Of a stretch of 64,000 nucleotides of DNA, positions 1 to 64,000 are shown piece by piece. Both the position numbers and the translations under genes were made by a program. The notes beneath the pieces were generated by a model, which saw only the letters and a list, made by a program, of their open reading frames with translations, searched no databases and was not told the DNA's origin. This DNA is from Pseudoalteromonas sp. EB27 (GTDB taxonomy: Bacteria; Pseudomonadota; Gammaproteobacteria; Enterobacterales; Alteromonadaceae). The first letter of the stretch is position 1. Every line of letters begins with the position of its first letter. The stretch covers positions 1 through 64,000 of the forward strand of contig NZ_MTQD01000014.1 of the NCBI RefSeq assembly GCF_001974875.1. The letters are read 5' to 3'.

Positions 1-349
1 GCTCCGTATCTGCATCAATTGCTAAAGTTGAATGCGCATATAGCGTTCTTGTTTTTGATGGTTTTCCTAATGTATTTGCACAGTTCACATCGCCTAATTC
101 TTTGCAAACACTGTGTTTAAATGTCAACCCTGAATCGGCAATCGCTTGAGGAGATATTTTCTCATTTCTAATGAAACGATAAGCGGCTTCAATTTTGGCG
201 GGTGTATCAGAAGCCTTAACAATTGAGCTGTCTGCATTCTCAGCCATATCGCTTGCTAGTACAGCTAATCGTCGGGTGCGTCTCGGATCCCCTAAATTAG
301 CGTTACCAAAAATTAATTGAGCCCATTCTTCAGAAGTGTTTGTGTGCAT
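1..349 (-). CDS. IS50/Tn5-family transposase, N-terminal 116 residues (3' end outside window)
   Basis: Starts at ATG 349 and stays open to the left edge. The N-terminal DNA-binding region is plainly Tn5-like: EEWAQLIFGNANLGDPRRTR (residues 7-26) and AAYRFIRNEKIS (55-66) correspond to Tn5 segments around LGDPRRTARL and GAYRFIRNPNVS. After the latter, this protein goes straight from SPQAI to ADSGLTFKHSVCKELG, whereas Tn5 has about 24 more residues there, ending in the IEDTT motif that carries catalytic Asp97. The gene may therefore be an inactivated copy. Tn5 starts its inhibitor protein at Met56; here the aligned residue is Lys52, and no Met occurs between residue 35 and the window edge. The Shine-Dalgarno is poor, as is common for transposases. 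Confidence 0.85.
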   Translation of the reverse strand, partial: MHTNTSEEWAQLIFGNANLGDPRRTRRLAVLASDMAENADSSIVKASDTPAKIEAAYRFIRNEKISPQAIADSGLTFKHSVCKELGDVNCANTLGKPSKTRTLYAHSTLAIDADTE

Positions 350-372
350 ACGATAAATCCATGAGTGATGAT

Positions 373-406
373 GATCGATTAGATCACAGACTTATCGATA
401 TTCAAA
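373..406 (-). promoter_or_regulatory. Predicted transposase promoter with Dam sites bracketing the -10
   Basis: On the minus strand TTGAAT (406-401) is followed after 18 bases by TAATCG, which sits between two GATC sites (382-385 and 373-376) in the string GATCTAATCGATC. IS50 is known to repress its transposase promoter through Dam methylation of GATC sites overlapping the -10, so the arrangement is what the family would use. The -35 and -10 are only partial matches; the placement is an inference. Confidence 0.5.
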
Positions 407-407
407 G

Positions 408-426
408 ACTTGTGTATAAGAGACAG
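408..426 (-). repeat. IS terminal inverted repeat (outside-end type) with DnaA box
   Basis: The 19-bp terminus contains TTATACACA at positions 8-16 (window 419-411). This is a perfect DnaA-box consensus, as in the Tn5 outside end. Position 4 is T, as in the Tn5 inside end and the engineered mosaic end, while positions 10-19 follow the outside end. Confidence 0.85.
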
Positions 427-444
427 ACCTACAACCATGTAGGC

Positions 445-612
445 AACAAAGAGTCAATCGTCCCTAGAAAGAACCCAAAGGGCAGCGCATGTTTGGCATC
501 TATGCTGCGTTATCACCTATTAATGGGGAATAACCACACAACATAGGCTCTGCCTAGCCTAAATACCAAGCACATTGCTGTAAATTCAACCACCAAAGAA
601 CAACACGCCCTA
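445..612. repeat. Dispersed non-coding repeat, copy 1
   Basis: Aligns without gaps to 13759-13928; by hand count 24 of the first 150 positions differ (about 84% identity). The best conserved blocks are aacaaagagtcaatc, gggcagcgcatgtttggcat and ataggctctgcct. The right arm GGCTCTGCCTA (546-556) pairs in copy 2 with a left arm that has decayed here. No coding potential is shared by the two copies. The IS terminus lies 18 bases upstream, so the IS probably landed at or just outside the edge of this repeat. Confidence 0.8.
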
Positions 613-630
613 GAGATACTTCTTTATAAT

Positions 631-659
631 AAAAAAGCCAAGTAAATATTTACTTGGCT
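631..659 (-). terminator. Intrinsic terminator for the osmC-like gene
   Basis: A perfect 24-bp palindrome at 636-659 (AGCCAAGTAAAT and its complement) is followed on the minus strand by six T residues. It lies 38 bases beyond the stop codon at 697. Confidence 0.85.
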
Positions 660-696
660 TGTTTAGTAAGGGACTGTAATAGTTAAGTCTAAATAG

Positions 697-1137
697 TTAA
701 AATGCTGATTGAAGTGTCGCATCTAATGATATTTCAGTATTTAAGAGCTTGGAAATAGGACAGTTCTTTTTGGTTTGCTCGCATAAGGCTTGGAACTGCT
801 CATTTTGAATATCATCAATACGCGCTTTTACTTCAAGGGCAATATGCGTAACCGAAAAACCATCATCTACTTCATCAAGGCTTACAGTGGCTTTAGTATC
901 AATTTTGTCTGCAGTAAAGCCTGCATCACCTAATGCAAGCGAAAGCGCCATACTAAAACATGCACTGTGCGCTGCACCTACTAATTCTTCAGGATTTGAG
1001 CCTGCCTTATCTTCAAAGCGGGTATTAAAACCGTAAGGTTGTTTGTTAAGCGCGCCACTTTGAGTTGATATACTACCTTTGCCTGTTTTAATGTCGCCAG
1101 ACCATGTAGAACTTGCCGTTTTTTTAATAGTCATCAT
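697..1137 (-). CDS. osmC: OsmC-family organic hydroperoxide peroxidase
   Basis: The 146-residue product has the length and layout of OsmC. These are cytoplasmic thiol peroxidases that reduce organic hydroperoxides and are induced by osmotic or stationary-phase stress. The two conserved cysteines are present: C60 in AAHSACFSMAL and C126 in KKNCPISKLL. The N-terminal TASSTWSGDIKTGKGSISTQ and the following PYGFNTRFEDK also fit OsmC rather than the shorter Ohr branch. GGAG lies directly upstream of ATG 1137, and a second ATG follows at 1134, which the ribosome may prefer on spacing. Monocistronic, with its own terminator at 636-659. Confidence 0.9.
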   Translation of the reverse strand: MMTIKKTASSTWSGDIKTGKGSISTQSGALNKQPYGFNTRFEDKAGSNPEELVGAAHSACFSMALSLALGDAGFTADKIDTKATVSLDEVDDGFSVTHIALEVKARIDDIQNEQFQALCEQTKKNCPISKLLNTEISLDATLQSAF

Positions 1138-1264
1138 CTTCTCCTTGCTTGGGTGTAAGCTTTTCAGGTTAGTTAAGCGTTATTTACAAAATAAACTTAT
1201 ATAAAGCCTTAAAAGCACTAATTACTGATGATGTTGCAAAATAGACGCCAGTTAATTGTTACTC

Positions 1265-1399
1265 TTATTTATTACGTCTGCAGCGCTCTGAACAGTAAAT
1301 AACGTTATCCCAGTCGCGTTGCCATTTTTTACGCCACGTAAAAGGTTTATTACAAAGAGGGCATATTTTTTGAGGTAAGTTTAGTTTTTTATGCGTCAT
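1265..1399 (-). CDS. DUF2256 small zinc-ribbon-like protein
   Basis: A 44-residue gene begins [20 protein letters not shown] and ends [10 protein letters not shown]. The paired CPLC and CSERC cysteines and the [14 protein letters not shown] core are typical of DUF2256, a very short family often found next to cryptochrome/photolyase genes. Its ATG is two bases after the TAA of the photolyase gene (TAA-GC-ATG), so the two are cotranscribed and probably translationally coupled. Function is not known; four cysteines suggest metal binding. A plus-strand reading frame over the same bases (1391-1591) is a shadow. Confidence 0.85.
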
Positions 1400-1401
1400 G
1401 C

Positions 1402-2925
1402 TTACTTAGTCTCACTATTACTTTCAGTGTTATTTTTATTTCTTACTTGGCTTGTTTTTGGTGTAATTGCTACGTGCCTCCTAAGAATTTTCCCTATGGC
1501 GCGTTTAACATCGGCTCGCTCACGATATTGCCATAAGCGTTCGCGTGCTTCTTTTGAGGCTGCTGTTAAATCAAGCATGGGTTCGGGATAATCCTCCCCT
1601 AATTTAAAGTCGTTAAAGAGTGCTTCCATTGGAGTTTGCTCCCAAGGCTGATGTAAATATTCAATAGGGAGTTTTTCAAGCTCTGGGCACCACTTTTTAA
1701 TAAACGAGCCTGTTGGGTCTTGATCTTCTGACTGCTTAATTGGGTTGTAGTGCCTAATGGTGTTAATGCCTGTTACCGAGGCTTGCATTTGAATTTGCGG
1801 GTAGTGAATTCCGGGCTCAAAATCTAAAAAGTAATTAGCGAGCGGAAAGCTTGCTTGCTGCCAACTTATATTTAAATGATGGGTTACAAAGCTTACAAGC
1901 ATGGCGCGCATTCTAAAGTTTATATAACCGGTGGCTTTTAAGCAGCGCATGCAAGCGTCAATAATGGGAATACCTGTTTGACCTTGCGCCCAGCGTTCAA
2001 TATCGTTTTTAACATGTTCATCATCGCGATACGGAAATACGTGATAACCCGAATTAAGGGCTAAAAATTCCATAGAGCATTCGCTTTCAAACTTTTGCAT
2101 AAAGTGGCAGTGCCAATGCAAGCGCGATACAAACGCAGCAAGTGGGCGCTTCCAGCCTCTTTTATCGGGATGCTTTGAGTGATATTCATCAATTGCCATT
2201 TGATACACTTGCCTAAGGCTAATGTTCCCCCACGCTAAATAAGGCGAAAGCCGAGAGCAATGGGTTTGGCTTAAACTTGGGCTCGATATTCCTTTTTGAT
2301 AACCTTTACCGCGCTCGGTAAAAAAGCTCTGCATTACTTGGCGTGCATGCAACGGGCCGCCTTGTTGAAAGCTGTCGTGATCTTGCGTGTAAGCGCTTGG
2401 CAGCTCAGGTGCTTGGTAGTTATTGAGGGTAATTGTTTTTATACTCTTCCAATTAGGAACAGCAATAGGTGCTTGCATTGTTTGCTGCCAGCGTTCATTC
2501 CAATTATTACGATTTTTTTTGCCGCGAATAACCGCGCCTGTTTGCGACTCTTGCCAATTAATGTGGTTAAGCTGGCACCATGCTTTTATTGCCTTATCGC
2601 GATCAAAGGTGTTGTTTAAGCCTATTTCTTGATGACTAAAAATATTTATTATTTCAAACTGTGCCTTTAACGATTCAAGTAAATCGTTCATATTTAAATT
2701 AAATATATAAACACAGGTATTAAAACGAGCAAGCTGATTGTTTAACTCAACTATAGATTGATATACAAAACGCCAATGTCGCTCATTGTAGTGCGCATCT
2801 TCAAGCAGTAATGGTTCAAAGTTATAAAGTAATAGGGTAGGTAAGCCATTACTAAATGCATTTTTTAATGGTTGATGATCGCTAAGACGCAAATCACGTT
2901 TAAACCACACGATATTTATTTTCAT
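1402..2925 (-). CDS. Cryptochrome/photolyase family flavoprotein
   Basis: A 507-residue cytoplasmic protein. The N-terminal photolyase alpha/beta domain begins [18 protein letters not shown] (antenna-chromophore fold, residues 1-130). The FAD-binding helical domain follows from about 210, with [39 protein letters not shown] and the C-terminal [20 protein letters not shown]. The usual role is light-driven repair of pyrimidine dimers, or blue-light signalling in cryptochrome-like members. The motif set and the downstream DUF2256 partner point to the cryptochrome-like branch, but I cannot separate repair from signalling by eye. The gene is divergent from the flavin reductase gene across 115 bp. 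Confidence 0.88.
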
Positions 2926-3040
2926 ATAATTTGTGTATTGCTTTAAATGTAAAATATATTTAGTTTGTTACTAAACTGACATATCTCATACGTAACTAAT
3001 TCAAATTACGACTTAGTTTTAGATATTAAAAAGGAAAAAC

Positions 3041-3649
3041 ATGTTTTTAGATTTAACTGTAAATAAAGAGCTTAATGTTTATTCGTATTTAGTTGGCGGG
3101 ATTAGTCCTCGCCCAATTGCATGGATAAGTACATTAAGTAGCGACGGTGTGGCTAATATTGCCCCTTACTCATTTTTTACAGTAGCGAGTTGTAACCCAC
3201 CAGTATTGAGTGTGACGCAAGTAAATCCGAGCGATAAAGCAATCAAAGATACATTAATTAACATATTAGCGACTAAAGAATGTGTAATTAACATTGTGAG
3301 CCATCAGCAGGTTGAAAAAATGAATCAAAGCTGTGCTAATTACCCTAGTGATGTGAGTGAATTTGATGCTGCAAATATATCTAAAATTGATAGCCAAATG
3401 GTCGCAGTGCCGAGTGTTGCTGATTCAAAAGTACGCTATGAGTGTAAGCTACGTGAAGTGATTACTATTTCAAGCGAGCCAGGTGGCGGGCAAATGATGC
3501 TACTAGATATAGTGGGTATTTGTGTTGACGATGAAGTGTTTGTCGATGGTTATATTGACCCAACACTTTTAGATGCGGTAGGTCGAATGGGTGGGGATTA
3601 CTATGCAACCACTAAAGACAAGTTTTTGCTTAAAAGGCCGCAGTTGTGA
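3041..3649 (+). CDS. Flavin reductase-like FMN-binding protein (DIM6/NTAB family)
   Basis: A 202-residue protein with the split-barrel flavin reductase signature: GGISPRPIAWISTLSSDGVA near residue 20, then NIAPYSFFTVASCNPPVLSV. Family members bind FMN and reduce flavins with NAD(P)H, or serve as the reductase part of monooxygenases. The specific substrate is not evident. The start follows AAAAAGGAAAAAC. It is divergent from the photolyase gene; a role in supplying reduced flavin to it is possible but unsupported. 43 bases separate it from the peptidase gene. Confidence 0.85.
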   Translation: MFLDLTVNKELNVYSYLVGGISPRPIAWISTLSSDGVANIAPYSFFTVASCNPPVLSVTQVNPSDKAIKDTLINILATKECVINIVSHQQVEKMNQSCANYPSDVSEFDAANISKIDSQMVAVPSVADSKVRYECKLREVITISSEPGGGQMMLLDIVGICVDDEVFVDGYIDPTLLDAVGRMGGDYYATTKDKFLLKRPQL

Positions 3650-3692
3650 AATAATAGTTTACTTAGGAACATAATAATAAAAGGATTTACGA

Positions 3693-5624
3693 ATGCTTAA
3701 GTTCATTTTAACTTTGTTAATTGCTTTGCAAAGTTTTGGCTCTATTGCCACACAAGATAAAAAATTACCTATAGAAGTTTTTGCCGGCTTAAAAGATTTT
3801 AGCCAAGTTAAGCTATCCCCCAATGGTAAGAACCTCGCTTTTGTAAGAAACCATGAAGGGACTTTAATCTTAATCGTTAAAAACTTGGAGACGGGGGTTA
3901 CTACACCAATTATAAACTCAAATAACCATACAGTATTTTTTGATTGGTATAACTGGGCAAATGATGACGTATTATTGCTTGGTGCTCGTTATATAAAGTA
4001 TCAATTTGGCGGAGTTAAATATACATCAACGCTTATGTATGCGTATAACTTTAAAAATGATAAAGGCCTTAAATTAGCTTTTAAAGCCAACACAGTACGA
4101 GATGAGATCCAGCCACAATATTCAGACCGAATTGTTAGTTTTTTACCTGAAAAAGAAAATAAAATTTTAGTCGAGGGGGATTTTAAAATAGCAAATACCC
4201 CAGCAGTTTATGAGTTAGATTTAACTACATTACGTAAGACTCAAATACAAAGGCCACGCAGTAATGTAGTTACTTGGCTTGCCGACAGGCAAGGTAAAGT
4301 TCGTATTGCAAAAAAAATGGACGATACGCAATTTACTTACGATTATTTTGATGAGAATAAACAGTCGTGGGAAACATTATTTGATTATGAAGTTTTTAGT
4401 AAGCAAAGCATTTCTATATTAGGGTTTGATAAAGACTCTAATTTTTTATATATCACTGCGTTACATGAAGGGCGCGATGCATTATTTAAACTCAATTTAA
4501 CGACTAAAGCTCGCGAGCTAATTTACAGTAATAGTAAATATGATTTTGATGGGGCTATTTTTTATTCACAACAAACTGGCGAAGTTGCAGGCTTTACTGA
4601 TTCCCATTTAGATGATGGTATTAAATATTGGGATAAAGACTTAGATAAATTACATCGATCTTTACGCGTATCACTCCCTAAAGATGAATATAAATTAAGT
4701 ATTGTAAGTACCAGTAAAGATCAGCAAAAATATATACTTTATATCAGTTCAGACAAAACCTCTGGTAGTTATCTATTTGGGGATAGAGTTAAAAAGCAGG
4801 TGAGTGCAATCGCTGATGTTTACCCGCAAATAGATTCCTCTGTATACAGAGGAAAAAAACGCATTAGCTATAAGGCAAGAGATGGCTTAAAAATAGAAGG
4901 CTATTTAACTCTACCTGTAGAATATAAAGATGGTGATAAGTTACCAACAATTATATTTCCACATGGCGGCCCTATGGCAAGAGACTATGCCAACTTTGAT
5001 TACTGGACAGCTTTATTAGCCTATAACGGATATGCTGTTTTACAGCCTAACTTCCGTGGTTCAAGCGGCTATGGGTACGACTTTTTAATGCAGTCAATTC
5101 AAGGTTTCGGTTTAGCTATGCAAGATGACTTGCAAGACGGTGCAAACTGGTTAATTGACCAAGGGATAGCGCAAGCAGATAGCATTTGTATTGGTGGTGC
5201 TAGCTATGGTGGCTATGCAGCGTTAATGGCTGTAATTAAGCATCCAGAAACGTTTAAATGTGCAGCTAGTTTTGCTGGGGTAAGTGATTTAGAGTATTTA
5301 GTGAGTAAAGCACGACACTTTACAAACAAAAATATTGTTAGAAAGCAGTTTGGAACTGATGATGATTTGCTAGAAGCTAATTCTCCGGTGAATTTTGCTA
5401 AAAAAATAACAAGACCAATACTACTTGTGCACGGAACTGATGACAGTGTTGTACCTGTTTATCATAGTAGAGAAATGCAGGATGAACTTGATGATGAAGG
5501 AAAAGATGTTACTTATATTGAGCTTGAAGATGGTGACCATTACTTATCTTATCAAGAACACAGAGTTAAAACTCTTCAGGCATTTTTAGACTTTTTTGAT
5601 AAACATTTGAAAAATAATAAATAG
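3693..5624 (+). CDS. Secreted S9-family prolyl oligopeptidase-like serine peptidase
   Basis: 643 residues with an N-terminal signal sequence (about 1-20, cleavage near SIATQ), a beta-propeller-like middle, and a C-terminal alpha/beta-hydrolase domain from about 410. The catalytic triad is visible: Ser504 in GGASYGGYA, Asp583 in HGTDDSVVP and His616 in DGDHYLSY. FPHGGP and NFRGSSGYG are the oxyanion and entry motifs of S9 peptidases. It would release oligopeptides or dipeptides in the periplasm or outside the cell, in line with a protein-scavenging marine heterotroph. AAAGGA precedes ATG 3693. The terminator at 5645-5671 closes the unit. Confidence 0.9.
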   Translation: MLKFILTLLIALQSFGSIATQDKKLPIEVFAGLKDFSQVKLSPNGKNLAFVRNHEGTLILIVKNLETGVTTPIINSNNHTVFFDWYNWANDDVLLLGARYIKYQFGGVKYTSTLMYAYNFKNDKGLKLAFKANTVRDEIQPQYSDRIVSFLPEKENKILVEGDFKIANTPAVYELDLTTLRKTQIQRPRSNVVTWLADRQGKVRIAKKMDDTQFTYDYFDENKQSWETLFDYEVFSKQSISILGFDKDSNFLYITALHEGRDALFKLNLTTKARELIYSNSKYDFDGAIFYSQQTGEVAGFTDSHLDDGIKYWDKDLDKLHRSLRVSLPKDEYKLSIVSTSKDQQKYILYISSDKTSGSYLFGDRVKKQVSAIADVYPQIDSSVYRGKKRISYKARDGLKIEGYLTLPVEYKDGDKLPTIIFPHGGPMARDYANFDYWTALLAYNGYAVLQPNFRGSSGYGYDFLMQSIQGFGLAMQDDLQDGANWLIDQGIAQADSICIGGASYGGYAALMAVIKHPETFKCAASFAGVSDLEYLVSKARHFTNKNIVRKQFGTDDDLLEANSPVNFAKKITRPILLVHGTDDSVVPVYHSREMQDELDDEGKDVTYIELEDGDHYLSYQEHRVKTLQAFLDFFDKHLKNNK

Positions 5625-5644
5625 CCAGACTCCAGTTAAATAGC

Positions 5645-5671
5645 AAAAAGACAACTTAGGTTGTCTTTTTT
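5645..5671 (+). terminator. Intrinsic terminator after the S9 peptidase gene
   Basis: AAAAAGACAAC and GTTGTCTTTTT form an 11-bp perfect stem with a 4-base loop (ttag), ending in six T residues, 20 bases after the stop. Confidence 0.9.
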
Positions 5672-5759
5672 GATCATAACTTTCCTTAGTTTGTGCACAT
5701 TGCTTGCACTTTTACTTGTTAACTTTGTTTTATTAAACGTTAAAGTAAAGGTTCAAGCA

Positions 5760-7361
5760 TTGAAAACACTTCTTAAAATAAAAGCCTCTAATGTAACTAA
5801 GCTATTTGCGTTAAGTGCGCTTTGTATCGCTTTAAGCGCATGTAATAGCGATTCAACAAGTACTACAACAGACGGCGATACAGCCAGTAATAGTGCTCCA
5901 ACGGTTGACGCCGGTATTGACCAAACTGTTAATGCGGGTGATACCGTTTATTTAAGTTCAACAGTTGAAGATGATGGTGAAGTATCGGTTAGTTGGTCAC
6001 AAACATCAGGCACTACCGTTAGCTTATCTTCAAGTACAGCAACGTCTACAGAGTTTGTTGCCCCAGAGGTATTAACCGATGAAGCACTTGTATTTGAAAT
6101 CAGTGCAGATGACGGAACAAACGATGTAGTTGTAGATACAATTATAATTAATGTTGTTGCTTCATCAGGCTCTGATAGCGGCGCAGTTGATAATAGTGCA
6201 AAACTTACCAGCTGGTTGATCAACAACGATACAACCTCTACTTACATACAAAATAATGGTGCAGTGGTTGAAGATGTTCAATTAGTTGAAGTTGTTAGCG
6301 TTACACAAGATGATGCTGACGTTGAATACATGTATGTGCAAACAACTGACATTCCTAAATATGACGTAACGCTTACACAAGACCAAGTAGACGCGTTAAA
6401 TAACCGTCCGCGTGCAGCTACTGATTTTTATAACGGTGTAACCTCAGCAGCAGCAGGTCAAACTATTTCGTTTGGTGAAGATATTGGCTATAACAGCAGC
6501 ACTGAAAACTGTGATGACACAGGCGGGGCAGGTTATTGGCCTCCAGGACCAGGTTGCCCAACAGAACAAGCGGTTGAGGCGTATTTTCCGATAACACCTA
6601 CCGATTTATCTGACACTGAAACTTGTGAAACAGGTTTAGGCACCGTTGGCTTAATGGTTAATGGCACCAGTATATTTAACTGGGGCGATGGTATGAGTTA
6701 CGGTAATAATATCTGGTATACATTAGCGCCCATTGCTGAGCAATACGATGTTGATGTGTGTGGCGGGCATGCAGCTAACGGTGAATATCACCACCATTTT
6801 TACACTAGTTGCTTAGCTGATTTACTTGAAGATGATGGCGATGCGCATTCACCTATTTATGGGTTTGCAGCTGATGGTTATCCACTTTACGGCCCTTATG
6901 AAAGTAACGGTCAACTTGCATTAAGCGGCTGGGAAATGCGTGATTACGGCGCATCTACAAACGAAGGTGGTTGCGGTACTGAGGGCGAGCGAAGCTGTAC
7001 TTTAGTTGATCAATACGATGTTAGCCAAGGTATACAAACAAGTGATGCAGGCCCTGCTATTGGCGCAGAAGTAACGACGCTCTCCGGTAATACATTAAAT
7101 GCCGACGATGGGTTTTACTTTGAAGATTATTACTACGCACAAAAAACAGTAACCGGTGCTCAATTAGATGAGCATAACGGCCACGATACTAATGATGGCA
7201 AGGGTTATCATTACCATATAACACTAACGCTAGGCAGCGATGGTAAATTACAGCCTTCTTTCCCTTATCAAATTGGCCCGCGTTTTAAAGGTCAATTAGC
7301 TGATAATTCAATTGGTCACTGTGATACGGGCGAAACAATGGGTCCACCACCGGGTGTGTAA
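5760..7361 (+). CDS. YHYH-domain lipoprotein with N-terminal PKD/Ig-like domain
   Basis: I place the start at TTG 5760, which gives 533 residues. The frame is open further upstream to 5661, but that region is the terminator of the previous gene. From 5760 the product has a good lipoprotein signal (FALSALCIALSAC, then NSDST), and AAAGG sits 8 bases upstream. An Ig/PKD-like segment follows (SNSAPTVDAGIDQTVNAGDT). The YHYH domain fills the C-terminal two thirds: NGEYHHHFYTSC, GFAADGYPLYGPYE and KGYHYHITLT. YHYH proteins are secreted, and their biochemical role is not established. The histidine clusters suggest metal binding. The gene leads an apparent operon with the next three genes (9-bp gap to the next). 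Confidence 0.8.
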   Translation: MKTLLKIKASNVTKLFALSALCIALSACNSDSTSTTTDGDTASNSAPTVDAGIDQTVNAGDTVYLSSTVEDDGEVSVSWSQTSGTTVSLSSSTATSTEFVAPEVLTDEALVFEISADDGTNDVVVDTIIINVVASSGSDSGAVDNSAKLTSWLINNDTTSTYIQNNGAVVEDVQLVEVVSVTQDDADVEYMYVQTTDIPKYDVTLTQDQVDALNNRPRAATDFYNGVTSAAAGQTISFGEDIGYNSSTENCDDTGGAGYWPPGPGCPTEQAVEAYFPITPTDLSDTETCETGLGTVGLMVNGTSIFNWGDGMSYGNNIWYTLAPIAEQYDVDVCGGHAANGEYHHHFYTSCLADLLEDDGDAHSPIYGFAADGYPLYGPYESNGQLALSGWEMRDYGASTNEGGCGTEGERSCTLVDQYDVSQGIQTSDAGPAIGAEVTTLSGNTLNADDGFYFEDYYYAQKTVTGAQLDEHNGHDTNDGKGYHYHITLTLGSDGKLQPSFPYQIGPRFKGQLADNSIGHCDTGETMGPPPGV

Positions 7362-7370
7362 GGAGTAACT

Positions 7371-7901
7371 ATGCGTTATTTTAAATACGCATTGATCCTA
7401 ACTTCTGCTGCACTATTGAGCTTTAAGCTCTTTGCGCAGCAGGAAATGATGGATCATAGCCATATGCCTATAGCAGTGCCAAGTGATACGACAATTCCGG
7501 CATTAAGCCTTAAGTTATTAAAAGATAGTATGTCGGGTTATAACTTAATTTTAGATACTCAGCGCTATGACTTGTCTGTGCCGCCTGAGGGCGCAATGAA
7601 CATGCAGCAAATGATGAGCGTTACTACAAACAATGACACGGGTTTTTTACAAGGTCATGCTCATTTATATATAAATGGGGTTAAAATACAGCGAATTTAC
7701 GGACATGCATTGCATTTACCTGCTAACTTATTTAAAAGTGGTATAAATACCGTATCGGTTACTTTAAATAATCATGGTCATATGTATTGGACCGCCCAAG
7801 GCAAAAAAATAGTTGCTACATTGTATGTTAACGATCAAACCAAAGAGTTTATAACATACCGATTTGAAAGCTTTCCTAGCAAGGTTGAAAATACGCATTA
7901 A
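7371..7901 (+). CDS. Secreted His/Met-rich protein of unknown function
   Basis: 176 residues with a clear signal peptide (hydrophobic 6-21, cleavage near KLFAQQ). The mature protein starts with EMMDHSHMP and contains GHAHLYING, IYGHALHLP and LNNHGHMYW, plus the methionine run AMNMQQMM. Clusters of His and Met in an exported protein are typical of copper or silver handling, but I do not recognise a named family. A strong Shine-Dalgarno (AAGGAG) lies 6 bases before ATG. Its stop overlaps the start of the sensor kinase gene (TAATG), so the two are translationally coupled. It may be the periplasmic partner or ligand carrier of that kinase. Confidence 0.75.
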   Translation: MRYFKYALILTSAALLSFKLFAQQEMMDHSHMPIAVPSDTTIPALSLKLLKDSMSGYNLILDTQRYDLSVPPEGAMNMQQMMSVTTNNDTGFLQGHAHLYINGVKIQRIYGHALHLPANLFKSGINTVSVTLNNHGHMYWTAQGKKIVATLYVNDQTKEFITYRFESFPSKVENTH

Positions 7902-9346
7902 TGAAAATTCATAATAAACTTTTTTTAATACTATTTAGTTTTACTTTTAGTGTTATTGCAGGGCTGGTGGTACTTATACAGTGGAGTATAGGGCAAGGCG
8001 TAATTGATTTTGTTAATGCAAAAGAGGTGAAAGCGCTTGAACCACTTGTTGTGCAACTAGCAAAGCAGTACGAACAGACACCCTCATGGGAACGTGTTGT
8101 AGGCAGTGGCGAAAATTTTAGAAAACGTGTTGAATCGCAGTTAGAAAGTAGCCAATTTTTACCTAGACCCCAAGAAGGGCCTGGTCCGCGTGGGCGAGTG
8201 ATGCGACGACCGCCGCCAGATCATATGCGTTTTGGAGAGGATCGTCACCCACCGCCAGAAAATATTGCTCACTACGCTTTGCTTGACGAAAATAAACAGC
8301 GAGTAGTGGGAAAATACCTCAGCGATTTAAAATATATAACAACCCCAATTATAGTTAACGATAAAATAGTGGGTTACTTAGCTGTTTCTAAAAGAGATAG
8401 CTTGGTTGATGGCTACGAACTTGATTTTTTACAGCAGCAAACTAACTACTTATGGTTTATTGCTTTAGCTGCGGTACTGCTAACATTACTGGTTACCTTT
8501 TTATTATCTCGCCACTTAGTTAGTCCAGTAAAGCAAATTGCTAACGGTATGCATCGCTTAACGCAAGGTAATTACGAGACCAAACTTACGCTTGAGCGAA
8601 AAGATGAATTAGGCCAATTAAGCGAAGATTTTAATACCCTTGCATTTACACTCGCCAAAGACGAGCAAGTGCGTAAACGTTGGCTTGCTAATATTTCCCA
8701 TGAGCTTAGGACGCCAATGAGCATTTTACTCGGTGAGCTTGAAGCTATGCTACTTGGCATACGAGAACCGAACGCAAAAAATATAAGTTCGGCTAACGAT
8801 GAAGCCTTGCATTTAAAACGCTTAATAGACGACTTGCATATGCTCAATAGCGCAGAGTTAGGAGGTATGCACTACACTATGCAACCTACTGACATGGCGT
8901 TATTATTAAATACTATTGAGCAGAAATATCAGGTTGTGCTTGAACAACATTGTATAAAACTTTATCTATTAAATAGCGCTAAACACATAACTGTACAAGC
9001 AGACAAAACACGCCTTTTGCAGCTACTCGATAATATTTTAATGAACGCAGTACACTATGCACAATGTACAACTATTTCATTAACGGCTAGCAATATAAGT
9101 ATTAAAGGGCAAACTTATTTAGAGCTTATAATCGAAGATAATGGCGTAGGTGTAGAGCAGTCGCATTTATCGCATTTATTTGAGTATTTATACCGAGTAG
9201 ATAGTTCGCGTAATCGCCAAGAGGGCGGTTCTGGCTTAGGTTTATCTATTTGCCAGCATATAGTTAAAGGTCATAAAGGTGAGATCGCTGCAGAAAAAGC
9301 CAGTTTAGGCGGCCTAGCTATTATTATTAGATTGCCAACTATTTAG
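7901..9346 (+). CDS. Sensor histidine kinase with proline-rich periplasmic loop
   Basis: 481 residues: TM1 at about 7-29, a periplasmic region 30-182, TM2 at 183-203, HAMP about 203-255, and HisKA with the phospho-acceptor His267 in ANISHELRTPMS. The ATPase domain has DNILMNAVHYA (N box), EDNGVGV (G1) and GGSGLGLSIC (G2). The layout is that of BaeS/CpxA-type kinases. The periplasmic region is unusual: residues 88-121 are rich in Pro, Arg and His (PRPQEGPGPRGRV, RRPPPDHMR, RHPPPEN). The gene overlaps the upstream His/Met-rich gene by one base and precedes its regulator, so the sensed signal probably concerns the two secreted proteins. Confidence 0.9.
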   Translation: MKIHNKLFLILFSFTFSVIAGLVVLIQWSIGQGVIDFVNAKEVKALEPLVVQLAKQYEQTPSWERVVGSGENFRKRVESQLESSQFLPRPQEGPGPRGRVMRRPPPDHMRFGEDRHPPPENIAHYALLDENKQRVVGKYLSDLKYITTPIIVNDKIVGYLAVSKRDSLVDGYELDFLQQQTNYLWFIALAAVLLTLLVTFLLSRHLVSPVKQIANGMHRLTQGNYETKLTLERKDELGQLSEDFNTLAFTLAKDEQVRKRWLANISHELRTPMSILLGELEAMLLGIREPNAKNISSANDEALHLKRLIDDLHMLNSAELGGMHYTMQPTDMALLLNTIEQKYQVVLEQHCIKLYLLNSAKHITVQADKTRLLQLLDNILMNAVHYAQCTTISLTASNISIKGQTYLELIIEDNGVGVEQSHLSHLFEYLYRVDSSRNRQEGGSGLGLSICQHIVKGHKGEIAAEKASLGGLAIIIRLPTI

Positions 9347-9385
9347 TTTATAAAAATAAAGTTGAGGTTACTTACAGAGATGCCT

Positions 9386-10060
9386 ATGAGTGAACAAATA
9401 CTGATTGTGGAAGATGAAGTAAAGCTAGCTAACTTAATGAGTGACTTTTTAAGTAGCCATCACTTTATTACTCATCAAATACATCACGGGAATGATGTAT
9501 TACCTTGGCTTGAAATTAACAGGCCGAGTGTAATTTTGCTAGACATAATGTTACCAGGTCAAAGTGGTATTGAACTGTGTAAAGCAATCAGGCGCTTTTC
9601 AAACGTGCCTATTATTATGGTATCGGCAAAGGTAGAAGAAATAGATAGATTACTTGGGCTTGAATTAGGTGCAGATGATTATATTTGTAAGCCGTTTAGT
9701 TATGCTGAGCTGGTGGCACGCGTAAAAGCTATTTTAAGGCGATTAAATAACGCAAGTGATGTTACAGAGTCAACAATGAAGCTTGACGAGAGCAGCTACA
9801 GCGTAAAATACAAATCAAGCAGTATAGAGCTGACAAACTTTGAATTTCAGCTATTTAAACCTTTGTTTAACAACCCAAATCGTATTTATTCGCGTGATAG
9901 TTTGATGGATACTATGTATGCCGATCAGCGTATTGTGAGCCACCGTACTATTGATAGCCATATTAAAAAGTTGCGTAAAAAACTAGATGAAGTGACACAA
10001 ACTGAAAGTGTTATCCAGTCTGTTTATGGGGTTGGCTACCGATTTGTGCATCCACAGTAA
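9386..10060 (+). CDS. OmpR/PhoB-family response regulator
   Basis: The receiver domain holds the acidic pair ED near residues 9-10, phospho-acceptor Asp53 in LLDIMLPGQSG and the conserved KPF lysine. The C-terminal winged-helix DNA-binding domain ends with the usual SVYGVGYRF motif. I choose ATG 9386 (224 residues, MSEQILIVEDE) because AGAG lies 6 bases upstream; ATG 9380 and an upstream TTG 9362 are also in frame. It pairs with the kinase 40 bases upstream. The likely targets are its own operon and the EF-hand gene downstream (inference). Confidence 0.9.
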   Translation: MSEQILIVEDEVKLANLMSDFLSSHHFITHQIHHGNDVLPWLEINRPSVILLDIMLPGQSGIELCKAIRRFSNVPIIMVSAKVEEIDRLLGLELGADDYICKPFSYAELVARVKAILRRLNNASDVTESTMKLDESSYSVKYKSSSIELTNFEFQLFKPLFNNPNRIYSRDSLMDTMYADQRIVSHRTIDSHIKKLRKKLDEVTQTESVIQSVYGVGYRFVHPQ

Positions 10061-10074
10061 AATAGAATGAGCTA

Positions 10075-10107
10075 TGACGATGAGTTACTCATCATCGTCA
10101 GCATTTT
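10075..10107 (+). terminator. Possible terminator at the convergent gene ends
   Basis: TGACGATG (10075-10082) and CATCGTCA (10093-10100) can pair over a 10-base loop, followed by GCATTTTT. It lies just after the response regulator stop and overlaps the last codons of the opposing RIO kinase gene. The stem is short, so the call is tentative. Confidence 0.4.
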
Positions 10108-10942
10108 TAATTCGCTCTAAACGGTCAAACTCTTCGTATTCTGCTGCCTGAATTTCATCAAGAATAGAATCTACATCAGCAAGTTCGTCGCTGTCTTCAA
10201 ATTCACCTGTAAGCGTTGAATTAGGCGTTAAGTTGGCCTCTTCAAATAGTGCCCACATTTCTTTAGCGTATTGAGTTTTTAGTATGCTTGGCGCAAATTC
10301 ACCATAGTAGCGGCGGATGTTATTTACATCACGTGCAAACATAGCTTGCGCACTGTTATTTGCTGAAGCATTAACTGCCTGCGGTAAATCTATAATTACA
10401 GGGCCGTTATTATCTACAAGTACATTAAATTCGGATAAATCACCGTGTATTATACCTGCACAAAGCATAAGCTTAATGTAATGTATCATGAGTTTATACT
10501 GCTCAATCGCTTGCTCTTCACTAAAAACGACATGCCCAAGTTGAGGGGCTACGTTACCGTCCTCGTCCGACACAAGTTCCATAAGCAGCACGCCATCAAT
10601 ACAAAAGTAAGTGTCAGGAACACGTACACCTGCGCCAGCTAAACGAGATAACGCATCAACTTCGGCATTTTGCCAAATTTCTTCTTCTAATTGACGGCCA
10701 TAGCTAGAGCGTTTACCCATAGCACGCGCTTGGCGTCCACCACGTACTTTTCGGCCTTCTTGGTATTGTGCCGCTTTTTTAAAGCTACGCTTAACCGCGT
10801 CTTTATACACTTTCGCACAGCGAATGTGCTCACCACAGCGGACAATAAATACATCGGCTTCTTTACCGCTCATTAGTCGGCTTATAACTTCGTCAATAAG
10901 GCCATCATCAACAAGGGGTTGTAGGCGTTTAGGTATTTTCAC
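10085..10942 (-). CDS. RIO-family serine/threonine protein kinase
   Basis: 285 residues with the RIO kinase core: nucleotide loop SGKEADVFIV near residue 25, catalytic loop IIHGDLSEFNVLV and metal-binding IIDLPQAV. The C-terminus is a long acidic tail (EEFDRLERIKNADDDE). RIO kinases in proteobacteria are soluble and of uncertain target; archaeal and eukaryotic relatives act in ribosome maturation. It sits in antisense orientation between the two-component genes and the EF-hand gene, and splits that group. It shows no obvious tie to it. Confidence 0.85.
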   Translation of the reverse strand: MKIPKRLQPLVDDGLIDEVISRLMSGKEADVFIVRCGEHIRCAKVYKDAVKRSFKKAAQYQEGRKVRGGRQARAMGKRSSYGRQLEEEIWQNAEVDALSRLAGAGVRVPDTYFCIDGVLLMELVSDEDGNVAPQLGHVVFSEEQAIEQYKLMIHYIKLMLCAGIIHGDLSEFNVLVDNNGPVIIDLPQAVNASANNSAQAMFARDVNNIRRYYGEFAPSILKTQYAKEMWALFEEANLTPNSTLTGEFEDSDELADVDSILDEIQAAEYEEFDRLERIKNADDDE

Positions 10943-11253
10943 AGATTGCCTGCTAAGTAGGGTTGGTTATTAATCATTATTTATGAAAGTGCTCTGTATT
11001 TGTTTGTTTAATTGGCTCAAGCAGTATATCAGCTTTGAGAATTAAGGGCAGTAACACTACTGCCTGAGAGTAATTAATCGTATTATTTTATTAGCTTATA
11101 TATTGATTGCAAAGCAATCAACCAGAACTTTTTAAATAAGTATTTAGATTACTATTTTTTATTAAAATAATTTATTACTTCCTCATTATTTGCACATTGT
11201 TTGCGTTTTTAAAGCGTAAGCTTAGTTTAATTCTTAAATACGAGGTTATTACT
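10943..11253. other. Intergenic region with two small perfect inverted repeats
   Basis: This 311-bp AT-rich stretch between the divergent RIO kinase and EF-hand genes has no coding frame. It contains GGCAGTA-acac-TACTGCC (11047-11064) and TTGATTGC-aaa-GCAATCAA (11103-11121). Neither is followed by a T run, so they are not terminators. They may be operator sites or leader hairpins for either gene. Confidence 0.6.
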
Positions 11254-11529
11254 ATGAAGCATTTTTCAACTCTTGCCACTGTGGCAATATTATCTATTGC
11301 TTTTTCAGCTAATGTAGCTGCTCGAGGCGGTGACAATCCTCCTGAAAAACCTGACTTTTCAGCTATTGATACTGATGGTGATGGCGTAATCAGCTTTGAA
11401 GAGTTTAGTGCAAAAAAACCGCCGCACGGCGATGCACAAACAATTTTTGATTCTATAGATGCTGATGGTAATGGTGAAATTAGTGAGCAAGAACTTAGCG
11501 AACATAAACCACCTCGTCGTGAACGTTGA
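11254..11529 (+). CDS. Exported EF-hand calcium-binding protein
   Basis: 91 residues from ATG 11254, which follows GAGG by 8 bases. An upstream extension of the frame to 11197 lacks a ribosome site and would bury the signal peptide. Signal sequence about 1-22 (cleavage near NVAA). Two canonical EF-hand loops are present: DTDGDGVISFEEF and DADGNGEISEQEL, with Asp/Asn/Glu at every coordinating position. Linkers are proline-rich (NPPEKPDF, KKPPHGD) and the end is basic (HKPPRRER). It is probably a periplasmic Ca2+ binder or sensor. The next gene is only 12 bases downstream. Confidence 0.88.
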   Translation: MKHFSTLATVAILSIAFSANVAARGGDNPPEKPDFSAIDTDGDGVISFEEFSAKKPPHGDAQTIFDSIDADGNGEISEQELSEHKPPRRER

Positions 11530-11541
11530 AAGGATAATAAA

Positions 11542-11997
11542 ATGATTAATAGTATTAGTGGTAGTTCTGCGAGTTTCATATCGCAACAAAGCAGCCAAGC
11601 TTCAAAATTAACAACAGAGCAAAGCGATTTTGTTAAAGAAACGCTTGCAGAGTTTAATGCAGAAAACTTAAGCGCAGAAGACGCGCAAAGTATTCAAGCG
11701 GCATTTAAAGAACAAGGTATTGAGCCAACAAAAGAGCTTGCTGATTTAATGAGCGAACTTGAGTTTGATGCTAAAAGTATAGGTGATGCAGGACGAGTGG
11801 AAGGTCAAAGACCGCCGCCACCGCCACAAAACTCATTAGAATCAGTAGATACAGACGAAGTAGTAAGCTACTTAGATGAGCTATTAACTGAGTATTCAAG
11901 CCAGTTGTCAGATGAAGATAAAGAATCAATCCTTGCATCAGTGCAAGAGAAGTTTGGTTTAAGTGAAGGCGATTCACTGCTAAATGTAACTGCTTAG
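11542..11997 (+). CDS. Unrecognised Ser/Gln/Glu-rich protein with a polyproline stretch
   Basis: 151 residues with no signal peptide and no membrane segment. The N-terminus is Ser/Gln-rich (SISGSSASFISQQSSQASK), followed by an acidic helical region (SDFVKETLAEFNAENLS), a polyproline linker QRPPPPPQNS near residues 93-102, and a second acidic helical part ending in SLLNVTA. AAAGGA precedes ATG by 7 bases. It is cotranscribed with the EF-hand gene and closed by a strong terminator. I recognise no family. The two acidic helical segments are vaguely like degenerate EF-hand pairs (for example DTDEVVSYLDELL), but the loop residues are not intact. Confidence 0.75.
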   Translation: MINSISGSSASFISQQSSQASKLTTEQSDFVKETLAEFNAENLSAEDAQSIQAAFKEQGIEPTKELADLMSELEFDAKSIGDAGRVEGQRPPPPPQNSLESVDTDEVVSYLDELLTEYSSQLSDEDKESILASVQEKFGLSEGDSLLNVTA

Positions 11998-12046
11998 GTG
12001 TTATAACTTAGAGTAAAGCTGACTGTTACTCGAAAGTCTTAAGTCC

Positions 12047-12079
12047 AAAGCCCAACGGTTAATTCTGTTGGGCTTTTTT
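12047..12079 (+). terminator. Intrinsic terminator after the EF-hand operon
   Basis: AAAGCCCAAC (12047-12056) pairs with GTTGGGCTTT (12067-12076), with six T residues at 12074-12079. Confidence 0.9.
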
Positions 12080-12085
12080 AATGGC

Positions 12086-13465
12086 TTAATTTAAACGCGT
12101 TTCTATTTTGCTGGTGCCATCTTCTTCGGTAAATTTAAATACAAAATCTTTTTTACCGTCTTGGTTTATATCTACCAAAAGAATATCTTTATTATTCTTA
12201 GGCAGCGTTAACTTTAATTTTTTACGCTTATCATTTAGCAGTGAGTCTTGCTCACCATAATAAATATACAGTGTTTTTTTACTGTATTTGTATACTGCAT
12301 CAATATAGCTGTCGCCGTTAATATCACCTAAATAGAGTGCTGGTTCGGAGTCATCGCCATTCATTCCCACTTCCATTTCTAAATCAAGTTCGATACTCGA
12401 TTTATTGGCAAATGAGCCATCAGGTTGCTGCTTATAAAGATTCATTTCTACATCTACATCAGTACTGCCGCCGCCTAATGCCATAGACGCAATAGTACCT
12501 AAGCCAATATCCAAATCCATTTTTTGTAAATCAATTAAACCATCATTATTAAAATCTGTTTTGAGTAATAACTCGCTAGGGCCTTGTGTTTCAAATAAGG
12601 GAATGGGCGTATTACTAAACCCTTTAGCACTTCCTAGGTACAAAGTGTGCGCTATTTTTATATCTAACGAATCCATACCTTGCGTAGGTTTAAACTGCCT
12701 AGTTGTAAAATCTAAAAATCCGTCGTTATTAATATCAATAATTTGCTTTATTTTGCGAGTCTCGCCATTACTTAGCTCGCCTAACTCGATGTTAAAATTA
12801 ATTGAGGTGAGCTTTTGCTCAAAGCCCTCTGAATTAGCAAGTAGTACATCTGCTCCAAAGTCATTTGAAAAAACCAGGTCGTTTAATCCGTCGTGGTTAA
12901 AATCAATAACGACAGGTTTATTGTTAATATTAACTTCTAGAGAAAGCCCTTTTCCTGAAAAGTGGCCTTCATACTTAGGCGTTTGCTTAAATTGGTTAGG
13001 CTTAAAGCTGCCATCTTTATTTTGAATGTATAAAGTACTGCTTGCTAACCCAGGAATGAAAATATCGCTTAGACCGTCATTGTTAGCATCGAAAACAAAG
13101 TCTACTTTTTCAAATTTATCTATTTTTAATTGATTTAGAACCGACTCATAATTAAACAACAGTGTAGGTTTACCAGCTTGGGCTTTGTATACGCCATCAC
13201 TTGTTAGTACGAGTGCTTGTTTATCGGTAATGTTAGCAAGTGTAGCCACATCAAACCCGATGGCATTTTTTGGTAAAGCAAGTTCACTACTTAGTGATGT
13301 GAGTAAATTGATGGCTTCTAATTGTTTTGATTCTTTATTATATGCAAATAAAATCTCTGAATCGGTTGATACTAATTCATCCGTTGTTTTTATTGCCATT
13401 GTTTGAGCTATAGCGCTAATGGGAGTAATTAAAGTGATGAGTGAATAGCAAAGTGGTTTTATCAT
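12086..13465 (-). CDS. Secreted FG-GAP/VCBS-repeat protein
   Basis: 459 residues with a signal peptide (about 1-21, ending AIAQT). At least six Ca2+-binding FG-GAP-type repeats are visible: DANNDGLSDIF, DFNHDGLNDLV, DINNDGFLDFT, DFNNDGLIDLQ, DINGDSYIDAV and DINQDGKKDFV. Such proteins form beta-propellers and are exported. Binding partners vary and no enzyme domain is seen. AAAGGAATTTGC precedes the ATG. It faces the EF-hand operon tail to tail. Both encode calcium-binding exported proteins, which may be coincidental. Confidence 0.85.
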   Translation of the reverse strand: MIKPLCYSLITLITPISAIAQTMAIKTTDELVSTDSEILFAYNKESKQLEAINLLTSLSSELALPKNAIGFDVATLANITDKQALVLTSDGVYKAQAGKPTLLFNYESVLNQLKIDKFEKVDFVFDANNDGLSDIFIPGLASSTLYIQNKDGSFKPNQFKQTPKYEGHFSGKGLSLEVNINNKPVVIDFNHDGLNDLVFSNDFGADVLLANSEGFEQKLTSINFNIELGELSNGETRKIKQIIDINNDGFLDFTTRQFKPTQGMDSLDIKIAHTLYLGSAKGFSNTPIPLFETQGPSELLLKTDFNNDGLIDLQKMDLDIGLGTIASMALGGGSTDVDVEMNLYKQQPDGSFANKSSIELDLEMEVGMNGDDSEPALYLGDINGDSYIDAVYKYSKKTLYIYYGEQDSLLNDKRKKLKLTLPKNNKDILLVDINQDGKKDFVFKFTEEDGTSKIETRLN

Positions 13466-13758
13466 GCAAATTCCTTTTTTATATTTAGTTGTATCGTTAC
13501 ATTTTTATTATTCACTTATATAAGCCACATCAGCGCACAACTTAACGTAGGGTCTAGCGCTGGTGATTTGCTAATTAGCGTAAATTTAAACGTAATACAC
13601 TTATGTAAGTTGGTTTATATTTAGCCTACGCTAATAACTATGTATCGGGTGTAAGTAATTGTAAGATTATGTTTTAAGGAGGGCTTGTTGAACTTTCAGG
13701 ATTGAAATTTGTTCAACCCAAGGAAGATTTAATCGCGGCGTGAGGTTTGTAACCTAAT
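13466..13758. other. Intergenic region with inverted repeat
   Basis: No gene seen. GTTGAAC (13687-13693) and GTTCAAC (13711-13717) form a 7-bp inverted repeat with a 17-base loop, followed by gatttaatcgcggcgtgagg up to the start of the dispersed repeat. This could be part of the same mobile or structured element, or an unrelated hairpin. Copy 1 does not preserve it, because the IS terminus lies there. Confidence 0.5.
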
Positions 13759-13928
13759 AACAAAGAGTCAATCTCCCCTAGGCAGAGCCATTCGGGCAGC
13801 GCATGTTTGGCATTTATGCTACGTTATCGCCTATTTATGGGGAAGTACCACACTACATAGGCTCTGCCTTGCCTAAATACCAAACAGTCTGCTGTAAATT
13901 TAACCTCGAAAGATAAACAAGTCCTAAT
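13759..13928. repeat. Dispersed non-coding repeat, copy 2
   Basis: Ungapped match to 445-612 with about 84% identity by hand. This copy keeps both arms of an internal inverted repeat: TAGGCAGAGCC (13779-13789) and GGCTCTGCCTT (13860-13870) around a 70-base loop. It lies in the intergenic space between FG-GAP and GGDEF-EAL genes that are both read leftward. No reading frame is conserved between the copies, so it is more likely a MITE-like or structured RNA element than a gene remnant. Confidence 0.8.
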
Positions 13929-13985
13929 AAGAAAGGTAGCGCAAAACTAATATGGCAGTTAAGCGCTTTTAGCGGGTTTTGGCTG

Positions 13986-15926
13986 TTAACTACACTGTTT
14001 ATTTTGCTCATTTAAATAGGCATCTACAAAATTTACTTCCATTGGTTTTGAAAAGTAATAACCTTGCAGGTGAGATACACCAATATTAGTAAGCGTGTTT
14101 GCTTGTTCAATAGTTTCAACGCCTTCGGCAACAACCGTAAAATCTAAAGATGAGGCCATTTGTACAATTGCATGAATAATACTTAACCCTCTTTTATCCA
14201 TATTTTGAATAAAACTTCTGTCTATTTTTACTATATCTACACCAATATCAAGCATGCTTGATAGTGATGAATAGCCAGTTCCAAAATCATCAATTGAAAT
14301 ACAAAAACCTTGTTTTTGTAGTGCTTTAACGGCTGTTAAAAATGTGAGTTTATCCTCGGCAAATACTGATTCGGTAATTTCAATGTGTAGGTTTTTAGGC
14401 TCTACTTGGTAATTGTTTACTATTTTTAATACCTTAGTTACAAAATCAGGATCTTGCAGTTGAATAACTGATACGTTCACGCTCACTGCAATTTGGGGTT
14501 GTAAATGGCTAAACTTTTTAGCTTGTATGCAGGCTTGATCAATTACCCAAAGGCCTAATTGAGTTATTAAACCGTATTGCTCGGCAATAGTTATAAACTC
14601 ATCAGGGAAAATATTTTCACCGTCTAATTGCCAGCGTAATAATGATTCGAAAGAGGTTACTTTTGATGTTTTACTATCTACAATTGGTTGAAATACTAGC
14701 CTTAAACTATTTTCTTCTATCGCATTGGCTAAGCGTTGACTTAAAAGATACTCTCTTTCTTGTTTTAATTTGAGTGAATCGTTATAAATATTGATATTAC
14801 CTTTAGCAATGCGTTTTTGGTGATACATAGCAGTATCAGCAGAGCGAATTAAAGTATTTAAATCACTCCCGTGTTCTGGATAAATGGCAATCCCCATCGT
14901 TGCTGATATCCACTTTTGATATTTATATGTTTCATGCTCGGCACTAATACTTTTAAGTACTTTATTAGCAAATTCGATAAGCTCAGCTTGATTTTGATAG
15001 GTTGCTAAAATTAAAAACTCATCTCCGCCCCATCGACATTTAAAAAGTTGTTGGTTACATACATTACTAATTCTCAGTGCTATTTCTTTTAATACTTTGT
15101 CGCCTACTTTATGCCCCAATGAATCATTTATTTGTTTAAAGCCATCTAAATCTACAAATAATAAAGCAAAGGGTTCTTTAGGGTTATCTGCTAGTTGTTT
15201 GTTTGCATTTTTTAAAAATGCGGTTCGGTTTAATAAATTTGTGAGTGGATCGGTATTAGACAGGTGGTAAATTTCTTCAGTGCGTTGCTCTACCTTGTTT
15301 TCCATTTCATTAAGTAGCTCTCTGTTTTGGTTTTTGAGCTTGATTGCACTGTGTGTAAATGTGGCTGATTTGTAAGATGAAGCAATCATAATGGTGGCAA
15401 AAGTTAAACCTAACAGCCCCAATACGTGTTGGTAGTGATTGTTTGAAAGCGTTAGCAAAAAAGAGTAGGGCGCCAATAAAGTAAAACTGTATAAAACAGC
15501 GGTAAAACGACTGCCAGAAAGTAAATTTGCAGAGCCACCGGCAAGCGCTGATAAAATAGCAATGGTCGTAGTAACTTCCACCGTAGATGAAGTGCTGTGA
15601 AACCAAAGAGCATAGCCACACCAAGACACGGCTGTTGATATACAACCAATAGCAAAGCGATTTAAATAACAATGTGTATTGTAAGGTTGGCTAGAATTTT
15701 GATCTTTAAAAAAAAGACCCAAATCAATAATTCGTAAAGTAAGTACGCACATCATTATGCCTAACCATACTATTTTATCGTGGTTTGTTTCCTCATTATT
15801 TATATCAAAAGCAAATACCAAAGCAACGCTGACTAATACAGAGACTGCAATTCCGGAAATAGCATTTGAGTATAAAATTTTGAGCGCTTCTTTTCGCTCA
15901 TTATTACTTAAATTGTTATATGGCAC
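13986..15926 (-). CDS. Membrane GGDEF-EAL cyclic-di-GMP protein
   Basis: 646 residues from a GTG start at 15926 (AAAGG 9 bases upstream). The N-terminal third (1-185) has about six hydrophobic helices and reads as a MASE-type sensor. A short coiled coil (ENKVEQRTEEIYHLSNTD) leads into the GGDEF domain with an intact RWGGDEF (300-304) and no RxxD inhibitory site before it. The EAL domain has E427-S-L in place of EAL and keeps NVSVIQLQ, EITESVF, DDFGTGYSS, KIDRSF and VAEGVET. Both synthesis and hydrolysis of c-di-GMP are therefore possible. c-di-GMP is the activator read by BcsA and BcsE of the cellulose locus in this window, though no direct link is shown. Confidence 0.9.
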   Translation of the reverse strand: MPYNNLSNNERKEALKILYSNAISGIAVSVLVSVALVFAFDINNEETNHDKIVWLGIMMCVLTLRIIDLGLFFKDQNSSQPYNTHCYLNRFAIGCISTAVSWCGYALWFHSTSSTVEVTTTIAILSALAGGSANLLSGSRFTAVLYSFTLLAPYSFLLTLSNNHYQHVLGLLGLTFATIMIASSYKSATFTHSAIKLKNQNRELLNEMENKVEQRTEEIYHLSNTDPLTNLLNRTAFLKNANKQLADNPKEPFALLFVDLDGFKQINDSLGHKVGDKVLKEIALRISNVCNQQLFKCRWGGDEFLILATYQNQAELIEFANKVLKSISAEHETYKYQKWISATMGIAIYPEHGSDLNTLIRSADTAMYHQKRIAKGNINIYNDSLKLKQEREYLLSQRLANAIEENSLRLVFQPIVDSKTSKVTSFESLLRWQLDGENIFPDEFITIAEQYGLITQLGLWVIDQACIQAKKFSHLQPQIAVSVNVSVIQLQDPDFVTKVLKIVNNYQVEPKNLHIEITESVFAEDKLTFLTAVKALQKQGFCISIDDFGTGYSSLSSMLDIGVDIVKIDRSFIQNMDKRGLSIIHAIVQMASSLDFTVVAEGVETIEQANTLTNIGVSHLQGYYFSKPMEVNFVDAYLNEQNKQCS

Positions 15927-16100
15927 TAATTAAAACCTTTTTCAAAAACAACCCCTAGGGAATTAAGTAAACCATTTAGCAAATTCCACCAATGCAATAC
16001 TGGTAATACAAAGAGCTTAATAAGCCTTTACGCAGCTAAATAAAACTTTAATGTAAAAGTAAATATAGTTTACGGAAGGGATAAAAAAAGTTTAAAAAGT

Positions 16101-16135
16101 AAAAAGGCCCAAAATAAATATTTATTTTGAGCCTT
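16101..16135 (-). terminator. Intrinsic terminator for the GST gene
   Basis: AAAATAAATATTTATTTT (16111-16128) is a perfect palindrome extended by aaggc/gcctt arms, with a T run on the minus strand at 16105-16101. Confidence 0.75.
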
Positions 16136-16188
16136 AAAATTATCAAGCAGGTTAAAGTCTTAAGAACTTTACTTGCTGTTCTATAGAT

Positions 16189-17034
16189 TTAACCTTCGAA
16201 ATCGCTATCGTTATGGCGCTCTGCCATTTGCTCTTCTTCAGGGCCCCATGTGCGATTTACGCGGCGGCCGCGCTTTACAGCAGGGCGAACAGCAACTTGT
16301 TTTGCCCAACGAACAACATGAATGTATGAGGCAACATCTAGAAACTCTGCGGCATCATATAAGTCGCCTAAAACAAGCGAGCCATACCATGGCCAAATTG
16401 CAATATCGGCAATTGAGTATTCATCACCTGCCATGTATTCATTTTCGCTTAAATGGCGATTTAACACGTCAAGTTGGCGTTTAGTTTCCATTGTAAAACG
16501 GTCAATAGGGTATTGCATTTTACTTGGTGCGTAGCTATAAAAATGGCCAAACCCACCACCTAAGTAAGGTGCTGAGCCCATTTGCCAAAATAGCCAGTTA
16601 CGACACTCTGTTTTAGCTTTTAGATCTTTAGGGATGAGTACATCAAATTTTTCAGCCAAATACTGTAAAATAGAACCTGATTCAAAGATGCGAGTAGGTG
16701 GCGTGGTTGAATGATCCATTAGCGCTGGGATTTTTGAGTTTGGATTAATATCAACAAAGTCAGATCCAAACTGATCGCCATCACCTATGTTTATTAAATA
16801 TGCGTCGTAGTCTGCATCGGTGCAACCAAGCTGTAAAAGCTCTTCAAACATGATTGTAGCTTTTTGGCCATTAGGTGTCGCAAGAGAATAAAGCTGAAAT
16901 GCGTGCTCACCAATAGGTAGGGTATTGTCATGAGTCGCGCCTGCAATTGGGCGGTTAATGCTGGCAAACTTACCGCCACTTTCACTTTCCCACGTCCATA
17001 CTTTTGGGGGCGTGTATTCGTTTTTATCACTCAT
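16189..17034 (-). CDS. yghU: YghU-like glutathione S-transferase / disulfide-bond reductase
   Basis: 281 residues, the length of YghU and longer than usual GSTs because of the N-terminal extension (YTPPKVWTWESESGGKFASI). The thioredoxin-like domain has LYSLATPNGQKATIMFEEL and the cis-Pro/glutathione region NPNSKIPALMD followed by FESGSILQYLAEKF. The helical domain has SIADIAIWPWYG. YghU binds two glutathione molecules and reduces disulfides and organic peroxides in the cytosol. It is transcribed alone. Confidence 0.88.
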   Translation of the reverse strand: MSDKNEYTPPKVWTWESESGGKFASINRPIAGATHDNTLPIGEHAFQLYSLATPNGQKATIMFEELLQLGCTDADYDAYLINIGDGDQFGSDFVDINPNSKIPALMDHSTTPPTRIFESGSILQYLAEKFDVLIPKDLKAKTECRNWLFWQMGSAPYLGGGFGHFYSYAPSKMQYPIDRFTMETKRQLDVLNRHLSENEYMAGDEYSIADIAIWPWYGSLVLGDLYDAAEFLDVASYIHVVRWAKQVAVRPAVKRGRRVNRTWGPEEEQMAERHNDSDFEG

Positions 17035-17111
17035 AAATAACCTCTGTTAGATGAAATACATATATGGTAAATGTGGCCATAAAAAATTAATTAAAGGCCC
17101 TAATATTTAAT

Positions 17112-17693
17112 TTACCGACCTTTCAATTTATCGGCTTTTGCTAATCTATAACCTAAAAACAATCCGCTTAGCGCTCCAAATAAATGGCTTTCAAACGATA
17201 CATGATAGCGCTGAGGTAAAACACCCCATATAAAACCGCTATAAAGTACAGCCACTGCAACAGCAATTATAATTGATTTTAATGAGCGTCTTACTAAGCC
17301 GTAGCATAGGATAAAACCCCACAAACCATATATAACACCGCTTAAACCAACATGTATGTTACCGCGCCCAAATGCCCAAACTAACAGCCCACCAACTAGA
17401 GCGGTAAAAATAAATACGTTATAAAAACGTTTTACGCTGTACTGGCAAATTAGCCAACTTAACACTACAAATGGGATCATATTACTGGCGAAGTGCCACC
17501 AGCTACCATGTAAAAAAGGTGCGCATAGTATGCCAATTAACCCTTGGATACTGCGTGGATATATGCCTAAACCATTTAGGTTTATGCCAGGTAGACTATT
17601 AATCACTTGTAGTACGAAGCAAATAACAACAATACTGAAAATTGCGAAGCGGGTACTAGTTAGTAATGACAGTGTGGTTGGCTTGGTTGCCAT
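17112..17693 (-). CDS. Rhomboid-family intramembrane serine protease
   Basis: 193 residues and about six membrane helices, the compact bacterial rhomboid form. Visible motifs are HFASNMIPFVVLSWL (helix 2 His/Asn), GLSGVIYGLWG with the catalytic serine of GxSG, and SHLFGALSGLFLG with the catalytic histidine. It would cleave membrane proteins within the bilayer; the substrate is unknown. 77 bases separate it from the GST gene downstream. Confidence 0.88.
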   Translation of the reverse strand: MATKPTTLSLLTSTRFAIFSIVVICFVLQVINSLPGINLNGLGIYPRSIQGLIGILCAPFLHGSWWHFASNMIPFVVLSWLICQYSVKRFYNVFIFTALVGGLLVWAFGRGNIHVGLSGVIYGLWGFILCYGLVRRSLKSIIIAVAVAVLYSGFIWGVLPQRYHVSFESHLFGALSGLFLGYRLAKADKLKGR

Positions 17694-17759
17694 ATAATTA
17701 CCCTAATTGACTTTAAGAGTTGCCAGTATAGGAATTGTATTTGCTAATGAAAAGCAATT

Positions 17760-17788
17760 AAAAAAGCACAGCATAAAATGCTGTGCTT
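17760..17788 (-). terminator. Intrinsic terminator for the DJ-1/PfpI gene
   Basis: AAGCACAGCAT (17764-17774) and ATGCTGTGCTT (17778-17788) form an 11-bp stem with a 3-base loop; the minus-strand T run is at 17765-17760. Confidence 0.88.
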
Positions 17789-17809
17789 AATTTTAATTAT
17801 TACTCACTA

Positions 17810-18493
17810 TTAACCTAATTTAGTTAATAGTTTTTTGGCTGCTAGTTCAGAGCTTGCTGGGTTTTGGCCGGTAATTACTAAACCATCTACTAGCGCTAAT
17901 ACACCCCAGTCGTCAGTTTTTTGATAATCGCCGCCTTTTTTGATTAGCTCATCTTCAACTAAAAATGGCACGATATCGGTAAGTTGCACTGCAGCTTCTT
18001 CAGAGTTAGTAAAACCAGTTACTTTTTTACCCGCTACTAGTGCATTGCCATCAGCATCTTTAACATTTAAAAATGCAGCACTTGCATGACATACCGCAGC
18101 AACAGGCTTTTGCTCTTTTACAAAGCTTTCGATAAGTGAGATTGAATCAGTGTTGTCAACCAAGTCCCATAATGGACCGTGACCGCCTGGGTAAAATATA
18201 GCATCAAAGTCGCTTGAGTTCACTTCACTCAATACTTTAGTGTTTGCCATAAGTGTTTGTGCTGCGCTATCTGCGTCATAACGTTTTGTTGCATCTGTTT
18301 GAAAATCGACAAGTGTACTTGTCGGGTCAATTGGTGGTTGGCCGCCAGCTGGAGACGCTAATGTTACTTCAACGCCTGCATCAACAAATGCATAGTAAGG
18401 GGCTGCAAATTCTTCTACCCAAAAACCTGTTTTTTCGCCAGTGTTACCAAGTTCTGCGTGAGATGTAAGAACCATAAGTATTTTTTTAGACAT
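17810..18493 (-). CDS. DJ-1/PfpI superfamily protein (Hsp31-like)
   Basis: 227 residues with the class I glutamine amidotransferase-like fold. The nucleophile elbow is AAVCHASAAF with Cys135 next to His136, preceded by AIFYPGGHGPLWDL. These features fit the Hsp31/HchA-like branch (glyoxalase III or deglycase, chaperone) more than PfpI proteases. It is divergently transcribed from a LysR regulator 157 bp away, a common pairing in which the regulator controls this enzyme in response to electrophiles. Cytosolic. Confidence 0.85.
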   Translation of the reverse strand: MSKKILMVLTSHAELGNTGEKTGFWVEEFAAPYYAFVDAGVEVTLASPAGGQPPIDPTSTLVDFQTDATKRYDADSAAQTLMANTKVLSEVNSSDFDAIFYPGGHGPLWDLVDNTDSISLIESFVKEQKPVAAVCHASAAFLNVKDADGNALVAGKKVTGFTNSEEAAVQLTDIVPFLVEDELIKKGGDYQKTDDWGVLALVDGLVITGQNPASSELAAKKLLTKLG

Positions 18494-18650
18494 TGAATAT
18501 ATTCCTTCTGATGATTTGAATTAGTTTATCTTGCTTACCAATTACTATATGCACTAACAGAGCTTTAAACAACGGTGATAAATTTAACTTTATTAGTTTA
18601 ATAATTGATACAATAAGTGGGTTGAATTTAAAATACGCTACGGAGCACAC

Positions 18651-19574
18651 ATGAAGGTGTCGTTTGAGCAGTTAAAGAGCATGGTCGTATTTGCGCAAAT
18701 TGTAGAGCAAGGCAGTTTAACCGCTGCCGCTAAACAGTTAGGGCTTACGCGAGCCGTAGCAAGTTATCATTTAAAAAAGTTAGAAACTCAGCTTGAAGTT
18801 ACTTTATTGAATCGATCAACTCGTACCATGGCACTCACTGAGGCGGGCATTGCTTACTATGAACGTTGTAGAATAATTACCGAACAAGCTAATGCGGCTA
18901 ACCAACAAATAGAAAATATAAAGAGTGAGCCACAAGGTTTACTTAAAATTAGCTGCCCTGTAAATGTAGGAATGCAGCTAATTGTGCCCGCAATAAATAC
19001 GTTTAAGCGCCAATACCCTAAAATTCAAATAGACTTACAACTTACTGACGATGTGGTTGATATTATTAAAAATGGGTTCGATTTTGCAATTAGAGGCGTG
19101 GCACTTAGCGATTCGAACTTGCAAGCAACCAAGCTTACAACAATGAGTACCTGCATTTGTGGTGCACCAGATTATTTTACACATTTTGGGAAGCCTAAAA
19201 CCCCTTTAGAATTAGCAGATCATCAATGGGTGGTTTATCAATTGGGCAGTAAAACCTTAACGCTTTCAAAAGATGGCAAAAAACACGATATTACAATGCA
19301 AGGCGGGTTAAGTACTAATAACGCAGCTGCACGTACTGCCTTTGTAGAAGCAGGGCATGGCATTGGGCGTATTCCGCTTTACGATGCGTGGCCTAAAGTA
19401 CAAGCAGGATTACTTGAAATAGTGCTAGATGATTATAAAAGTAAAGATATAGAGCTTTATGGTGTATTTCCGCCAGGAGCTGCGGGCTCTAAAAAACTAC
19501 GATTATTTATTGATTACTTAAAAGCCTATTTTGTAAAACAGCATACCGCTTTAGGTATGCTGAAAAGTGTTTAA
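18651..19574 (+). CDS. LysR-family transcriptional regulator
   Basis: 307 residues with an N-terminal winged HTH (FAQIVEQGSLTAAAKQLGLT, then SYHLKKLETQLEVTLLNRST) and a C-terminal periplasmic-binding-like effector domain from about 90. It belongs to the AaeR/DmlR-like group judging by RTMALTEAGIAYYERC. The gene is divergent from the DJ-1/PfpI gene, its likely target. Confidence 0.9.
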   Translation: MKVSFEQLKSMVVFAQIVEQGSLTAAAKQLGLTRAVASYHLKKLETQLEVTLLNRSTRTMALTEAGIAYYERCRIITEQANAANQQIENIKSEPQGLLKISCPVNVGMQLIVPAINTFKRQYPKIQIDLQLTDDVVDIIKNGFDFAIRGVALSDSNLQATKLTTMSTCICGAPDYFTHFGKPKTPLELADHQWVVYQLGSKTLTLSKDGKKHDITMQGGLSTNNAAARTAFVEAGHGIGRIPLYDAWPKVQAGLLEIVLDDYKSKDIELYGVFPPGAAGSKKLRLFIDYLKAYFVKQHTALGMLKSV

Positions 19575-19605
19575 TTATTTCGTTTTTAAAGCATTTATAA
19601 AATAC

Positions 19606-20340
19606 TTATAAAGTACGGCTAAATAATGCCACCGCTTGTTGATACATATGAATTGCAAGGGCTGCATCGTATCGCTCACCTTCATCACGCATAAAGGCAT
19701 GCTGCGCGTTAACTTCTTGCCATTGGTAATTAATGCCCGTGCTTACGCATTGTTGGTATATTTTAGTACGGCCTTCCTTTGGCACATGCGGGTCTTGTTT
19801 ACCCCATATAAAGTGAATTTCGCCTTGTATATCAGCCATGCGTTCAAATGAGTTGTTTCCAGCTTGTGCAGGCAATGTGTCGCTGTGAATATCAGTCGCG
19901 TATAAGCAAAAAGCCGCTTTAATTTCAGGGTTTAGTGCCGCTCTGTAAGCTAAATGCCCTCCAATACATACGCCCATTGCGCCGACGGTGCCTGTGCAAT
20001 AGCTTTGCAATCTAATGAAGTCGATCATAGTTTGTGTGTCGCTGTCGTGGTGCTCAAGTGGCTTTGCCCACTTGTCGGCATTGCCTTTGTCTTTACCTGT
20101 ATCATCATAAGCAAGCACAGTGCCTATAGGATTTAACTCATGAAACACTTCAGGCACTAACACTACAAAGCCATGGCTTGCTAAAATAGCTGCGCTGCGT
20201 GCAATAGGTGCAGTTTGCTGAAATATTTCAGAATAAAAAATAATAGCAGGGAACTGTCCTTGTGCCTGAGGGCGATATACTGTTGTTCGCATTAAACCTG
20301 TAGGTGTTGGCAAGTCTGCATTATGTTGTTGAATTATCAT
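19606..20340 (-). CDS. Dienelactone hydrolase family protein
   Basis: 244 residues, alpha/beta hydrolase of the DLH type. The nucleophile elbow is GVCIGGHLAYR with Cys rather than Ser, the acid is in WGKQDPHVP and the base is in NAQHAFMRDEG. These enzymes open dienelactones in aromatic catabolism, but many homologues have unrelated or unknown substrates, and no ring-cleavage genes adjoin it. Cytosolic, with no signal peptide. Confidence 0.85.
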   Translation of the reverse strand: MIIQQHNADLPTPTGLMRTTVYRPQAQGQFPAIIFYSEIFQQTAPIARSAAILASHGFVVLVPEVFHELNPIGTVLAYDDTGKDKGNADKWAKPLEHHDSDTQTMIDFIRLQSYCTGTVGAMGVCIGGHLAYRAALNPEIKAAFCLYATDIHSDTLPAQAGNNSFERMADIQGEIHFIWGKQDPHVPKEGRTKIYQQCVSTGINYQWQEVNAQHAFMRDEGERYDAALAIHMYQQAVALFSRTL

Positions 20341-20424
20341 AAAAGCGCTCAGTTAAATAAAATTATATATAATGATATGGTAACTGAGCGCGATAAAATA
20401 AACGACTTTTGTTGTTGAGTATTT

Positions 20425-20585
20425 ATACCAACCTGCATAAATCTTTGATCAATTTAACGAGTTAAATTTCACTATAACGTCGTTAAAAATTTTTTATTTA
20501 GAACAACTAGATAAAAAAAATTTTGCCTAGTTCTAGCGTAATTTTCTTAACGTTAAATAGACCCCATATATAAGCAGATTGGTAT
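20425..20585. mobile_element. MITE-like element, 161 bp
   Basis: Bounded by ATACCAACCTGC (20425-20436) and GCAGATTGGTAT (20574-20585), inverted repeats that match at 11 of 12 bases. The interior is AT-rich, non-coding and partly self-complementary (TAGAACAACTAG against CTAGTTCTA). Size, terminal repeats and lack of coding fit a miniature inverted-repeat element. The right end coincides with the stop codon of the next gene. No second copy was seen in this window. Confidence 0.65.
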
Positions 20586-21916
20586 TAAATACTTGCAGGC
20601 ATTTTATTACAACTAGCGTAATAACTTACGGTAGCCGGCCAATCTGAAAATATAGCCATTACCCCTACGTCTTGTGCGAGCACATCAACGACCGTCATCA
20701 TATCGCCATCGTTATCTATAACATCAGCAATTGATTGATAGTAATAACCACCACCTTCATTAAGCGGACCTGAGCGCTCAAGGCTCCATGCAATAAGCTC
20801 TAAACCTGCTGCTTTAGCGTCAATTGCGTATTGTGATGGCACAATATTGCTTTCGTTATCTATTGTTAGCATCATCCAAATTGGAGGGGCTAAAATTTTA
20901 ACGCCATCAGCCACTAACTCATCCATACCCGGTTGCCATGTTTGTGGGTTACTTGTATCGAATCCGGCTTCACTGTCGCGACCATCTAGGTATACGCTTT
21001 TATCTGCAAAGTCAGGGTTAGTGTTAATCCAGTATTTTACGTCATCAAGGTTAAACGATTGCGGATAAACTTTTGAGGCTGGCACGCCCATTTGTGTGTA
21101 CTCATCTAGCATTTTTTGCGCATATTGCTCTTGCGTCATTCCATCAAATGGCATGCTTACTTGTGGCGATTTAAGTTCTGGGGTCATTTTTACCCCCATC
21201 TCATTAAATAATGCAATGCTTTGCTTATGGGTCATTAATGTACCTTGGGTAGCATATAAATCAGTGCGCCAATTTGGAGTACCATCCATGTAATCGGCAA
21301 CGGTAGTTGCATTAATGTTTGCACCATCCATTTTACCTTCAAGCGTTAAAAATTCCGCTAAGCTTATATCACTGGTACAGCACTTAGCTGAAGCGGCAAT
21401 ACCATTAGTAGGGTCTGCGGATGTAAAAGGGACACTACATTTAGCTGCAAGTTCAGGAATGGCTAAAATATTAGTTGTGGTGTGTAAGTCGCATTGAGAG
21501 TGGCGACAAACAAGCTCTTTGTCGTTTGTAAATGTAACATCGCATTCAACAATGCCTGCGCCCATTCTGGCTGCAGCAATGTAGGCTTCTTTAGTGTGCT
21601 CAGGGTATTGCATTGATGCACCGCGATGACCAATAGAAAAGTCAGTACGATAAAAAGGACCTTCTTTGCACGACTCTAATTGTGTTTTTAAAGCGCTGTC
21701 GCTCATATCATTGACTAAATAATATGGACGAGTGCCTAGTTGAATATCTGGAGCGTTACCGTTTGGCACTTCTACAATAACAGGCGTAGGTACTTCAATA
21801 ATCTCAACTTCGGTGCTGGTAACAACGACTTCTTTTTCTACTATTTCTACATCGTCATCGCAGCCTGTAAGCGTGGCTAACAATATACAGCTTGTAAGTA
21901 AGGTAATACGCTTCAT
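20585..21916 (-). CDS. Glycerophosphodiester phosphodiesterase-family lipoprotein
   Basis: 443 residues with a lipoprotein signal ([11 protein letters not shown], Cys19) and a Val/Glu/Pro-rich linker. The GDPD barrel starts at about residue 93 with [18 protein letters not shown] and [17 protein letters not shown], which hold the His/Arg and Glu/Asp metal-site residues. It hydrolyses deacylated phospholipid head-group diesters to glycerol-3-phosphate, or related phosphodiesters, at the cell envelope. The coding end (CNKMPASI) runs into the MITE: its TAA spans 20587-20585 at the terminal repeat, so the original C-terminus may have been replaced. Confidence 0.88.
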
Positions 21917-21990
21917 TGTTTATCCTTAAAAAGTAAAATTTTTACTACCTTAATGATTATTAATGACAACTTAGCTACAAGCTTATTAAT

Positions 21991-22836
21991 TTACTTTTTA
22001 TTAATAATTTGATTCACCAATAATGCACCTAACATTATAGCTGCCCCAATACTTAACCTAACTATATCTGCATCTCTATTCCAAATAAGCACGTTAACAA
22101 TAATCCCAGCTGGGATTAGTAAGTTATTCATGACTGCCAGAGCTCCAACGTTGACGAGTGTTGCGCCTTTATTCCACATAAAGTAACCAAGGCCTGATGC
22201 AACGACTCCTAAATAAACCAGTATGCCCCACTGGGTGGAAGTGGTTGGTAATTTGTTTGAGTTACCAAATAACGCATAACAAATTGTGGCAATAATAAGT
22301 GCGCCTATAAAAAACCACCCAAATACGGTTTTATCGTCAAGCTGATTGCTATTCATTAATCGTTTGTAGGTAACTTGGCCTACAGCAAAACTTATATTCG
22401 CGCCTTGAACAAGTAATAAGCCGATTATAAAATTGCTATTTAGGTTTTCGTAACGAATGGTAATTGCACCGATTACAGCAATAAGCGCGACTATAAAAAA
22501 GCGTGGGTTAAAGCGTCTGTTCAATGCATCATTTAGCAAGGTAATGTACAAAGGGGTCATTACTGTAAATAGTAGTACTTCTGGGACGGTTAAAAATAAA
22601 AATGAGTGGTAGTAAAAGCTATACATAACACCAAGTTGTATAGCGCCAATCAGCATAAGCTTTAAGGCTAAAGGTTTAGGCGTATGTTTAAGCTTTAAAA
22701 ATGGTAAAAATACGAGAGTTGCTAGTGTTATGCGAATTAACACACTAAACCAAGCATCAACTTGGCCGGCTAAATACACGCCAATTAAACTAAATGAAAA
22801 TGCCCAAAGTAAAGTTACTGCAAATAAGTACCGCAT
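21991..22836 (-). CDS. EamA/DMT-family inner-membrane transporter
   Basis: 281 residues with ten predicted membrane helices in two EamA halves (LLWAFSFSLIGVYLAGQVDA at the start; GVVASGLGYFMWNKGATLVN in the second half). The family exports or imports small metabolites; the substrate cannot be read from the sequence. The C-terminus NQIINKK is basic and cytoplasmic. Separate from the GDPD gene by 74 bp. Confidence 0.85.
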   Translation of the reverse strand: MRYLFAVTLLWAFSFSLIGVYLAGQVDAWFSVLIRITLATLVFLPFLKLKHTPKPLALKLMLIGAIQLGVMYSFYYHSFLFLTVPEVLLFTVMTPLYITLLNDALNRRFNPRFFIVALIAVIGAITIRYENLNSNFIIGLLLVQGANISFAVGQVTYKRLMNSNQLDDKTVFGWFFIGALIIATICYALFGNSNKLPTTSTQWGILVYLGVVASGLGYFMWNKGATLVNVGALAVMNNLLIPAGIIVNVLIWNRDADIVRLSIGAAIMLGALLVNQIINKK

Positions 22837-22897
22837 AGCCGTCGTCTTTAAATAATTAATGGCAGCAGTTTATCTGTTATAAATTAATGTATAAACA

Positions 22898-22921
22898 ATA
22901 AAAGCCCGCAAGCGGGCTTTT
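22898..22921 (-). terminator. Intrinsic terminator for the M3 peptidase gene
   Basis: AAAGCCCGC and GCGGGCTTT (22901-22920) form a GC-rich stem with a 2-base gap, with T-rich sequence on both strands. It lies 55 bases past the stop at 22975. Confidence 0.85.
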
Positions 22922-22974
22922 ATAAAGTCTAAAATTAATAAACTACGTTATTAATTACTCAACTAAGCTATTAA

Positions 22975-25110
22975 TTATTCAACCAAACCACGGCGCTTAA
23001 GTAGTGCGTCGGTTGTTGGTTTTTGACCTCTAAACTCAATATAGCTTTGCATTAAGTCGCGGCTGTTACCTTTAGATAGGATTTCTTTACGGAACTTGTC
23101 ACCATTTTTACGGGTTAAGCCACCATTGTTTTCCATATGTGCAAAGGCATCTGCTGCAAATACTTCAGTCCACAGGTACGCGTAGTAACCTGCTGAATAA
23201 CCACCTGCAAATGTGTGGCTAAAGAAGTTTGATTTATAACGCGGTGGTACAGGGTAGTAAGCAATACCATGCTTTTCTAATGCGTCTTGCTCAAACTTTT
23301 GAACGTCAGTAATTTTCTTATCAGAACCAAATGAATGCCATTCCATATCAAGTAGGGCAGCGGCTAAATATTCAGTAGTGCCGTAACCTTGGTTGAATTT
23401 TTGCGATTCAAGTACTTTATCAAGTAAAGCTTGTGGAATTGGCTCACCTGTTTTGTAATGTTTCGCATAGTTAGCAAGAACGGTTGGTTCAATCATCCAA
23501 TCTTCATTTGCTTGTGACGGAAACTCAACAAAGTCACGCGCCGTTGCAGTACCCGCTAGGCTTGGGTATTTTACGTCTGAGAATAAACCGTGTGCAGCAT
23601 GACCAAATTCATGGAACATAGTAGACACTTCGTCAAACGTCATTAGCGTAGGTTCGCCTTCTGCAGGCTTTGGAATGTTTTGCGCATTGTAAATAACAGG
23701 TTTAGTGCCTTTTAAGCCACTTTCGCTAACGTATGCGCTCATCCATGCACCGCCACGTTTGCCTTCACGTGCATATGGGTCTAAGTAAAATAAACCAATA
23801 GCGCTGCCATCAGCGTTAAATACTTCGTATACGGTTACATCTTCATGATAAACAGGAAGGTCTTTACGTTCTTTAAACGTAATACCGTAAAGTTTGTTCA
23901 TCGCAAAGAATAAACCATCGTGAATAACCGACTGCATTTCAAAGTATGGCTTAACAAGTGCTGGGTCTAAGTTGTACTTTTCTGCACGTACTTTTTCAGC
24001 ATAAAAAGTCCAATCCCATGGTTTAAGCTCAAAGCTTTCGCCTGAATCGTTAATCACTTTTTGAATAGCAGCCGCTTCAATTTTTGCTTTTTCAACTGCT
24101 TTTGGCGCTAGGTCATCAAGGATGCCGTAAACGTTTTCAGTTGTTTGTGCCATACGCGACGTCATTACATAAGAAGCCCAATCTTTATAGCCTAAAAGCT
24201 CTGCTTTTTGGGCACGTAGGTTGGTTTCTTTAATAATAATAGGACCGTTGGTTTTTGCTGCGCGGTTTGCAGAGGCTTTAAAAATACGCTCACGTAGATC
24301 GCGGTTTTCAAGGCTGCTTAAGATAGGCTGCTGTGTTGTGTTAACAAGCGTGATCATGTAGCCGTCTTTGCCTGCTTTTTTAGCTGAAGCTGCAAGACCG
24401 GCAATTTCACCTTCAGAAAGACCTGCTAATTCACTTTTATCTGTAACTACAATAACGTCTTCTTTAAACGATTTTAAAATGTTTTGTGAAAATTCAGTAG
24501 ATAGCTGAGCTAGTTCTGAGTTAATTTCACGCATTTTAGCTTTTTCAGCGTCGTTTAACTTAGCACCCGCTTTTACAAACTGCTTGTAGTAAAAATCAAC
24601 TAGGCGTTGATCTTCAGCATTTAATTTATCTTGATTGTCGTAAATTGTTTGTACGCGCTTAAATAACTCGCCATTTAGGTAAATATCATCTGAGTGAGCA
24701 GATAGTACCGGCGCCATTTTTTTGCTAATGCGTTGGTATTCGTCATCTGAGATTAAGCCTGATAAATTGAAAAACGCAGCCGATACGCGATTTAATAGCT
24801 CGCCTGACAATTCCATTTCAACTAAGGTATTTTTAAATGTTGCAGGAGCAGGGTTGTTAGCAATCGCTTGGACTTGCGCTGTATGCTGCGCAATACCAGC
24901 GTCAAAGCCTGCTTCGTAGTCTTTTGTACCAAACTTATCAAACTCTGGTGCCATATATTGTAATGGGCTTGGCTTAAATAAAACATTGTTTGCGTTCATG
25001 TCTTGCACTTGTGCTGCACCTTCTTTTGCCATGTTTTGTGTATCGTTAGATGAACAGGCCGATAATATTAAGGCACTAGCAATAGTAGTGGCGATCAGGG
25101 TTTTACGCAT
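22975..25110 (-). CDS. dcp: M3-family peptidyl-dipeptidase (Dcp-like), lipoprotein
   Basis: 711 residues with a lipoprotein signal (SALILSACSSND). The zinc site is H500-E-F-G-H504 in MFHEFGHAAHG, followed by the family segments ARDFVEFPSQANEDW and FAGGYSAGYYAYLW. The Dcp branch releases C-terminal dipeptides from oligopeptides. A lipid anchor places it in the periplasm or outer membrane, unlike cytosolic E. coli Dcp but as in other marine gammaproteobacteria. It may cooperate with the S9 peptidase and the POT transporter in peptide use. Confidence 0.9.
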   Translation of the reverse strand: MRKTLIATTIASALILSACSSNDTQNMAKEGAAQVQDMNANNVLFKPSPLQYMAPEFDKFGTKDYEAGFDAGIAQHTAQVQAIANNPAPATFKNTLVEMELSGELLNRVSAAFFNLSGLISDDEYQRISKKMAPVLSAHSDDIYLNGELFKRVQTIYDNQDKLNAEDQRLVDFYYKQFVKAGAKLNDAEKAKMREINSELAQLSTEFSQNILKSFKEDVIVVTDKSELAGLSEGEIAGLAASAKKAGKDGYMITLVNTTQQPILSSLENRDLRERIFKASANRAAKTNGPIIIKETNLRAQKAELLGYKDWASYVMTSRMAQTTENVYGILDDLAPKAVEKAKIEAAAIQKVINDSGESFELKPWDWTFYAEKVRAEKYNLDPALVKPYFEMQSVIHDGLFFAMNKLYGITFKERKDLPVYHEDVTVYEVFNADGSAIGLFYLDPYAREGKRGGAWMSAYVSESGLKGTKPVIYNAQNIPKPAEGEPTLMTFDEVSTMFHEFGHAAHGLFSDVKYPSLAGTATARDFVEFPSQANEDWMIEPTVLANYAKHYKTGEPIPQALLDKVLESQKFNQGYGTTEYLAAALLDMEWHSFGSDKKITDVQKFEQDALEKHGIAYYPVPPRYKSNFFSHTFAGGYSAGYYAYLWTEVFAADAFAHMENNGGLTRKNGDKFRKEILSKGNSRDLMQSYIEFRGQKPTTDALLKRRGLVE

Positions 25111-25261
25111 AATAACTCCATAAAAAGATTAGCCGGAATAGGCTTTGCGAGTCGAAAAACCTAGTTAACTTATCAAATTTTGGAGTTTATACAATAAAGT
25201 TTATCGGTATTAAGGGGGATTTGAACGCAAATTAGCTAATATTTAGCTTTAAGGTAGGTAA

Positions 25262-25294
25262 AAGTAGCTCTAAAAGTAAACACTTGAGCTACTT
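25262..25294 (-). terminator. Probable terminator for the small gene at 25321-25530
   Basis: AAGTAGCTC (25262-25270) and GAGCTACTT (25286-25294) pair over a 15-base loop, with TTTTA following on the minus strand. Confidence 0.5.
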
Positions 25295-25320
25295 AATTAA
25301 GCGGTCGAGCCATTGTTTAC

Positions 25321-25530
25321 TTAGTTATATCCAAGTACAAATTTTCTCTCAGAGCCAAAACTGCTAGGTTGTTGTTGGCCAAATTCTTTGTTAATAGTTG
25401 CCAAGGCTTGCTCTTGCTCCGCAAGAAGACACAAAATTTTATTTCGATAATCTAGACTACTTTCAAATAAATGTAAGTCTACCTGTGGCTGCAATGTTGC
25501 CAACCTTTGATTTAAAGTTAGTTGTGACAT
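25321..25530 (-). CDS. Small hypothetical protein
   Basis: 69 residues from ATG 25530 (MSQLTLNQRLATLQ), chosen because GGAG lies 7 bases upstream. A longer frame to 25608 has no ribosome site. The protein is hydrophilic with no signal or membrane segment, and its helical middle is rich in Gln, Glu and Leu. Its end (SSFGSERKFVLGYN) resembles no motif I know. Real-gene status rests on the good ribosome site and a following hairpin. Confidence 0.6.
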   Translation of the reverse strand: MSQLTLNQRLATLQPQVDLHLFESSLDYRNKILCLLAEQEQALATINKEFGQQQPSSFGSERKFVLGYN

Positions 25531-25730
25531 AGTGATCTCCAGTGCTTGTACACTATTTATATAGCACTCGGTGCAATAAAGAGTTAATAAATTGTTCATA
25601 AAAAGCATATTGAACTTATTAACTTGGCGTTTTAGTTATATTATGACTGCTAAACTTACCCAACACTGAACCGCTTTCACTTTATAGCGATTTTAATTTA
25701 AAGCGCTCCTTTGCTTGTTTTGGAAAATAA

Positions 25731-26591
25731 ATGACGTTAGAACACATAAACCAAATTCTTGCCTTTGTTGTATTTAGTTACAGCGATGTACACATTACCG
25801 TAGCAAAAATTATTAAAGTGCCTTTAATACTTTTCGCTATTTGGTTTATTGTGACGCGTATTGGCAAGCTAATAACAAAAACATTATTGGCAAAAAAACT
25901 AAGCCAAGATGCCGTGCATTTATTTACACGTATCTACTTTATTTTAAGTATCGCAATTTTAATTTTTACATCTTTAGAAGTATTAAGCATACCGCTGACT
26001 GCGTTTGCTTTTGTGTCGGGTGCAATAGCCATTGGTGTAGGCTTTGGTGCGCAAAACATAATAAATAACTTTATTAGTGGCTGGATATTGATGTGGGAAC
26101 GTCCAATACGTATTGGTGACTTTTTAGAGGTAGGGAATGCAAAAGGCGTAGTAGAAACAATTAACACTCGCTCAACGCGTATCCGTCGAAATGACGGCGT
26201 ACATATGCTTATTCCTAATTCTCAATTGCTCGAAAATACAGTAACAAATTGGACGCTAATAGATGGCAATGCACGCTCATCGGTCAGTGTAGGTGTTGCA
26301 TACGGTTCAGATGTGATACTGGTTAAAAAGCTTATTCAACAAGTGCTTGACGACCATGAAGCAATATTGGTTAATCCAAAGTCGTCGGTATTATTTGATG
26401 ACTTTGCTGATAGCTCGCTCGTATTTAATGCTATTTTTTGGGTATGCGCCGAGTCCGAAACCATGCTTAGAAAAGTGCGCAGTGATATTCGTTTTAGTAT
26501 TTACGCTGTATTTGAAAAGCATGATGTAGTGATTGCCTTCCCTCAGCGCGACATTCATATCGACGGTGAAATTGCGTTTAAGCGCTCATAA
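25731..26591 (+). CDS. MscS-family mechanosensitive channel
   Basis: 286 residues with three N-terminal membrane helices. The pore helix region reads FAFVSGAIAIGVGFGAQNIINNFISG, with the characteristic GFGAQNIINN segment, and is followed by the beta domain (LMWERPIRIGDFLEVGNAKG, then NTRSTRIRRNDG). The C-terminal alpha/beta domain is complete. It releases solutes under hypo-osmotic shock. It is transcribed alone. Confidence 0.9.
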   Translation: MTLEHINQILAFVVFSYSDVHITVAKIIKVPLILFAIWFIVTRIGKLITKTLLAKKLSQDAVHLFTRIYFILSIAILIFTSLEVLSIPLTAFAFVSGAIAIGVGFGAQNIINNFISGWILMWERPIRIGDFLEVGNAKGVVETINTRSTRIRRNDGVHMLIPNSQLLENTVTNWTLIDGNARSSVSVGVAYGSDVILVKKLIQQVLDDHEAILVNPKSSVLFDDFADSSLVFNAIFWVCAESETMLRKVRSDIRFSIYAVFEKHDVVIAFPQRDIHIDGEIAFKRS

Positions 26592-26843
26592 TCCAAATAC
26601 AGTAGCTATTTAAAGTCATTTTTGGATGGCTTTATTTGTATATAAGTAGATGTTTCTATTTTAGGTTAACATGTAAAACAATCCATTCTTCCTACTCCAG
26701 TTTATTAAAACCAACAAAGGACATATGTCCGCACTATTAGGTTTTTGCATCTAAATAGTGATAAAAATGCGTAATCTTGTAGTTAAATGTTGCAAAAAAG
26801 TTTCTAATTATGTCAATATTTATGCAGTAAAATTATTACAAAA
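26592..26843. other. Intergenic region, no gene seen
   Basis: About 250 bases between the MscS and TonB-receptor genes, AT-rich with no coding frame, clear terminator or repeat. The right end leads into the receptor promoter. Confidence 0.5.
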
Positions 26844-26852
26844 TGATATAAT
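26844..26852 (+). promoter_or_regulatory. Extended -10 promoter for the TonB receptor
   Basis: TGATATAAT is an extended -10 (TGnTATAAT) with a perfect TATAAT at 26847-26852 and no good -35, as expected for that class. Transcription from about 26859 would give a leader of roughly 165 nt before ATG 27025. The leader contains a GC-rich patch, a possible 7-codon reading frame (26915-26938, AAGG 9 bases upstream) and the hairpin arms ACTTACCTT/AAGGTATAAGT. Confidence 0.5.
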
Positions 26853-27024
26853 CTTAATCGTTCGTTCAGCCTTATAGCATCGTTTTTGTACTCTCGATAA
26901 TAAGGTCCGCGCGCATGACGCAAGTCGCGAAAAATTGAACGAGCCCGCAACTTACCTTCAAGGTATAAGTAGCGCAACACAAAAAACCGTTGAACAAGAG
27001 TGCACAAAAAAGGTTAAACCCAAC

Positions 27025-29289
27025 ATGAAAGCAATGAAAAGATCTACGTTAGCCACCCTAATCAATGCAACGTTGTTCTCTGCAGTAGCAGGTACTTCAT
27101 TTTCTTCTTTAGCCGCTGAAGAAGCAGCTAAAAAAAGTAACCAACTAGAAGTTATTCAGGTAACAGCTCGTAAACGTGTAGAAAACGCTCAAGAAGTACC
27201 AGTAGCAGTATCTGCTCTACAAGGTGATAACCTTGATGCGTATAGCTCAGCTGGTATGGATATTCGTTTTTTAAATGCGAAAATTCCAAGTTTATCAATT
27301 GAATCTTCATTTGGTCGTTCATTCCCACGCTTTTACGTTCGTGGTTTAGGTAATACCGATTTTGATCTGAATGCATCACAACCAGTATCACTTGTTGTTG
27401 ATGAAGTCGTTCAAGAAAATGCAATTTTAAAAGGCTTCCCAGTATTTGATGTTGAACGCGTAGAAGTATTACGTGGACCGCAGGGAACTTTATTTGGACG
27501 TAACACGCCGGCTGGCCTTGTTAAGTTTGATACTGTTAAACCAAGCCAAGAATTTGATGGTTATGGCTCTGTTTCATACGGTAGCCGTGGCGCTGTAGAC
27601 ACAAGTGGTGCTGTAGGTGGTGCTTTAACTGACCGTTTATCTGCTCGTGTTTCATTATTATGGCAAGATAAAGACGATTACATTGATAACCAAGCTCCAG
27701 GCTTTGAAGCTAAAGACGAGCAAGGTGGTTACACTGAAAAAGCGGCACGTGTTCAATTTTTATATGAAGGCGATGATTTTACTGCTTTATTAAACTATCA
27801 CACACGTGATTTAGATGGCTCGCCAATTGCCTTTCGTGCAAATGTAATTAAAACGGGTACTAACGAGCTAGTAGATAACTATGAAAGTGATGTTGTTTAT
27901 CAAGATGCGGCATCTCGCTCTACTCAACAAGTAGAATCTGAAGGTGCGAGCTTAAAGCTTGAGTGGGAACTTAAAAACCACACAATCACTTCAATTTCTG
28001 CATGGGAAAGTGCTGAAATTTATTCTCGCGCTGACATCGACGGCGGTTACGGTGCTTCTTATATTCCTGATTTCATGGGGCCTGGTTTTATCCCTTTCTC
28101 TTCAGAAAGTGCTGATGGTATTCCAGATCACGACCAGTTGACGCAAGAGCTACGTTTATCTAGTAACTTTGATGGCGATTTAAATTATCAAGTAGGTGTT
28201 TTTTACTTCGATGAAGAACTAACTATTGAAAACTACAGCTACGATACATTCTCAACACCCGATGCTGGTGCTTTAAATGGCTATGTTCGCCAACAGCAAG
28301 ATACTACAGCTTGGGCTGTATTTGGTTCTGTAGATTATACTTTTTCAGATGACTTAAAAGTAACAGCGGGACTTCGTTACTCTGATGATGATAAAGATTT
28401 TGTAGCAGACCGTACACTTAGCCCAATTGGCGGCGGTGCATTACTGGTAGAGCGTGATGTTAGTGACGACCATGTTAGCTGGGATTTATCTGCAAATTAT
28501 AAAGTAAACGATGATGTTAACTGGTACGGCCGTGTAGCCAATAGCTTCCGCGCACCTAGTTTACAAGGTCGTATTTTGTTTGGTGATGATGTAACAACAG
28601 CTGAATCAGAAACGGTAACATCGTACGAAACGGGTATAAAGTCAGACGTGCTAGACGGCCAAGGTCGTGTTAACGCAACTGTGTTTTATTACACAATGGA
28701 CGACCAACAGCTTACAGCTGTTGGCGGTGGTGCTAACTTTAACCGTTTAGTTAATGCTGATAAAACGACTGGTTATGGTTTTGAGCTAGATACACAGTGG
28801 GTATTGAGTGATGAGTTCAATGCAACGTTTAACCTAAGCTATAACAAAACAGAAATCAAAGATAACGATTTAGCTGTAGCTGTTTGTGCACAATGTACTG
28901 TAACTGACCCAATTAATGCTTCTGGGCTTGCTGTACTTGATGGTAATAGCTTACCGCATGCGCCTGAGTGGATCTCTAACTTTACGCTTCGCTACACTAA
29001 AGAACTTGCCGATGGTAACTTCTTCGCAAGCGGTGATATTTCTTATCGCAGTAAAATCAATATGTTCCTTTACGAATCGGTAGAGTTTGAAGGTAAAGAG
29101 CTTATTGAAACAGGTTTGCGTACAGGTTACACATGGTCTGAAGGCGATTACGAATACGAAGTAGCTGCTTTTGTTCGTAACTTATTTGACGAGCAACAAG
29201 TTATTGGCGCAGTAGACTTTAATAACAATACAGGTATTGTTAACGAAGAGCGTTATGTTGGTGCTGAATTTAAAGTTAACTTCTTCTAA
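27025..29289 (+). CDS. TonB-dependent outer-membrane receptor
   Basis: 754 residues from ATG 27025, preceded by AAAAAGG. The frame extends to 26935, but that adds a segment without signal character. Signal peptide about 1-33 (FSSLAAEE). The TonB box follows (LEVIQVTARK), then the plug domain with VLRGPQGTLFGRNTPAG and a 22-strand barrel ending in an aromatic residue (GAEFKVNFF). It imports a large substrate using TonB energy. No neighbouring degradation genes tell which one, and no convincing Fur box was seen, so iron siderophore uptake is not specifically supported. Confidence 0.9.
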   Translation: MKAMKRSTLATLINATLFSAVAGTSFSSLAAEEAAKKSNQLEVIQVTARKRVENAQEVPVAVSALQGDNLDAYSSAGMDIRFLNAKIPSLSIESSFGRSFPRFYVRGLGNTDFDLNASQPVSLVVDEVVQENAILKGFPVFDVERVEVLRGPQGTLFGRNTPAGLVKFDTVKPSQEFDGYGSVSYGSRGAVDTSGAVGGALTDRLSARVSLLWQDKDDYIDNQAPGFEAKDEQGGYTEKAARVQFLYEGDDFTALLNYHTRDLDGSPIAFRANVIKTGTNELVDNYESDVVYQDAASRSTQQVESEGASLKLEWELKNHTITSISAWESAEIYSRADIDGGYGASYIPDFMGPGFIPFSSESADGIPDHDQLTQELRLSSNFDGDLNYQVGVFYFDEELTIENYSYDTFSTPDAGALNGYVRQQQDTTAWAVFGSVDYTFSDDLKVTAGLRYSDDDKDFVADRTLSPIGGGALLVERDVSDDHVSWDLSANYKVNDDVNWYGRVANSFRAPSLQGRILFGDDVTTAESETVTSYETGIKSDVLDGQGRVNATVFYYTMDDQQLTAVGGGANFNRLVNADKTTGYGFELDTQWVLSDEFNATFNLSYNKTEIKDNDLAVAVCAQCTVTDPINASGLAVLDGNSLPHAPEWISNFTLRYTKELADGNFFASGDISYRSKINMFLYESVEFEGKELIETGLRTGYTWSEGDYEYEVAAFVRNLFDEQQVIGAVDFNNNTGIVNEERYVGAEFKVNFF

Positions 29290-29316
29290 AGATAACCTTA
29301 AATTATATTAATTTTT

Positions 29317-29346
29317 AAAAGCCTGCCTTGTGCAGGCTTTTATGTT
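29317..29346 (+). terminator. Intrinsic terminator after the TonB receptor
   Basis: AAAAGCCTGC (29317-29326) and GCAGGCTTTT (29332-29341), 5-base loop, T-rich tail. Confidence 0.9.
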
Positions 29347-29394
29347 TTTATAAAGCTGGTAAAGTAGCGTTAATTAATTTAAAGAGATAAGAAA

Positions 29395-29694
29395 ATGGCT
29401 GGATTTTGGAATTACCGTGTAATTTTTTGTGAAGCAACGAAAGACGAAGCAGCGCAATATCAAATACACGAAGTAGAATATAACCTAAATGGTAAAGTAA
29501 CTAACTGGTCAGAAACTGGCGCAGCCCCTTTTGGTACGACCTTAGATGAATTGAAAGATGACTCAGAACGCTTAAAAACAGCATTTGAAAAACCTGTACT
29601 TAAAGTTATGCGTAAAACGCGTGGCTATGAGCTTGTTGATGTTGATACGGGTGAAGAAGCCACTGGTGAGCCACCAGCTGGTCTAACGCAATAA
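29395..29694 (+). CDS. Conserved small protein of unknown function
   Basis: 99 residues, soluble and acidic. The N-terminal half (WNYRVIFCEATKDEAAQYQI, HEVEYNLNGKVTNWSE) and the following TTLDELKDDSERLKTAFEKP resemble a family of unnamed small proteins, also found in cyanobacteria, that share WNYRV, a tyrosine-rich strand, LEELKxD and KPVL motifs. The function of that family is not known to me. The tail (EEATGEPPAGLTQ) is probably disordered. It has its own terminator, so it is a single-gene unit. Confidence 0.75.
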   Translation: MAGFWNYRVIFCEATKDEAAQYQIHEVEYNLNGKVTNWSETGAAPFGTTLDELKDDSERLKTAFEKPVLKVMRKTRGYELVDVDTGEEATGEPPAGLTQ

Positions 29695-29706
29695 CTACAA
29701 TTTAAT

Positions 29707-29730
29707 AAAGGCGCTTAGGCGCCTTTTTTA
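29707..29730 (+). terminator. Intrinsic terminator after the 99-residue protein gene
   Basis: AAAGGCGC (29707-29714) and GCGCCTTT (29719-29726) with loop ttag and a long T run. Confidence 0.9.
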
Positions 29731-29767
29731 TTATCAAAATTTAGCTTAGGTTAAATAAGGAATGAGG

Positions 29768-30424
29768 ATGACATTACAGGCAGTATTATTTGATATGGAT
29801 GGCACATTAGTTGATTCAGAAAGCATGCATTTTGTATGTTGGAGTAAACTACTTAAGCCTTATGGTGTTAGTTATTTAGAAAATGATTTTTGTCAGCGTT
29901 TTTCGGGGCGCCCGACTTTAGAAGCTGCAATAGAGATTAAGCAAGAGCATAACTTACCGGTAAGTGCACAGTTTTTAGCGGATGAAAAATACCGCCTATT
30001 TGGCGAATATGTAATAACACATTTACCGCCACTCATGCCATTTACAGAGCAAACATTGAAAGCCGTAAAAGCGAGTGGCTTAAAAATGGCGCTAGTAACT
30101 GGTAGTGCTAAAAGTGAAGCCATGCCAATACTTAAAGGTTTAGGGTTTTATGAGCTGTTTGACACGGTGGTAACAAAAGATGATGTAACTAACCCTAAAC
30201 CAGCAGGAGACCCATATTTACTGGCGCTTAAGCAGATAAATATACAAGCTGGCAATGCAATTGCTGTTGAGGATACATTTACCGGCGTTACGGCGGCCAA
30301 CAACGCCTTATTACGTGTTGTAGCTATTGCTAATAGCCACACTAAAGATCATGATTTTAGCCAAGCTACTTATAAAATGAGTAACTTAGATGAGTTTTGG
30401 CAATGGGCGCAATCTCAACTATAG
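29768..30424 (+). CDS. HAD-family phosphatase (beta-phosphoglucomutase-like)
   Basis: Start taken at ATG 29768 (218 residues) because AAGGA sits 6 bases before it and directly abuts the alternative ATG 29762. HAD motif I is LFDMDGTLVDSE with both aspartates, motif II ALVTGSAKS, motif III lysine near TNPKPAGDPY and motif IV AVEDTFTGV. The helical cap and length fit the sugar-phosphate phosphatase/phosphoglucomutase group. The exact substrate is unknown. The DNA ligase gene follows at a short distance and is probably cotranscribed. Confidence 0.87.
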   Translation: MTLQAVLFDMDGTLVDSESMHFVCWSKLLKPYGVSYLENDFCQRFSGRPTLEAAIEIKQEHNLPVSAQFLADEKYRLFGEYVITHLPPLMPFTEQTLKAVKASGLKMALVTGSAKSEAMPILKGLGFYELFDTVVTKDDVTNPKPAGDPYLLALKQINIQAGNAIAVEDTFTGVTAANNALLRVVAIANSHTKDHDFSQATYKMSNLDEFWQWAQSQL

Positions 30425-30457
30425 TTTAAGCCAACTTTTACTTGCTTGGATGCGCCA

Positions 30458-31300
30458 ATGTTTACTTTTAAACATCTGCTTTTAATTGTTGCTGTACTTT
30501 TTACGCAATGTATAAGTGCAGCACAACCCTCTGTTTTACTGGCTAAAGTATATGACGAAACTAAACATTACGATGTAAGTAAATATTTAGTCAGTGAAAA
30601 ATATGATGGTGTGAGAGCTATATGGACTGGCACGCAGTTTGTTACTCGCAAGGGCAATATTATCAATTCGCCAAGTTGGTTTACAGCCACATTGCCAAAT
30701 GTATGGCTTGATGGTGAGCTATGGACCAAGCGTAAGCACTTTTCTGTGCTTAGTGGCATAGTAAGAACTAAAAAACCTAATAATCATGATTGGCAAACTA
30801 TTACTTATAAAGTATTTGATATGCCAGATAAAAACTTGCCTTTTAGCACTCGCTATAAAAACTATAATGAGCTCATTACTAGCCTAAACTCGCCGCATAT
30901 TAGTGTTGTAGTTCAATATAGCTTTACCAATAATGAGCAGCTTACAGAGTATTTTGAAAACATAACTAAACAGGGCGGTGAGGGCGTAATGCTTCATTTG
31001 GCTAGTGCTAAGCACAGTAATGGACGGAGCAATTCATTACTAAAATTAAAGCCTTATTTAGATGCTGAAGCGATTGTAGTAGCGCATTTACCAGGTAAAG
31101 GCAAGTACCAAGGTATGTTAGGGGCATTAAGAGTAAAAACAGCACAAGGGCAGGTGTTTTCTATTGGTACTGGGTTTAGTGATGCACAGCGCGCAGCCCC
31201 GCCCGAGATAGGTAGCACTGTAACATATCGATTTCATGGTTTAACAAAAAATGGTTTACCGCGTTTCGCTAGTTTTTTACGTGCCAGAGACAGTTTATAA
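30458..31300 (+). CDS. Exported ATP-dependent DNA ligase (LigE type)
   Basis: From ATG 30458 the 280-residue product starts with a signal peptide (MFTFKHLLLIVAVLFTQCIS, cleavage near SAAQ). The ligase core has nucleotidyl-acceptor Lys48 in SEKYDGVRAIW, WLDGELW, GGEGVMLH and LLKLKPYLDAEAIVV. It is the minimal two-domain form with an OB fold at the end. LigE enzymes are periplasmic and seal nicked DNA, and have been linked to DNA uptake and extracellular DNA/biofilm. Cofactor use in an ATP-poor periplasm is unresolved. The frame extends to a TTG at 30446, which would spoil the signal peptide. Confidence 0.88.
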   Translation: MFTFKHLLLIVAVLFTQCISAAQPSVLLAKVYDETKHYDVSKYLVSEKYDGVRAIWTGTQFVTRKGNIINSPSWFTATLPNVWLDGELWTKRKHFSVLSGIVRTKKPNNHDWQTITYKVFDMPDKNLPFSTRYKNYNELITSLNSPHISVVVQYSFTNNEQLTEYFENITKQGGEGVMLHLASAKHSNGRSNSLLKLKPYLDAEAIVVAHLPGKGKYQGMLGALRVKTAQGQVFSIGTGFSDAQRAAPPEIGSTVTYRFHGLTKNGLPRFASFLRARDSL

Positions 31301-31362
31301 CATTTATAAATTTTACAAAGTGTGCTAAATTGCGCGGCCTTTTTGGTAATGTGTGGTGAAGT

Positions 31363-32727
31363 ATGTTTGTAGGTTTTGATTACGGTAGTTCTAATTGTGC
31401 TATGGGTGTAATGAGCGAGGGTAATGTTCAATTAGTACCGCTAGAGCAAGGAAAACATTACCTACCGTCTACACTTTACACTCATCACAGTGCCTTGGTT
31501 GTTGACTTTGTTGCTAAGCATTTACACGGCACAGACCATGAACATAACTTTTTAACTCAGCGCCAAGCATTATTAAATACCTTGCCGCGTATTAAGTCAG
31601 ACCTTGATTTACAACCTTCAGATGAAACCCTATTTATTGGTCGTGAAGCGATTAGCGAGTACGTGCAGTTTCCTGAAGAAGGTTACTTTGTTAAGTCCCC
31701 TAAATCATTTTTTGGCGCAACGGGCCTTAAACAAGGTCAAATTAACTTTTTTGAAGATATCGCAACAGCGATGATCTTAAAAATTAAGCAACGCGCTGAG
31801 CTCTCTCTAGGTAAAACACTTACGCAAACAGTGATTGGTCGCCCAGTAAACTTTCAGGCTGTGGGTGGTGAGCAATCAAATCAACAAGCGGTCGGTATTT
31901 TAGAACGCGCTGCTAAACGTGCTGGTTTTAAAGACGTAGAGTTTTTATATGAGCCACTTGCTGCGGGTATCGATTATGAGAGTGATTTAACTCAGGATCA
32001 AAAAGTACTTGTTATTGATATTGGTGGTGGTACAAGTGACTGCTCGTTTGTACAAATGGGCCCAAGCTTTAGAGGCAATAGCCAGCGCGATGGCGATTTT
32101 TTATCTCACAGCGGTAAACGTATTGGCGGAAATGATTTAGATATTGCATTGAGCTATCATGGTTTAATGCCGTTATTGGGTTTAGGCAGTACGTTTAAAT
32201 CGGGTTTGCCTTTGCCTAATCAAGCATTTTGGCAAGCGTGTAAAATTAACGATGTAAACTTACAAAGCCAATTCTATAGTGAGAGCCATACCCGAGAGCT
32301 GAATGCACAATTACGTGATGTAAGTGCGCCAGAGCTTTATAAGCGTTTAATACATTTACAGCAAAACAAGCAAGGCCATCAGTTAGTGCAACAAGGTGAA
32401 GCGGCTAAAATAGCACTTTCATCAGCTAGTGCGTTTTATTGTGATTTAAGCTTTTTAGATAGTGGGCTGAATAAAAATGTATCGGTAAGCGATTTAGCTG
32501 TTGCCGTTGAGAGTAGTATTAGCCAAATAGTTACTTTAGCAAAACAAGCAATCAGCGACGCTGCAACCACGCCAGACATTATTTACTTAACAGGCGGTAG
32601 TGCACAATCACCATTGATTAAAGCGGCTTTAAGTGAGCACTTAGGCGATATAAAAATGGTTAACGGGGATCACTTTGGTAGTGTAACCGCTGGCCTGACT
32701 AAATGGGCCAGCATGCTTTATAAGTAG
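31363..32727 (+). CDS. yegD: Hsp70-family chaperone-like protein YegD
   Basis: 454 residues. The actin-like ATPase domain begins MFVGFDYGSSNCAMGVM (phosphate 1) and continues with FLYEPLAAGIDYE, VLVIDIGGGTSDCSFVQMG (phosphate 2) and IYLTGGSAQSPLI (adenosine). The substrate-binding domain of DnaK is missing, as in E. coli YegD. A client or a role is not established. Monocistronic and convergent with mgsA. Confidence 0.9.
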   Translation: MFVGFDYGSSNCAMGVMSEGNVQLVPLEQGKHYLPSTLYTHHSALVVDFVAKHLHGTDHEHNFLTQRQALLNTLPRIKSDLDLQPSDETLFIGREAISEYVQFPEEGYFVKSPKSFFGATGLKQGQINFFEDIATAMILKIKQRAELSLGKTLTQTVIGRPVNFQAVGGEQSNQQAVGILERAAKRAGFKDVEFLYEPLAAGIDYESDLTQDQKVLVIDIGGGTSDCSFVQMGPSFRGNSQRDGDFLSHSGKRIGGNDLDIALSYHGLMPLLGLGSTFKSGLPLPNQAFWQACKINDVNLQSQFYSESHTRELNAQLRDVSAPELYKRLIHLQQNKQGHQLVQQGEAAKIALSSASAFYCDLSFLDSGLNKNVSVSDLAVAVESSISQIVTLAKQAISDAATTPDIIYLTGGSAQSPLIKAALSEHLGDIKMVNGDHFGSVTAGLTKWASMLYK

Positions 32728-32736
32728 CTTAAAAAT

Positions 32737-33201
32737 TTAAAGATCTATTTGTCGGGTTGCGAGGTATTTTTCGTAATCTGGCAATGTACGCTCAAGCTCT
32801 ACGTCCATAAGCGGTGAGCTCAATAACATATCGGCGCTTACTTCATTACACGCCACCGGAATATTCCAAACAGCGGCTAAACGTAGCAGTGCTTTAACAT
32901 CAGGGTCGTGAGGCTGTGATGCTAATGGGTCCCAAAAAAATATTAAAACATGTATTTCATGCTCCGCTATTTTAGCGCCTAGTTGCTGATCGCCGCCCAT
33001 TGGGCCACTTAAAAGCTGAACTACATCAAGCCCTGTGGTCTTTTGGATTAAATGCCCCGTAGTACCGGTGCCATATAAAGTGTGTTTGCTTAATATGTCT
33101 TTGTGCTTTTCACACCATACTTTTAATGCTGCTTTTTTACCGTCGTGTGCAACTAAAGCAATATTCTTTTGCGCGGGAAGAGATTGTGTTTTTTGTTCCA
33201 T
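32737..33201 (-). CDS. mgsA: Methylglyoxal synthase
   Basis: 154 residues, normal length. It converts dihydroxyacetone phosphate to methylglyoxal and phosphate, relieving sugar-phosphate stress. Motifs are [30 protein letters not shown] (phosphate loop), [14 protein letters not shown] with the catalytic Asp, [20 protein letters not shown] and CNEVSADML. Cytosolic. The downstream end meets yegD tail to tail. Confidence 0.95.
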
Positions 33202-33239
33202 GCTGATTCTTTTTATTAGTTAACCACTGTTTTGGTTAG

Positions 33240-33884
33240 TTAAAATAATAGATTGATAGCAAGGGCAATAAATACAATGCCGGTGATTCTATCAATCCAA
33301 AGTTGGCTATTTGGGTTACGTCTAAAAAACTGTGCAATTTTGTCGCCAAAATAAATATACGTGCAGTCAATCGGAAAAGCAAAAAGAGGGTAAAGTAAGC
33401 CAAAAAAAGCGAGCTGAAAAGTAGCAGATGAAAGCGTTGGATCTACAAATTGCGGAATAAATGCAATAAAGAATAACGCTACTTTGGGGTTCAGTACTTC
33501 AGTCATCATGGCCTGAAACATGACGTTACTTTTTTTGCTGGTATTTATATGCGGTTTATCGGTTTGCGTGCCCTCTGATACAAGCTCTTGCTGCTTTAAC
33601 GTGCCTTTAATCATCACAAGCCCTAAATAACATAAGTATGCAGCACCTGCATATTGCACTGCGGCATAGGTACTAGGAGAAGCTTTTAGTACTGCGCTTA
33701 GGCCTACAACAGCAAACAGTGTATGAACAACCCCACCTAATGCAAAACCAAAAGCACTTTGCATACCAGCGCTTCGTCCATTAGCAAATGTTTGTGCCAT
33801 CAAAAATGCATTTGATGGCCCAGGCGCTACTGCCATTAAAAAGCTGGCTAATAAAAATGAAACTAAAAAATCAGGATTGATCAT
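33240..33884 (-). CDS. LysE/RhtB-family amino-acid exporter
   Basis: 214 residues with six membrane helices. The N-terminus has the family segment MAVAPGPSNAFLMAQTFANG, and GAAYLCYLGLVMIKG lies in the middle. These proteins export amino acids (lysine, threonine, homoserine lactone). The specific substrate is unclear. Its ATG overlaps the stop of the upstream Bcr/CflA gene by four bases, so both exporters are made from one message. Confidence 0.88.
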   Translation of the reverse strand: MINPDFLVSFLLASFLMAVAPGPSNAFLMAQTFANGRSAGMQSAFGFALGGVVHTLFAVVGLSAVLKASPSTYAAVQYAGAAYLCYLGLVMIKGTLKQQELVSEGTQTDKPHINTSKKSNVMFQAMMTEVLNPKVALFFIAFIPQFVDPTLSSATFQLAFFGLLYPLFAFPIDCTYIYFGDKIAQFFRRNPNSQLWIDRITGIVFIALAINLLF

Positions 33885-35080
33885 TGAGCGCTTTTAGTTG
33901 GATGTAAAGTATGTGCTTTTTTGCTCATTAAAATAATCCAAAGCGGAACTAGTAATAATAAATGAAAAGCAATTAACCACGGTGTACTTAACCCCAAATA
34001 TTGGGTTAAAACAACGAGTATACTCGCGCCACTCATTTGCATAGCACCAAGTAATGCAGAGGCTGTGCCTGCTTGTTTAGGAAAGCTAGATAGGGACATA
34101 CCTGCAGCAGAGCCTAAACTTAAAGCAAACCCTAATGCTGCAATTAAGATAGGTAACATAAGCGCAAATGCTGTTTCTATACCGCTAAGGGCTAGCATTA
34201 AAATGCCTGAAAAAACCAGTACACTCACACCGACACGCAAAGCGCGCTGGCTATTTCGTTTAATGTACGTTGGTAGTATAAAACTTGCGACAATACTTAT
34301 TACGGCATTTAACGTAAACCAAAAAGTAAAGTCGGCTACTGTGCCGCCTAAATGCGTAATAAGCCAGCCTGGTGCGAGCGTTACATAAACTAATATAGCC
34401 GACATGGCGACCATACAAATTAGACTATTAAACAAGAATATTGGTGTTTTAATAATCGGTGTAAAGCGACGCAAATCTAAAATATGGCCCTGATAATGGC
34501 TATCAGCAGGACGGGTCTCTCTAAAAAAGAATAGAGTAACAATAAGGCCTAAAATGGCAAACGCGGTTAAAAACATAAAGTTCATACGCCAGCCAAATTG
34601 TACGGTAAGCCAGGCCCCTAAAATAGGTGCCATTGCCGGAATAAAGCACACAATCCCGTTAAGATAAGTGATCATTTGCCCGCTTCGTTCACTACCATAT
34701 TTGTCACGCACTATCGCAAATGCGACAACAAATGTGGCACACGCTCCAAAACCTTGAAGCGCACGTGCAATCATTAATACTTCAAAAGATGGTGAGTAAT
34801 AGGCAAGTAATGCTGAGCCTGCATATAAACTAATGCCCACTATAGCCACTGGCTTTCGGCCAAATTTATCAGCTAAAGGACCTGCAATCAATTGGCCTAA
34901 ACCTACTGTTAGCATAAAAATAGCAACGGTTTGCTGTACTTGTTGTTCTGTTACTGCAAATTGTTCTGCAATAGTAGGAAAAGCGGGTAAGTAAATATCG
35001 ATTGCCATAGGGCAAAATATAACGAGTAACGCTAAGATAAGTAATAAAGTCATATTAGGTTTAGCGGGCTGTGTTTGCAT
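33881..35080 (-). CDS. Bcr/CflA-family multidrug efflux transporter (MFS)
   Basis: 399 residues from ATG 35080, which follows GGAGACTCA. A longer frame to 35158 lacks a ribosome site. Twelve membrane helices; ALLVIFCPMAIDIYLPAFPT in helix 1 and GPLADKFGRKPVAIVGIS (motif A) after helix 2 are typical of Bcr/CflA proton-drug antiporters, as is ALQGFGACATFVVAFAIVRD. Likely exports bicyclomycin-like or other drugs from the inner membrane. Overlaps the LysE gene (ATGA). Confidence 0.9.
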   Translation of the reverse strand: MQTQPAKPNMTLLLILALLVIFCPMAIDIYLPAFPTIAEQFAVTEQQVQQTVAIFMLTVGLGQLIAGPLADKFGRKPVAIVGISLYAGSALLAYYSPSFEVLMIARALQGFGACATFVVAFAIVRDKYGSERSGQMITYLNGIVCFIPAMAPILGAWLTVQFGWRMNFMFLTAFAILGLIVTLFFFRETRPADSHYQGHILDLRRFTPIIKTPIFLFNSLICMVAMSAILVYVTLAPGWLITHLGGTVADFTFWFTLNAVISIVASFILPTYIKRNSQRALRVGVSVLVFSGILMLALSGIETAFALMLPILIAALGFALSLGSAAGMSLSSFPKQAGTASALLGAMQMSGASILVVLTQYLGLSTPWLIAFHLLLLVPLWIILMSKKAHTLHPTKSAQ

Positions 35081-35265
35081 TGAGTCTCCTTTTGCCGAGT
35101 ATTTTAGGTGGGCACTCGTAAAAAAGAAAGGGCTTATGGCCCCTGCATAGATTGTCATTATTATTATTTGATTAGATTAAGCTAAAAAGGCAGTATAAAT
35201 GCGCTTTTTAAAACTGGTCTGATGTGTTAGTTTGAGAAAAGTAACTGTTGATGGAAAAAATAATA

Positions 35266-35739
35266 ATGAGTAATAAATCTGCACTTGTACAAACATGGCA
35301 TAAATTTAAGCGTCTACCTTTTGGGAATTGGCTTTTTACTAAAGCTGTTTGTTTTAAAGCGCCATACTTTGGTTCGATGAAGCCTTACGTACTTGACCTT
35401 CGAGAAGGGCATTGTAGCGCAGTGGTTAAAAATCGTCGCAGCGTTCATAATCATATTGGAACTATTCATGCTATTGCGCAGTGTAACTTAGCTGAGTTGT
35501 GTGCGGGTGTGATGGTCGATGCAACAGTGCCAGTTAAAACCCATCGTTGGATCCCAAAAGGGATGACTGTCCGCTACTTAGCAAAAGTAGATACTGACGT
35601 GACTGCAATTGCGGAAATTGATTTACCACATAAGTGGATTGATAAAGAGGACTTAGTAGTACCGGTTAAGCTTTATAACACCCGCAATGAACTCGTTTTC
35701 ACTGCAGATATTACAATGTACATTACTGAAAAAAGGTAA
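35266..35739 (+). CDS. DUF4442 hotdog-fold thioesterase-like protein
   Basis: 157 residues from ATG 35266 (an in-frame ATG at 35251 is an alternative). The hotdog-fold core is visible as VVKNRRSVHNHIGTIHAIAQ and CAGVMVDATV, close to PaaI/YiiD-type acyl-thioesterases grouped as DUF4442. Substrate unknown. It is divergent from the efflux operon and stands alone. Confidence 0.78.
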   Translation: MSNKSALVQTWHKFKRLPFGNWLFTKAVCFKAPYFGSMKPYVLDLREGHCSAVVKNRRSVHNHIGTIHAIAQCNLAELCAGVMVDATVPVKTHRWIPKGMTVRYLAKVDTDVTAIAEIDLPHKWIDKEDLVVPVKLYNTRNELVFTADITMYITEKR

Positions 35740-35760
35740 CTTACGTTAAGCAGATTTGAC

Positions 35761-36243
35761 TTAGCTTTTATCAGCGGCTTGTTTATTTACAAACGATAAG
35801 TCGCTGCCGTCTTCCTTCAACAATGCTTTAACTTCTTTTGCGGGTTTAAGTTCTTTCGAAATTAGTTCAGGCTCTTCTTTTTCAAAACGTTGCTTTAAAC
35901 TGCCTTCAATTACTGCGCCTGCATCAATACTCAATGTATCGTGAAACACATCGCCATGAACATGCGCACCGCTTTGTACTTTCACTTCACTGGCATTAAT
36001 TGAGCCAATAACTTTGCCTTTAACAATGACGCTTTTAGCTTCAACAATACCTTCAACAACACCCGTTGAACCAATAACTAAATGCTCCACTTTTATGTCT
36101 CCATCAATGCGGCCATCAAGTTGTACTTCACCCTGGCTAATTAAAGTGCCTGTAAGGCAGACGTCTTGTGAAATAATAGACGGTGTGTGATTTACTCTTT
36201 TTAAATTAGAGCTAACTGTTTTTTGTTTTTTTCTACCAAACAC
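35761..36243 (-). CDS. Bactofilin (polymer-forming cytoskeletal protein)
   Basis: 160 residues. The central DUF583 beta-helix (about 25-115) shows the repeated hydrophobic/glycine pattern: GEVQLDGRIDGDIKVEHLVI, TGVVEGIVEAKSVIVKGKVI, GSINASEVKVQSGAHVHGDV. Basic N-terminal and acidic C-terminal tails flank it. Bactofilins polymerise without nucleotide and position cell-wall enzymes. The gene overlaps the upstream M23 peptidase gene by 11 bases, matching the known bactofilin-peptidase pairing. Confidence 0.93.
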   Translation of the reverse strand: MFGRKKQKTVSSNLKRVNHTPSIISQDVCLTGTLISQGEVQLDGRIDGDIKVEHLVIGSTGVVEGIVEAKSVIVKGKVIGSINASEVKVQSGAHVHGDVFHDTLSIDAGAVIEGSLKQRFEKEEPELISKELKPAKEVKALLKEDGSDLSFVNKQAADKS

Positions 36244-37396
36244 GAGAAAGCGCCTTTGTTATTTTTAGAGGATTGACTTGTTTACCGTTAAGCAATACTT
36301 CGTAGTGTAAATGAGTGCCTGTGCTTCTACCTGTGCTGCCCATTAAACCAATTATGTCGTGTTTAGTGATCTGCTGACCTTTTTTCACCTTAATTTTATT
36401 TAAGTGTCCAAATCGTGTCACTAAGCCATTTTTATGCTCAAGCTCAATAAAGTTACCATAACCACCATTGCGACCGGCACGAAGCACTACAGCGTCTGCT
36501 GGCGCAAATATTTCGGTTTTATGCCAACCGGCTAAATCTATTCCTTTATGAAAGGCATGATTGCTATTCATTGGATCTTTTCTGAGGCCAAAGTTGCTTG
36601 AAATATAATATTTAGCTTTAGCTAAAGGCAGGGTATTTGGTAGCTCAGTTAAAAAGTTTTCTAAATTATTTAATGCTAATAACTTATCAACGATAGCTAA
36701 AAAGTGGCTTGGGATTTTTGTTTCGTTAAATGTATCAAGTGGGCCACCTTGTGCGGTTGTTTGGTCGCTTAAGATTAAATGTTGCTCAAGCGCAGACTCA
36801 ATCCCTGCACCTTTCACCATAGCTAAAATAGCTTGGTGACGTTCGCTAATTTGGTTATCTAAAAAATTAAAGCTTTGTTCATAATGCTTATCCAAGTTAG
36901 CAATTCTTGCTGCGAATGTAATCGGAGCTACTAACTGAGCCTGTTTATCTTTTAGGTTTTCATCGACTAATGGTTCGTGAAACTCATTGCTGTTTTCATT
37001 GATTGGTACGTCAAGATCTGTATCAAGCTTAATAACGTCTTTACTGATTGAAGCGGGAAGGGACTCTATCATGCTTTGCAGTAGCGCCTGCTTTTGTTCA
37101 AGTACTGCAAGTTGTTCTAATTGCGTCGCTTGAAGAGCTTGCTGCTCATTTACTTTTTGTTGCCAAAGTGTTTGCTCGTTTATTTGACTTTGTTCTATGT
37201 CGGAAATTTTATTTGTTTGTGTGTAAACACGAAAGCTTGAAATACTCAGCCAAGTGAAAGTGACTAAAATAAGCAGTGCTACAAGAAGTTGAAACCAAGG
37301 AGCTAAAACAACGTGCTTAACTTCGCCATTTTGACGAATAAGTAGCTGTCGAGCTGGGAAAAATTTATGATAAAAAGACTTTATAAATACTGACAT
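36233..37396 (-). CDS. Membrane-anchored M23 peptidoglycan endopeptidase
   Basis: 387 residues: cytoplasmic N-terminus, one membrane helix (about 31-52), a periplasmic coiled coil rich in Gln and Glu (about 60-220), then an M23 LytM domain from about 260. Zinc ligands are in HKGIDLAG (HxxxD) and GTHLHYEV (HxH). It would cleave peptidoglycan cross-links. Overlap with the bactofilin gene implies joint translation. The pair probably localises wall cleavage for cell shape, as CcmA with Csd proteins in Helicobacter or bactofilin with LmdC in other bacteria. Confidence 0.92.
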   Translation of the reverse strand: MSVFIKSFYHKFFPARQLLIRQNGEVKHVVLAPWFQLLVALLILVTFTWLSISSFRVYTQTNKISDIEQSQINEQTLWQQKVNEQQALQATQLEQLAVLEQKQALLQSMIESLPASISKDVIKLDTDLDVPINENSNEFHEPLVDENLKDKQAQLVAPITFAARIANLDKHYEQSFNFLDNQISERHQAILAMVKGAGIESALEQHLILSDQTTAQGGPLDTFNETKIPSHFLAIVDKLLALNNLENFLTELPNTLPLAKAKYYISSNFGLRKDPMNSNHAFHKGIDLAGWHKTEIFAPADAVVLRAGRNGGYGNFIELEHKNGLVTRFGHLNKIKVKKGQQITKHDIIGLMGSTGRSTGTHLHYEVLLNGKQVNPLKITKALSRVW

Positions 37397-37486
37397 GGCA
37401 TATAAACACTGGCTATTAACCGAATTAAGATAGCAATTTGAGTTAAAAAAGCTAGAAAAAAATTGTAACTGTTCAAAAATTAATAA

Positions 37487-37516
37487 AAAAGGGCTGCTTT
37501 TAGCAAGCGGCCCTTT
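37487..37516 (-). terminator. Intrinsic terminator after fahA
   Basis: AAAAGGGCTGC and GCGGCCCTTTT form a stem with one G-T pair around a short loop, with T runs on both sides. It lies 24 bases past the fahA stop. Confidence 0.85.
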
Positions 37517-37539
37517 TATGTTTAATTTATGAAAATGTA

Positions 37540-38853
37540 TTATTTTGTAGGCAATACGGTGCTCTCTACCGAGCCAAAACCTATGCGTGCATAGCCTTCT
37601 TTTTCACACCAACCGCGCATAATAACGTTATCGCCATCTTCTAAAAAGCTACGTTGTTCGCCATTGCTTAGCGTAATTTTTTCCTTACCGCCACGAGAAA
37701 GCTCAAGTAAAGAACCCGCTTCTTCGTGCGTTGGACCAGACTGAGTACCCGAACCTAACATGTCACCTGGCATAAAGTTACAGCCATTTACTGTGTGGTG
37801 AGTGACCATTTGTGCCACAGTCCAGTAAGAGTGCTTAAAGCTAGATGTTGATACGCGCGTTGGGTTATGGCCTTCGCTACGCATTTTTTCCGTTTGGATT
37901 TTAACATCCATTTGAATATCAAAAGCACCTTGGTCGCGATTCGCTTTTGACTCTAAATAGTCCATAGGCTGTGGGTCGTTTTCATCACGTGTCCAGCTTG
38001 TTCTATAAGGTGCTAGTGCTTCGGTTGTAACAATCCAAGGCGATACAGTTGAGGCAAAGTTTTTAGCTAAAAAAGGACCAAGCGGTTGATATTCCCACGC
38101 TTGTAAGTCGCGAGCTGACCAATCGTTAAATACACAAAAGCCAAATACATGGTTTTCTGCATTTTCAATCGCAATTGCATCGCCAAGTGCATTACCCTTA
38201 CCTAAATAAATACCTATTTCTAGTTCGTAATCAAGGCGCTTACATGGACCAAATGACGGCACTTCTGCATCTGGCGCTTTGGTTTGACCTTTAGGGCGAT
38301 AAAATGTTTGACCCGATACGTCAATAGATGAAGAGCGACCATGATAACCAATAGGTACCCATTTATAGTTAGGTAGTAATGGGTTATCAGGGCGAAATAA
38401 ACTACCTACGGCTGTAGCATGATAAATAGAAGTGTAAAAGTCGGTGTAATCACCGATGCGACAAGGTAGTGAAAACTCTATATTAGATTGTGAAATAAGC
38501 GTATCGTTAAGTGCTTGTTGGTGCTCAGAGCCTGCTCGTAGTGCATTTGAAAGCGCTAAACGAAGTGCTGACCAATACTGTTCCCCTAAACCCATAAATG
38601 TATTTAGGGTTGCTTCACTTGCTGCATCAGTGGCTGTTTTAGCGTCGCCCGTTAAAACGTTTAATTTGCTCAGTTTTGCTAAATCAATTACTTGGTCGCC
38701 AATTGCAACACCACCACGAAAGGCCTCATCAGATCCTTTGCGACGAAATTCTGCAAACGGTAAGTTTTGAATTGGGAAGTCACAATTATCAACATTAGCT
38801 GACTCTACCCAGCTGGTTAAATTAATATCATGGGTTTCGTTAATTAGGCTCAT
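37540..38853 (-). CDS. fahA: Fumarylacetoacetase
   Basis: 437 residues, full length for eukaryote-type FAH. It hydrolyses fumarylacetoacetate to fumarate and acetoacetate, the last step of tyrosine catabolism. Motifs include FYTSIYHATAVGSLFRP, VPIGYHGRSSSIDVSG, RLDYELEIGIYLGKGN (metal-site Glu residues), VFNDWSARDLQAWEYQPLGP and GTQSGPTHEEAGSLLEL. It lies 135 bp downstream of hppD with a terminator-like hairpin between, so it is perhaps partly uncoupled from hppD. Homogentisate dioxygenase and maleylacetoacetate isomerase are not in the window. Confidence 0.95.
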   Translation of the reverse strand: MSLINETHDINLTSWVESANVDNCDFPIQNLPFAEFRRKGSDEAFRGGVAIGDQVIDLAKLSKLNVLTGDAKTATDAASEATLNTFMGLGEQYWSALRLALSNALRAGSEHQQALNDTLISQSNIEFSLPCRIGDYTDFYTSIYHATAVGSLFRPDNPLLPNYKWVPIGYHGRSSSIDVSGQTFYRPKGQTKAPDAEVPSFGPCKRLDYELEIGIYLGKGNALGDAIAIENAENHVFGFCVFNDWSARDLQAWEYQPLGPFLAKNFASTVSPWIVTTEALAPYRTSWTRDENDPQPMDYLESKANRDQGAFDIQMDVKIQTEKMRSEGHNPTRVSTSSFKHSYWTVAQMVTHHTVNGCNFMPGDMLGSGTQSGPTHEEAGSLLELSRGGKEKITLSNGEQRSFLEDGDNVIMRGWCEKEGYARIGFGSVESTVLPTK

Positions 38854-38947
38854 TACATTTCCTTTGGATTTTACTGTATGGCGACAAGGTATAGTTTATT
38901 TAATCATACTTGTACTTAGCGCAATACTTTTTAAATATTAAAACGAC

Positions 38948-38972
38948 AAAAGCAGCGAAGTTCGCTGCTTTT
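38948..38972 (-). terminator. Hairpin between hppD and fahA
   Basis: AAAAGCAGCGAA (38948-38959) and TTCGCTGCTTTT (38961-38972) are fully complementary, and the minus strand ends in TTTT. It could end or attenuate hppD transcription before fahA. Confidence 0.75.
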
Positions 38973-38988
38973 AATTTACTCAAATATT

Positions 38989-40035
38989 TTATAAAACGCC
39001 GCGACGCTCTTGGTCGCGTTCGATTGATTCAAATAATGCCTGGAAGTTACCTTCACCAAAGCCACCATCATCAACGCGTTGGATCATTTCTATAAAGATT
39101 GGACCAAATAAGTTTTTAGAGAAAATTTGTAATAAGTAACAATTTTCACTTTGGCTATCTACGAGTATCTGATGTTGACGAATTTTTTCTTTATCTTCTG
39201 CAACCCAAGGTACACGGTCAAAAATAGTGTCGTAGTACTCTGGAATAATATCCAAAGTAGCGATTGTAGATTTATCAAGTTTATCAAGAGAGCTTACTAA
39301 ATCATCTGTTAAAAACGCTAAATGTTGAACGCCAGGGCCGTTGTACTCACCAAGGTATTCATCAATTTGGTTGTTATCGTTACCTTTACCTTCGTTTATT
39401 GGAATAGAGAAGGTGCCACAAGGGGACTTAAGTGCATACGAAATAAGCGCCGTTTTTTGACCTTTAATGTCAAAGTAGCGTACTTCTGTAAAACCAAACA
39501 CGTCTTTATAAAAGTTAGCCCATTTTTCCATGGTGCCTTTATAGACGTTATTAGTTAAATGATCGATTCGGATAAAGCCTTTATCTTCTACAACATTTTG
39601 CGTTTCTAAATCTTCAAAATCACTTTCGTAGATAGTGCCTTTGTCGCCAAAGTTTTCAATAAAGTAAATTAGGCTGTCGCCAATGCCATAAATTGCAGGG
39701 TAAGGCATATTTTTATGCGTTGAATCAGTGGCTGGTTTTGCACCACGCTCTACTGCAGTTTCAAATGCTTTTTGCGCATTCTCAACACGCCAACCCATAG
39801 AACAAATAGCAGGACCATGGCTTTTAGCAAATTCTGCAGAAAAACCTTCACGCTCGTTATTCAGTAAAAAATGAATATCGTTTTGGTTGTAATAAACAAT
39901 GTCTTTACCTTTGAATTTTTTAAGCTTAGAGAAGCCAAAATCAGTAAATACTTTATCCATATAATCAGCATCAGGTGTTGCGTACTCGGTAAATTCAATA
40001 CCGACTAAACCTAAATAGTTATTTACTTCACTCAT
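38989..40035 (-). CDS. hppD: 4-hydroxyphenylpyruvate dioxygenase
   Basis: 348 residues, the usual bacterial length. It converts 4-hydroxyphenylpyruvate to homogentisate, using Fe(II) and O2, in the cytosol. The iron ligands are visible in FIRIDHLTNNVYKG (His), GPGVQHLAFLTDD (His) and LFGPIFIEMIQR (Glu). The product feeds either catabolism through fahA or the melanin-like pigment pyomelanin. TyrR is encoded 19 kb away in the window, but no good TYR-box was found directly upstream. Confidence 0.95.
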   Translation of the reverse strand: MSEVNNYLGLVGIEFTEYATPDADYMDKVFTDFGFSKLKKFKGKDIVYYNQNDIHFLLNNEREGFSAEFAKSHGPAICSMGWRVENAQKAFETAVERGAKPATDSTHKNMPYPAIYGIGDSLIYFIENFGDKGTIYESDFEDLETQNVVEDKGFIRIDHLTNNVYKGTMEKWANFYKDVFGFTEVRYFDIKGQKTALISYALKSPCGTFSIPINEGKGNDNNQIDEYLGEYNGPGVQHLAFLTDDLVSSLDKLDKSTIATLDIIPEYYDTIFDRVPWVAEDKEKIRQHQILVDSQSENCYLLQIFSKNLFGPIFIEMIQRVDDGGFGEGNFQALFESIERDQERRGVL

Positions 40036-40273
40036 TATTATTACTCCCGCAATTAAGCACTGCGATTATGTGTTGTTGTCATATTGCAGTAGATAATCAA
40101 CCAGATTCTTGATTTGGGGAAGAGGGGGGCACTATTTAGTAAATGTGGTATGTGTAAATTTAATAGGACGGTTATTATAAAGTTACGCGTTTGTAATACA
40201 GTTAAATAAAATGAAGTTATATGGTAAAAATTAAAGTGGAAGCACTTGTTTTTAAGTTGTTGTATTTAAATAC
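40036..40273. other. Intergenic region upstream of hppD
   Basis: No gene. It contains the half-site tgtgtaaattt near 40150, which matches only one half of a TYR-box, and a G-rich run (ggggaagaggggggc near 40115-40131). No clear promoter consensus was seen. Confidence 0.5.
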
Positions 40274-40310
40274 TAAAAAGGAGGTTTAAACTGCGTCAAC
40301 CCCCCTTTTA
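40274..40310 (-). terminator. Probable terminator for the nucleotidase gene
   Basis: TAAAAAGGAGG and CCCCCCTTTTA pair imperfectly across a loop of about 14 bases, and the minus strand then reads CCTTTTTA. It lies 44 bases past the stop at 40354. Confidence 0.6.
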
Positions 40311-40353
40311 TAATGAACAAGCCAAAGCCTTTTTGTATTTAATTGTTTACACT

Positions 40354-43086
40354 TTAAGAGCCATTACCAAAGAACTTGTTTCGCTGCTCTATCCACAAGT
40401 TAGTTTTAATTGCTGGAGCTGCTTGGTAATGGCGCTCAATGGTTTGATTTAGCACTCGTGTCGATTGCTCAAAAGAGAGCTTTTGTTGTGCGCCGCCCAT
40501 ACTTTTAATTTCATCTCTGGTCATCGCACGACCAGCATAAAGTAATGCATTTAAGTAACCAGGCCGGGTTTCGTAGTTGTTATCTGTAAATAACAGGATT
40601 GTTTTATCAAGTGCCCATCGACGGTTTATCTCGCCTTCTTCTTTAACACCTTCGAGTTCACCATCTACATATATTTCAAATACGCCATTTGTTGGTGCAG
40701 CATAAAATACAAAGGCAATACGATGCCAATTACCTGGTTCAGTATCGCCAAAGTATCCACTATTGCTGGTTGCTTCACCGTACCCACCGTCAGGGCTTGC
40801 AAATATATCTGCATCATCTGTATCGTAGTTTTCGGTATCGGCTTGGATTATTGCGCGGTAAATGTCGTTTGTTTCCAATGGCCAGTTTATATCCATAACT
40901 ATTGTGTAGTCAGACACTAACCCGTCATGTTTAAAATCACCATTTGCAGCTGTGTTTAACGTAATCAATAGGCCTTCTGTTGGGGAGTGACGAGTAAAAG
41001 CCATTACACCAGAAGGACCATCAGTTAAATCGGAAATATTAAGATCAGTGGTTGTCTCATAGCGTGTATCTTCTGGGCCCCAACCGTCATTTTCTGGGTC
41101 AAAGTAGCTTAAAACAGATGGGCCTGAGTTTGGAGTTAGTGGGTTTGTTGGATCGTCAAAGTTCCAAGTTGTTATATTTGCAACATCTTGGCAAGCATTA
41201 AGCTGTGCGTCTGTATCAAGGTGAAGACATTGAGTTGTTCTAAAGCGCGCGTATTGATCAAGTAGCCACCATGCTTCGGCAATTGGCTTTACATCATTAA
41301 AAGTAACACTGCTAAAAAATAAATCTGGATTAAGTGCCGCACCTTTAAATAAAGCGACATTATAATTTGTCGTTACTTGAATATTTTCTGGCTTTAACAC
41401 AAACCAATCGGGTTGGCTGGCAATCATTGTGTTTAAATCAGTGCCTGTAACGGTTACTTGATACAGTGAATTAAAGCCAGGTGTGTTTGAAGGCTGTCTT
41501 TCAACATAAAATGCTTTGTGAAAATCTTCTTGTGTAACAGTGCCAGGCGTCCATCTTTTTTGTACAAGTTCAGGGTTAAGCAGCGCTGCGTTGATTGAGC
41601 TTGAGTGTTTAGTTGCAAGTGCTGTTATTTCTGCAACTTCAAAGCTACTTGGGTAGTTTTCTGAAATGGCAATTTCTGTATCAGCATCGGGTGCATATCG
41701 GCCCATTATTTCATCGATAGCTAGCTTAGTTTCTTCGTCAGGTTCTATAGATGTTCGCGTATCTACATGTTGATACTCGTAACGACTTAGTGCTTTATCG
41801 GTAGTATTAAATACTAAATTTAAATCGGTGACTCCGCGAGCATAAAATTCTGGTTGAATGACTAAAGCATTATTTTCAAGCTCTATAAAGTCTTCACCAC
41901 CATGAGTATGCCCACCAAGCACTAAATCTATACCCGGTACATTGGTTGCTATCTCAACGTCAGTTCCTTTGCCCAAATGGCTTAGCATAATCATGTAATC
42001 AACGTCATCGCTGTATTGGCTTACAATACTTTGTGCGATTTGTTGCCATTTCCAACTCATTTTAAATTGTTTTATAAAGTCAGGAATAGGGTCGTTTTCA
42101 ATTGGTTCGTCAAGCTCATCCCATGGTACCGACGTCATCCCAAACACACCTAATGTTATGCAACCAACCTGCACCTTAGCAAAGTCGACACCACCAAAAT
42201 TCTGACTGTTTCCTCCCTCAAAGCGGGTATTACTGGCAAGTACAATGGCATTATCGTCTTGTGAAAATTCAAGTAGTTTTTCAGGGCCCCACGCATAGTC
42301 ATGGTTCCCTAAAACACGTAAATCAAAAGCCATTAGCTTTACGGTTTCATCAGAGGCTAACCCTTGTGATATTTGCTCTGCTACAGTTCCTTTTTCGTAA
42401 TCATCGCCACCATCGGTGAATAATGTATACGGAGATTCGCTTAGCGCTTTTTTGTAATAAGCTTTAATGCGACTAAAATATTGTTCTTGATATCCAAAGC
42501 GAGAATGCATGTCGGCAACGTGAACAAACCTTACAGATTGCTCTGTTGCATTAGCATCACAGGTTGGGCCAATATCAGAAAATGCAACTGTACGTTGCAT
42601 TTCGATTGCATAGCTACCTAGTTGGTTTACTTGTGCACTAACAAAGCCTTGCGATACCGTTGAATTAGTAATACCTGACCAAGAGTCTCCGCTTAAACGA
42701 GCAATAGATAACTGGCCTCCTAGTACATAGTCGTCAGGTATTTTTATAGTGATTGTCATTGGGCTAGAAAGTTGAAGTGTATTCGGGGTAAGCGTATGTA
42801 TATCTGAAATGATATTTTTTGCTTGATTATTTTCATCAAGGACTAATTTTCCGTAGGTTATTTCAGTATCGTTAGCCACTATTTCCCCAGGGGCATTGAT
42901 AGTAAAGTTACCTTCATCTAATGACGTTTGTAAGCCATTAGCATTGGTAATAATTAAGCCACTAGATTCGGGCTCTACAGGATCATTTGGATTTACTGTT
43001 ACTTCATCACCGCCACCACAGGCAGATAAAAAAATAAGGAGAAATAATGCGATTAGAGTGGTACGTGATAACGTTAATGAATGCAT
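40354..43086 (-). CDS. Lipoprotein metallophosphatase/5'-nucleotidase with C-terminal LamG-like domain
   Basis: 910 residues with lipobox LIFLSACGGGDE. A beta-rich region to about 165 is followed by a UshA-type metallophosphoesterase domain with VHVADMHSRFG (DxH), FDLRVLGNHDYAWG (GNHD) and LVLGGHTHGGED (GHTH). The 5'-nucleotidase C-terminal domain follows to about 600. The last part is concanavalin-like (WHRIAFVFYAAPTNGVFEIY, VDGELEGV), suggesting binding to carbohydrate or surface polymer. It would release nucleosides and phosphate from nucleotides outside the cytoplasm. The LamG fusion is uncommon for this enzyme and makes it longer than UshA (about 550). Confidence 0.87.
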   Translation of the reverse strand: MHSLTLSRTTLIALFLLIFLSACGGGDEVTVNPNDPVEPESSGLIITNANGLQTSLDEGNFTINAPGEIVANDTEITYGKLVLDENNQAKNIISDIHTLTPNTLQLSSPMTITIKIPDDYVLGGQLSIARLSGDSWSGITNSTVSQGFVSAQVNQLGSYAIEMQRTVAFSDIGPTCDANATEQSVRFVHVADMHSRFGYQEQYFSRIKAYYKKALSESPYTLFTDGGDDYEKGTVAEQISQGLASDETVKLMAFDLRVLGNHDYAWGPEKLLEFSQDDNAIVLASNTRFEGGNSQNFGGVDFAKVQVGCITLGVFGMTSVPWDELDEPIENDPIPDFIKQFKMSWKWQQIAQSIVSQYSDDVDYMIMLSHLGKGTDVEIATNVPGIDLVLGGHTHGGEDFIELENNALVIQPEFYARGVTDLNLVFNTTDKALSRYEYQHVDTRTSIEPDEETKLAIDEIMGRYAPDADTEIAISENYPSSFEVAEITALATKHSSSINAALLNPELVQKRWTPGTVTQEDFHKAFYVERQPSNTPGFNSLYQVTVTGTDLNTMIASQPDWFVLKPENIQVTTNYNVALFKGAALNPDLFFSSVTFNDVKPIAEAWWLLDQYARFRTTQCLHLDTDAQLNACQDVANITTWNFDDPTNPLTPNSGPSVLSYFDPENDGWGPEDTRYETTTDLNISDLTDGPSGVMAFTRHSPTEGLLITLNTAANGDFKHDGLVSDYTIVMDINWPLETNDIYRAIIQADTENYDTDDADIFASPDGGYGEATSNSGYFGDTEPGNWHRIAFVFYAAPTNGVFEIYVDGELEGVKEEGEINRRWALDKTILLFTDNNYETRPGYLNALLYAGRAMTRDEIKSMGGAQQKLSFEQSTRVLNQTIERHYQAAPAIKTNLWIEQRNKFFGNGS

Positions 43087-43162
43087 ATACTGCTGTCCCT
43101 GAGTCTATTCAATAATCAATCAGGACATAATATCAGTTAACGAGAGTGGGGCAAAGTTGAAT

Positions 43163-43195
43163 AAAAAAATTCCCCCATAGATGCTATGGAGGAAT
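43163..43195 (-). terminator. Intrinsic terminator for the POT transporter gene
   Basis: On the minus strand ATTCCTCCATAG and CTATGGGGGAAT form a stem over a 3-base loop, followed by seven T residues (43169-43163). Confidence 0.9.
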
Positions 43196-43232
43196 GTTTA
43201 GGCTATGTTGTTATATTTTAAATAAACAACAA

Positions 43233-44726
43233 TTAAGAGACTTTCTCTTCTAACCCTTGTTTTTCCCATACTTTAGCTTTAAAAGTCATTAGTACTAAAA
43301 CAACACCAACACCAATGCTAAATAATGCAATTTGTAAGTATAAGTTAGGAATTTCATCAACATTGTTCGGATCGAAATTACCAGCAAGTAAGCCTGCAAT
43401 AATATTACCGATTGAGTAAGTTAATACAAATACACCCATCATTTGGCCTGTGTAACGTTTAGGCGATAGTTTACTTACAGCACTTAACGCTACAGGGCTT
43501 AAACAAAGCTCACCCACAGTATGTAAAAAGTACGTAGTAACAAGCCAGTAAGGCGCTACTTTTAAGCCTTCAGCTGCGTAATGAGCTGCCATAAACATCA
43601 CTAAAAAGCCTGATGCCATGATAATTAAACCAATTGCACACTTAACGCTGTAGCTAGGTGATACTAAGCTTTTAGATAAGTTAATCCAAAGTGCTGCAAA
43701 AAATGGCGATAAGGCAATAATAAATAGTGAATTTAATGATTGAAACCACGTTGTAGGGATTTCAAAAGTACCAATAAGACGGTCAGTATAATCGCGTGCA
43801 AATAAGTTTAATGATGAACCCGCTTGTTCAAAGCCAGACCAAAAACATGCAGATGCAATACAGACTAAAAATAGTGCCCACATTCTTTGTTTTTCAGCAT
43901 CAGTTAATTTACCTGTAAAGTAAATAACACCAAAATAAACAAAAAAGATAATAGTAAATACAATCGCTGTGTAACCTGCAACCACTGTTGGATTGATTAC
44001 AATTGCGCCGGTCATTGCAGCTGTAGTAACTGCAGCTGCTGCAATTACAAATACAGCAATACCAATCCATGCACGTGAAGTACCTTTAGGACCCAATGGA
44101 TTGGCAGGTAAAGCGCTGTGCTCTGGTAAGTTATTAAGTGTGAGTTTGTACTGAACTAAACCAATGGCCATACCGACAGCTGCCGCACCAAATGCCCAGT
44201 GCCAGCCTACGTTCTCCATAAAGTAACCACATACGTAGTAACCTATTAAAGAACCCATGTTAATACCCATGTAATAAATAGCGTAACCGCCATCACGACG
44301 CTCATCAGCATCGCTATATAATTGGCCTACCATTGCACTGATATTTGGTTTTAGTAAACCAGTACCTGTTGCTACAAATATTAAGCCAATGAAGAAAGAA
44401 TAATCATGTGGAATAGCCAAAATAATATGGCCAATCATAATAATTATGCCGCCATACCAAACTGCTTTTTGACCACCAAATAATCTATCAGCTAGCCAGC
44501 CACCCGGTAAGCCTAAAAAGTATACTGCGCCTGTGTACAAGCCATAGATTGCAGCAGCTGATGCAACAGTAAAGGCAAGGCCTTCTTCTTGTAAGCTTGC
44601 TGTCATGAATAATACGAGCATAGCTCGCATACCGTAATAACTCATTCGTTCCCACATTTCAGTGAAGAACAATGTCGAAAGTCCTTTAGGGTGGCCCCAC
44701 CAGCCACTATCTGGAGTTGAACTCAT
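43233..44726 (-). CDS. POT-family proton-dependent oligopeptide transporter
   Basis: 497 residues with about 14 membrane helices. The proton-coupling motif FFTEMWERMSYYGMRAML (ExxERxxYY) is in helix 1, and GGWLADRLFGGQKAVWYGG and GTGLLKPNISAMVGQLY follow. It imports di- and tripeptides with protons (DtpA type) across the inner membrane. It fits with the secreted S9 and M3 peptidases as part of peptide use. Its own terminator lies downstream; it is monocistronic. Confidence 0.93.
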   Translation of the reverse strand: MSSTPDSGWWGHPKGLSTLFFTEMWERMSYYGMRAMLVLFMTASLQEEGLAFTVASAAAIYGLYTGAVYFLGLPGGWLADRLFGGQKAVWYGGIIIMIGHIILAIPHDYSFFIGLIFVATGTGLLKPNISAMVGQLYSDADERRDGGYAIYYMGINMGSLIGYYVCGYFMENVGWHWAFGAAAVGMAIGLVQYKLTLNNLPEHSALPANPLGPKGTSRAWIGIAVFVIAAAAVTTAAMTGAIVINPTVVAGYTAIVFTIIFFVYFGVIYFTGKLTDAEKQRMWALFLVCIASACFWSGFEQAGSSLNLFARDYTDRLIGTFEIPTTWFQSLNSLFIIALSPFFAALWINLSKSLVSPSYSVKCAIGLIIMASGFLVMFMAAHYAAEGLKVAPYWLVTTYFLHTVGELCLSPVALSAVSKLSPKRYTGQMMGVFVLTYSIGNIIAGLLAGNFDPNNVDEIPNLYLQIALFSIGVGVVLVLMTFKAKVWEKQGLEEKVS

Positions 44727-44972
44727 ATTTACTTCCTAACTTTAAGTATTGTTATGATGGCCTTATAATTTTTTGCTTTAGCTATTTTAGAGTTTTTACA
44801 CACTAAAATGCTCGACCATCAGTATAGTATTTGTAGCTAAGATAATGATTTGCTGTATGGCTATAACACCACAAAGTAAGAGACACACCCTTATCCTAGT
44901 TACAATTGCGCTCAAGTATACATATACCTTTGTGCTAGGGGAAGTATTCGCGGTATATCACCTTATGCCAAG

Positions 44973-47900
44973 TTAAAACTCAGCATAAGGAATAATAGGA
45001 GTGCCTGGAAACTCAAGTGTTCCGTACACAGGATTAAAGTAGTAACGTATATAAAGCTGACCAAAGTTTGGTTCGTAAAAGTCAGAACGATCGATGGCTA
45101 AATAACCACCAAAGAACCAATTCGGCGTTATTCTATACTCAAAACTACCTTCAAGATTATACGAAACACCAGAACTTGTTTCACCTTCAAATACAGGATC
45201 AACACCTGTTATTGACTCTCTATCATATGCAGCTATTTGCAAATCGCCATCATTAGGGAAAAAATCAATAGATTGAGTTTTTGTTTGCGAGTACGAAACA
45301 CCGGTTTTTAATCGATAAACAAAATCATCGCCCCAACGCGCGTCATAAGTGAGTGGCACAGATAAGCCTACATAGTTTTGTGGGCTGTAATAACCACCAT
45401 GGCCCCATGTTTCTTCACTTAAATTATACTTGTATGCCCAATGTAATAAGCTAGCGCCTGCGGTAAATTCACGCTCTTGATTGCTAATTACACGGTAATA
45501 AGTACCGCCCATCATACGATAGCGTTGGTTGTCTTTTACATTTTGGCCTTTATATAGGGTAAAGTCGGCACTTGACCAAAACCCCCATTTTCCGCCTAAG
45601 TCATGCGATACATTAGCAGTCAGGCCTGTAGAGCGTACACCACCCCAAACTTCACCCGTATTTACATCTTTTAAGCCCGCATAAGAAAGTACCGAGCTTG
45701 TAACTGGGCGCTTTTCAAGTTCTAGGCTGTATCCAAAATCGCCAAAACTGTCTGCGTAATTTACACCCCATACAATGTCTTCAATTAAAAAGCCGAGTGG
45801 AGTTGTACCTACATCTACACGCCAGTTTTCGTTCTGCCAACCAATACCTACATCTACACCACTTTCCTCAGGTGTTACTTCATCGATTGAGCAGGTAAAA
45901 ATACACAGTGCACCTTGTCCGTAGCGGCTACCTGCAAACTGCTCATCAAAGCGCGTTGTTTGTGCACTAATAGTTGTCGGGTCTATTTTAATAAATCCCT
46001 GGCCTTGCCAAAGCGGAAAGTAAGCTTCAATCGGGACTAAGCCTGCACCAAGTGTTGCTTCGCTTTCAGTACTTGTTTGTCCACTAAAGTTAACACCAAT
46101 GGCAATGTAGGCTTGGTTTTTGTTTTGCTCGTTTATTAGCTCACGTTTAGCACCATTTACATACCATTCATCGTTTTCATCTATTTTTAAAAGCGCTCCG
46201 TAAAGCTCTTTTTCATTTAGCGTACGATTAGGTGACAGGGTTTGTGCGTACCAAGATTGTGCTTGTTCGGTTTCGTTGAATTTGCTGGCTACTTGAGCGC
46301 CTAAATAACGTAGTTCTTGATCGTTGGGTGACTTTTCAACAAGTTGCTTAGCTAAATAAAGTGCATCCCCTGAGTACTTAAACTCATTAAGAGATGACAT
46401 GATTTGGCGTTGTAAATAACCTTCTTGCGACGTGGTTTGCGTAATCGCTTTTTGCGTAACTTCTTTTGCTTGAAAGTCGTCTCCAAGTTCTATGTATGCA
46501 TTAGCAATAGCGAGTAGTGCTTGAGGCTCAATGGTTTGTTTATTTTGTACTTTTTGCTGGTACAAAATAACGGCCGCTTCGCGTTGTTCAAGTGCTAAAT
46601 TTGCATTAATAAGGGCAGTAGTTGTTGCTGGAGTATTTTTATATTTTTGATCCAGCTGGTTAAGCTTAGCGATTAAATCACTACCATTGTAATACTGAGT
46701 AATATAGCTATTTTGTAGCTGTACATATTGAGTTGTTTCGTTCTCAGTGGCGCTCTCTGGTAATACGTACTTTTCAAACCATTGCTTCGTTTTATTTTCA
46801 TCACCTTGCTCTAAAAGCCACTCACCATAAAGTGTATGCCAATAAGCAGAAAGAGAAGGCTCAGCTTCCAGTGCTTTGTTTATAAGTTTTATAGCGTGTT
46901 TTTTTTCATTAATTCGATACCAGCTTCGCGATAACTCTGCCTGCATAGCGGGTGTTAAATTTTGTGCCTCTAGGTTGCTTAAATGATAGATTGCAGTGGC
47001 TTTATCTTTAGCATCAAGGTGGCGCTCACTTTGTGTTAAAGACTCATTAAGTTGCAGCTGCTGTTCAAGCGCAATAATGTCTTTATCTCTGGATTTAAAT
47101 GGAATGTACTGCAATGTTTTAATAGCACCTTGATAGTCATCAAGAGAGCGTAAAAAAAGCGCGTGGCTGTAACGAATCTGAGGGTTTAACGGAAATTGCC
47201 ACAGCACATTATTAAATAAAGCGCGGGCCTCTTCTGTCAGCCCCTTTTGTTGGTATATAAAGGCTAAATCGTAGTATAACCAAGGCTGTTCTGGCGCTAT
47301 TTCAATAGCGTCTTTTAGTACTTTTTCGGCTTGCTCTAAATCTCCCGACTGTGCAAACGTATTTGCCTTTGCGCGGTACTGACTACTTAAAGATACAGAA
47401 TAAGATTCTTTAATTAGTTTCTTTTGATTAAACGATAAACTGTTGTAAAAAGAGGTTAGGGCTTTTTCATTCTGCTCTAATTCAGCTATTTCAAGTAGAC
47501 CTATTAAAGCGCTGCTATTAAGTGGATCACTTCTTAAAACAATTTGATATGTAAGTGCAGCCTGTGAATATTGCCCTTGAGCAAATTGTAATAAACCTTT
47601 GTTATATATTACTGTATTAGTTTCTTGTTCTAAGGTGGCTGCTAAATCAAGCTTAAGCTTAGCCGTTTTAAATTCTTTATTATTAATGGCATTTTTAGCT
47701 TCGCGTATATAAAGCCAAAGCTTAGCTGTTTTTGCTAATTCTTGTAGTGTTTCACGTTCAGCGAACTCAGTTGTGTACTTTTGTGCACGAGTAAAATATT
47801 GATACGACTTTTGGTTTTCACCAAGGCGTAAATAGAGTGTGCCAAGGCTTCGCATTATAGCGCCGTCTTGCGGTCGGCCTCTTAAAGCTTTTAAAAGTAA

Positions 47901-48791
47901 AGGCTCTGCGGCAGCAAGTTTATTTTTCTCAAGTAATCTATCGCCCCTAACCCAAAGCTGATAGGCGGGGTCGGCAAGAAGTGTTTGACGTTTTTTATAA
48001 TCTTTTAGAAAATCTTGGTATTGTAATTCACCTTTACTACTAAAGGGATAAAGAGTGAAATAGCGCTGATACTGCTTAACTGTATCATCCGTTAAGGGCA
48101 TTTCTAGCAAAGCACTAAGCCAAATATATTCTACTTCATTAATAAAAGTAGGGCCTGCGCCATATTTACTTAAAATATCAATCGCTTTTTTATCTGTAAG
48201 ATTACGCCTAAGTAGGTGACGGGCATAAGCAATTTCTATCTGCGCAATACTTGGGTAGCTTTGAGCTAATTTATTATAGCCTTTTTTAACACTTTCCCAT
48301 TGGGAGCTATCTTGTCCATACCAGCTTAAATGCTCAAGCTCGTAATCTAATGTAGGGTAGACGTTTTTAAAAATATTATTATAGATTTCGCGAGCTTGTT
48401 CATAACGACCCGCGCGAGCCAATAATTTAGCTTGCTGAATTGAAGATTTGTCTTTTCCTTCAGTACGCGAAAGGACTTTTAGCTTTTCAACGCACGGAGC
48501 TTGTTTGGTAAGCCCATTATCTATTTTACTTAGTAATTGGTTGGCTTTCGCTGATTCGCCATTGGCAAAATCATAACGCGCTACTGCGCACTGCGTTTCT
48601 ATTCGGGCAGGGGCAATAGCGACTAGCTTTCGTAAGCTATCTTCAACTAGTTTTTTATTTTGCTGTGCTTCACCAATACCTATTTGGCTTAGTAACCAAT
48701 CAACAGATTGCGTATCAATATCGTTGACTGTGTTAGCGCTCAATCCAGAGCTAAGCGCTAATGTGCAAGCGAGGGCAAACCTTAACGGCAT
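44973..48791 (-). CDS. bcsC: Cellulose synthase outer-membrane export subunit BcsC
   Basis: 1272 residues with a signal peptide (ACTLALSSGLSANT). A long periplasmic TPR solenoid follows (about 25-880, for example AIMRSLGTLYLRLGENQKSY), then a C-terminal beta-barrel (about 930-1272) ending LYIRYYFNPVYG and EFPGTPIIPYAEF. BcsC guides the cellulose chain through peptidoglycan and the outer membrane. Last gene of the leftward operon; its start overlaps the bcsZ stop by 10 bases. An 8-bp inverted repeat straddles its stop codon (44961-44990) without a T run. Confidence 0.93.
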   Translation of the reverse strand: MPLRFALACTLALSSGLSANTVNDIDTQSVDWLLSQIGIGEAQQNKKLVEDSLRKLVAIAPARIETQCAVARYDFANGESAKANQLLSKIDNGLTKQAPCVEKLKVLSRTEGKDKSSIQQAKLLARAGRYEQAREIYNNIFKNVYPTLDYELEHLSWYGQDSSQWESVKKGYNKLAQSYPSIAQIEIAYARHLLRRNLTDKKAIDILSKYGAGPTFINEVEYIWLSALLEMPLTDDTVKQYQRYFTLYPFSSKGELQYQDFLKDYKKRQTLLADPAYQLWVRGDRLLEKNKLAAAEPLLLKALRGRPQDGAIMRSLGTLYLRLGENQKSYQYFTRAQKYTTEFAERETLQELAKTAKLWLYIREAKNAINNKEFKTAKLKLDLAATLEQETNTVIYNKGLLQFAQGQYSQAALTYQIVLRSDPLNSSALIGLLEIAELEQNEKALTSFYNSLSFNQKKLIKESYSVSLSSQYRAKANTFAQSGDLEQAEKVLKDAIEIAPEQPWLYYDLAFIYQQKGLTEEARALFNNVLWQFPLNPQIRYSHALFLRSLDDYQGAIKTLQYIPFKSRDKDIIALEQQLQLNESLTQSERHLDAKDKATAIYHLSNLEAQNLTPAMQAELSRSWYRINEKKHAIKLINKALEAEPSLSAYWHTLYGEWLLEQGDENKTKQWFEKYVLPESATENETTQYVQLQNSYITQYYNGSDLIAKLNQLDQKYKNTPATTTALINANLALEQREAAVILYQQKVQNKQTIEPQALLAIANAYIELGDDFQAKEVTQKAITQTTSQEGYLQRQIMSSLNEFKYSGDALYLAKQLVEKSPNDQELRYLGAQVASKFNETEQAQSWYAQTLSPNRTLNEKELYGALLKIDENDEWYVNGAKRELINEQNKNQAYIAIGVNFSGQTSTESEATLGAGLVPIEAYFPLWQGQGFIKIDPTTISAQTTRFDEQFAGSRYGQGALCIFTCSIDEVTPEESGVDVGIGWQNENWRVDVGTTPLGFLIEDIVWGVNYADSFGDFGYSLELEKRPVTSSVLSYAGLKDVNTGEVWGGVRSTGLTANVSHDLGGKWGFWSSADFTLYKGQNVKDNQRYRMMGGTYYRVISNQEREFTAGASLLHWAYKYNLSEETWGHGGYYSPQNYVGLSVPLTYDARWGDDFVYRLKTGVSYSQTKTQSIDFFPNDGDLQIAAYDRESITGVDPVFEGETSSGVSYNLEGSFEYRITPNWFFGGYLAIDRSDFYEPNFGQLYIRYYFNPVYGTLEFPGTPIIPYAEF

Positions 48792-49912
48792 TCAGTGCTC
48801 CATACCGGTTGTAGCGTCCCATCTGCTGTAATTGAAAAACGCTTATTTAAAGCACTTGTACCAAACAAGTTAAGCACGCTGTCGTAATAACGAGTCTGGG
48901 TAAATGATTTATCAATCATTAGTTTTTGCTGAATAGCCATTACTGTAGAATTATCGTTATTAGTCGCTAGTAAAGGTAATAGAGCTGAGTTAAAGCCTAG
49001 AGGGCCTCTTTTTTCAGACTTTCCTGATTTAGCAAAAGTATTTAAAGGCACGTAACCACGTTTATTAATTGTTTCTATAAAAGGGTTAAATTGCGCTAAT
49101 AGCTCTTTTTTATAAGGTGCGTTGTCTGCCATCATACTTGCCCATAAATACACTCTAATAGCGTTGTAACTGCCCAAGTCGCTCGTTTTTTTATCGTAAT
49201 AAAAGCCGTTATTTGCATCAAACATTACCCAATCAGGGCTAACGCCTTGCTTTGCTGTATCTAAAATCAACTTTGCTGAGCCTTCGTGCAGTTGATGCCA
49301 AGGCGAGTGTGGATAAAGCTTTTTAAACTGCTGATAAATAAATAACGGTGAGTAGCTTGGGTTTAACTTAAAACGCTCATTATCAAATTCAAAACCAGTA
49401 GGGGCGGGTAGTAATGATAAACCTAGGCCCGAGATATAGGCGGTTTCTTCACGCATTATCCGCTTCGCAAGTACGGCTGCTAATATACTGTAGCGGCGGT
49501 CATCCCAAAGAATAGCTGCTTGCGATAAGCTGTATGCTATCCATAAGTCAGAATCAGACGCTGGGTTTGAGTCTAAAATTCCGCCAATATTTTGATTGTT
49601 AACACCCCATTGCCATGCCGGTAAACGAGTGCTTAAATCACCTTCTGATAAATGCTCTTGTGTCCAATCAAGCACTAGATCAAACATTGCTTTGTCATTT
49701 GCCACAACAGCAAAAAATAACGCATAAGATTGGCCTTCAGAGGTTGTGATATTTTGCTCACTCCCCAAATCAATAACGCGGCCATCTTTGCTTATAAAAT
49801 TATTTTTAAATGTTTGCCATGCATCCCATGGCTGGCACTGCTCTACTTGTGCATTGGCATTAAAAGTAAATAATGCAATCACGGTAAAAAATACATTAAT
49901 GAGTGACTTCAT
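48782..49912 (-). CDS. bcsZ: Periplasmic GH8 endoglucanase-like protein BcsZ, atypical catalytic base
   Basis: 376 residues with a signal peptide (ending NANAQ), close in length to E. coli BcsZ (368). The general acid is kept: Glu59 in TTSEGQSYALFF, equivalent to E. coli Glu55. LDSNPASDSDLWIAYSL is also conserved. At the position of the E. coli catalytic base Asp243 (SYDAIRVYMW) this protein reads GSYNAIRVYLW, with Asn250 (codon AAC at 49165-49163). In GH8 the base position distinguishes subfamilies, so the enzyme may be inactive, slow, or use another carboxylate. BcsZ normally trims nascent cellulose in the periplasm. Its start overlaps the bcsB stop by one base. Confidence 0.93.
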   Translation of the reverse strand: MKSLINVFFTVIALFTFNANAQVEQCQPWDAWQTFKNNFISKDGRVIDLGSEQNITTSEGQSYALFFAVVANDKAMFDLVLDWTQEHLSEGDLSTRLPAWQWGVNNQNIGGILDSNPASDSDLWIAYSLSQAAILWDDRRYSILAAVLAKRIMREETAYISGLGLSLLPAPTGFEFDNERFKLNPSYSPLFIYQQFKKLYPHSPWHQLHEGSAKLILDTAKQGVSPDWVMFDANNGFYYDKKTSDLGSYNAIRVYLWASMMADNAPYKKELLAQFNPFIETINKRGYVPLNTFAKSGKSEKRGPLGFNSALLPLLATNNDNSTVMAIQQKLMIDKSFTQTRYYDSVLNLFGTSALNKRFSITADGTLQPVWSTECR

Positions 49913-52158
49913 TACTTATCTCCTTCAGCTAAGCGCTTGTATGTTAATGCTTGCAGTAATCGCCATATTATAAATGAGATCAGCAGTAGTGTTAAAATAG
50001 ACAATAGCGCCAGCACAAATGGGTGATCCGACAAATGGAACCAAATTAGGGTATGCACTGGAATATGACCAACAAAATATTGCTCATCAGTTTTAATAGT
50101 TTTAATACCTTGGGAGTTTATAACCGCCGCACTGCCTTTAATTTGTGCAAGCGCTTCTGAACTCATTAACGCATCATCAAGCAGAGTAAAGGCTTTTTGT
50201 GATGTTGCACTAAGCGATACGATTGAACGCTCTGAGTCAAACGGTGATTGAAAGCCAGTGATAACGGCCATATCCCCGCTACTTTTAATACTTACTTCTA
50301 CTTTATCTGTAGTTTGTTCATCATATGCACCATTGTATATAGCTTGTTTTATAGCACGCTGATTGTTATCAAGGAGGATATTAGTTTGTGCATCTTCATC
50401 TAAGTTATTAGCAATGCTATTAGGTTTTGCGATAACTAAGATGTCTTTGTCATCTAAGTTTGCATCTTCATTTAAATGAGCAACGCTTATTCTATGAGCT
50501 GGGTATCCTGTAATAGCGCCAAAATGACCTGTTAGGTTAAATAATACAGAAAGTGCTTTTGGTGATGGAACTTCGTCTATTAACACTAAAGTTTGCTGTA
50601 AATCTGCATACTTTGTAAATGGGAACCCGCTATTTGCAAATACATTTAAATCAGGCAAAGCCATGTAATGGTCAAACCCACTTACATCAATATTAGAATT
50701 TCCATCAATTACACCGTATTCGCCGCCAGGGGGAGCAACGGCACATTCGCCTTTCTTAAGTACTGCAAATCTAAAATCAAAGTTTAGTTCATTGCGATTG
50801 GCAAGATTAATACCTTCCAATGAAAAATCTTCTGCGCTTTGTGTTGTGTCTGTATTAGCGATTAAAGGCAGCAACGTTTTAGCGGTTGTTAACGATGTAT
50901 CTTTTTTATCAAGTAAGAAACCACTTATAAATTCTTGGTTTATTAGCATATTTAAACGCGAATTTAAGGTTTCGCTCTCAGGTGTATTACGGTATTGCAA
51001 AGTTATCGGGATCCCTTTTTCACGCCAAGTGAATAAATCAGGTGCAAAACGGACATTTAGTTTTATAGGGCCGTTGTTAAGACCTTCAGCTTGTAACTGA
51101 GTTGGGTAGTCAATAAGCTCGTCAAAGTGGACTGGACGATCGTTTCTGAGCCATCGCGGAGCATCGTATGCTTTACGCAGAGGTAGCTTATTAATTGCTT
51201 CGATGCTTGCACTTCTGCCTGTCATAATTTTATGACCAAATACCAAACCAGTGACCGCTGTTTTTAAATCTTTTTCATCACGCCCTAAAATTAACAACAT
51301 TTTATTGTATCTGTGGATTGGGCTTGAAATTAGCTCAACTGTAGGTTTTTCGACATCAGGATAATCTTTTAAAAAATCAGGTTTTGAGTCATTAGTAATA
51401 AATACCACACTATGTTGTTCTGGTGTTTTATTTACGGTTACAGGAAAGTTAGCGCCACGCCAATCAGCTTGAGCGCCAAACCAACTCGATAAAGTTGCCG
51501 CGGCTTCTATTGCTTGTGTATTAGGTATGCTTGCAAATACAAAAGGTAAGTTTAGTTTGTTGTAATCTTTAGCATCAAAAAATGGTTCTGGTAAATACTC
51601 AAGACGGCTATCAATTGCTAACTGTTTTTGATCAAGCGTAATATGGCTAGATTTGTTTATTTCAGTCCAAATTGAGCGGCTAAAGTAATCTTGGCATCGT
51701 AAGTCATAGTAACCGACTAGTTCAAAGCGGATTTGGTTGTAGTCTTGAATATATTTAGCATTTAGATCTAGGCTGTGACTTACCGTATTTTTTACAACAC
51801 TTAGTTGTTCATTAATAGGCAATACAGTGACTAGGTTATCGTTAAAGTAAACTTTTAAATGCGATACATTAGCCAGTAATGAAGGTGAGTTAGTGTACGA
51901 AAAGTTAAGCTTTAAATTAGTGCTTAACTTGTCGATTCTATTTGTAAAATCGACACGAGAATTGTTATTAACACCGTCGAGTTTATAGTCGTTGAACCCT
52001 AACTTTTCAAAGCTAAGACGTAAACTAGAGACCTGAGCGCTTTCAGGGTAGCCATTTACGAACATAGTTTTGTCGTGCATAGGCTCGATAGCGAGCACTT
52101 TATATGCGCTACTAATAAGTAACAATGTTAGAAATGTATTAAGTAACTTTTTAATCAT
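49912..52158 (-). CDS. bcsB: Cellulose synthase periplasmic subunit BcsB
   Basis: 748 residues with a signal peptide (FLTLLLISSAYKVLA). Two carbohydrate-binding and flavodoxin-like repeats follow (SLRLSFEKLGFNDYKLDG, RFELVGYYDLRCQDYFSRSI). A C-terminal membrane helix (about 715-740) ends LTYKRLAEGDK and docks on BcsA. It guides the polymer through the periplasm and is needed for BcsA activity. Length is close to E. coli BcsB (779). Its start overlaps the bcsA stop by eight bases. Confidence 0.93.
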   Translation of the reverse strand: MIKKLLNTFLTLLLISSAYKVLAIEPMHDKTMFVNGYPESAQVSSLRLSFEKLGFNDYKLDGVNNNSRVDFTNRIDKLSTNLKLNFSYTNSPSLLANVSHLKVYFNDNLVTVLPINEQLSVVKNTVSHSLDLNAKYIQDYNQIRFELVGYYDLRCQDYFSRSIWTEINKSSHITLDQKQLAIDSRLEYLPEPFFDAKDYNKLNLPFVFASIPNTQAIEAAATLSSWFGAQADWRGANFPVTVNKTPEQHSVVFITNDSKPDFLKDYPDVEKPTVELISSPIHRYNKMLLILGRDEKDLKTAVTGLVFGHKIMTGRSASIEAINKLPLRKAYDAPRWLRNDRPVHFDELIDYPTQLQAEGLNNGPIKLNVRFAPDLFTWREKGIPITLQYRNTPESETLNSRLNMLINQEFISGFLLDKKDTSLTTAKTLLPLIANTDTTQSAEDFSLEGINLANRNELNFDFRFAVLKKGECAVAPPGGEYGVIDGNSNIDVSGFDHYMALPDLNVFANSGFPFTKYADLQQTLVLIDEVPSPKALSVLFNLTGHFGAITGYPAHRISVAHLNEDANLDDKDILVIAKPNSIANNLDEDAQTNILLDNNQRAIKQAIYNGAYDEQTTDKVEVSIKSSGDMAVITGFQSPFDSERSIVSLSATSQKAFTLLDDALMSSEALAQIKGSAAVINSQGIKTIKTDEQYFVGHIPVHTLIWFHLSDHPFVLALLSILTLLLISFIIWRLLQALTYKRLAEGDK

Positions 52159-54820
52159 GATTATTATGCACTATCGGTTTTTTTGGAGTAAATGAATTTA
52201 TGTAAATGACGGTATTAGTCATAAACTTAATAATTGGTTGTAACGCTTTTGGAGCATGAAATAGTAAATTACTAAAGCCCCGTAAACTGGTTTTTTGCAC
52301 TTCTTTGAAGCTATACGATGGACGGTCATGTCTAAAGTTATTTTGCCAATCTAACCAAGCATCTGCTCTTGAGAAGGTACATTGTATAAACGCTCTCTGT
52401 TTTTCGAGAGATAAATCTTTAAGTGTAAGGCCAATTTGTTTTCTACGGGTATTACATACATAAGTTGTAAACGAAAATTGCTTGTTACCGCGACTCATTA
52501 ATAATTCAATTTTATCGTTAACGCGGCATAAATGTGCGTGTTCAGTCTCTATGCCTACACCGTTATCTGAATAATCTGTTATTTTTACTTTTAAAGTATG
52601 ACCATTTGCTAAACGAACGCCGGCAGGAAAGTTTGCCTTAATACGATGCGAGTGCCTCACTTGGCGTGCTTCAGCAGCAACTGCAACAGCAGCACCTAAA
52701 ATAATAATATTATAAAAAGCCCAACCCATACTTATTATAAGTACACCAATCTGACTTGAGTCACCTAAAAACAGACGTAATACACCCACTATTATTCCAA
52801 GTAAGTTAATAAGTAAGAGAATTAAATACGGTTTAGAAATGCCCCAGTCGTAATGTTCTTCATCATTTAAACCACCTTTTTCGGTTACGTTAAATTTACC
52901 TTTATTAGGATTAAATAAAGCAACGGTAGTTGGTTTTAATATGTACCAAGCAAGTACTGACTCATAGACTTCACCCCAGAAGGAATAACGATACTTGCCT
53001 TGAATGCGTGAGTTAGTCGCTTTTATTTGAATTAGTGTTGGCACTACATAGATAAAAATAGCTATAAATGGGGCATAAATTATGTATGCATTAAAATATA
53101 TTAGCGCTAAAGGTGCTGTTAAAAATACAATACGAGGAATACCCGAAAGGAAGTGCAGCATTGCGTTTATATAGCATAATCGTTGAGGAATACTTAAACC
53201 TTTGCCCATTAATGGGTTATCAAGTCTAAATATTTGCGCCATACCACGCGCCCAGCGGATACGTTGACCTATATGCGCTGACAAACTGTCGGTGGCAAGG
53301 CCTGCTGCTTGTGGAATGTTTATATAAGCTGTTTTATAACCAGCACGCTGCATACGAAGTGCTGTGTGAGCATCTTCCGTTACTGTTTCAAACGCAAAGC
53401 CGCCAATATCATCAAGTGCTGCTCGTTTTAATACAGCGCAAGAACCACAAAAGAAGGTTGCATCCCACATGTCGTTGCCGTCTTGAATCAGTCCATAAAA
53501 AAGCATGTTCTCATTAGGGATTTGGCTGTGGTTGTTAAGATTTCGCTCAAATGGATCGGCTGAGAAAAAGTGATGAGGTGTTTGCACTAAACACACTTTA
53601 CTGTCTTTTAAAAACTGCCCCATTGTCATTTGTAAAAATGAGCGAGCAGGGACGTGGTCACAATCAAAAATTGCGATATATTCGCCATCGGTATAACGCA
53701 TAGCGCTATTCATATTACCGGCTTTAGCATGATTGTTATCCGCACGTGCTAAATAACCCACTCCAATCTCGGCTGCAAAATCTTTAAACTCAGGGCGCTT
53801 TCCATCATCTAATATATAAACATTTAACTTGTCTGCAGGCCAATCGATGCTCAGAGCAGCTAGAGTAGTCGGCCTTACAACGCTTAACGGCTCGTTATAA
53901 GTTGGGATGTATACATCAACAGTTGGCCATAGGTCAGTGTCTTTAGGTAAAGGGACTGGTTTTCGCTCAAGTGGATTAACTGTTTGGAAAAAGCCTAAAA
54001 TAAGTACAAGCCAGGCATAAGTTTCAGCAAGTAATAAGCCTGCACCTAGTGCGAGTGCTAGTGGATCGTCCCAATTTAAAGTCTCAGTGTAGCGCCACCA
54101 TAAGTAACGAGAAGACGTAGTTACTGACAGGGTTATCATAACAATAGTTGCCATTTGGCCTTTTACTCGCTTAAGTGCATACGCAACTAATAAAATAAAG
54201 CTTATAAAAACGGCTTGAGCTTCCAAACTAAAAGGAATTGTAATGAATATTGCTAGTAAAAATAAAATAAACGCGAGAATTACATACTTAACTAATTTAT
54301 TTTGCCATACACGTGCATCAGCCATTGCTTTAAAAGCACTCTTTTTAGGGCCTTTCTTGTTTTTTGATAGTAGGCGCTTTAATAATTTACCTAACTTTAA
54401 ATCAAACCAACGCAATTGCCTTAAAAGATAGCTAACGCCATCGTAAAAATAATTAACTGCATCTTCTTTTACAGAGCTCGGTTTAAGCTGGTTTTTAAAA
54501 AACACTAAAAAAATACTTTGTATAACAAAGCGTAATATATTTGAGTAAATATAAGTTCGGTAAGGCAACCTTAAATGAGGGTAGTAGTCATAAAGGGTAA
54601 ACTCAAAGCTGATTTTATGCTGTTTAATATTTATAAATAGCGAGCTTAAAAGTGTAATAAAAGGCATTAAGAAAGCTTCAATTACATTTACTTTATGTTG
54701 ATTAAAGTAGCTATGAAACTTAAATAAAATATACCGAACTAACTTATCAGTAAATAAAATGCTCAGCAGCAAGTACAAAGTGCTGTGAATAGGGCGCTGA
54801 TAAAATAGTGTAATACTCAT
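52151..54820 (-). CDS. bcsA: Cellulose synthase catalytic subunit BcsA (UDP-forming, c-di-GMP activated)
   Basis: 889 residues. Membrane helices flank a GT2 domain with all catalytic motifs: D338-D-G, F-D386-C-D388, T-E-D483 and Q519-R-I-R-W523. The PilZ domain follows the last helices, with R722-H-S-H-R726 and D749-Y-S-D-N-G754 forming the c-di-GMP site. It polymerises UDP-glucose to beta-1,4-glucan and extrudes it through the inner membrane. The N-terminal cytoplasmic/membrane region (about 1-160) is of the long enterobacterial type. One base separates its start from the bcsQ stop. Confidence 0.96.
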   Translation of the reverse strand: MSITLFYQRPIHSTLYLLLSILFTDKLVRYILFKFHSYFNQHKVNVIEAFLMPFITLLSSLFINIKQHKISFEFTLYDYYPHLRLPYRTYIYSNILRFVIQSIFLVFFKNQLKPSSVKEDAVNYFYDGVSYLLRQLRWFDLKLGKLLKRLLSKNKKGPKKSAFKAMADARVWQNKLVKYVILAFILFLLAIFITIPFSLEAQAVFISFILLVAYALKRVKGQMATIVMITLSVTTSSRYLWWRYTETLNWDDPLALALGAGLLLAETYAWLVLILGFFQTVNPLERKPVPLPKDTDLWPTVDVYIPTYNEPLSVVRPTTLAALSIDWPADKLNVYILDDGKRPEFKDFAAEIGVGYLARADNNHAKAGNMNSAMRYTDGEYIAIFDCDHVPARSFLQMTMGQFLKDSKVCLVQTPHHFFSADPFERNLNNHSQIPNENMLFYGLIQDGNDMWDATFFCGSCAVLKRAALDDIGGFAFETVTEDAHTALRMQRAGYKTAYINIPQAAGLATDSLSAHIGQRIRWARGMAQIFRLDNPLMGKGLSIPQRLCYINAMLHFLSGIPRIVFLTAPLALIYFNAYIIYAPFIAIFIYVVPTLIQIKATNSRIQGKYRYSFWGEVYESVLAWYILKPTTVALFNPNKGKFNVTEKGGLNDEEHYDWGISKPYLILLLINLLGIIVGVLRLFLGDSSQIGVLIISMGWAFYNIIILGAAVAVAAEARQVRHSHRIKANFPAGVRLANGHTLKVKITDYSDNGVGIETEHAHLCRVNDKIELLMSRGNKQFSFTTYVCNTRRKQIGLTLKDLSLEKQRAFIQCTFSRADAWLDWQNNFRHDRPSYSFKEVQKTSLRGFSNLLFHAPKALQPIIKFMTNTVIYINSFTPKKPIVHNNHD

Positions 54821-54821
54821 T

Positions 54822-55538
54822 TTATAAGTTCGCTTTACTAACTAGCCAACCGGCTAGCGTTTCAAAATCATCATTTGCGACACTATAAGGCGCGCAGTTA
54901 AGTGCTACATTTCTGTATGCGGTTGACTCTTTGATTACTTCATCACTGTTGATAAAAAACGGAGCCATAAGCGGAAGCGTTGATTGCCATAAGGAAAATA
55001 AGTCAAACTCTAGCGTTGATGCAGAGTTATAGCGGTTAACTAAAAAATAATGCTTCCAAGTTGTATCTGAATTCTTAAGGTTTTGCAGGCGTCTATAAAT
55101 TAAGCTGTGACAAATGGCGTCACAATTCACTAGTTCAATAACAATATCGTTTTTTTCTAATGGGTAGTAAGAAAGATTAATATGTGAAGGGCAATCAAAA
55201 AGTATCCAAGCTTCATCGCTATAATTTAGATTTTTGCATTTATTGACTATTTTAGTAATTTTATCGATGTTGGTGTCATCGCTATCACCAAATGGTAAAA
55301 ATATAATGCCATCGTTATCTTGGTGAAAATGCGCAAGAGCATCTTCAAAACTAGCTTCATTACTCCAACCTTTGGTGTATTTCCACGGCAAACCAAAATG
55401 TAAACCTAAGTCGCTTTTTGCATCTAGGTCGATAGCAATAACATCAACGTCAGATTTTTTTAGCACGCACGCTAGGTTTGCAACCACAGAGGTACTGCCT
55501 AAACCGCCTTTGATACCTTTAATGAAAACTCTTTGCAA
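54822..55538 (-). CDS. bcsQ: Cellulose biosynthesis ParA/MinD-like ATPase BcsQ
   Basis: 238 residues. The N-terminal deviant Walker A reads IKGIKGGLGSTSVVANLA, where the usual second lysine is Ser. E. coli BcsQ also departs from consensus there (GGVGTTT), so this does not by itself mean loss of function. LVNRYNSAS is a later MinD-like motif. BcsQ localises the synthase complex at the pole with BcsR and BcsE. The gene lies 31 bases after bcsR and one base before bcsA. Confidence 0.9.
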   Translation of the reverse strand: MQRVFIKGIKGGLGSTSVVANLACVLKKSDVDVIAIDLDAKSDLGLHFGLPWKYTKGWSNEASFEDALAHFHQDNDGIIFLPFGDSDDTNIDKITKIVNKCKNLNYSDEAWILFDCPSHINLSYYPLEKNDIVIELVNCDAICHSLIYRRLQNLKNSDTTWKHYFLVNRYNSASTLEFDLFSLWQSTLPLMAPFFINSDEVIKESTAYRNVALNCAPYSVANDDFETLAGWLVSKANL

Positions 55539-55569
55539 CGGATGTTTACCTATCGTTAATTGAACTAGC

Positions 55570-55749
55570 TTACGTATTTAGTTCGTTGTTTATTTCTTTA
55601 AGTAATGCATACTTATTAATTGTATTATTATTTTGCTGTTTGTTTACAATTTCTATGTAGTCATCACTCTTACCACCGAAGCGCAGCGCAAGGTTTTCTA
55701 TGTCACTCGATGTTAACGTTTGTGAGTTTTTAGACGTTAAGTTATTCAT
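55570..55749 (-). CDS. bcsR: Short cellulose regulator BcsR
   Basis: 59 residues from ATG 55749 (MNNLTSKNSQTL), chosen because AAAGG lies 5 bases upstream. A longer frame to 55869 would run through the divergent promoters. The pattern DIENLALRFGGKSDDYIEIV, then INKYALLKEI, matches BcsR/YhjR, where a helix with a DYxxI element is followed by RWPLLAEF. BcsR binds BcsQ and stabilises it in the synthase complex. First gene of bcsRQABZC. Confidence 0.83.
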   Translation of the reverse strand: MNNLTSKNSQTLTSSDIENLALRFGGKSDDYIEIVNKQQNNNTINKYALLKEINNELNT

Positions 55750-55788
55750 CATTACCTTTACAGTTACTTTAATTATTTTGATTAAAAG

Positions 55789-55818
55789 TGGACAATATTT
55801 GGCTATTATATATAGAAT
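55789..55818. promoter_or_regulatory. Head-to-head bcs promoters with adjoining -10 elements
   Basis: Within the 114-bp space between bcsR and bcsE, the minus strand has a perfect TATAAT at 55810-55805 for bcsR. The plus strand has TGGACA (55789-55794) followed by TATAGA (16-bp spacer) or TAGAAT (18-bp spacer) at 55811-55818 for bcsE. The two -10 elements touch, so both units cannot easily fire from one DNA molecule at once. Placement is by consensus only. Confidence 0.45.
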
Positions 55819-55863
55819 AACGGTTAAAACTAGTAAAAAAGTATTTTTTATAGGGCATTTTAA

Positions 55864-57486
55864 GTGCATAACTTTAACATAACGGGATTAGAGCCTGCTG
55901 CAAAAGAGTTAAAATCGGCTTCAAGTTATGCTGTTTTAGCCCCTTTAGACAATTTTGCAATCGAATTAGCGTTACATTCAATTAACCAAAGTTTGGCTAA
56001 TGATATATATATAGTTTCTCAAGAGGCTGAATCATTTTTTGATTCTTCTTTTTCTGCATCGTTAAATTATGCTTATGAACATAATCGAGTACATCCTTTT
56101 TCGTTGGCCCCAGAAACACAACACTATTCAATTGAGCGAATCAATTCAGGTATTATAAAAGAGATAAGTGCTTATAAACGTCTAAACGAAGCGCTTATTT
56201 TTGTTCATTTTAATACAACACAGTTAAACAGTGCTGGCGAAAAAAGCTTAAAACTGATGATGAATGAGTACAACGATTTTGTCCGTCGTACTGGGGCTAC
56301 ATTACTATTTTTAATATCTGGGCCTGATATTGCTAATTACCGCTTTTTAATTAGACGATTAAATAATGTATTTGATGGACTGGTTTTTGTTGATAATGAT
56401 TCTGCAATGCGAGTTCTTGAATATGATTATTGGCGCCATAGCACGGGCGTTATTGCTGGTGAACATTACCCGTTATTATTAAGTAATAATCAGTTTGTTG
56501 TTCAAAAGGGAATAATAAACGAGAGCAAAGCACCTAAAAGTTCAGACTTTTCCGATGAAGATGACGTTTGGCTCGTGAAAAGTGCTGTACCTGAAGGTAC
56601 TAAATTACCAATGCACTATAAAAGTGTGAAAGATAATAATGACCTATTTAATAAAGGTCCAAAAGTAGAAGCAGCCACATTAATTTTTGCAGTTACGCGC
56701 TACACAGATTTAGCACAGTTAGGTAAGCAATGTTTTGAGCTCAGAAAAAACTGTGGGCGCTGGTTAAAACTTGTTATTCAAAATGTAGATGGTGTTATTC
56801 GCCATCAAGATGAGTGTTTATTTTTAACCTTGGGTGTAAACCTTATTTTGTATAGCTTTTCAGAGCCTTCTAGGTTGCTCTCACAAATTCAATCTATTCA
56901 AGGTTTTCAGTTTTCAAGACCTTTACCTCCCTCTGTTGAAGATGTTTTAAAATACACCGAGAACACTTTTTCGAAAGGTTACCTACCTTTCATTGAGTTT
57001 ACAAAACAAGTAGAAGTTCATAGTGATTCAGCTGTCAACTTAGGCGTAAGTGGTGTGCTAGTTAAGTTAGAACTACTGCCAAGGATTGACCCAATACACC
57101 CTTTGCATTTATTTCATATTAAACGCGAAGGTGATGTATTTAGTATTGCAGATAATACAGTTTATTTATATTTGCATGCTTGTAGAGAGAATGACGTTGA
57201 TAATGCGATTAAGCATTTGTTTAAATTAAAAACAAGCGATTTTTTTGTACAGCAAAATGTAATTTCTGATCATTTTTACATCCAGCAAGAATGTAAACAA
57301 TTAAGGCGTTTTTATAAAGGTAAGAGTGTTGTAGATTTCTCGCAAAAACTTGCCGAGAATGATAGCTATAAATTTGCACCTGATATAGCAAACAGCGTTA
57401 CTGAAAATATTAAAACACCAGAGTTTTCTAACAAAAGCCGTCCAGATGCTAAGCCTTTCATAATGAAATTAAGAGATAACTTATGA
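55864..57486 (+). CDS. bcsE: c-di-GMP-binding cellulose regulator BcsE
   Basis: 540 residues from a GTG start (AGGG 8 bases upstream), similar in length to E. coli BcsE (523). The REC-like and GGDEF-like degenerate domains are followed by the I-site R421-E-G-D424 in HIKREGDVFSI and by LYLHACRENDVDNAI, a strongly conserved BcsE segment. BcsE binds c-di-GMP through the RxGD motif and raises synthase output. Its stop overlaps bcsF (ATGA). Confidence 0.92.
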   Translation: MHNFNITGLEPAAKELKSASSYAVLAPLDNFAIELALHSINQSLANDIYIVSQEAESFFDSSFSASLNYAYEHNRVHPFSLAPETQHYSIERINSGIIKEISAYKRLNEALIFVHFNTTQLNSAGEKSLKLMMNEYNDFVRRTGATLLFLISGPDIANYRFLIRRLNNVFDGLVFVDNDSAMRVLEYDYWRHSTGVIAGEHYPLLLSNNQFVVQKGIINESKAPKSSDFSDEDDVWLVKSAVPEGTKLPMHYKSVKDNNDLFNKGPKVEAATLIFAVTRYTDLAQLGKQCFELRKNCGRWLKLVIQNVDGVIRHQDECLFLTLGVNLILYSFSEPSRLLSQIQSIQGFQFSRPLPPSVEDVLKYTENTFSKGYLPFIEFTKQVEVHSDSAVNLGVSGVLVKLELLPRIDPIHPLHLFHIKREGDVFSIADNTVYLYLHACRENDVDNAIKHLFKLKTSDFFVQQNVISDHFYIQQECKQLRRFYKGKSVVDFSQKLAENDSYKFAPDIANSVTENIKTPEFSNKSRPDAKPFIMKLRDNL

Positions 57487-57659
57487 GTATGAATCAGCTT
57501 CTAATTACCGTGTTTCTTGCTATGGTGCTTGGTGCGGTGCTTTGTGTACTAGGCAAATACATTTTATCTCAAATAACAAAATATTATTATAAGCTTACTT
57601 TTAAACATGAAGTACTAGAGCCTTATACACCAAATACAGTAAAAAAGGATAAGAAGTGA
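57483..57659 (+). CDS. bcsF: Small membrane protein BcsF
   Basis: 58 residues: MSMNQLLITVFLAMVLGAVL opens a single membrane helix (about 5-28), followed by a basic and hydrophilic tail ending VKKDKK. Position between bcsE and bcsG, size and topology identify it as BcsF, which recruits BcsE and BcsG to the membrane. It overlaps bcsE by four bases (ATGA) and bcsG by four bases (GTGA), so all three are translationally coupled. Confidence 0.85.
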   Translation: MSMNQLLITVFLAMVLGAVLCVLGKYILSQITKYYYKLTFKHEVLEPYTPNTVKKDKK

Positions 57660-59236
57660 AATTATCAGGTTTAGGGGTTTGGAACCTTTATTTTTTAGTT
57701 AAGTTTGCTCTGTTTTATTACGGTGCAATTGATTTTAACGTACTTACCAATGCGGCTTTTGCTGCATTGCTTGCGATTAAATTTAAAAAACCATTAATAG
57801 AAAAAGTTAAACATCTATTAGGTGGTGTATTTGCAGTTGTATTACTTTACCAAGACTCATGGTTGCCGCCAATAAACAGGTTGACTAAACAAGCGGGTAA
57901 CGTTCAAGATTTTAGTTTTGGTTACTTTATTGAGTTATTAAGCCGTGTTATTAATATTGATATGTTATTAGCTTTGTTCGTAATTAGTGTGTGTTTTTGG
58001 TACACATCGCAATGGATACGTTTTACAACAGTCACTATTGTTGGGCTTTTAGTTGTAGGATGGCAAGGAGATAACTCTCAAACACAATTCGTTAATAATG
58101 TCGCTAATCCTGAGCCGGTTACACAAAATCAAAGTACTCCCCAAACACAAGTGATCACTCAGGCATCACAATCTCCTGATCAAAAACTAGCTGATTTTTA
58201 TCAACAACAAAGCTTATTAATGAGTCACTTTCCAAGCCAGGTAAATGGTGAACTGTTTGATGTTATCATTTTGAACATATGCTCAATGGCTGTTGCTGAT
58301 TTAAATGCCATTGGTGTAAGTGTTACTGATATGTATAAAGATTTTGATGTAGTGTTTTCAGACTTTAACTCGGCTACATCATACAGCGGGCCGGCTGCGG
58401 TAAGGTTACTGCGCGCCAGTTGTGGGCAAACTAGTCAAACAGCATTATTTAAAGAGGCACCTGAACAATGCCACTTATTTAAAAACCTAGAGAAACTAGG
58501 TTATCAAAATAACGTTGTGATGAATCACGATGGACATTTTGATGAGTTTAAAGGCTTAATAAATAAGTACGGAGGCTTAGATAGCCCACCATTTAATATT
58601 GATTCAATGCCAGTGGCGCTTCGAGGATTTGATAATAGCCCTATATACTCTGATGAAGCTGTGCTGGATGGTTGGTTAGAGCAATCTGAGGACTGTAAAC
58701 CCTGTGCAATGTACTACAACACCACAAGTTTACATGACGGTAATCAGCTAGAGAATCAACCAAGGGTGAATAGTAAAGAGACATACCCAATCAGGCATAA
58801 AAACTTGTTTGCTGATATTAACCAGTTTGTAAAAAAATTAGAAAAGCGCGGCCGCAATGTGATGTTGATGATAGTGCCTGAGCATGGCGCTAATTTAAAA
58901 GGTGATAAGGTACAATTTGCAGGTTTACGTGAAATCCCTAGTCCTGCAATTGTGTCTGTACCTGTAGCGATTAAATTTATAGGCCCAGACGTACAAAATT
59001 ATTCGCAAATTGTGATTGATGATTCAACAAGTTACTTTGCGCTTTCAGAGCTGGTAAGTAAGGCGCTGCAAACTGATGTGTTTGGTGGGAATAACAGTGT
59101 TGCTAATTTACTTGAAAACCTACCTAAAGCACCTAAAGTTGCTGAAAATGAAGGCACAATAATGATGTACGTTAATCAACGACCATTTATACAATTAGAT
59201 GGTGGTGATTGGTCAGCTTACCCACAAGGTAAGTAG
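57656..59236 (+). CDS. bcsG: Cellulose phosphoethanolamine transferase BcsG
   Basis: 526 residues from GTG 57656. Five N-terminal membrane helices begin GLGVWNLYFLVKFALFYYG, as in E. coli BcsG. A Gln/Thr-rich linker leads into the periplasmic sulfatase-like domain. Catalytic elements are ILNICSMAVADL (zinc Cys), NSATSYSGPAAVRLLRASCG (nucleophile Ser) and VPEHGANLKGDKVQFAG (zinc Glu-His). It transfers phosphoethanolamine from phosphatidylethanolamine to O6 of glucose units, giving pEtN-cellulose. Terminator at 59256-59299. Confidence 0.95.
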   Translation: MKLSGLGVWNLYFLVKFALFYYGAIDFNVLTNAAFAALLAIKFKKPLIEKVKHLLGGVFAVVLLYQDSWLPPINRLTKQAGNVQDFSFGYFIELLSRVINIDMLLALFVISVCFWYTSQWIRFTTVTIVGLLVVGWQGDNSQTQFVNNVANPEPVTQNQSTPQTQVITQASQSPDQKLADFYQQQSLLMSHFPSQVNGELFDVIILNICSMAVADLNAIGVSVTDMYKDFDVVFSDFNSATSYSGPAAVRLLRASCGQTSQTALFKEAPEQCHLFKNLEKLGYQNNVVMNHDGHFDEFKGLINKYGGLDSPPFNIDSMPVALRGFDNSPIYSDEAVLDGWLEQSEDCKPCAMYYNTTSLHDGNQLENQPRVNSKETYPIRHKNLFADINQFVKKLEKRGRNVMLMIVPEHGANLKGDKVQFAGLREIPSPAIVSVPVAIKFIGPDVQNYSQIVIDDSTSYFALSELVSKALQTDVFGGNNSVANLLENLPKAPKVAENEGTIMMYVNQRPFIQLDGGDWSAYPQGK

Positions 59237-59255
59237 TCTCATAATAAGAATTAAT

Positions 59256-59299
59256 AAACAGCACTGGTATAGTTAAATATAAATATCAGTGCTGTTTTT
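59256..59299 (+). terminator. Intrinsic terminator after bcsG
   Basis: AAACAGCACTG (59256-59266) and CAGTGCTGTTT (59287-59297) are perfect 11-bp arms around a 20-base AT-rich loop, with five T residues ending at 59299. Confidence 0.85.
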
Positions 59300-59342
59300 C
59301 TTCGTTTAATTACAATCCCACCCTTTGGCTTTAAAGCTGTTT

Positions 59343-59360
59343 TGTCCAAAAATGTTTACA
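59343..59360 (+). promoter_or_regulatory. TYR-box upstream of tyrR
   Basis: TGTCCA-aaaatg-TTTACA matches the TyrR operator consensus TGTAAA-N6-TTTACA with a perfect right half and 4 of 6 in the left half. It lies 70 bases before the tyrR start, suggesting autoregulation as known in E. coli. Confidence 0.6.
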
Positions 59361-59429
59361 ATAAACTACCTTCTCAAAGCGACTTAGCGTATTATTCGGC
59401 TAATATAGTTTTTCCTTCTTTGAGGATGT

Positions 59430-60986
59430 ATGCGTCTAGATATTCACTGTGCTGATCGAATTGGTATTGCTCAAGAAATCCTTAATATATTAGTTAACTA
59501 CAGCGTTGATTTAAAAGGAATTGAGGTCGATTCTGTAAATTGTCGTATGTACGTTAGTTTTCCCGAAATTGAATTTGAACAATTCCAAAAAATTATGCCA
59601 TCGATACGTTTAATCGACGGTGTACATGATGTGCGTACCACTGCATTTTTACCATCTGAGCGTGAACACAACGAATTAAATACTTTACTACGTGCATTGC
59701 CTGATGGTGTTATCTCTATTGATGCCAAAGGGTGGGTACGTTTATGTAATGATGCAGCATGTAAAGACTTACAGCTAATTGAAAAAGACGTGATTGGTGC
59801 AAATATTAATAACCTGCTTAAAGGCTTTAACTTTACACGCTGGTTAGAAGGTAAAGAAGTACTCGGACAAACCACACGAGTTGAAGTTGCTGGTGAGGAT
59901 TTTATTGCAGACATTTTGCCAATTGCAGTTCCTCAAGGTAGTGAAGGTGATGTACTTGCTGGTGCGGTTATTAATATTAAATCGCAAAGTCGCTTAGGGC
60001 AGCAAGTCAGTGCGTTTAGACGTTACGGGCAAGAAAGCTTTGCCACTATTCATAACTTTAGTACGGCAATGCGCCGAGTTGTGCGCGAAGCCCGAAAAAT
60101 GGCGCAACTAGAAGCCCCTATTTTGATTACTGGTGAAACAGGAACAGGTAAAGAGTTATTAGCTAGAGCGTGCCATTACGCATCTAATCGTTCTGTTAAA
60201 CCTTTTATTGCTCTGTCGTGTGCTTCTCTTCCTGATGATGTTGCTGAATCTGAATTATTTGGTTATGCCGGGTACGAAGAAAATGCAGCGCCAAAGCGCG
60301 GTGTATTAGAGCAAGCCGATGGTGGAACTGTATTTTTAGATGAAGTTGGCGAAATGTCGACTCAACTACAAACTAAGTTACTGCGTTTTTTACAAGATGG
60401 TACGTTTAGAAAAGTAGGCGATGAGAACGAAGTTAAAGTAAATGTACGTATTGTTGCTGCTACTCAAAAAGACTTACCTGCAATGGTACAAGAAGGGGTT
60501 TTTAGAGAAGACTTATATTACCGTATAAACGTGCTTACTTTAGAAATAGCGCCACTAAGAGATAGAAAAGCAGATGTAGGACCACTTGCAGAACATTTTA
60601 TTCAAAAATATGCGCAACAAAATGGTCATGCAATTCCTGTTTTATCACAAGAGTGTTTGAGCTTTTTACAAGAGTATCCGTGGCCAGGAAATGTTCGCCA
60701 GCTTGAAAATGCAATTTACCGTGCAGTGTCGTTACTAGATGATAGCGAGCTTCGCGTAGAGCATTTACAGTTACCCACTTTTACTCACGATTTAGGGTAT
60801 TTAGAGTCTGATTTTGAAGGTTCGTTAGATCAAGCGGTTAAACGTTTTGAAGCGACCTTACTTCGTAAACTCTACCCAGCTTATCCGAGCTCACGCCAGT
60901 TAGCTAAGCGATTGGGCCTAAGTCACACCGCTGTAGCTAACAAGTTACGTGATTACGGTATTAACCGAAAAACAGTAAAAGTGTAA
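59430..60986 (+). CDS. tyrR: Aromatic amino-acid transcriptional regulator TyrR
   Basis: 518 residues, equal in plan to E. coli TyrR (513): N-terminal ACT domain (MRLDIHCADRIGIAQEILNI), PAS (about 80-190), AAA+ domain with GETGTGKELLARACHYAS (Walker A) and GGTVFLDEVGEM (Walker B), and Fis-like HTH (SSRQLAKRLGLSHTAVANKL). The sigma-54 contact loop GAFTGA is replaced by GYAGYEENAAPKRG, so it should act with sigma-70 promoters like other TyrR proteins. It senses tyrosine, phenylalanine and tryptophan. Probable targets here include itself and perhaps hppD/fahA. Confidence 0.95.
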   Translation: MRLDIHCADRIGIAQEILNILVNYSVDLKGIEVDSVNCRMYVSFPEIEFEQFQKIMPSIRLIDGVHDVRTTAFLPSEREHNELNTLLRALPDGVISIDAKGWVRLCNDAACKDLQLIEKDVIGANINNLLKGFNFTRWLEGKEVLGQTTRVEVAGEDFIADILPIAVPQGSEGDVLAGAVINIKSQSRLGQQVSAFRRYGQESFATIHNFSTAMRRVVREARKMAQLEAPILITGETGTGKELLARACHYASNRSVKPFIALSCASLPDDVAESELFGYAGYEENAAPKRGVLEQADGGTVFLDEVGEMSTQLQTKLLRFLQDGTFRKVGDENEVKVNVRIVAATQKDLPAMVQEGVFREDLYYRINVLTLEIAPLRDRKADVGPLAEHFIQKYAQQNGHAIPVLSQECLSFLQEYPWPGNVRQLENAIYRAVSLLDDSELRVEHLQLPTFTHDLGYLESDFEGSLDQAVKRFEATLLRKLYPAYPSSRQLAKRLGLSHTAVANKLRDYGINRKTVKV

Positions 60987-61003
60987 TTAACATAAAGACA
61001 TTA

Positions 61004-61036
61004 AAATATGGGGACTAATTTTTAGTCCCCATATTT
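61004..61036. terminator. Bidirectional terminator between tyrR and the 164-residue gene
   Basis: A long near-perfect palindrome centred at 61019 (arms around TATGGGGACTAA and TTAGTCCCCATA) is flanked by A and T runs. It contains the stop codon of the convergent gene at 61015. Confidence 0.85.
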
Positions 61037-61509
61037 TTTGTAACCCCATCAATTGCAATCGTTTCAATACCTTCTTCATTAAAGTTCATTACAATACTGG
61101 CGTTATTACGAGTGAAAAAATAGCTACGGCCATTAAGTTCAATAACATAATCGCCTTTTACGGGGTCGCTAAATTGCTGCTTTTTTAAAGTGACCCTATG
61201 TTCGCCAATTTGCCATTCAAATTCTTTAATAAACCCATTATTAAATTCTTGCACCCATACTTGGCTGTCATCTTTTGAAAGCGTTATAGCAACTGAATAA
61301 GAACTAGGGATCTGCTCCATATTGTAACTTTTAGAGCCAATAATGAATTTTTCAGCTTTTTGTTGCCATTCAAAACCAAATTTAAACTCTTTAACTACAC
61401 CGGTAGGGTAAGTAATAGAGCCTTTACCTGGTAATGAAAAGTCGGCAAACGCACTATAACTAGGTATTAATAAAGCTAGCGCAGTGATAATTTTTCGTTT
61501 TGATTTCAT
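61015..61509 (-). CDS. Exported hypothetical protein
   Basis: 164 residues with a clear signal peptide (ITALALLIPSYSAFA, cleavage before DFSLPG). The mature part is beta-rich with repeated aromatic/basic strands (EFKFGFEWQQKAEKF, EFEWQIGEHRVTLK, RSYFFTRNNASIVM). There is no cysteine, metal motif or membrane segment. I recognise no family. Its stop codon lies inside the terminator hairpin it shares with tyrR. The start is followed upstream by AT-rich promoter sequence and the divergent thioesterase gene. Confidence 0.75.
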   Translation of the reverse strand: MKSKRKIITALALLIPSYSAFADFSLPGKGSITYPTGVVKEFKFGFEWQQKAEKFIIGSKSYNMEQIPSSYSVAITLSKDDSQVWVQEFNNGFIKEFEWQIGEHRVTLKKQQFSDPVKGDYVIELNGRSYFFTRNNASIVMNFNEEGIETIAIDGVTKNMGTKN

Positions 61510-61614
61510 GAGTTATCTTTTTATTATAATAATGATTTAAGATTAAAGTAGAATATTCGTCTTCGCAAGAGGCTATGCTACACTCGAATAAATTTAACTG
61601 GTAAGACCTTTTTT

Positions 61615-62151
61615 GTGAACTTATATATTCGACTTTTATTATTGTTTTTTAAAATTAAACGTAACAAGCAATATCAAAATTTACTTGATACGGTAGATAT
61701 TGATTACAAAGCTTTACCTACTGATTGTGACATTAATTTACATTTAACAAACTCACGTTACCTTGCGATGATGGACTTATCTCGAACTTGGATGACAGAA
61801 CGAGTTGGCTTATTAAAGCAAATAATGAAGCGTCGTTGGTTTCCCATTGTTAACGCAACGGCCATAACTTATATCCGCGATATTAAACCTATGCAGCGAT
61901 ATACAATAAGCACCAAGTTAGTGGGCTGGGATCATAAATACTTTTATATTGAGCAAAAGTTTCACTCAGAACGAGGCCTACATGCTATTGCTTATGTACG
62001 CGGTGTATTTAAAAGTAAAAAGGGTATTATAAGTATTGAAGAAATGCTTGAGGTTGCTGGTTTTGATGGGCAAACACCTATATTGCCAAGTGAAGTAATG
62101 CACTGGAAAGAAATGCTAGAGCAGAAAAAGTTAAGTAACTTACCAAGGTAA
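61615..62151 (+). CDS. Acyl-CoA thioesterase-like protein (4HBT, THEM6-like)
   Basis: 178 residues from a GTG start at 61615 (weak ribosome site). An N-terminal hydrophobic helix (YIRLLLLFFKIK) is followed by a hotdog fold with DCDINLHLTNSRYLAMMDLS, the 4HBT active-site region, and YVRGVFKSKKGIISIEEML. Related proteins in proteobacteria and animals (THEM6) have no firmly known substrate. The hydrophobic N-terminus suggests membrane attachment. Terminator at 62172-62191. Confidence 0.83.
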   Translation: MNLYIRLLLLFFKIKRNKQYQNLLDTVDIDYKALPTDCDINLHLTNSRYLAMMDLSRTWMTERVGLLKQIMKRRWFPIVNATAITYIRDIKPMQRYTISTKLVGWDHKYFYIEQKFHSERGLHAIAYVRGVFKSKKGIISIEEMLEVAGFDGQTPILPSEVMHWKEMLEQKKLSNLPR

Positions 62152-62171
62152 TTAATACTCTCCAAATGAAA

Positions 62172-62191
62172 AAAAGGCCTTTCGGCCTTTT
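62172..62191 (+). terminator. Intrinsic terminator between convergent thioesterase and ompW genes
   Basis: AAAAGGCC (62172-62179), loop tttc, GGCCTTTT (62184-62191). It can work in both directions. Confidence 0.88.
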
Positions 62192-62236
62192 AACACACAT
62201 TGTAATTGGGTAACTACGTACTATTTTATATATGCT

Positions 62237-62890
62237 TTAAAAGCTGTATCTAACACCGAACATAGCAACAACGGGGTCAAGCTCAACAGTTGATGTAAGT
62301 GCTTTTGCACCATTTGCATAAACAGTGGCATCGGTATCAATATCCATAATTGATACCATAGCGTGTAAACCCCAGTTTTTATCAATTTTATAGTTAGCAC
62401 CTACCTGAGCCATAAAGCCAAACGAATCATCTAGCTTTACTTCTACATCGTCTGTTCCTAGCGTCGTTTTAAGTGCTTGAGAAGGTTGCTCATCAAAAAA
62501 TGCAGTGTAGTTTATGCCTACGCCTATAAAAGGTCTTAGCGCATAGCTGGTATCTAAAAAGTGATATTGCGCAACTAAAGACGGCGGAAGTTGTTTTATA
62601 TCAGCAATTTTGTTGCCAGCTAAGCCTCCGGCACCATTCACATCGTGTGAAAACGGTGTTGCTGCTATCAGTTCCAACACCCATTGATCGTTAAAAGCAT
62701 AATCTACTGTGATACCTAGTTGGGTATCTGAATCACCTTTAAGACCCAGTGTCGGCGCCTCATTAATTGCTGAGCTACTGTTATCTGGATTTACGTTAAT
62801 AGCGCCAACATTTACGCTAAAGTTAGCGTGTGCAGCTGGAGAGATTGCTAATAAAGAGGTTAATAATGCGATGCTAATTTGGGTTTTCAT
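62237..62890 (-). CDS. ompW: OmpW-family outer-membrane protein
   Basis: 217 residues from ATG 62890, which has GGAG 6 bases upstream; the frame extends four codons further to 62902. Signal peptide ends SPAAHA. An eight-stranded barrel is predicted, with VGAINVNPDNSS, DYAFNDQWVLELIAATPF, RPFIGVGINYTAFFDE and the terminal aromatic FGVRYSF. OmpW forms a narrow hydrophobic channel for small molecules and is regulated by oxygen and salt in related bacteria. Two FNR-like sites lie upstream. Confidence 0.93.
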   Translation of the reverse strand: MKTQISIALLTSLLAISPAAHANFSVNVGAINVNPDNSSSAINEAPTLGLKGDSDTQLGITVDYAFNDQWVLELIAATPFSHDVNGAGGLAGNKIADIKQLPPSLVAQYHFLDTSYALRPFIGVGINYTAFFDEQPSQALKTTLGTDDVEVKLDDSFGFMAQVGANYKIDKNWGLHAMVSIMDIDTDATVYANGAKALTSTVELDPVVAMFGVRYSF

Positions 62891-62952
62891 GTTGTTCTCC
62901 AAGAACTACTGTTTAATTGGCGCTATTATTACCGAGCAATAAAAATGAAAAC

Positions 62953-62966
62953 CTGTTCTAGATCAA
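62953..62966. promoter_or_regulatory. FNR/CRP-family-like site, proximal to ompW
   Basis: CTGTT-ctag-ATCAA matches the FNR consensus TTGAT-N4-ATCAA with a perfect right half and 3 of 5 in the left half. It is centred about 70 bases before the ompW start codon. Confidence 0.4.
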
Positions 62967-63002
62967 AGTTTAAAAAATATTTTAACCTTGTGAATTGTTT
63001 TA

Positions 63003-63016
63003 TTGATTTAGATTAA
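63003..63016. promoter_or_regulatory. FNR-like site, distal to ompW
   Basis: TTGAT-ttag-ATTAA matches the FNR consensus at 9 of 10 defined positions. Its centre is 50 bp (about five helical turns) from the proximal site, so two dimers would lie on the same DNA face. Oxygen control of ompW by FNR is established in E. coli. Confidence 0.5.
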
Positions 63017-63153
63017 TTTTAGTGTCGTTCTGTCTTTGTAACGATTGACATATATATTCCATTAACAGTCATATGAATGTATTAAGGCTGACATCGCTTA
63101 GTCATAAACTCACGTTTTAATAAAGGCACATTAAATAATAAAGTGTGTTTACC

Positions 63154-64000
63154 ATGTTTTTAGAAGCATTTGAAAAAAAATCAAAAACAACGGATATTCA
63201 AAAAGAAGTTGTAAAGCACTTACAAACACTAATTCGCTTTGAATCAGTAACCCCTAATCAAGCGGGTGCAATTGATTGGCTTGCAGATAAATTGGTGGAT
63301 TTAGGTTTAAGTTGCGAGCAATTTACTATAAATGGTGTAACTAATTTAATTGCCTGCATAAAATTCAAAGAAGGCCCATGTGTTGCTTTCTCAGGGCACA
63401 TTGATGTAGTACCAGCAACAAGTAGCGGTTGGCTAAGTCCTCCTTTTGAAGGGCGAGTGCTAAATGGTGCAGTATACGGTAGAGGAGCAGCCGATATGAA
63501 AGGTGGTGTTGCTGCTATGTTGAGTGCCACAAAAAAATTAATTGATAGTAAATCAGCTAAAGCAGGGACTCTTTACTGGCTTATCACGTCAGATGAAGAG
63601 GGAGAGGCTGAATTTGGCACTCAAGAAATAGTTAATAAGCTTGCCAAGCAAGGTGTTGTATTAGATGGCTGTATTGTAGGGGAGTCATCAAGTGTGGCAC
63701 AAGTTGGCGATACGGTTAAGAATGGCCGTCGTGGTGCGCTTTCAGCTCGGATTTTAGTTACTGGTAAGGCAGGTCATGTAGCTTACCCTCAAAACACACT
63801 CAATGCTGCTCATATTGCTGCAAAAATAGTAAGTAGCTTGAGTGATCAGATCTGGTTACTCGATGTGGCTAGCTCAAAAACCACACTGCAAGTGACTGGA
63901 ATTAACATAAATAATGTGGTCGATAATTTAGTGCCAAGTCATTGTGAAATCACATTTAATGTACGTTATAGCCATGGTTACAGTAGCACAGCAGTTAAAA
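63154..64000 (+). CDS. dapE: Succinyl-diaminopimelate desuccinylase-like M20 peptidase, 3' end outside window
   Basis: Open from ATG 63154 to the right edge (282 codons; full DapE has about 375). The di-zinc M20 motifs are in order: AFSGHIDVVP (His/Asp), GRGAADMKGG (bridging Asp), ITSDEEGEAEFG (catalytic Glu and zinc Glu), IVGESSS and the dimer-domain KAGHVAYPQNTLNAAH. It makes LL-diaminopimelate and succinate for lysine and peptidoglycan. Truncated only by the window boundary. Confidence 0.88.
   Translation, partial: MFLEAFEKKSKTTDIQKEVVKHLQTLIRFESVTPNQAGAIDWLADKLVDLGLSCEQFTINGVTNLIACIKFKEGPCVAFSGHIDVVPATSSGWLSPPFEGRVLNGAVYGRGAADMKGGVAAMLSATKKLIDSKSAKAGTLYWLITSDEEGEAEFGTQEIVNKLAKQGVVLDGCIVGESSSVAQVGDTVKNGRRGALSARILVTGKAGHVAYPQNTLNAAHIAAKIVSSLSDQIWLLDVASSKTTLQVTGININNVVDNLVPSHCEITFNVRYSHGYSSTAVK

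Follow-up and report, generated by a model that had tools for sequence, protein, structure and literature searches.

The window analysed here is a stretch of 64,000 nucleotides from Pseudoalteromonas sp. EB27. Within its positions 5760-11997, a YHYH-domain lipoprotein, a small exported protein (here called M), a sensor histidine kinase and a response regulator are encoded in a single tight run (Table 1). The genes and their gaps (9, -1 and 39 bp), with an EF-hand pair downstream, are as the preliminary description had reported. One 15-bp direct-repeat box, KTGCACATTGYTTGC, is found upstream of both operons. A sigma-70 scan gave 21 sites against 16.9 in shuffles and is uninformative; terminator-like sites numbered 13 versus 5.7.

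Table 1. Genes and candidate regulatory sites at the locus (positions in the window).
Feature	Coordinates	Strand	Remarks
Box 1, TTTGTGCACATTGCTTGCAC, candidate regulator site	5690..5709	+	15-mer at 5693-5707; ~50 bp before YHYH start
YHYH-domain lipoprotein	5760..7361	+	533 aa; TTG start; lipobox LSAC
M protein, exported, His-rich	7371..7901	+	176 aa; gap of 9 bp after YHYH
BaeS-like sensor histidine kinase	7901..9346	+	start overlaps M stop by 1 bp
BaeR-like OmpR-family response regulator	9386..10060	+	gap of 39 bp; alternative ATG at 9380
RIO-kinase gene	10085-10942	opposite	PF01163; within the 1.2-kb space before the EF-hand gene
Box 2, ATTTGCACATTGTTTGCGTT, candidate	11188..11207	+	exact 15-mer at 11190-11204; ~50 bp before EF-hand start
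Exported two-EF-hand protein	11254..11529	+	PF13202
P151, partner of the EF-hand protein	11542..11997	+	151 aa; no Pfam match over cut-off

The YHYH lipoprotein belongs to family PF14240 (E = 2e-17; 64.2 bits against a gathering score of 25), and its N-terminal part gives a weak Ig-like match. Among 36 aligned members, D190, C192, H195, H202, H204, D328, H333, H342 and H344 are invariant (numbering beginning at residue 143 of the protein). No PDB relative was found by profile; the structural model (pLDDT 68) had no PDB fold match at E ≤ 0.001 and was left uninterpreted. The one functional prediction found for YHYH is as a metal-dependent hydrolase in phage tails (PMC7824862). A phage origin of the window protein was rejected: its PHROGs matches are weak and cover short stretches, and the ten genes scanned in the region 3041-13465 include no phage-like one. 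Five YHYH genes were found in the genome, all of which precede a small exported protein, and one of these pairs is again followed by a BaeS-like kinase and a regulator. One of the YHYH genes outside this locus lies before a protein whose EF-hand match is weak and below the cut-off.

The kinase has HAMP, HisKA and HATPase_c domains and a Pro-rich stretch in its periplasmic domain. The regulator segment TIDSHIKKLRKKL, which we take to be the recognition helix, is identical in all 13 aligned Pseudoalteromonas orthologues, the window included. The best NCBIfam matches of the two proteins are BaeS (NF012163; 338.4 bits, below the cut-off of 500) and BaeR (NF007982; 298.8 bits, below the cut-off of 380). 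The EF-hand protein matches PF13202 over two stretches (E = 7e-13; 47.8 bits against a cut-off of 25.9), and its loops read DTDGDGVISFEE and DADGNGEISEQE. In P151 no signal peptide was seen by eye, and no family was found for it. Naming either protein after the effector XopAW was rejected, the matches being far below cut-off.

For M there is no Pfam or NCBIfam match and no PDB relative by profile. We found 406 relatives, of which the best 80 by similarity to the query were kept; M is one of a large unnamed family without a Pfam model. Across 58 members H96, H98 and H137 are invariant, including a GHAH motif, and H29, H31 and H115 are present in 90% or more. M had earlier been called His/Met-rich, a loose label: the residues conserved in the 58 members are indeed His, but not Met. 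The AlphaFold model (pLDDT 91.2) suggests an FN3/Ig-like beta sandwich. Against solved structures Foldseek returned no match to this model at E ≤ 0.001, and the best VIA match reached Z 7.8 (rmsd 2.4, 86 residues aligned), with none at Z 8 or more and common FN3-like matches only.

It is evident that M is usually accompanied by YHYH in the loci that resemble the query most. YHYH lies directly upstream of M in 62 of the 80 loci, a sample that is not random, having been chosen as the closest to the query among 406; it is divergent to M in two (L051 and L057) and not adjacent in 16. As the annotated start of M often lies too early, this count allowed an interval of -600 to +400 bp; a stricter adjacency filter retained 53 of 87 sources (the 80 loci, six plasmid stretches and the window). 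Together with a close YHYH in 19 of the 21 M genomes of the genus, these results bear out the co-occurrence of YHYH with the 176-residue family that the preliminary description had raised.

Elsewhere, M is found with metal proteins. PCu(A)C directly precedes M in two of the 80 loci, PCu(A)C-M fusions over the Pfam cut-off occur in four proteins (L116, L163, L171 and L172), and a galactose-oxidase-like gene adjoins M in L185. Of the 80 loci, only L107 and L110 were found to have CbtA/CbtB (one query each), and 8 of 11 CbtB-CbtA-M loci tested carry a cobalamin riboswitch. In an even draw of genomes from its own class the M family is rare (9 of 369, its own genome included). A second even draw, from an Alphaproteobacteria-type class, found it in 20 of 385 genomes, two of them (G476 and G477) known before. 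In these 20, M is next to CbtBA in five (one an M fragment), fused to PCu(A)C in three, after YHYH in one and in another context in 11 (mostly judged within 1.5 to 5 kb). Pfam scans covered 39 proteins of the fetched loci, among which 34 were neither YHYH nor M (these included MatE, LeuA-like, TatD, sulfatase and nudix proteins); PCu(A)C was the only additional partner seen to recur across genera. The PCu(A)C fusions and the riboswitch-controlled CbtBA operons support, by association, the earlier suggestion that the 176-residue family binds metal. With cobalt indicated by CbtBA and copper by PCu(A)C, M may lack specificity for a single metal.

The order YHYH-M-kinase-regulator is kept in nine other Pseudoalteromonas loci. 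EF-P151 follows in eight of the nine, and in the other (L033) the contig stops before EF; in L038, L039 and L040 the regulator is followed directly by EF, with no gene between. Kinase, regulator and EF-P151 are present without YHYH-M in three loci read, six genomes of the genus have the kinase and no linked M, and YHYH-M occurs without the kinase in genomes of the P. rubra type. Comparison among the loci shows YHYH-M to behave as a cassette that some loci have, and others lack, between box and kinase. Thus the parts are linked, as had been proposed for a single system, but they do not form a fixed unit, since kinase, regulator and EF-P151 occur without YHYH-M and YHYH-M without the kinase.

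We further noticed that boxes 1 and 2 are the two exact copies of the 15-mer in the whole genome. The repeat has a pitch of 11 bp, and the conserved site is TTTGCAcattgTTTGCA (TTTGCA-n5-TTTGCA). Box 1 is at the same place in all nine Pseudoalteromonas loci, with up to two mismatches, and is absent from the Colwellia locus L041. Box 2 is likewise found before EF in all nine (one mismatch in L042), including L033, where the contig ends before EF itself. The same box before both operons ties the EF-hand pair to the YHYH-M-kinase run, a link that had been suggested; given also the order kept in the nine loci, the arrangement is more than chance.

Across the genus, 39 exact copies of the box were found in 29 of 108 genomes, against two of the reversed pattern. 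Seventeen stand before YHYH(-M), 12 before EF-P151, four before a YHYH paralogue, one before the kinase and five elsewhere, some of these being assigned to genes by coordinates. The exact box is present in 18 of the 19 genomes with a kinase orthologue versus 11 of the 89 without, counts that are not independent as the genomes are related. In seven of those 11 it stands at P. rubra-type YHYH-M loci (one a remnant). Among the kinase genomes lacking YHYH-M, five of six have the exact box and the sixth has it with two mismatches. In other kinase-bearing species, a box with one or two mismatches precedes the kinase, YHYH genes, EF-P151 or CotH in 25 of 29 loci. Where YHYH-M is missing, box-like sites lie before the kinase in all three loci, and the box can precede another YHYH gene or the EF-hand pair. 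An operon for a CotH/LTD (lamin-tail) lipoprotein also carries the box; EF-hands and CotH would fit calcium as well as copper. The preliminary description would have been contradicted by a lack of co-occurrence or by regulator sites at unrelated genes only, and neither was seen, provided that the box is indeed the site of this regulator. Outside the genus, 9 of 27 loci have an 11-bp-pitch repeat upstream (mean in shuffles 0.5; three at pitch 12 and 0-2 at other pitches), a candidate operator that is a lead only, because the half-site was chosen after looking at those 27 loci.

These results could be explained, with a probability that we put somewhat above even, by a BaeSR-like envelope regulon of exported metal-binding proteins, for which a transition metal such as copper is the likeliest signal; the metal, the contact between box and regulator and the biochemistry of the regulon are what we infer. 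The kinase would sense a periplasmic signal, most likely such a metal, and the regulator would bind the 11-bp-pitch direct repeat and control its own operon together with a small regulon of exported proteins. Its members would be YHYH and M, EF-hand/P151, further operons of a YHYH lipoprotein and a small partner, and the CotH/lamin-tail lipoprotein operon. YHYH and M may function as a pair, whether in the periplasm or on the outer surface, as suggested by YHYH upstream of M in most of the 80 loci and by the five YHYH genes of the genome, each before a small exported protein. M would be a metal-binding beta sandwich with His ligands, taking up metal or passing it on, and YHYH, which has conserved His, Asp and Cys of its own, may be the partner of M or an enzyme that M serves. 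The role of metal is drawn from the CbtBA/riboswitch, PCu(A)C and galactose-oxidase-like contexts and from the invariant His of M. The precedent for copper as the signal is E. coli BaeS, which is reported to bind copper through periplasmic His (PMC4780735). Periplasmic His number three in the window kinase and one to five in the 13 aligned Pseudoalteromonas orthologues, and they are not conserved, an observation that speaks against this reading.

Could the signal be calcium instead? The kinase would then respond to Ca2+ with the EF-hand protein and P151 as core output, CotH/LTD and YHYH would remodel surface or matrix, and YHYH-M would be a later addition whose metal is unrelated to the signal. 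Such a calcium-responsive surface system, which we hold to be unlikely, would account for the persistence of EF-P151 and kinase-regulator without YHYH-M in three loci, for P151 in all 19 kinase genomes of the genus, for the box before the CotH/LTD operon and for the genomic YHYH gene that precedes a protein with a sub-cut-off EF-hand match. However, the metal links found for M are copper and cobalt proteins, and the closest named family of the kinase is BaeS. P151 also occurs in 24 genomes of the genus without the kinase, which counts against calcium and against the metal-binding regulon alike.

The BaeS and BaeR matches would also suit a general regulon for envelope stress resembling E. coli BaeSR. 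Damage to or misfolding in the envelope would then give the signal, and YHYH, M and the EF-hand protein would be chaperone-like or hydrolase proteins with a purely structural metal; the published prediction of YHYH as a metal-dependent phage-tail hydrolase (PMC7824862) agrees with this. We consider it quite unlikely, since both matches are under cut-off (338 of 500 and 299 of 380 bits), no RND pump or Spy-like protein is among the ten genes scanned (3041-13465), and M recurs in metal-protein contexts. It is also doubtful that the box is the site of a regulator encoded elsewhere, with the adjacent kinase-regulator operon merely one target. In seven genomes of the P. rubra type the box and YHYH-M persist with no orthologue of the kinase, a finding that also counts against the BaeSR-like regulon: there the box may be read by another regulator, or it may not belong to this one. 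Against a regulator encoded elsewhere, the box tracks the kinase orthologue even where YHYH-M is missing.

Extending the regulon of metal-binding proteins, we tentatively suggest, at somewhat less than even confidence, the joint reading that M defines a new class of metal carriers in the periplasm with interchangeable partners and that pairs of YHYH with a small partner form a module of general use for handling metal at the surface, placed in this genus under a dedicated metal-sensing BaeSR-like regulon with the TTTGCA-n5-TTTGCA box. M would on this reading serve in bacteria from Proteobacteria to Acidobacteriota and Patescibacteria, its partners being PCu(A)C for copper, CbtBA for cobalt and YHYH lipoproteins. 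If true, YHYH and M, widespread families without an established function, would gain a common role in periplasmic metal handling, and a compact regulon with a defined operator would be described for a marine genus; the relatives of M that are fused to PCu(A)C or controlled by riboswitches indicate which metals to try first. The accessible portions of the literature on YHYH, on CotH/DUF4956/VTC and on Pseudoalteromonas with EF-hand, calcium and two-component systems contained no paper about this system, and M has no name to search by.

Several known systems share parts with this locus. The window lipoprotein is a PF14240 member over the Pfam cut-off, but the one functional prediction found (PMC7824862) concerns phage tails, whereas here YHYH is a lipoprotein paired with M and with a two-component system in the same operon. 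CbtAB cobalt importer operons controlled by cobalamin riboswitches have M as their third gene; in the window, by contrast, no Rfam match to that riboswitch (RF00174) exceeded the gathering score over the 64 kb. PCu(A)C chaperones (PF04314) are fused or adjacent to M in some Alpha- and Gammaproteobacteria, but M is a domain in its own right, with a conserved set of His that is its own, and the window M has no PF04314 match. The NCBIfam models nearest to the window kinase and regulator are BaeS and BaeR, the envelope stress pair of E. coli and Salmonella; the window proteins differ from BaeSR in scoring below both equivalog cut-offs, in the Pro-rich stretch of the kinase periplasmic domain, and in a candidate regulon of exported YHYH, M, EF-hand and CotH proteins.

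All six genes and the gaps between them are as the preliminary description gave them, judging from open reading frame lists and the sequence itself. In Pfam, the YHYH lipoprotein is a member of PF14240 (64 bits against a cut-off of 25), the kinase carries HAMP, HisKA and HATPase_c domains, the regulator comprises a receiver and an OmpR-type DNA-binding domain, and the EF-hand protein has two loops. Neither the 176-aa exported His-rich protein (M) nor the 151-aa partner of the EF-hand protein (P151) has a match over cut-off in Pfam or NCBIfam. A RIO-kinase gene on the opposite strand sits between the YHYH-M-kinase-regulator and EF-hand-P151 operons.

Features of the locus and of related loci, with coordinates
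Feature	Coordinates	Remark
YHYH lipoprotein gene	5760-7361	first operon
M gene	7371-7901	first operon
Kinase gene	7901-9346	first operon
Regulator gene	9386-10060	first operon
Box 2	11188-11207	ahead of EF-hand gene
EF-hand gene	11254-11529	second operon
P151 gene	11542-11997	second operon
YHYH (PEBP domain), small exported protein, BaeS-like kinase, regulator	L240:3121-8109	own contig C32, near 35-40 kb
CotH/lamin-tail operon, VTC and DUF4956	L243:1916-6122	own contig C36, near 177-181 kb; box, 1 mismatch
P151 relative	L041:4063-4311	Colwellia MAG; directly upstream of YHYH-M

Reading the upstream sequences by eye, we found TGCACATTGYTTGC ahead of both the YHYH and the EF-hand genes; this repeat, hereafter the box, is a candidate regulator site, and its presence at both operons putatively links them. 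At up to 2 mismatches the window holds just these two sites, a count that is weak by itself because as many turn up in 20 of 100 shuffled versions. Across the whole genome, the exact 15-mer occurs solely ahead of the YHYH and EF-hand genes, and allowing 1 mismatch adds four sites, as compared with 1 for the reversed pattern. One lies ~45 bp ahead of another YHYH lipoprotein gene, one ~50 bp ahead of a CotH/lamin-tail lipoprotein gene followed by VTC and DUF4956, and the remaining two inside unrelated genes. Reading L276, L277 and L283 showed the box ahead of CotH in three further genomes as well. Both sites are kept, with at most 2 mismatches, in all nine related Pseudoalteromonas loci; neither is present in the Colwellia locus.

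Among 108 Pseudoalteromonas genomes there are 39 exact boxes in 29 genomes versus 2 control sites. Seventeen stand ahead of YHYH (one a remnant locus), 12 ahead of EF-hand-P151, 1 ahead of the kinase, 4 ahead of a YHYH paralogue and 5 elsewhere, with 29 sites read at new loci, one more read besides, and the rest placed by coordinates (two of the 29 had no downstream ORF, one of which was placed ahead of the EF-hand gene by coordinates). The five elsewhere comprise one intragenic, one unassigned and three ahead of an nrdA-like gene, named by eye. These last (G020, G048 and G049) lie ~340 bp ahead of the gene, and may be chance occurrences or serve a different regulator.

The box follows the kinase orthologue across the genus. 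Orthologues of at least 59% identity are found in 19 of the 108 genomes, partial matches of 48-52% in G014 and G070 being left uncounted, and 18 of the 19 have the exact box; the last, G065, has it with 2 mismatches ahead of both the kinase and the EF-hand gene. A longer box pattern with up to 2 mismatches also has sites in the other 18 kinase-bearing genomes, although control counts mark many of the 2-mismatch sites as background. Among 29 loci taken from its best sites only, 22 have the kinase, YHYH, EF-hand-P151 or CotH downstream by direct comparison and a further three are YHYH paralogues (L256, L262 and L272), giving 25 with an expected gene and 4 unassigned (L267, L270, L281 and L282). 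In three kinase genomes (G035, G016 and G065) the order is S9 peptidase, kinase, regulator, RIO kinase, EF-hand protein and P151, with box-like sites of 0-2 mismatches ahead of the kinase and the EF-hand gene. YHYH-M is absent between box and kinase here and is therefore a cassette between them.

YHYH and M travel together. In the best 80 of 406 M loci, YHYH lies directly upstream of M on the same strand in 62, is divergent in 2 and is not adjacent in 16. Kinase and regulator genes, scored at >200 and >180 bits, respectively, are near YHYH-M in 18 of the 80, behind it in Pseudoalteromonas and Microbulbifer and ahead of it in Gilvimarinus, Thalassotalea, Catenovulum and Kangiella. Within the genus, M and a close YHYH (E<1e-50) each occur in 21 of 108 genomes and together in 19; M is without close YHYH in G007 (a remnant) and G064, the latter having an alphaproteobacterial-type M adjoining a different YHYH gene, and the reverse holds for G044 and G099. 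Of the co-occurrence proposed in the preliminary description, that of YHYH with M is supported by these 19 genomes; that of the kinase with M is partial: 13 of the 19 kinase genomes have YHYH-M and 6 lack a linked M. Five YHYH genes were found in the genome itself, and behind each lies the gene of a small protein whose N-terminus looks, by eye, like an export signal: M in the window, 170 aa on C32, 174 aa (weak EF-hand match below cut-off) and 106 aa on C13, and 98 aa on C5 near 121 kb. Gene order in the C32 run is identical to that of YHYH-M-kinase-regulator. Besides the PEBP domain in the C32 YHYH protein, PEBP genes adjoin YHYH on Loktanella plasmids.

A profile search of genome contigs gave 422 stretches with the M pattern, of which 406 are relatives; M is a family without a name in Pfam or NCBIfam as searched. 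The first five, from named Pseudoalteromonas kin, share 94-98% identity with the window M. By record title, hosts include Gamma- and Alphaproteobacteria, Bryobacterales, Terriglobia and Patescibacteria-type MAGs, one cyanobacterial MAG and two Bacteroidetes-type MAGs. An alignment of 58 members shows as invariant D52, G56, N58, GHAH (95-98), N102, K105, R108, Y110, G124, L132, N133 and H137; conservation is at least 90% at H29, H31, P43 and H115. Single members give mostly weak Pfam matches, most commonly the beta-galactosidase beta domain (22/58, best E 1e-4). No PDB sequence matched M, as single sequence (best E 0.47) or profile. The confident AlphaFold model (pLDDT 91.2, pTM 0.79) is predicted to be mainly beta behind a signal helix, with only common FN3-like matches in a fold search (best VIA match, Z 7.8, rmsd 2.4, 86 residues). 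Short homologues of 132-134 aa in L195 and L196 (alphaproteobacterial-class genomes, ~1.4 Mb) have GYLQ replacing the GHAH histidines. In Bryobacterales/Terriglobia MAGs (L092, L098, L104, L108, L111 and L112) the M domain lies inside a protein called at 389-418 aa with a YHYH gene on both sides; downstream in L104 are ADP-ribosylglycohydrolase, sulfatase and esterase-type genes.

The other contexts of M suggest a link with metals. On plasmids of Alphaproteobacteria, M comes after CbtA, which usually has CbtB ahead of it and DUF1636 close by. A cobalamin riboswitch precedes CbtB-CbtA-M in 8 of 11 such loci tested (L027, L031, L032, L162, L107, L199, L110 and the gammaproteobacterial L114); it was not found at L166 and L178, both short stretches, or at L028, where no CbtB was found. 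The gene immediately ahead of M encodes PCu(A)C in L085 (PF04314, 122 bits) and, by comparison with it, in L087. The domain is fused ahead of M above the Pfam cut-off in L116, L163, L171 and L172, under it in the fusion candidate of L117, and detected with a home-made profile only in L118. In L185, the gene next to that of an M protein encodes a galactose-oxidase-like E-set and a Kelch motif (Pfam). M proteins of L119, L120, L115, L173, L176 and L193 (same gene as L161) had no Pfam match; the C-terminal part of those from L161, L173 and L176 looks cupredoxin-like.

Several observations count against a BaeSR-like envelope regulon of exported metal-binding proteins. Seven P. rubra-type genomes (one of them the G007 remnant; L246 is among such loci) keep the box and YHYH-M without a kinase orthologue. 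The periplasmic His of the kinase vary among orthologues. P151 occurs in 43 of 108 genomes, 24 of them without the kinase (nine with 62-65% identity, the remainder with 40-47% or represented by a fragment), and M loci in other contexts are common in class-wide genome draws. The candidate regulon around the BaeSR-like system appears conserved and self-consistent, and would include in M an exported family that elsewhere is found, among other settings, with copper- and cobalt-handling genes. Any mechanism beyond the candidate regulon and these contexts is one that we infer. For YHYH, a published prediction is that of a hydrolase in phage tails that binds Zn (PMC7824862). The nearest NCBIfam families to the window kinase and regulator are BaeS and BaeR, both below cut-off; Escherichia coli BaeS is reported to cluster in copper and to bind copper via four periplasmic His (PMC4780735).
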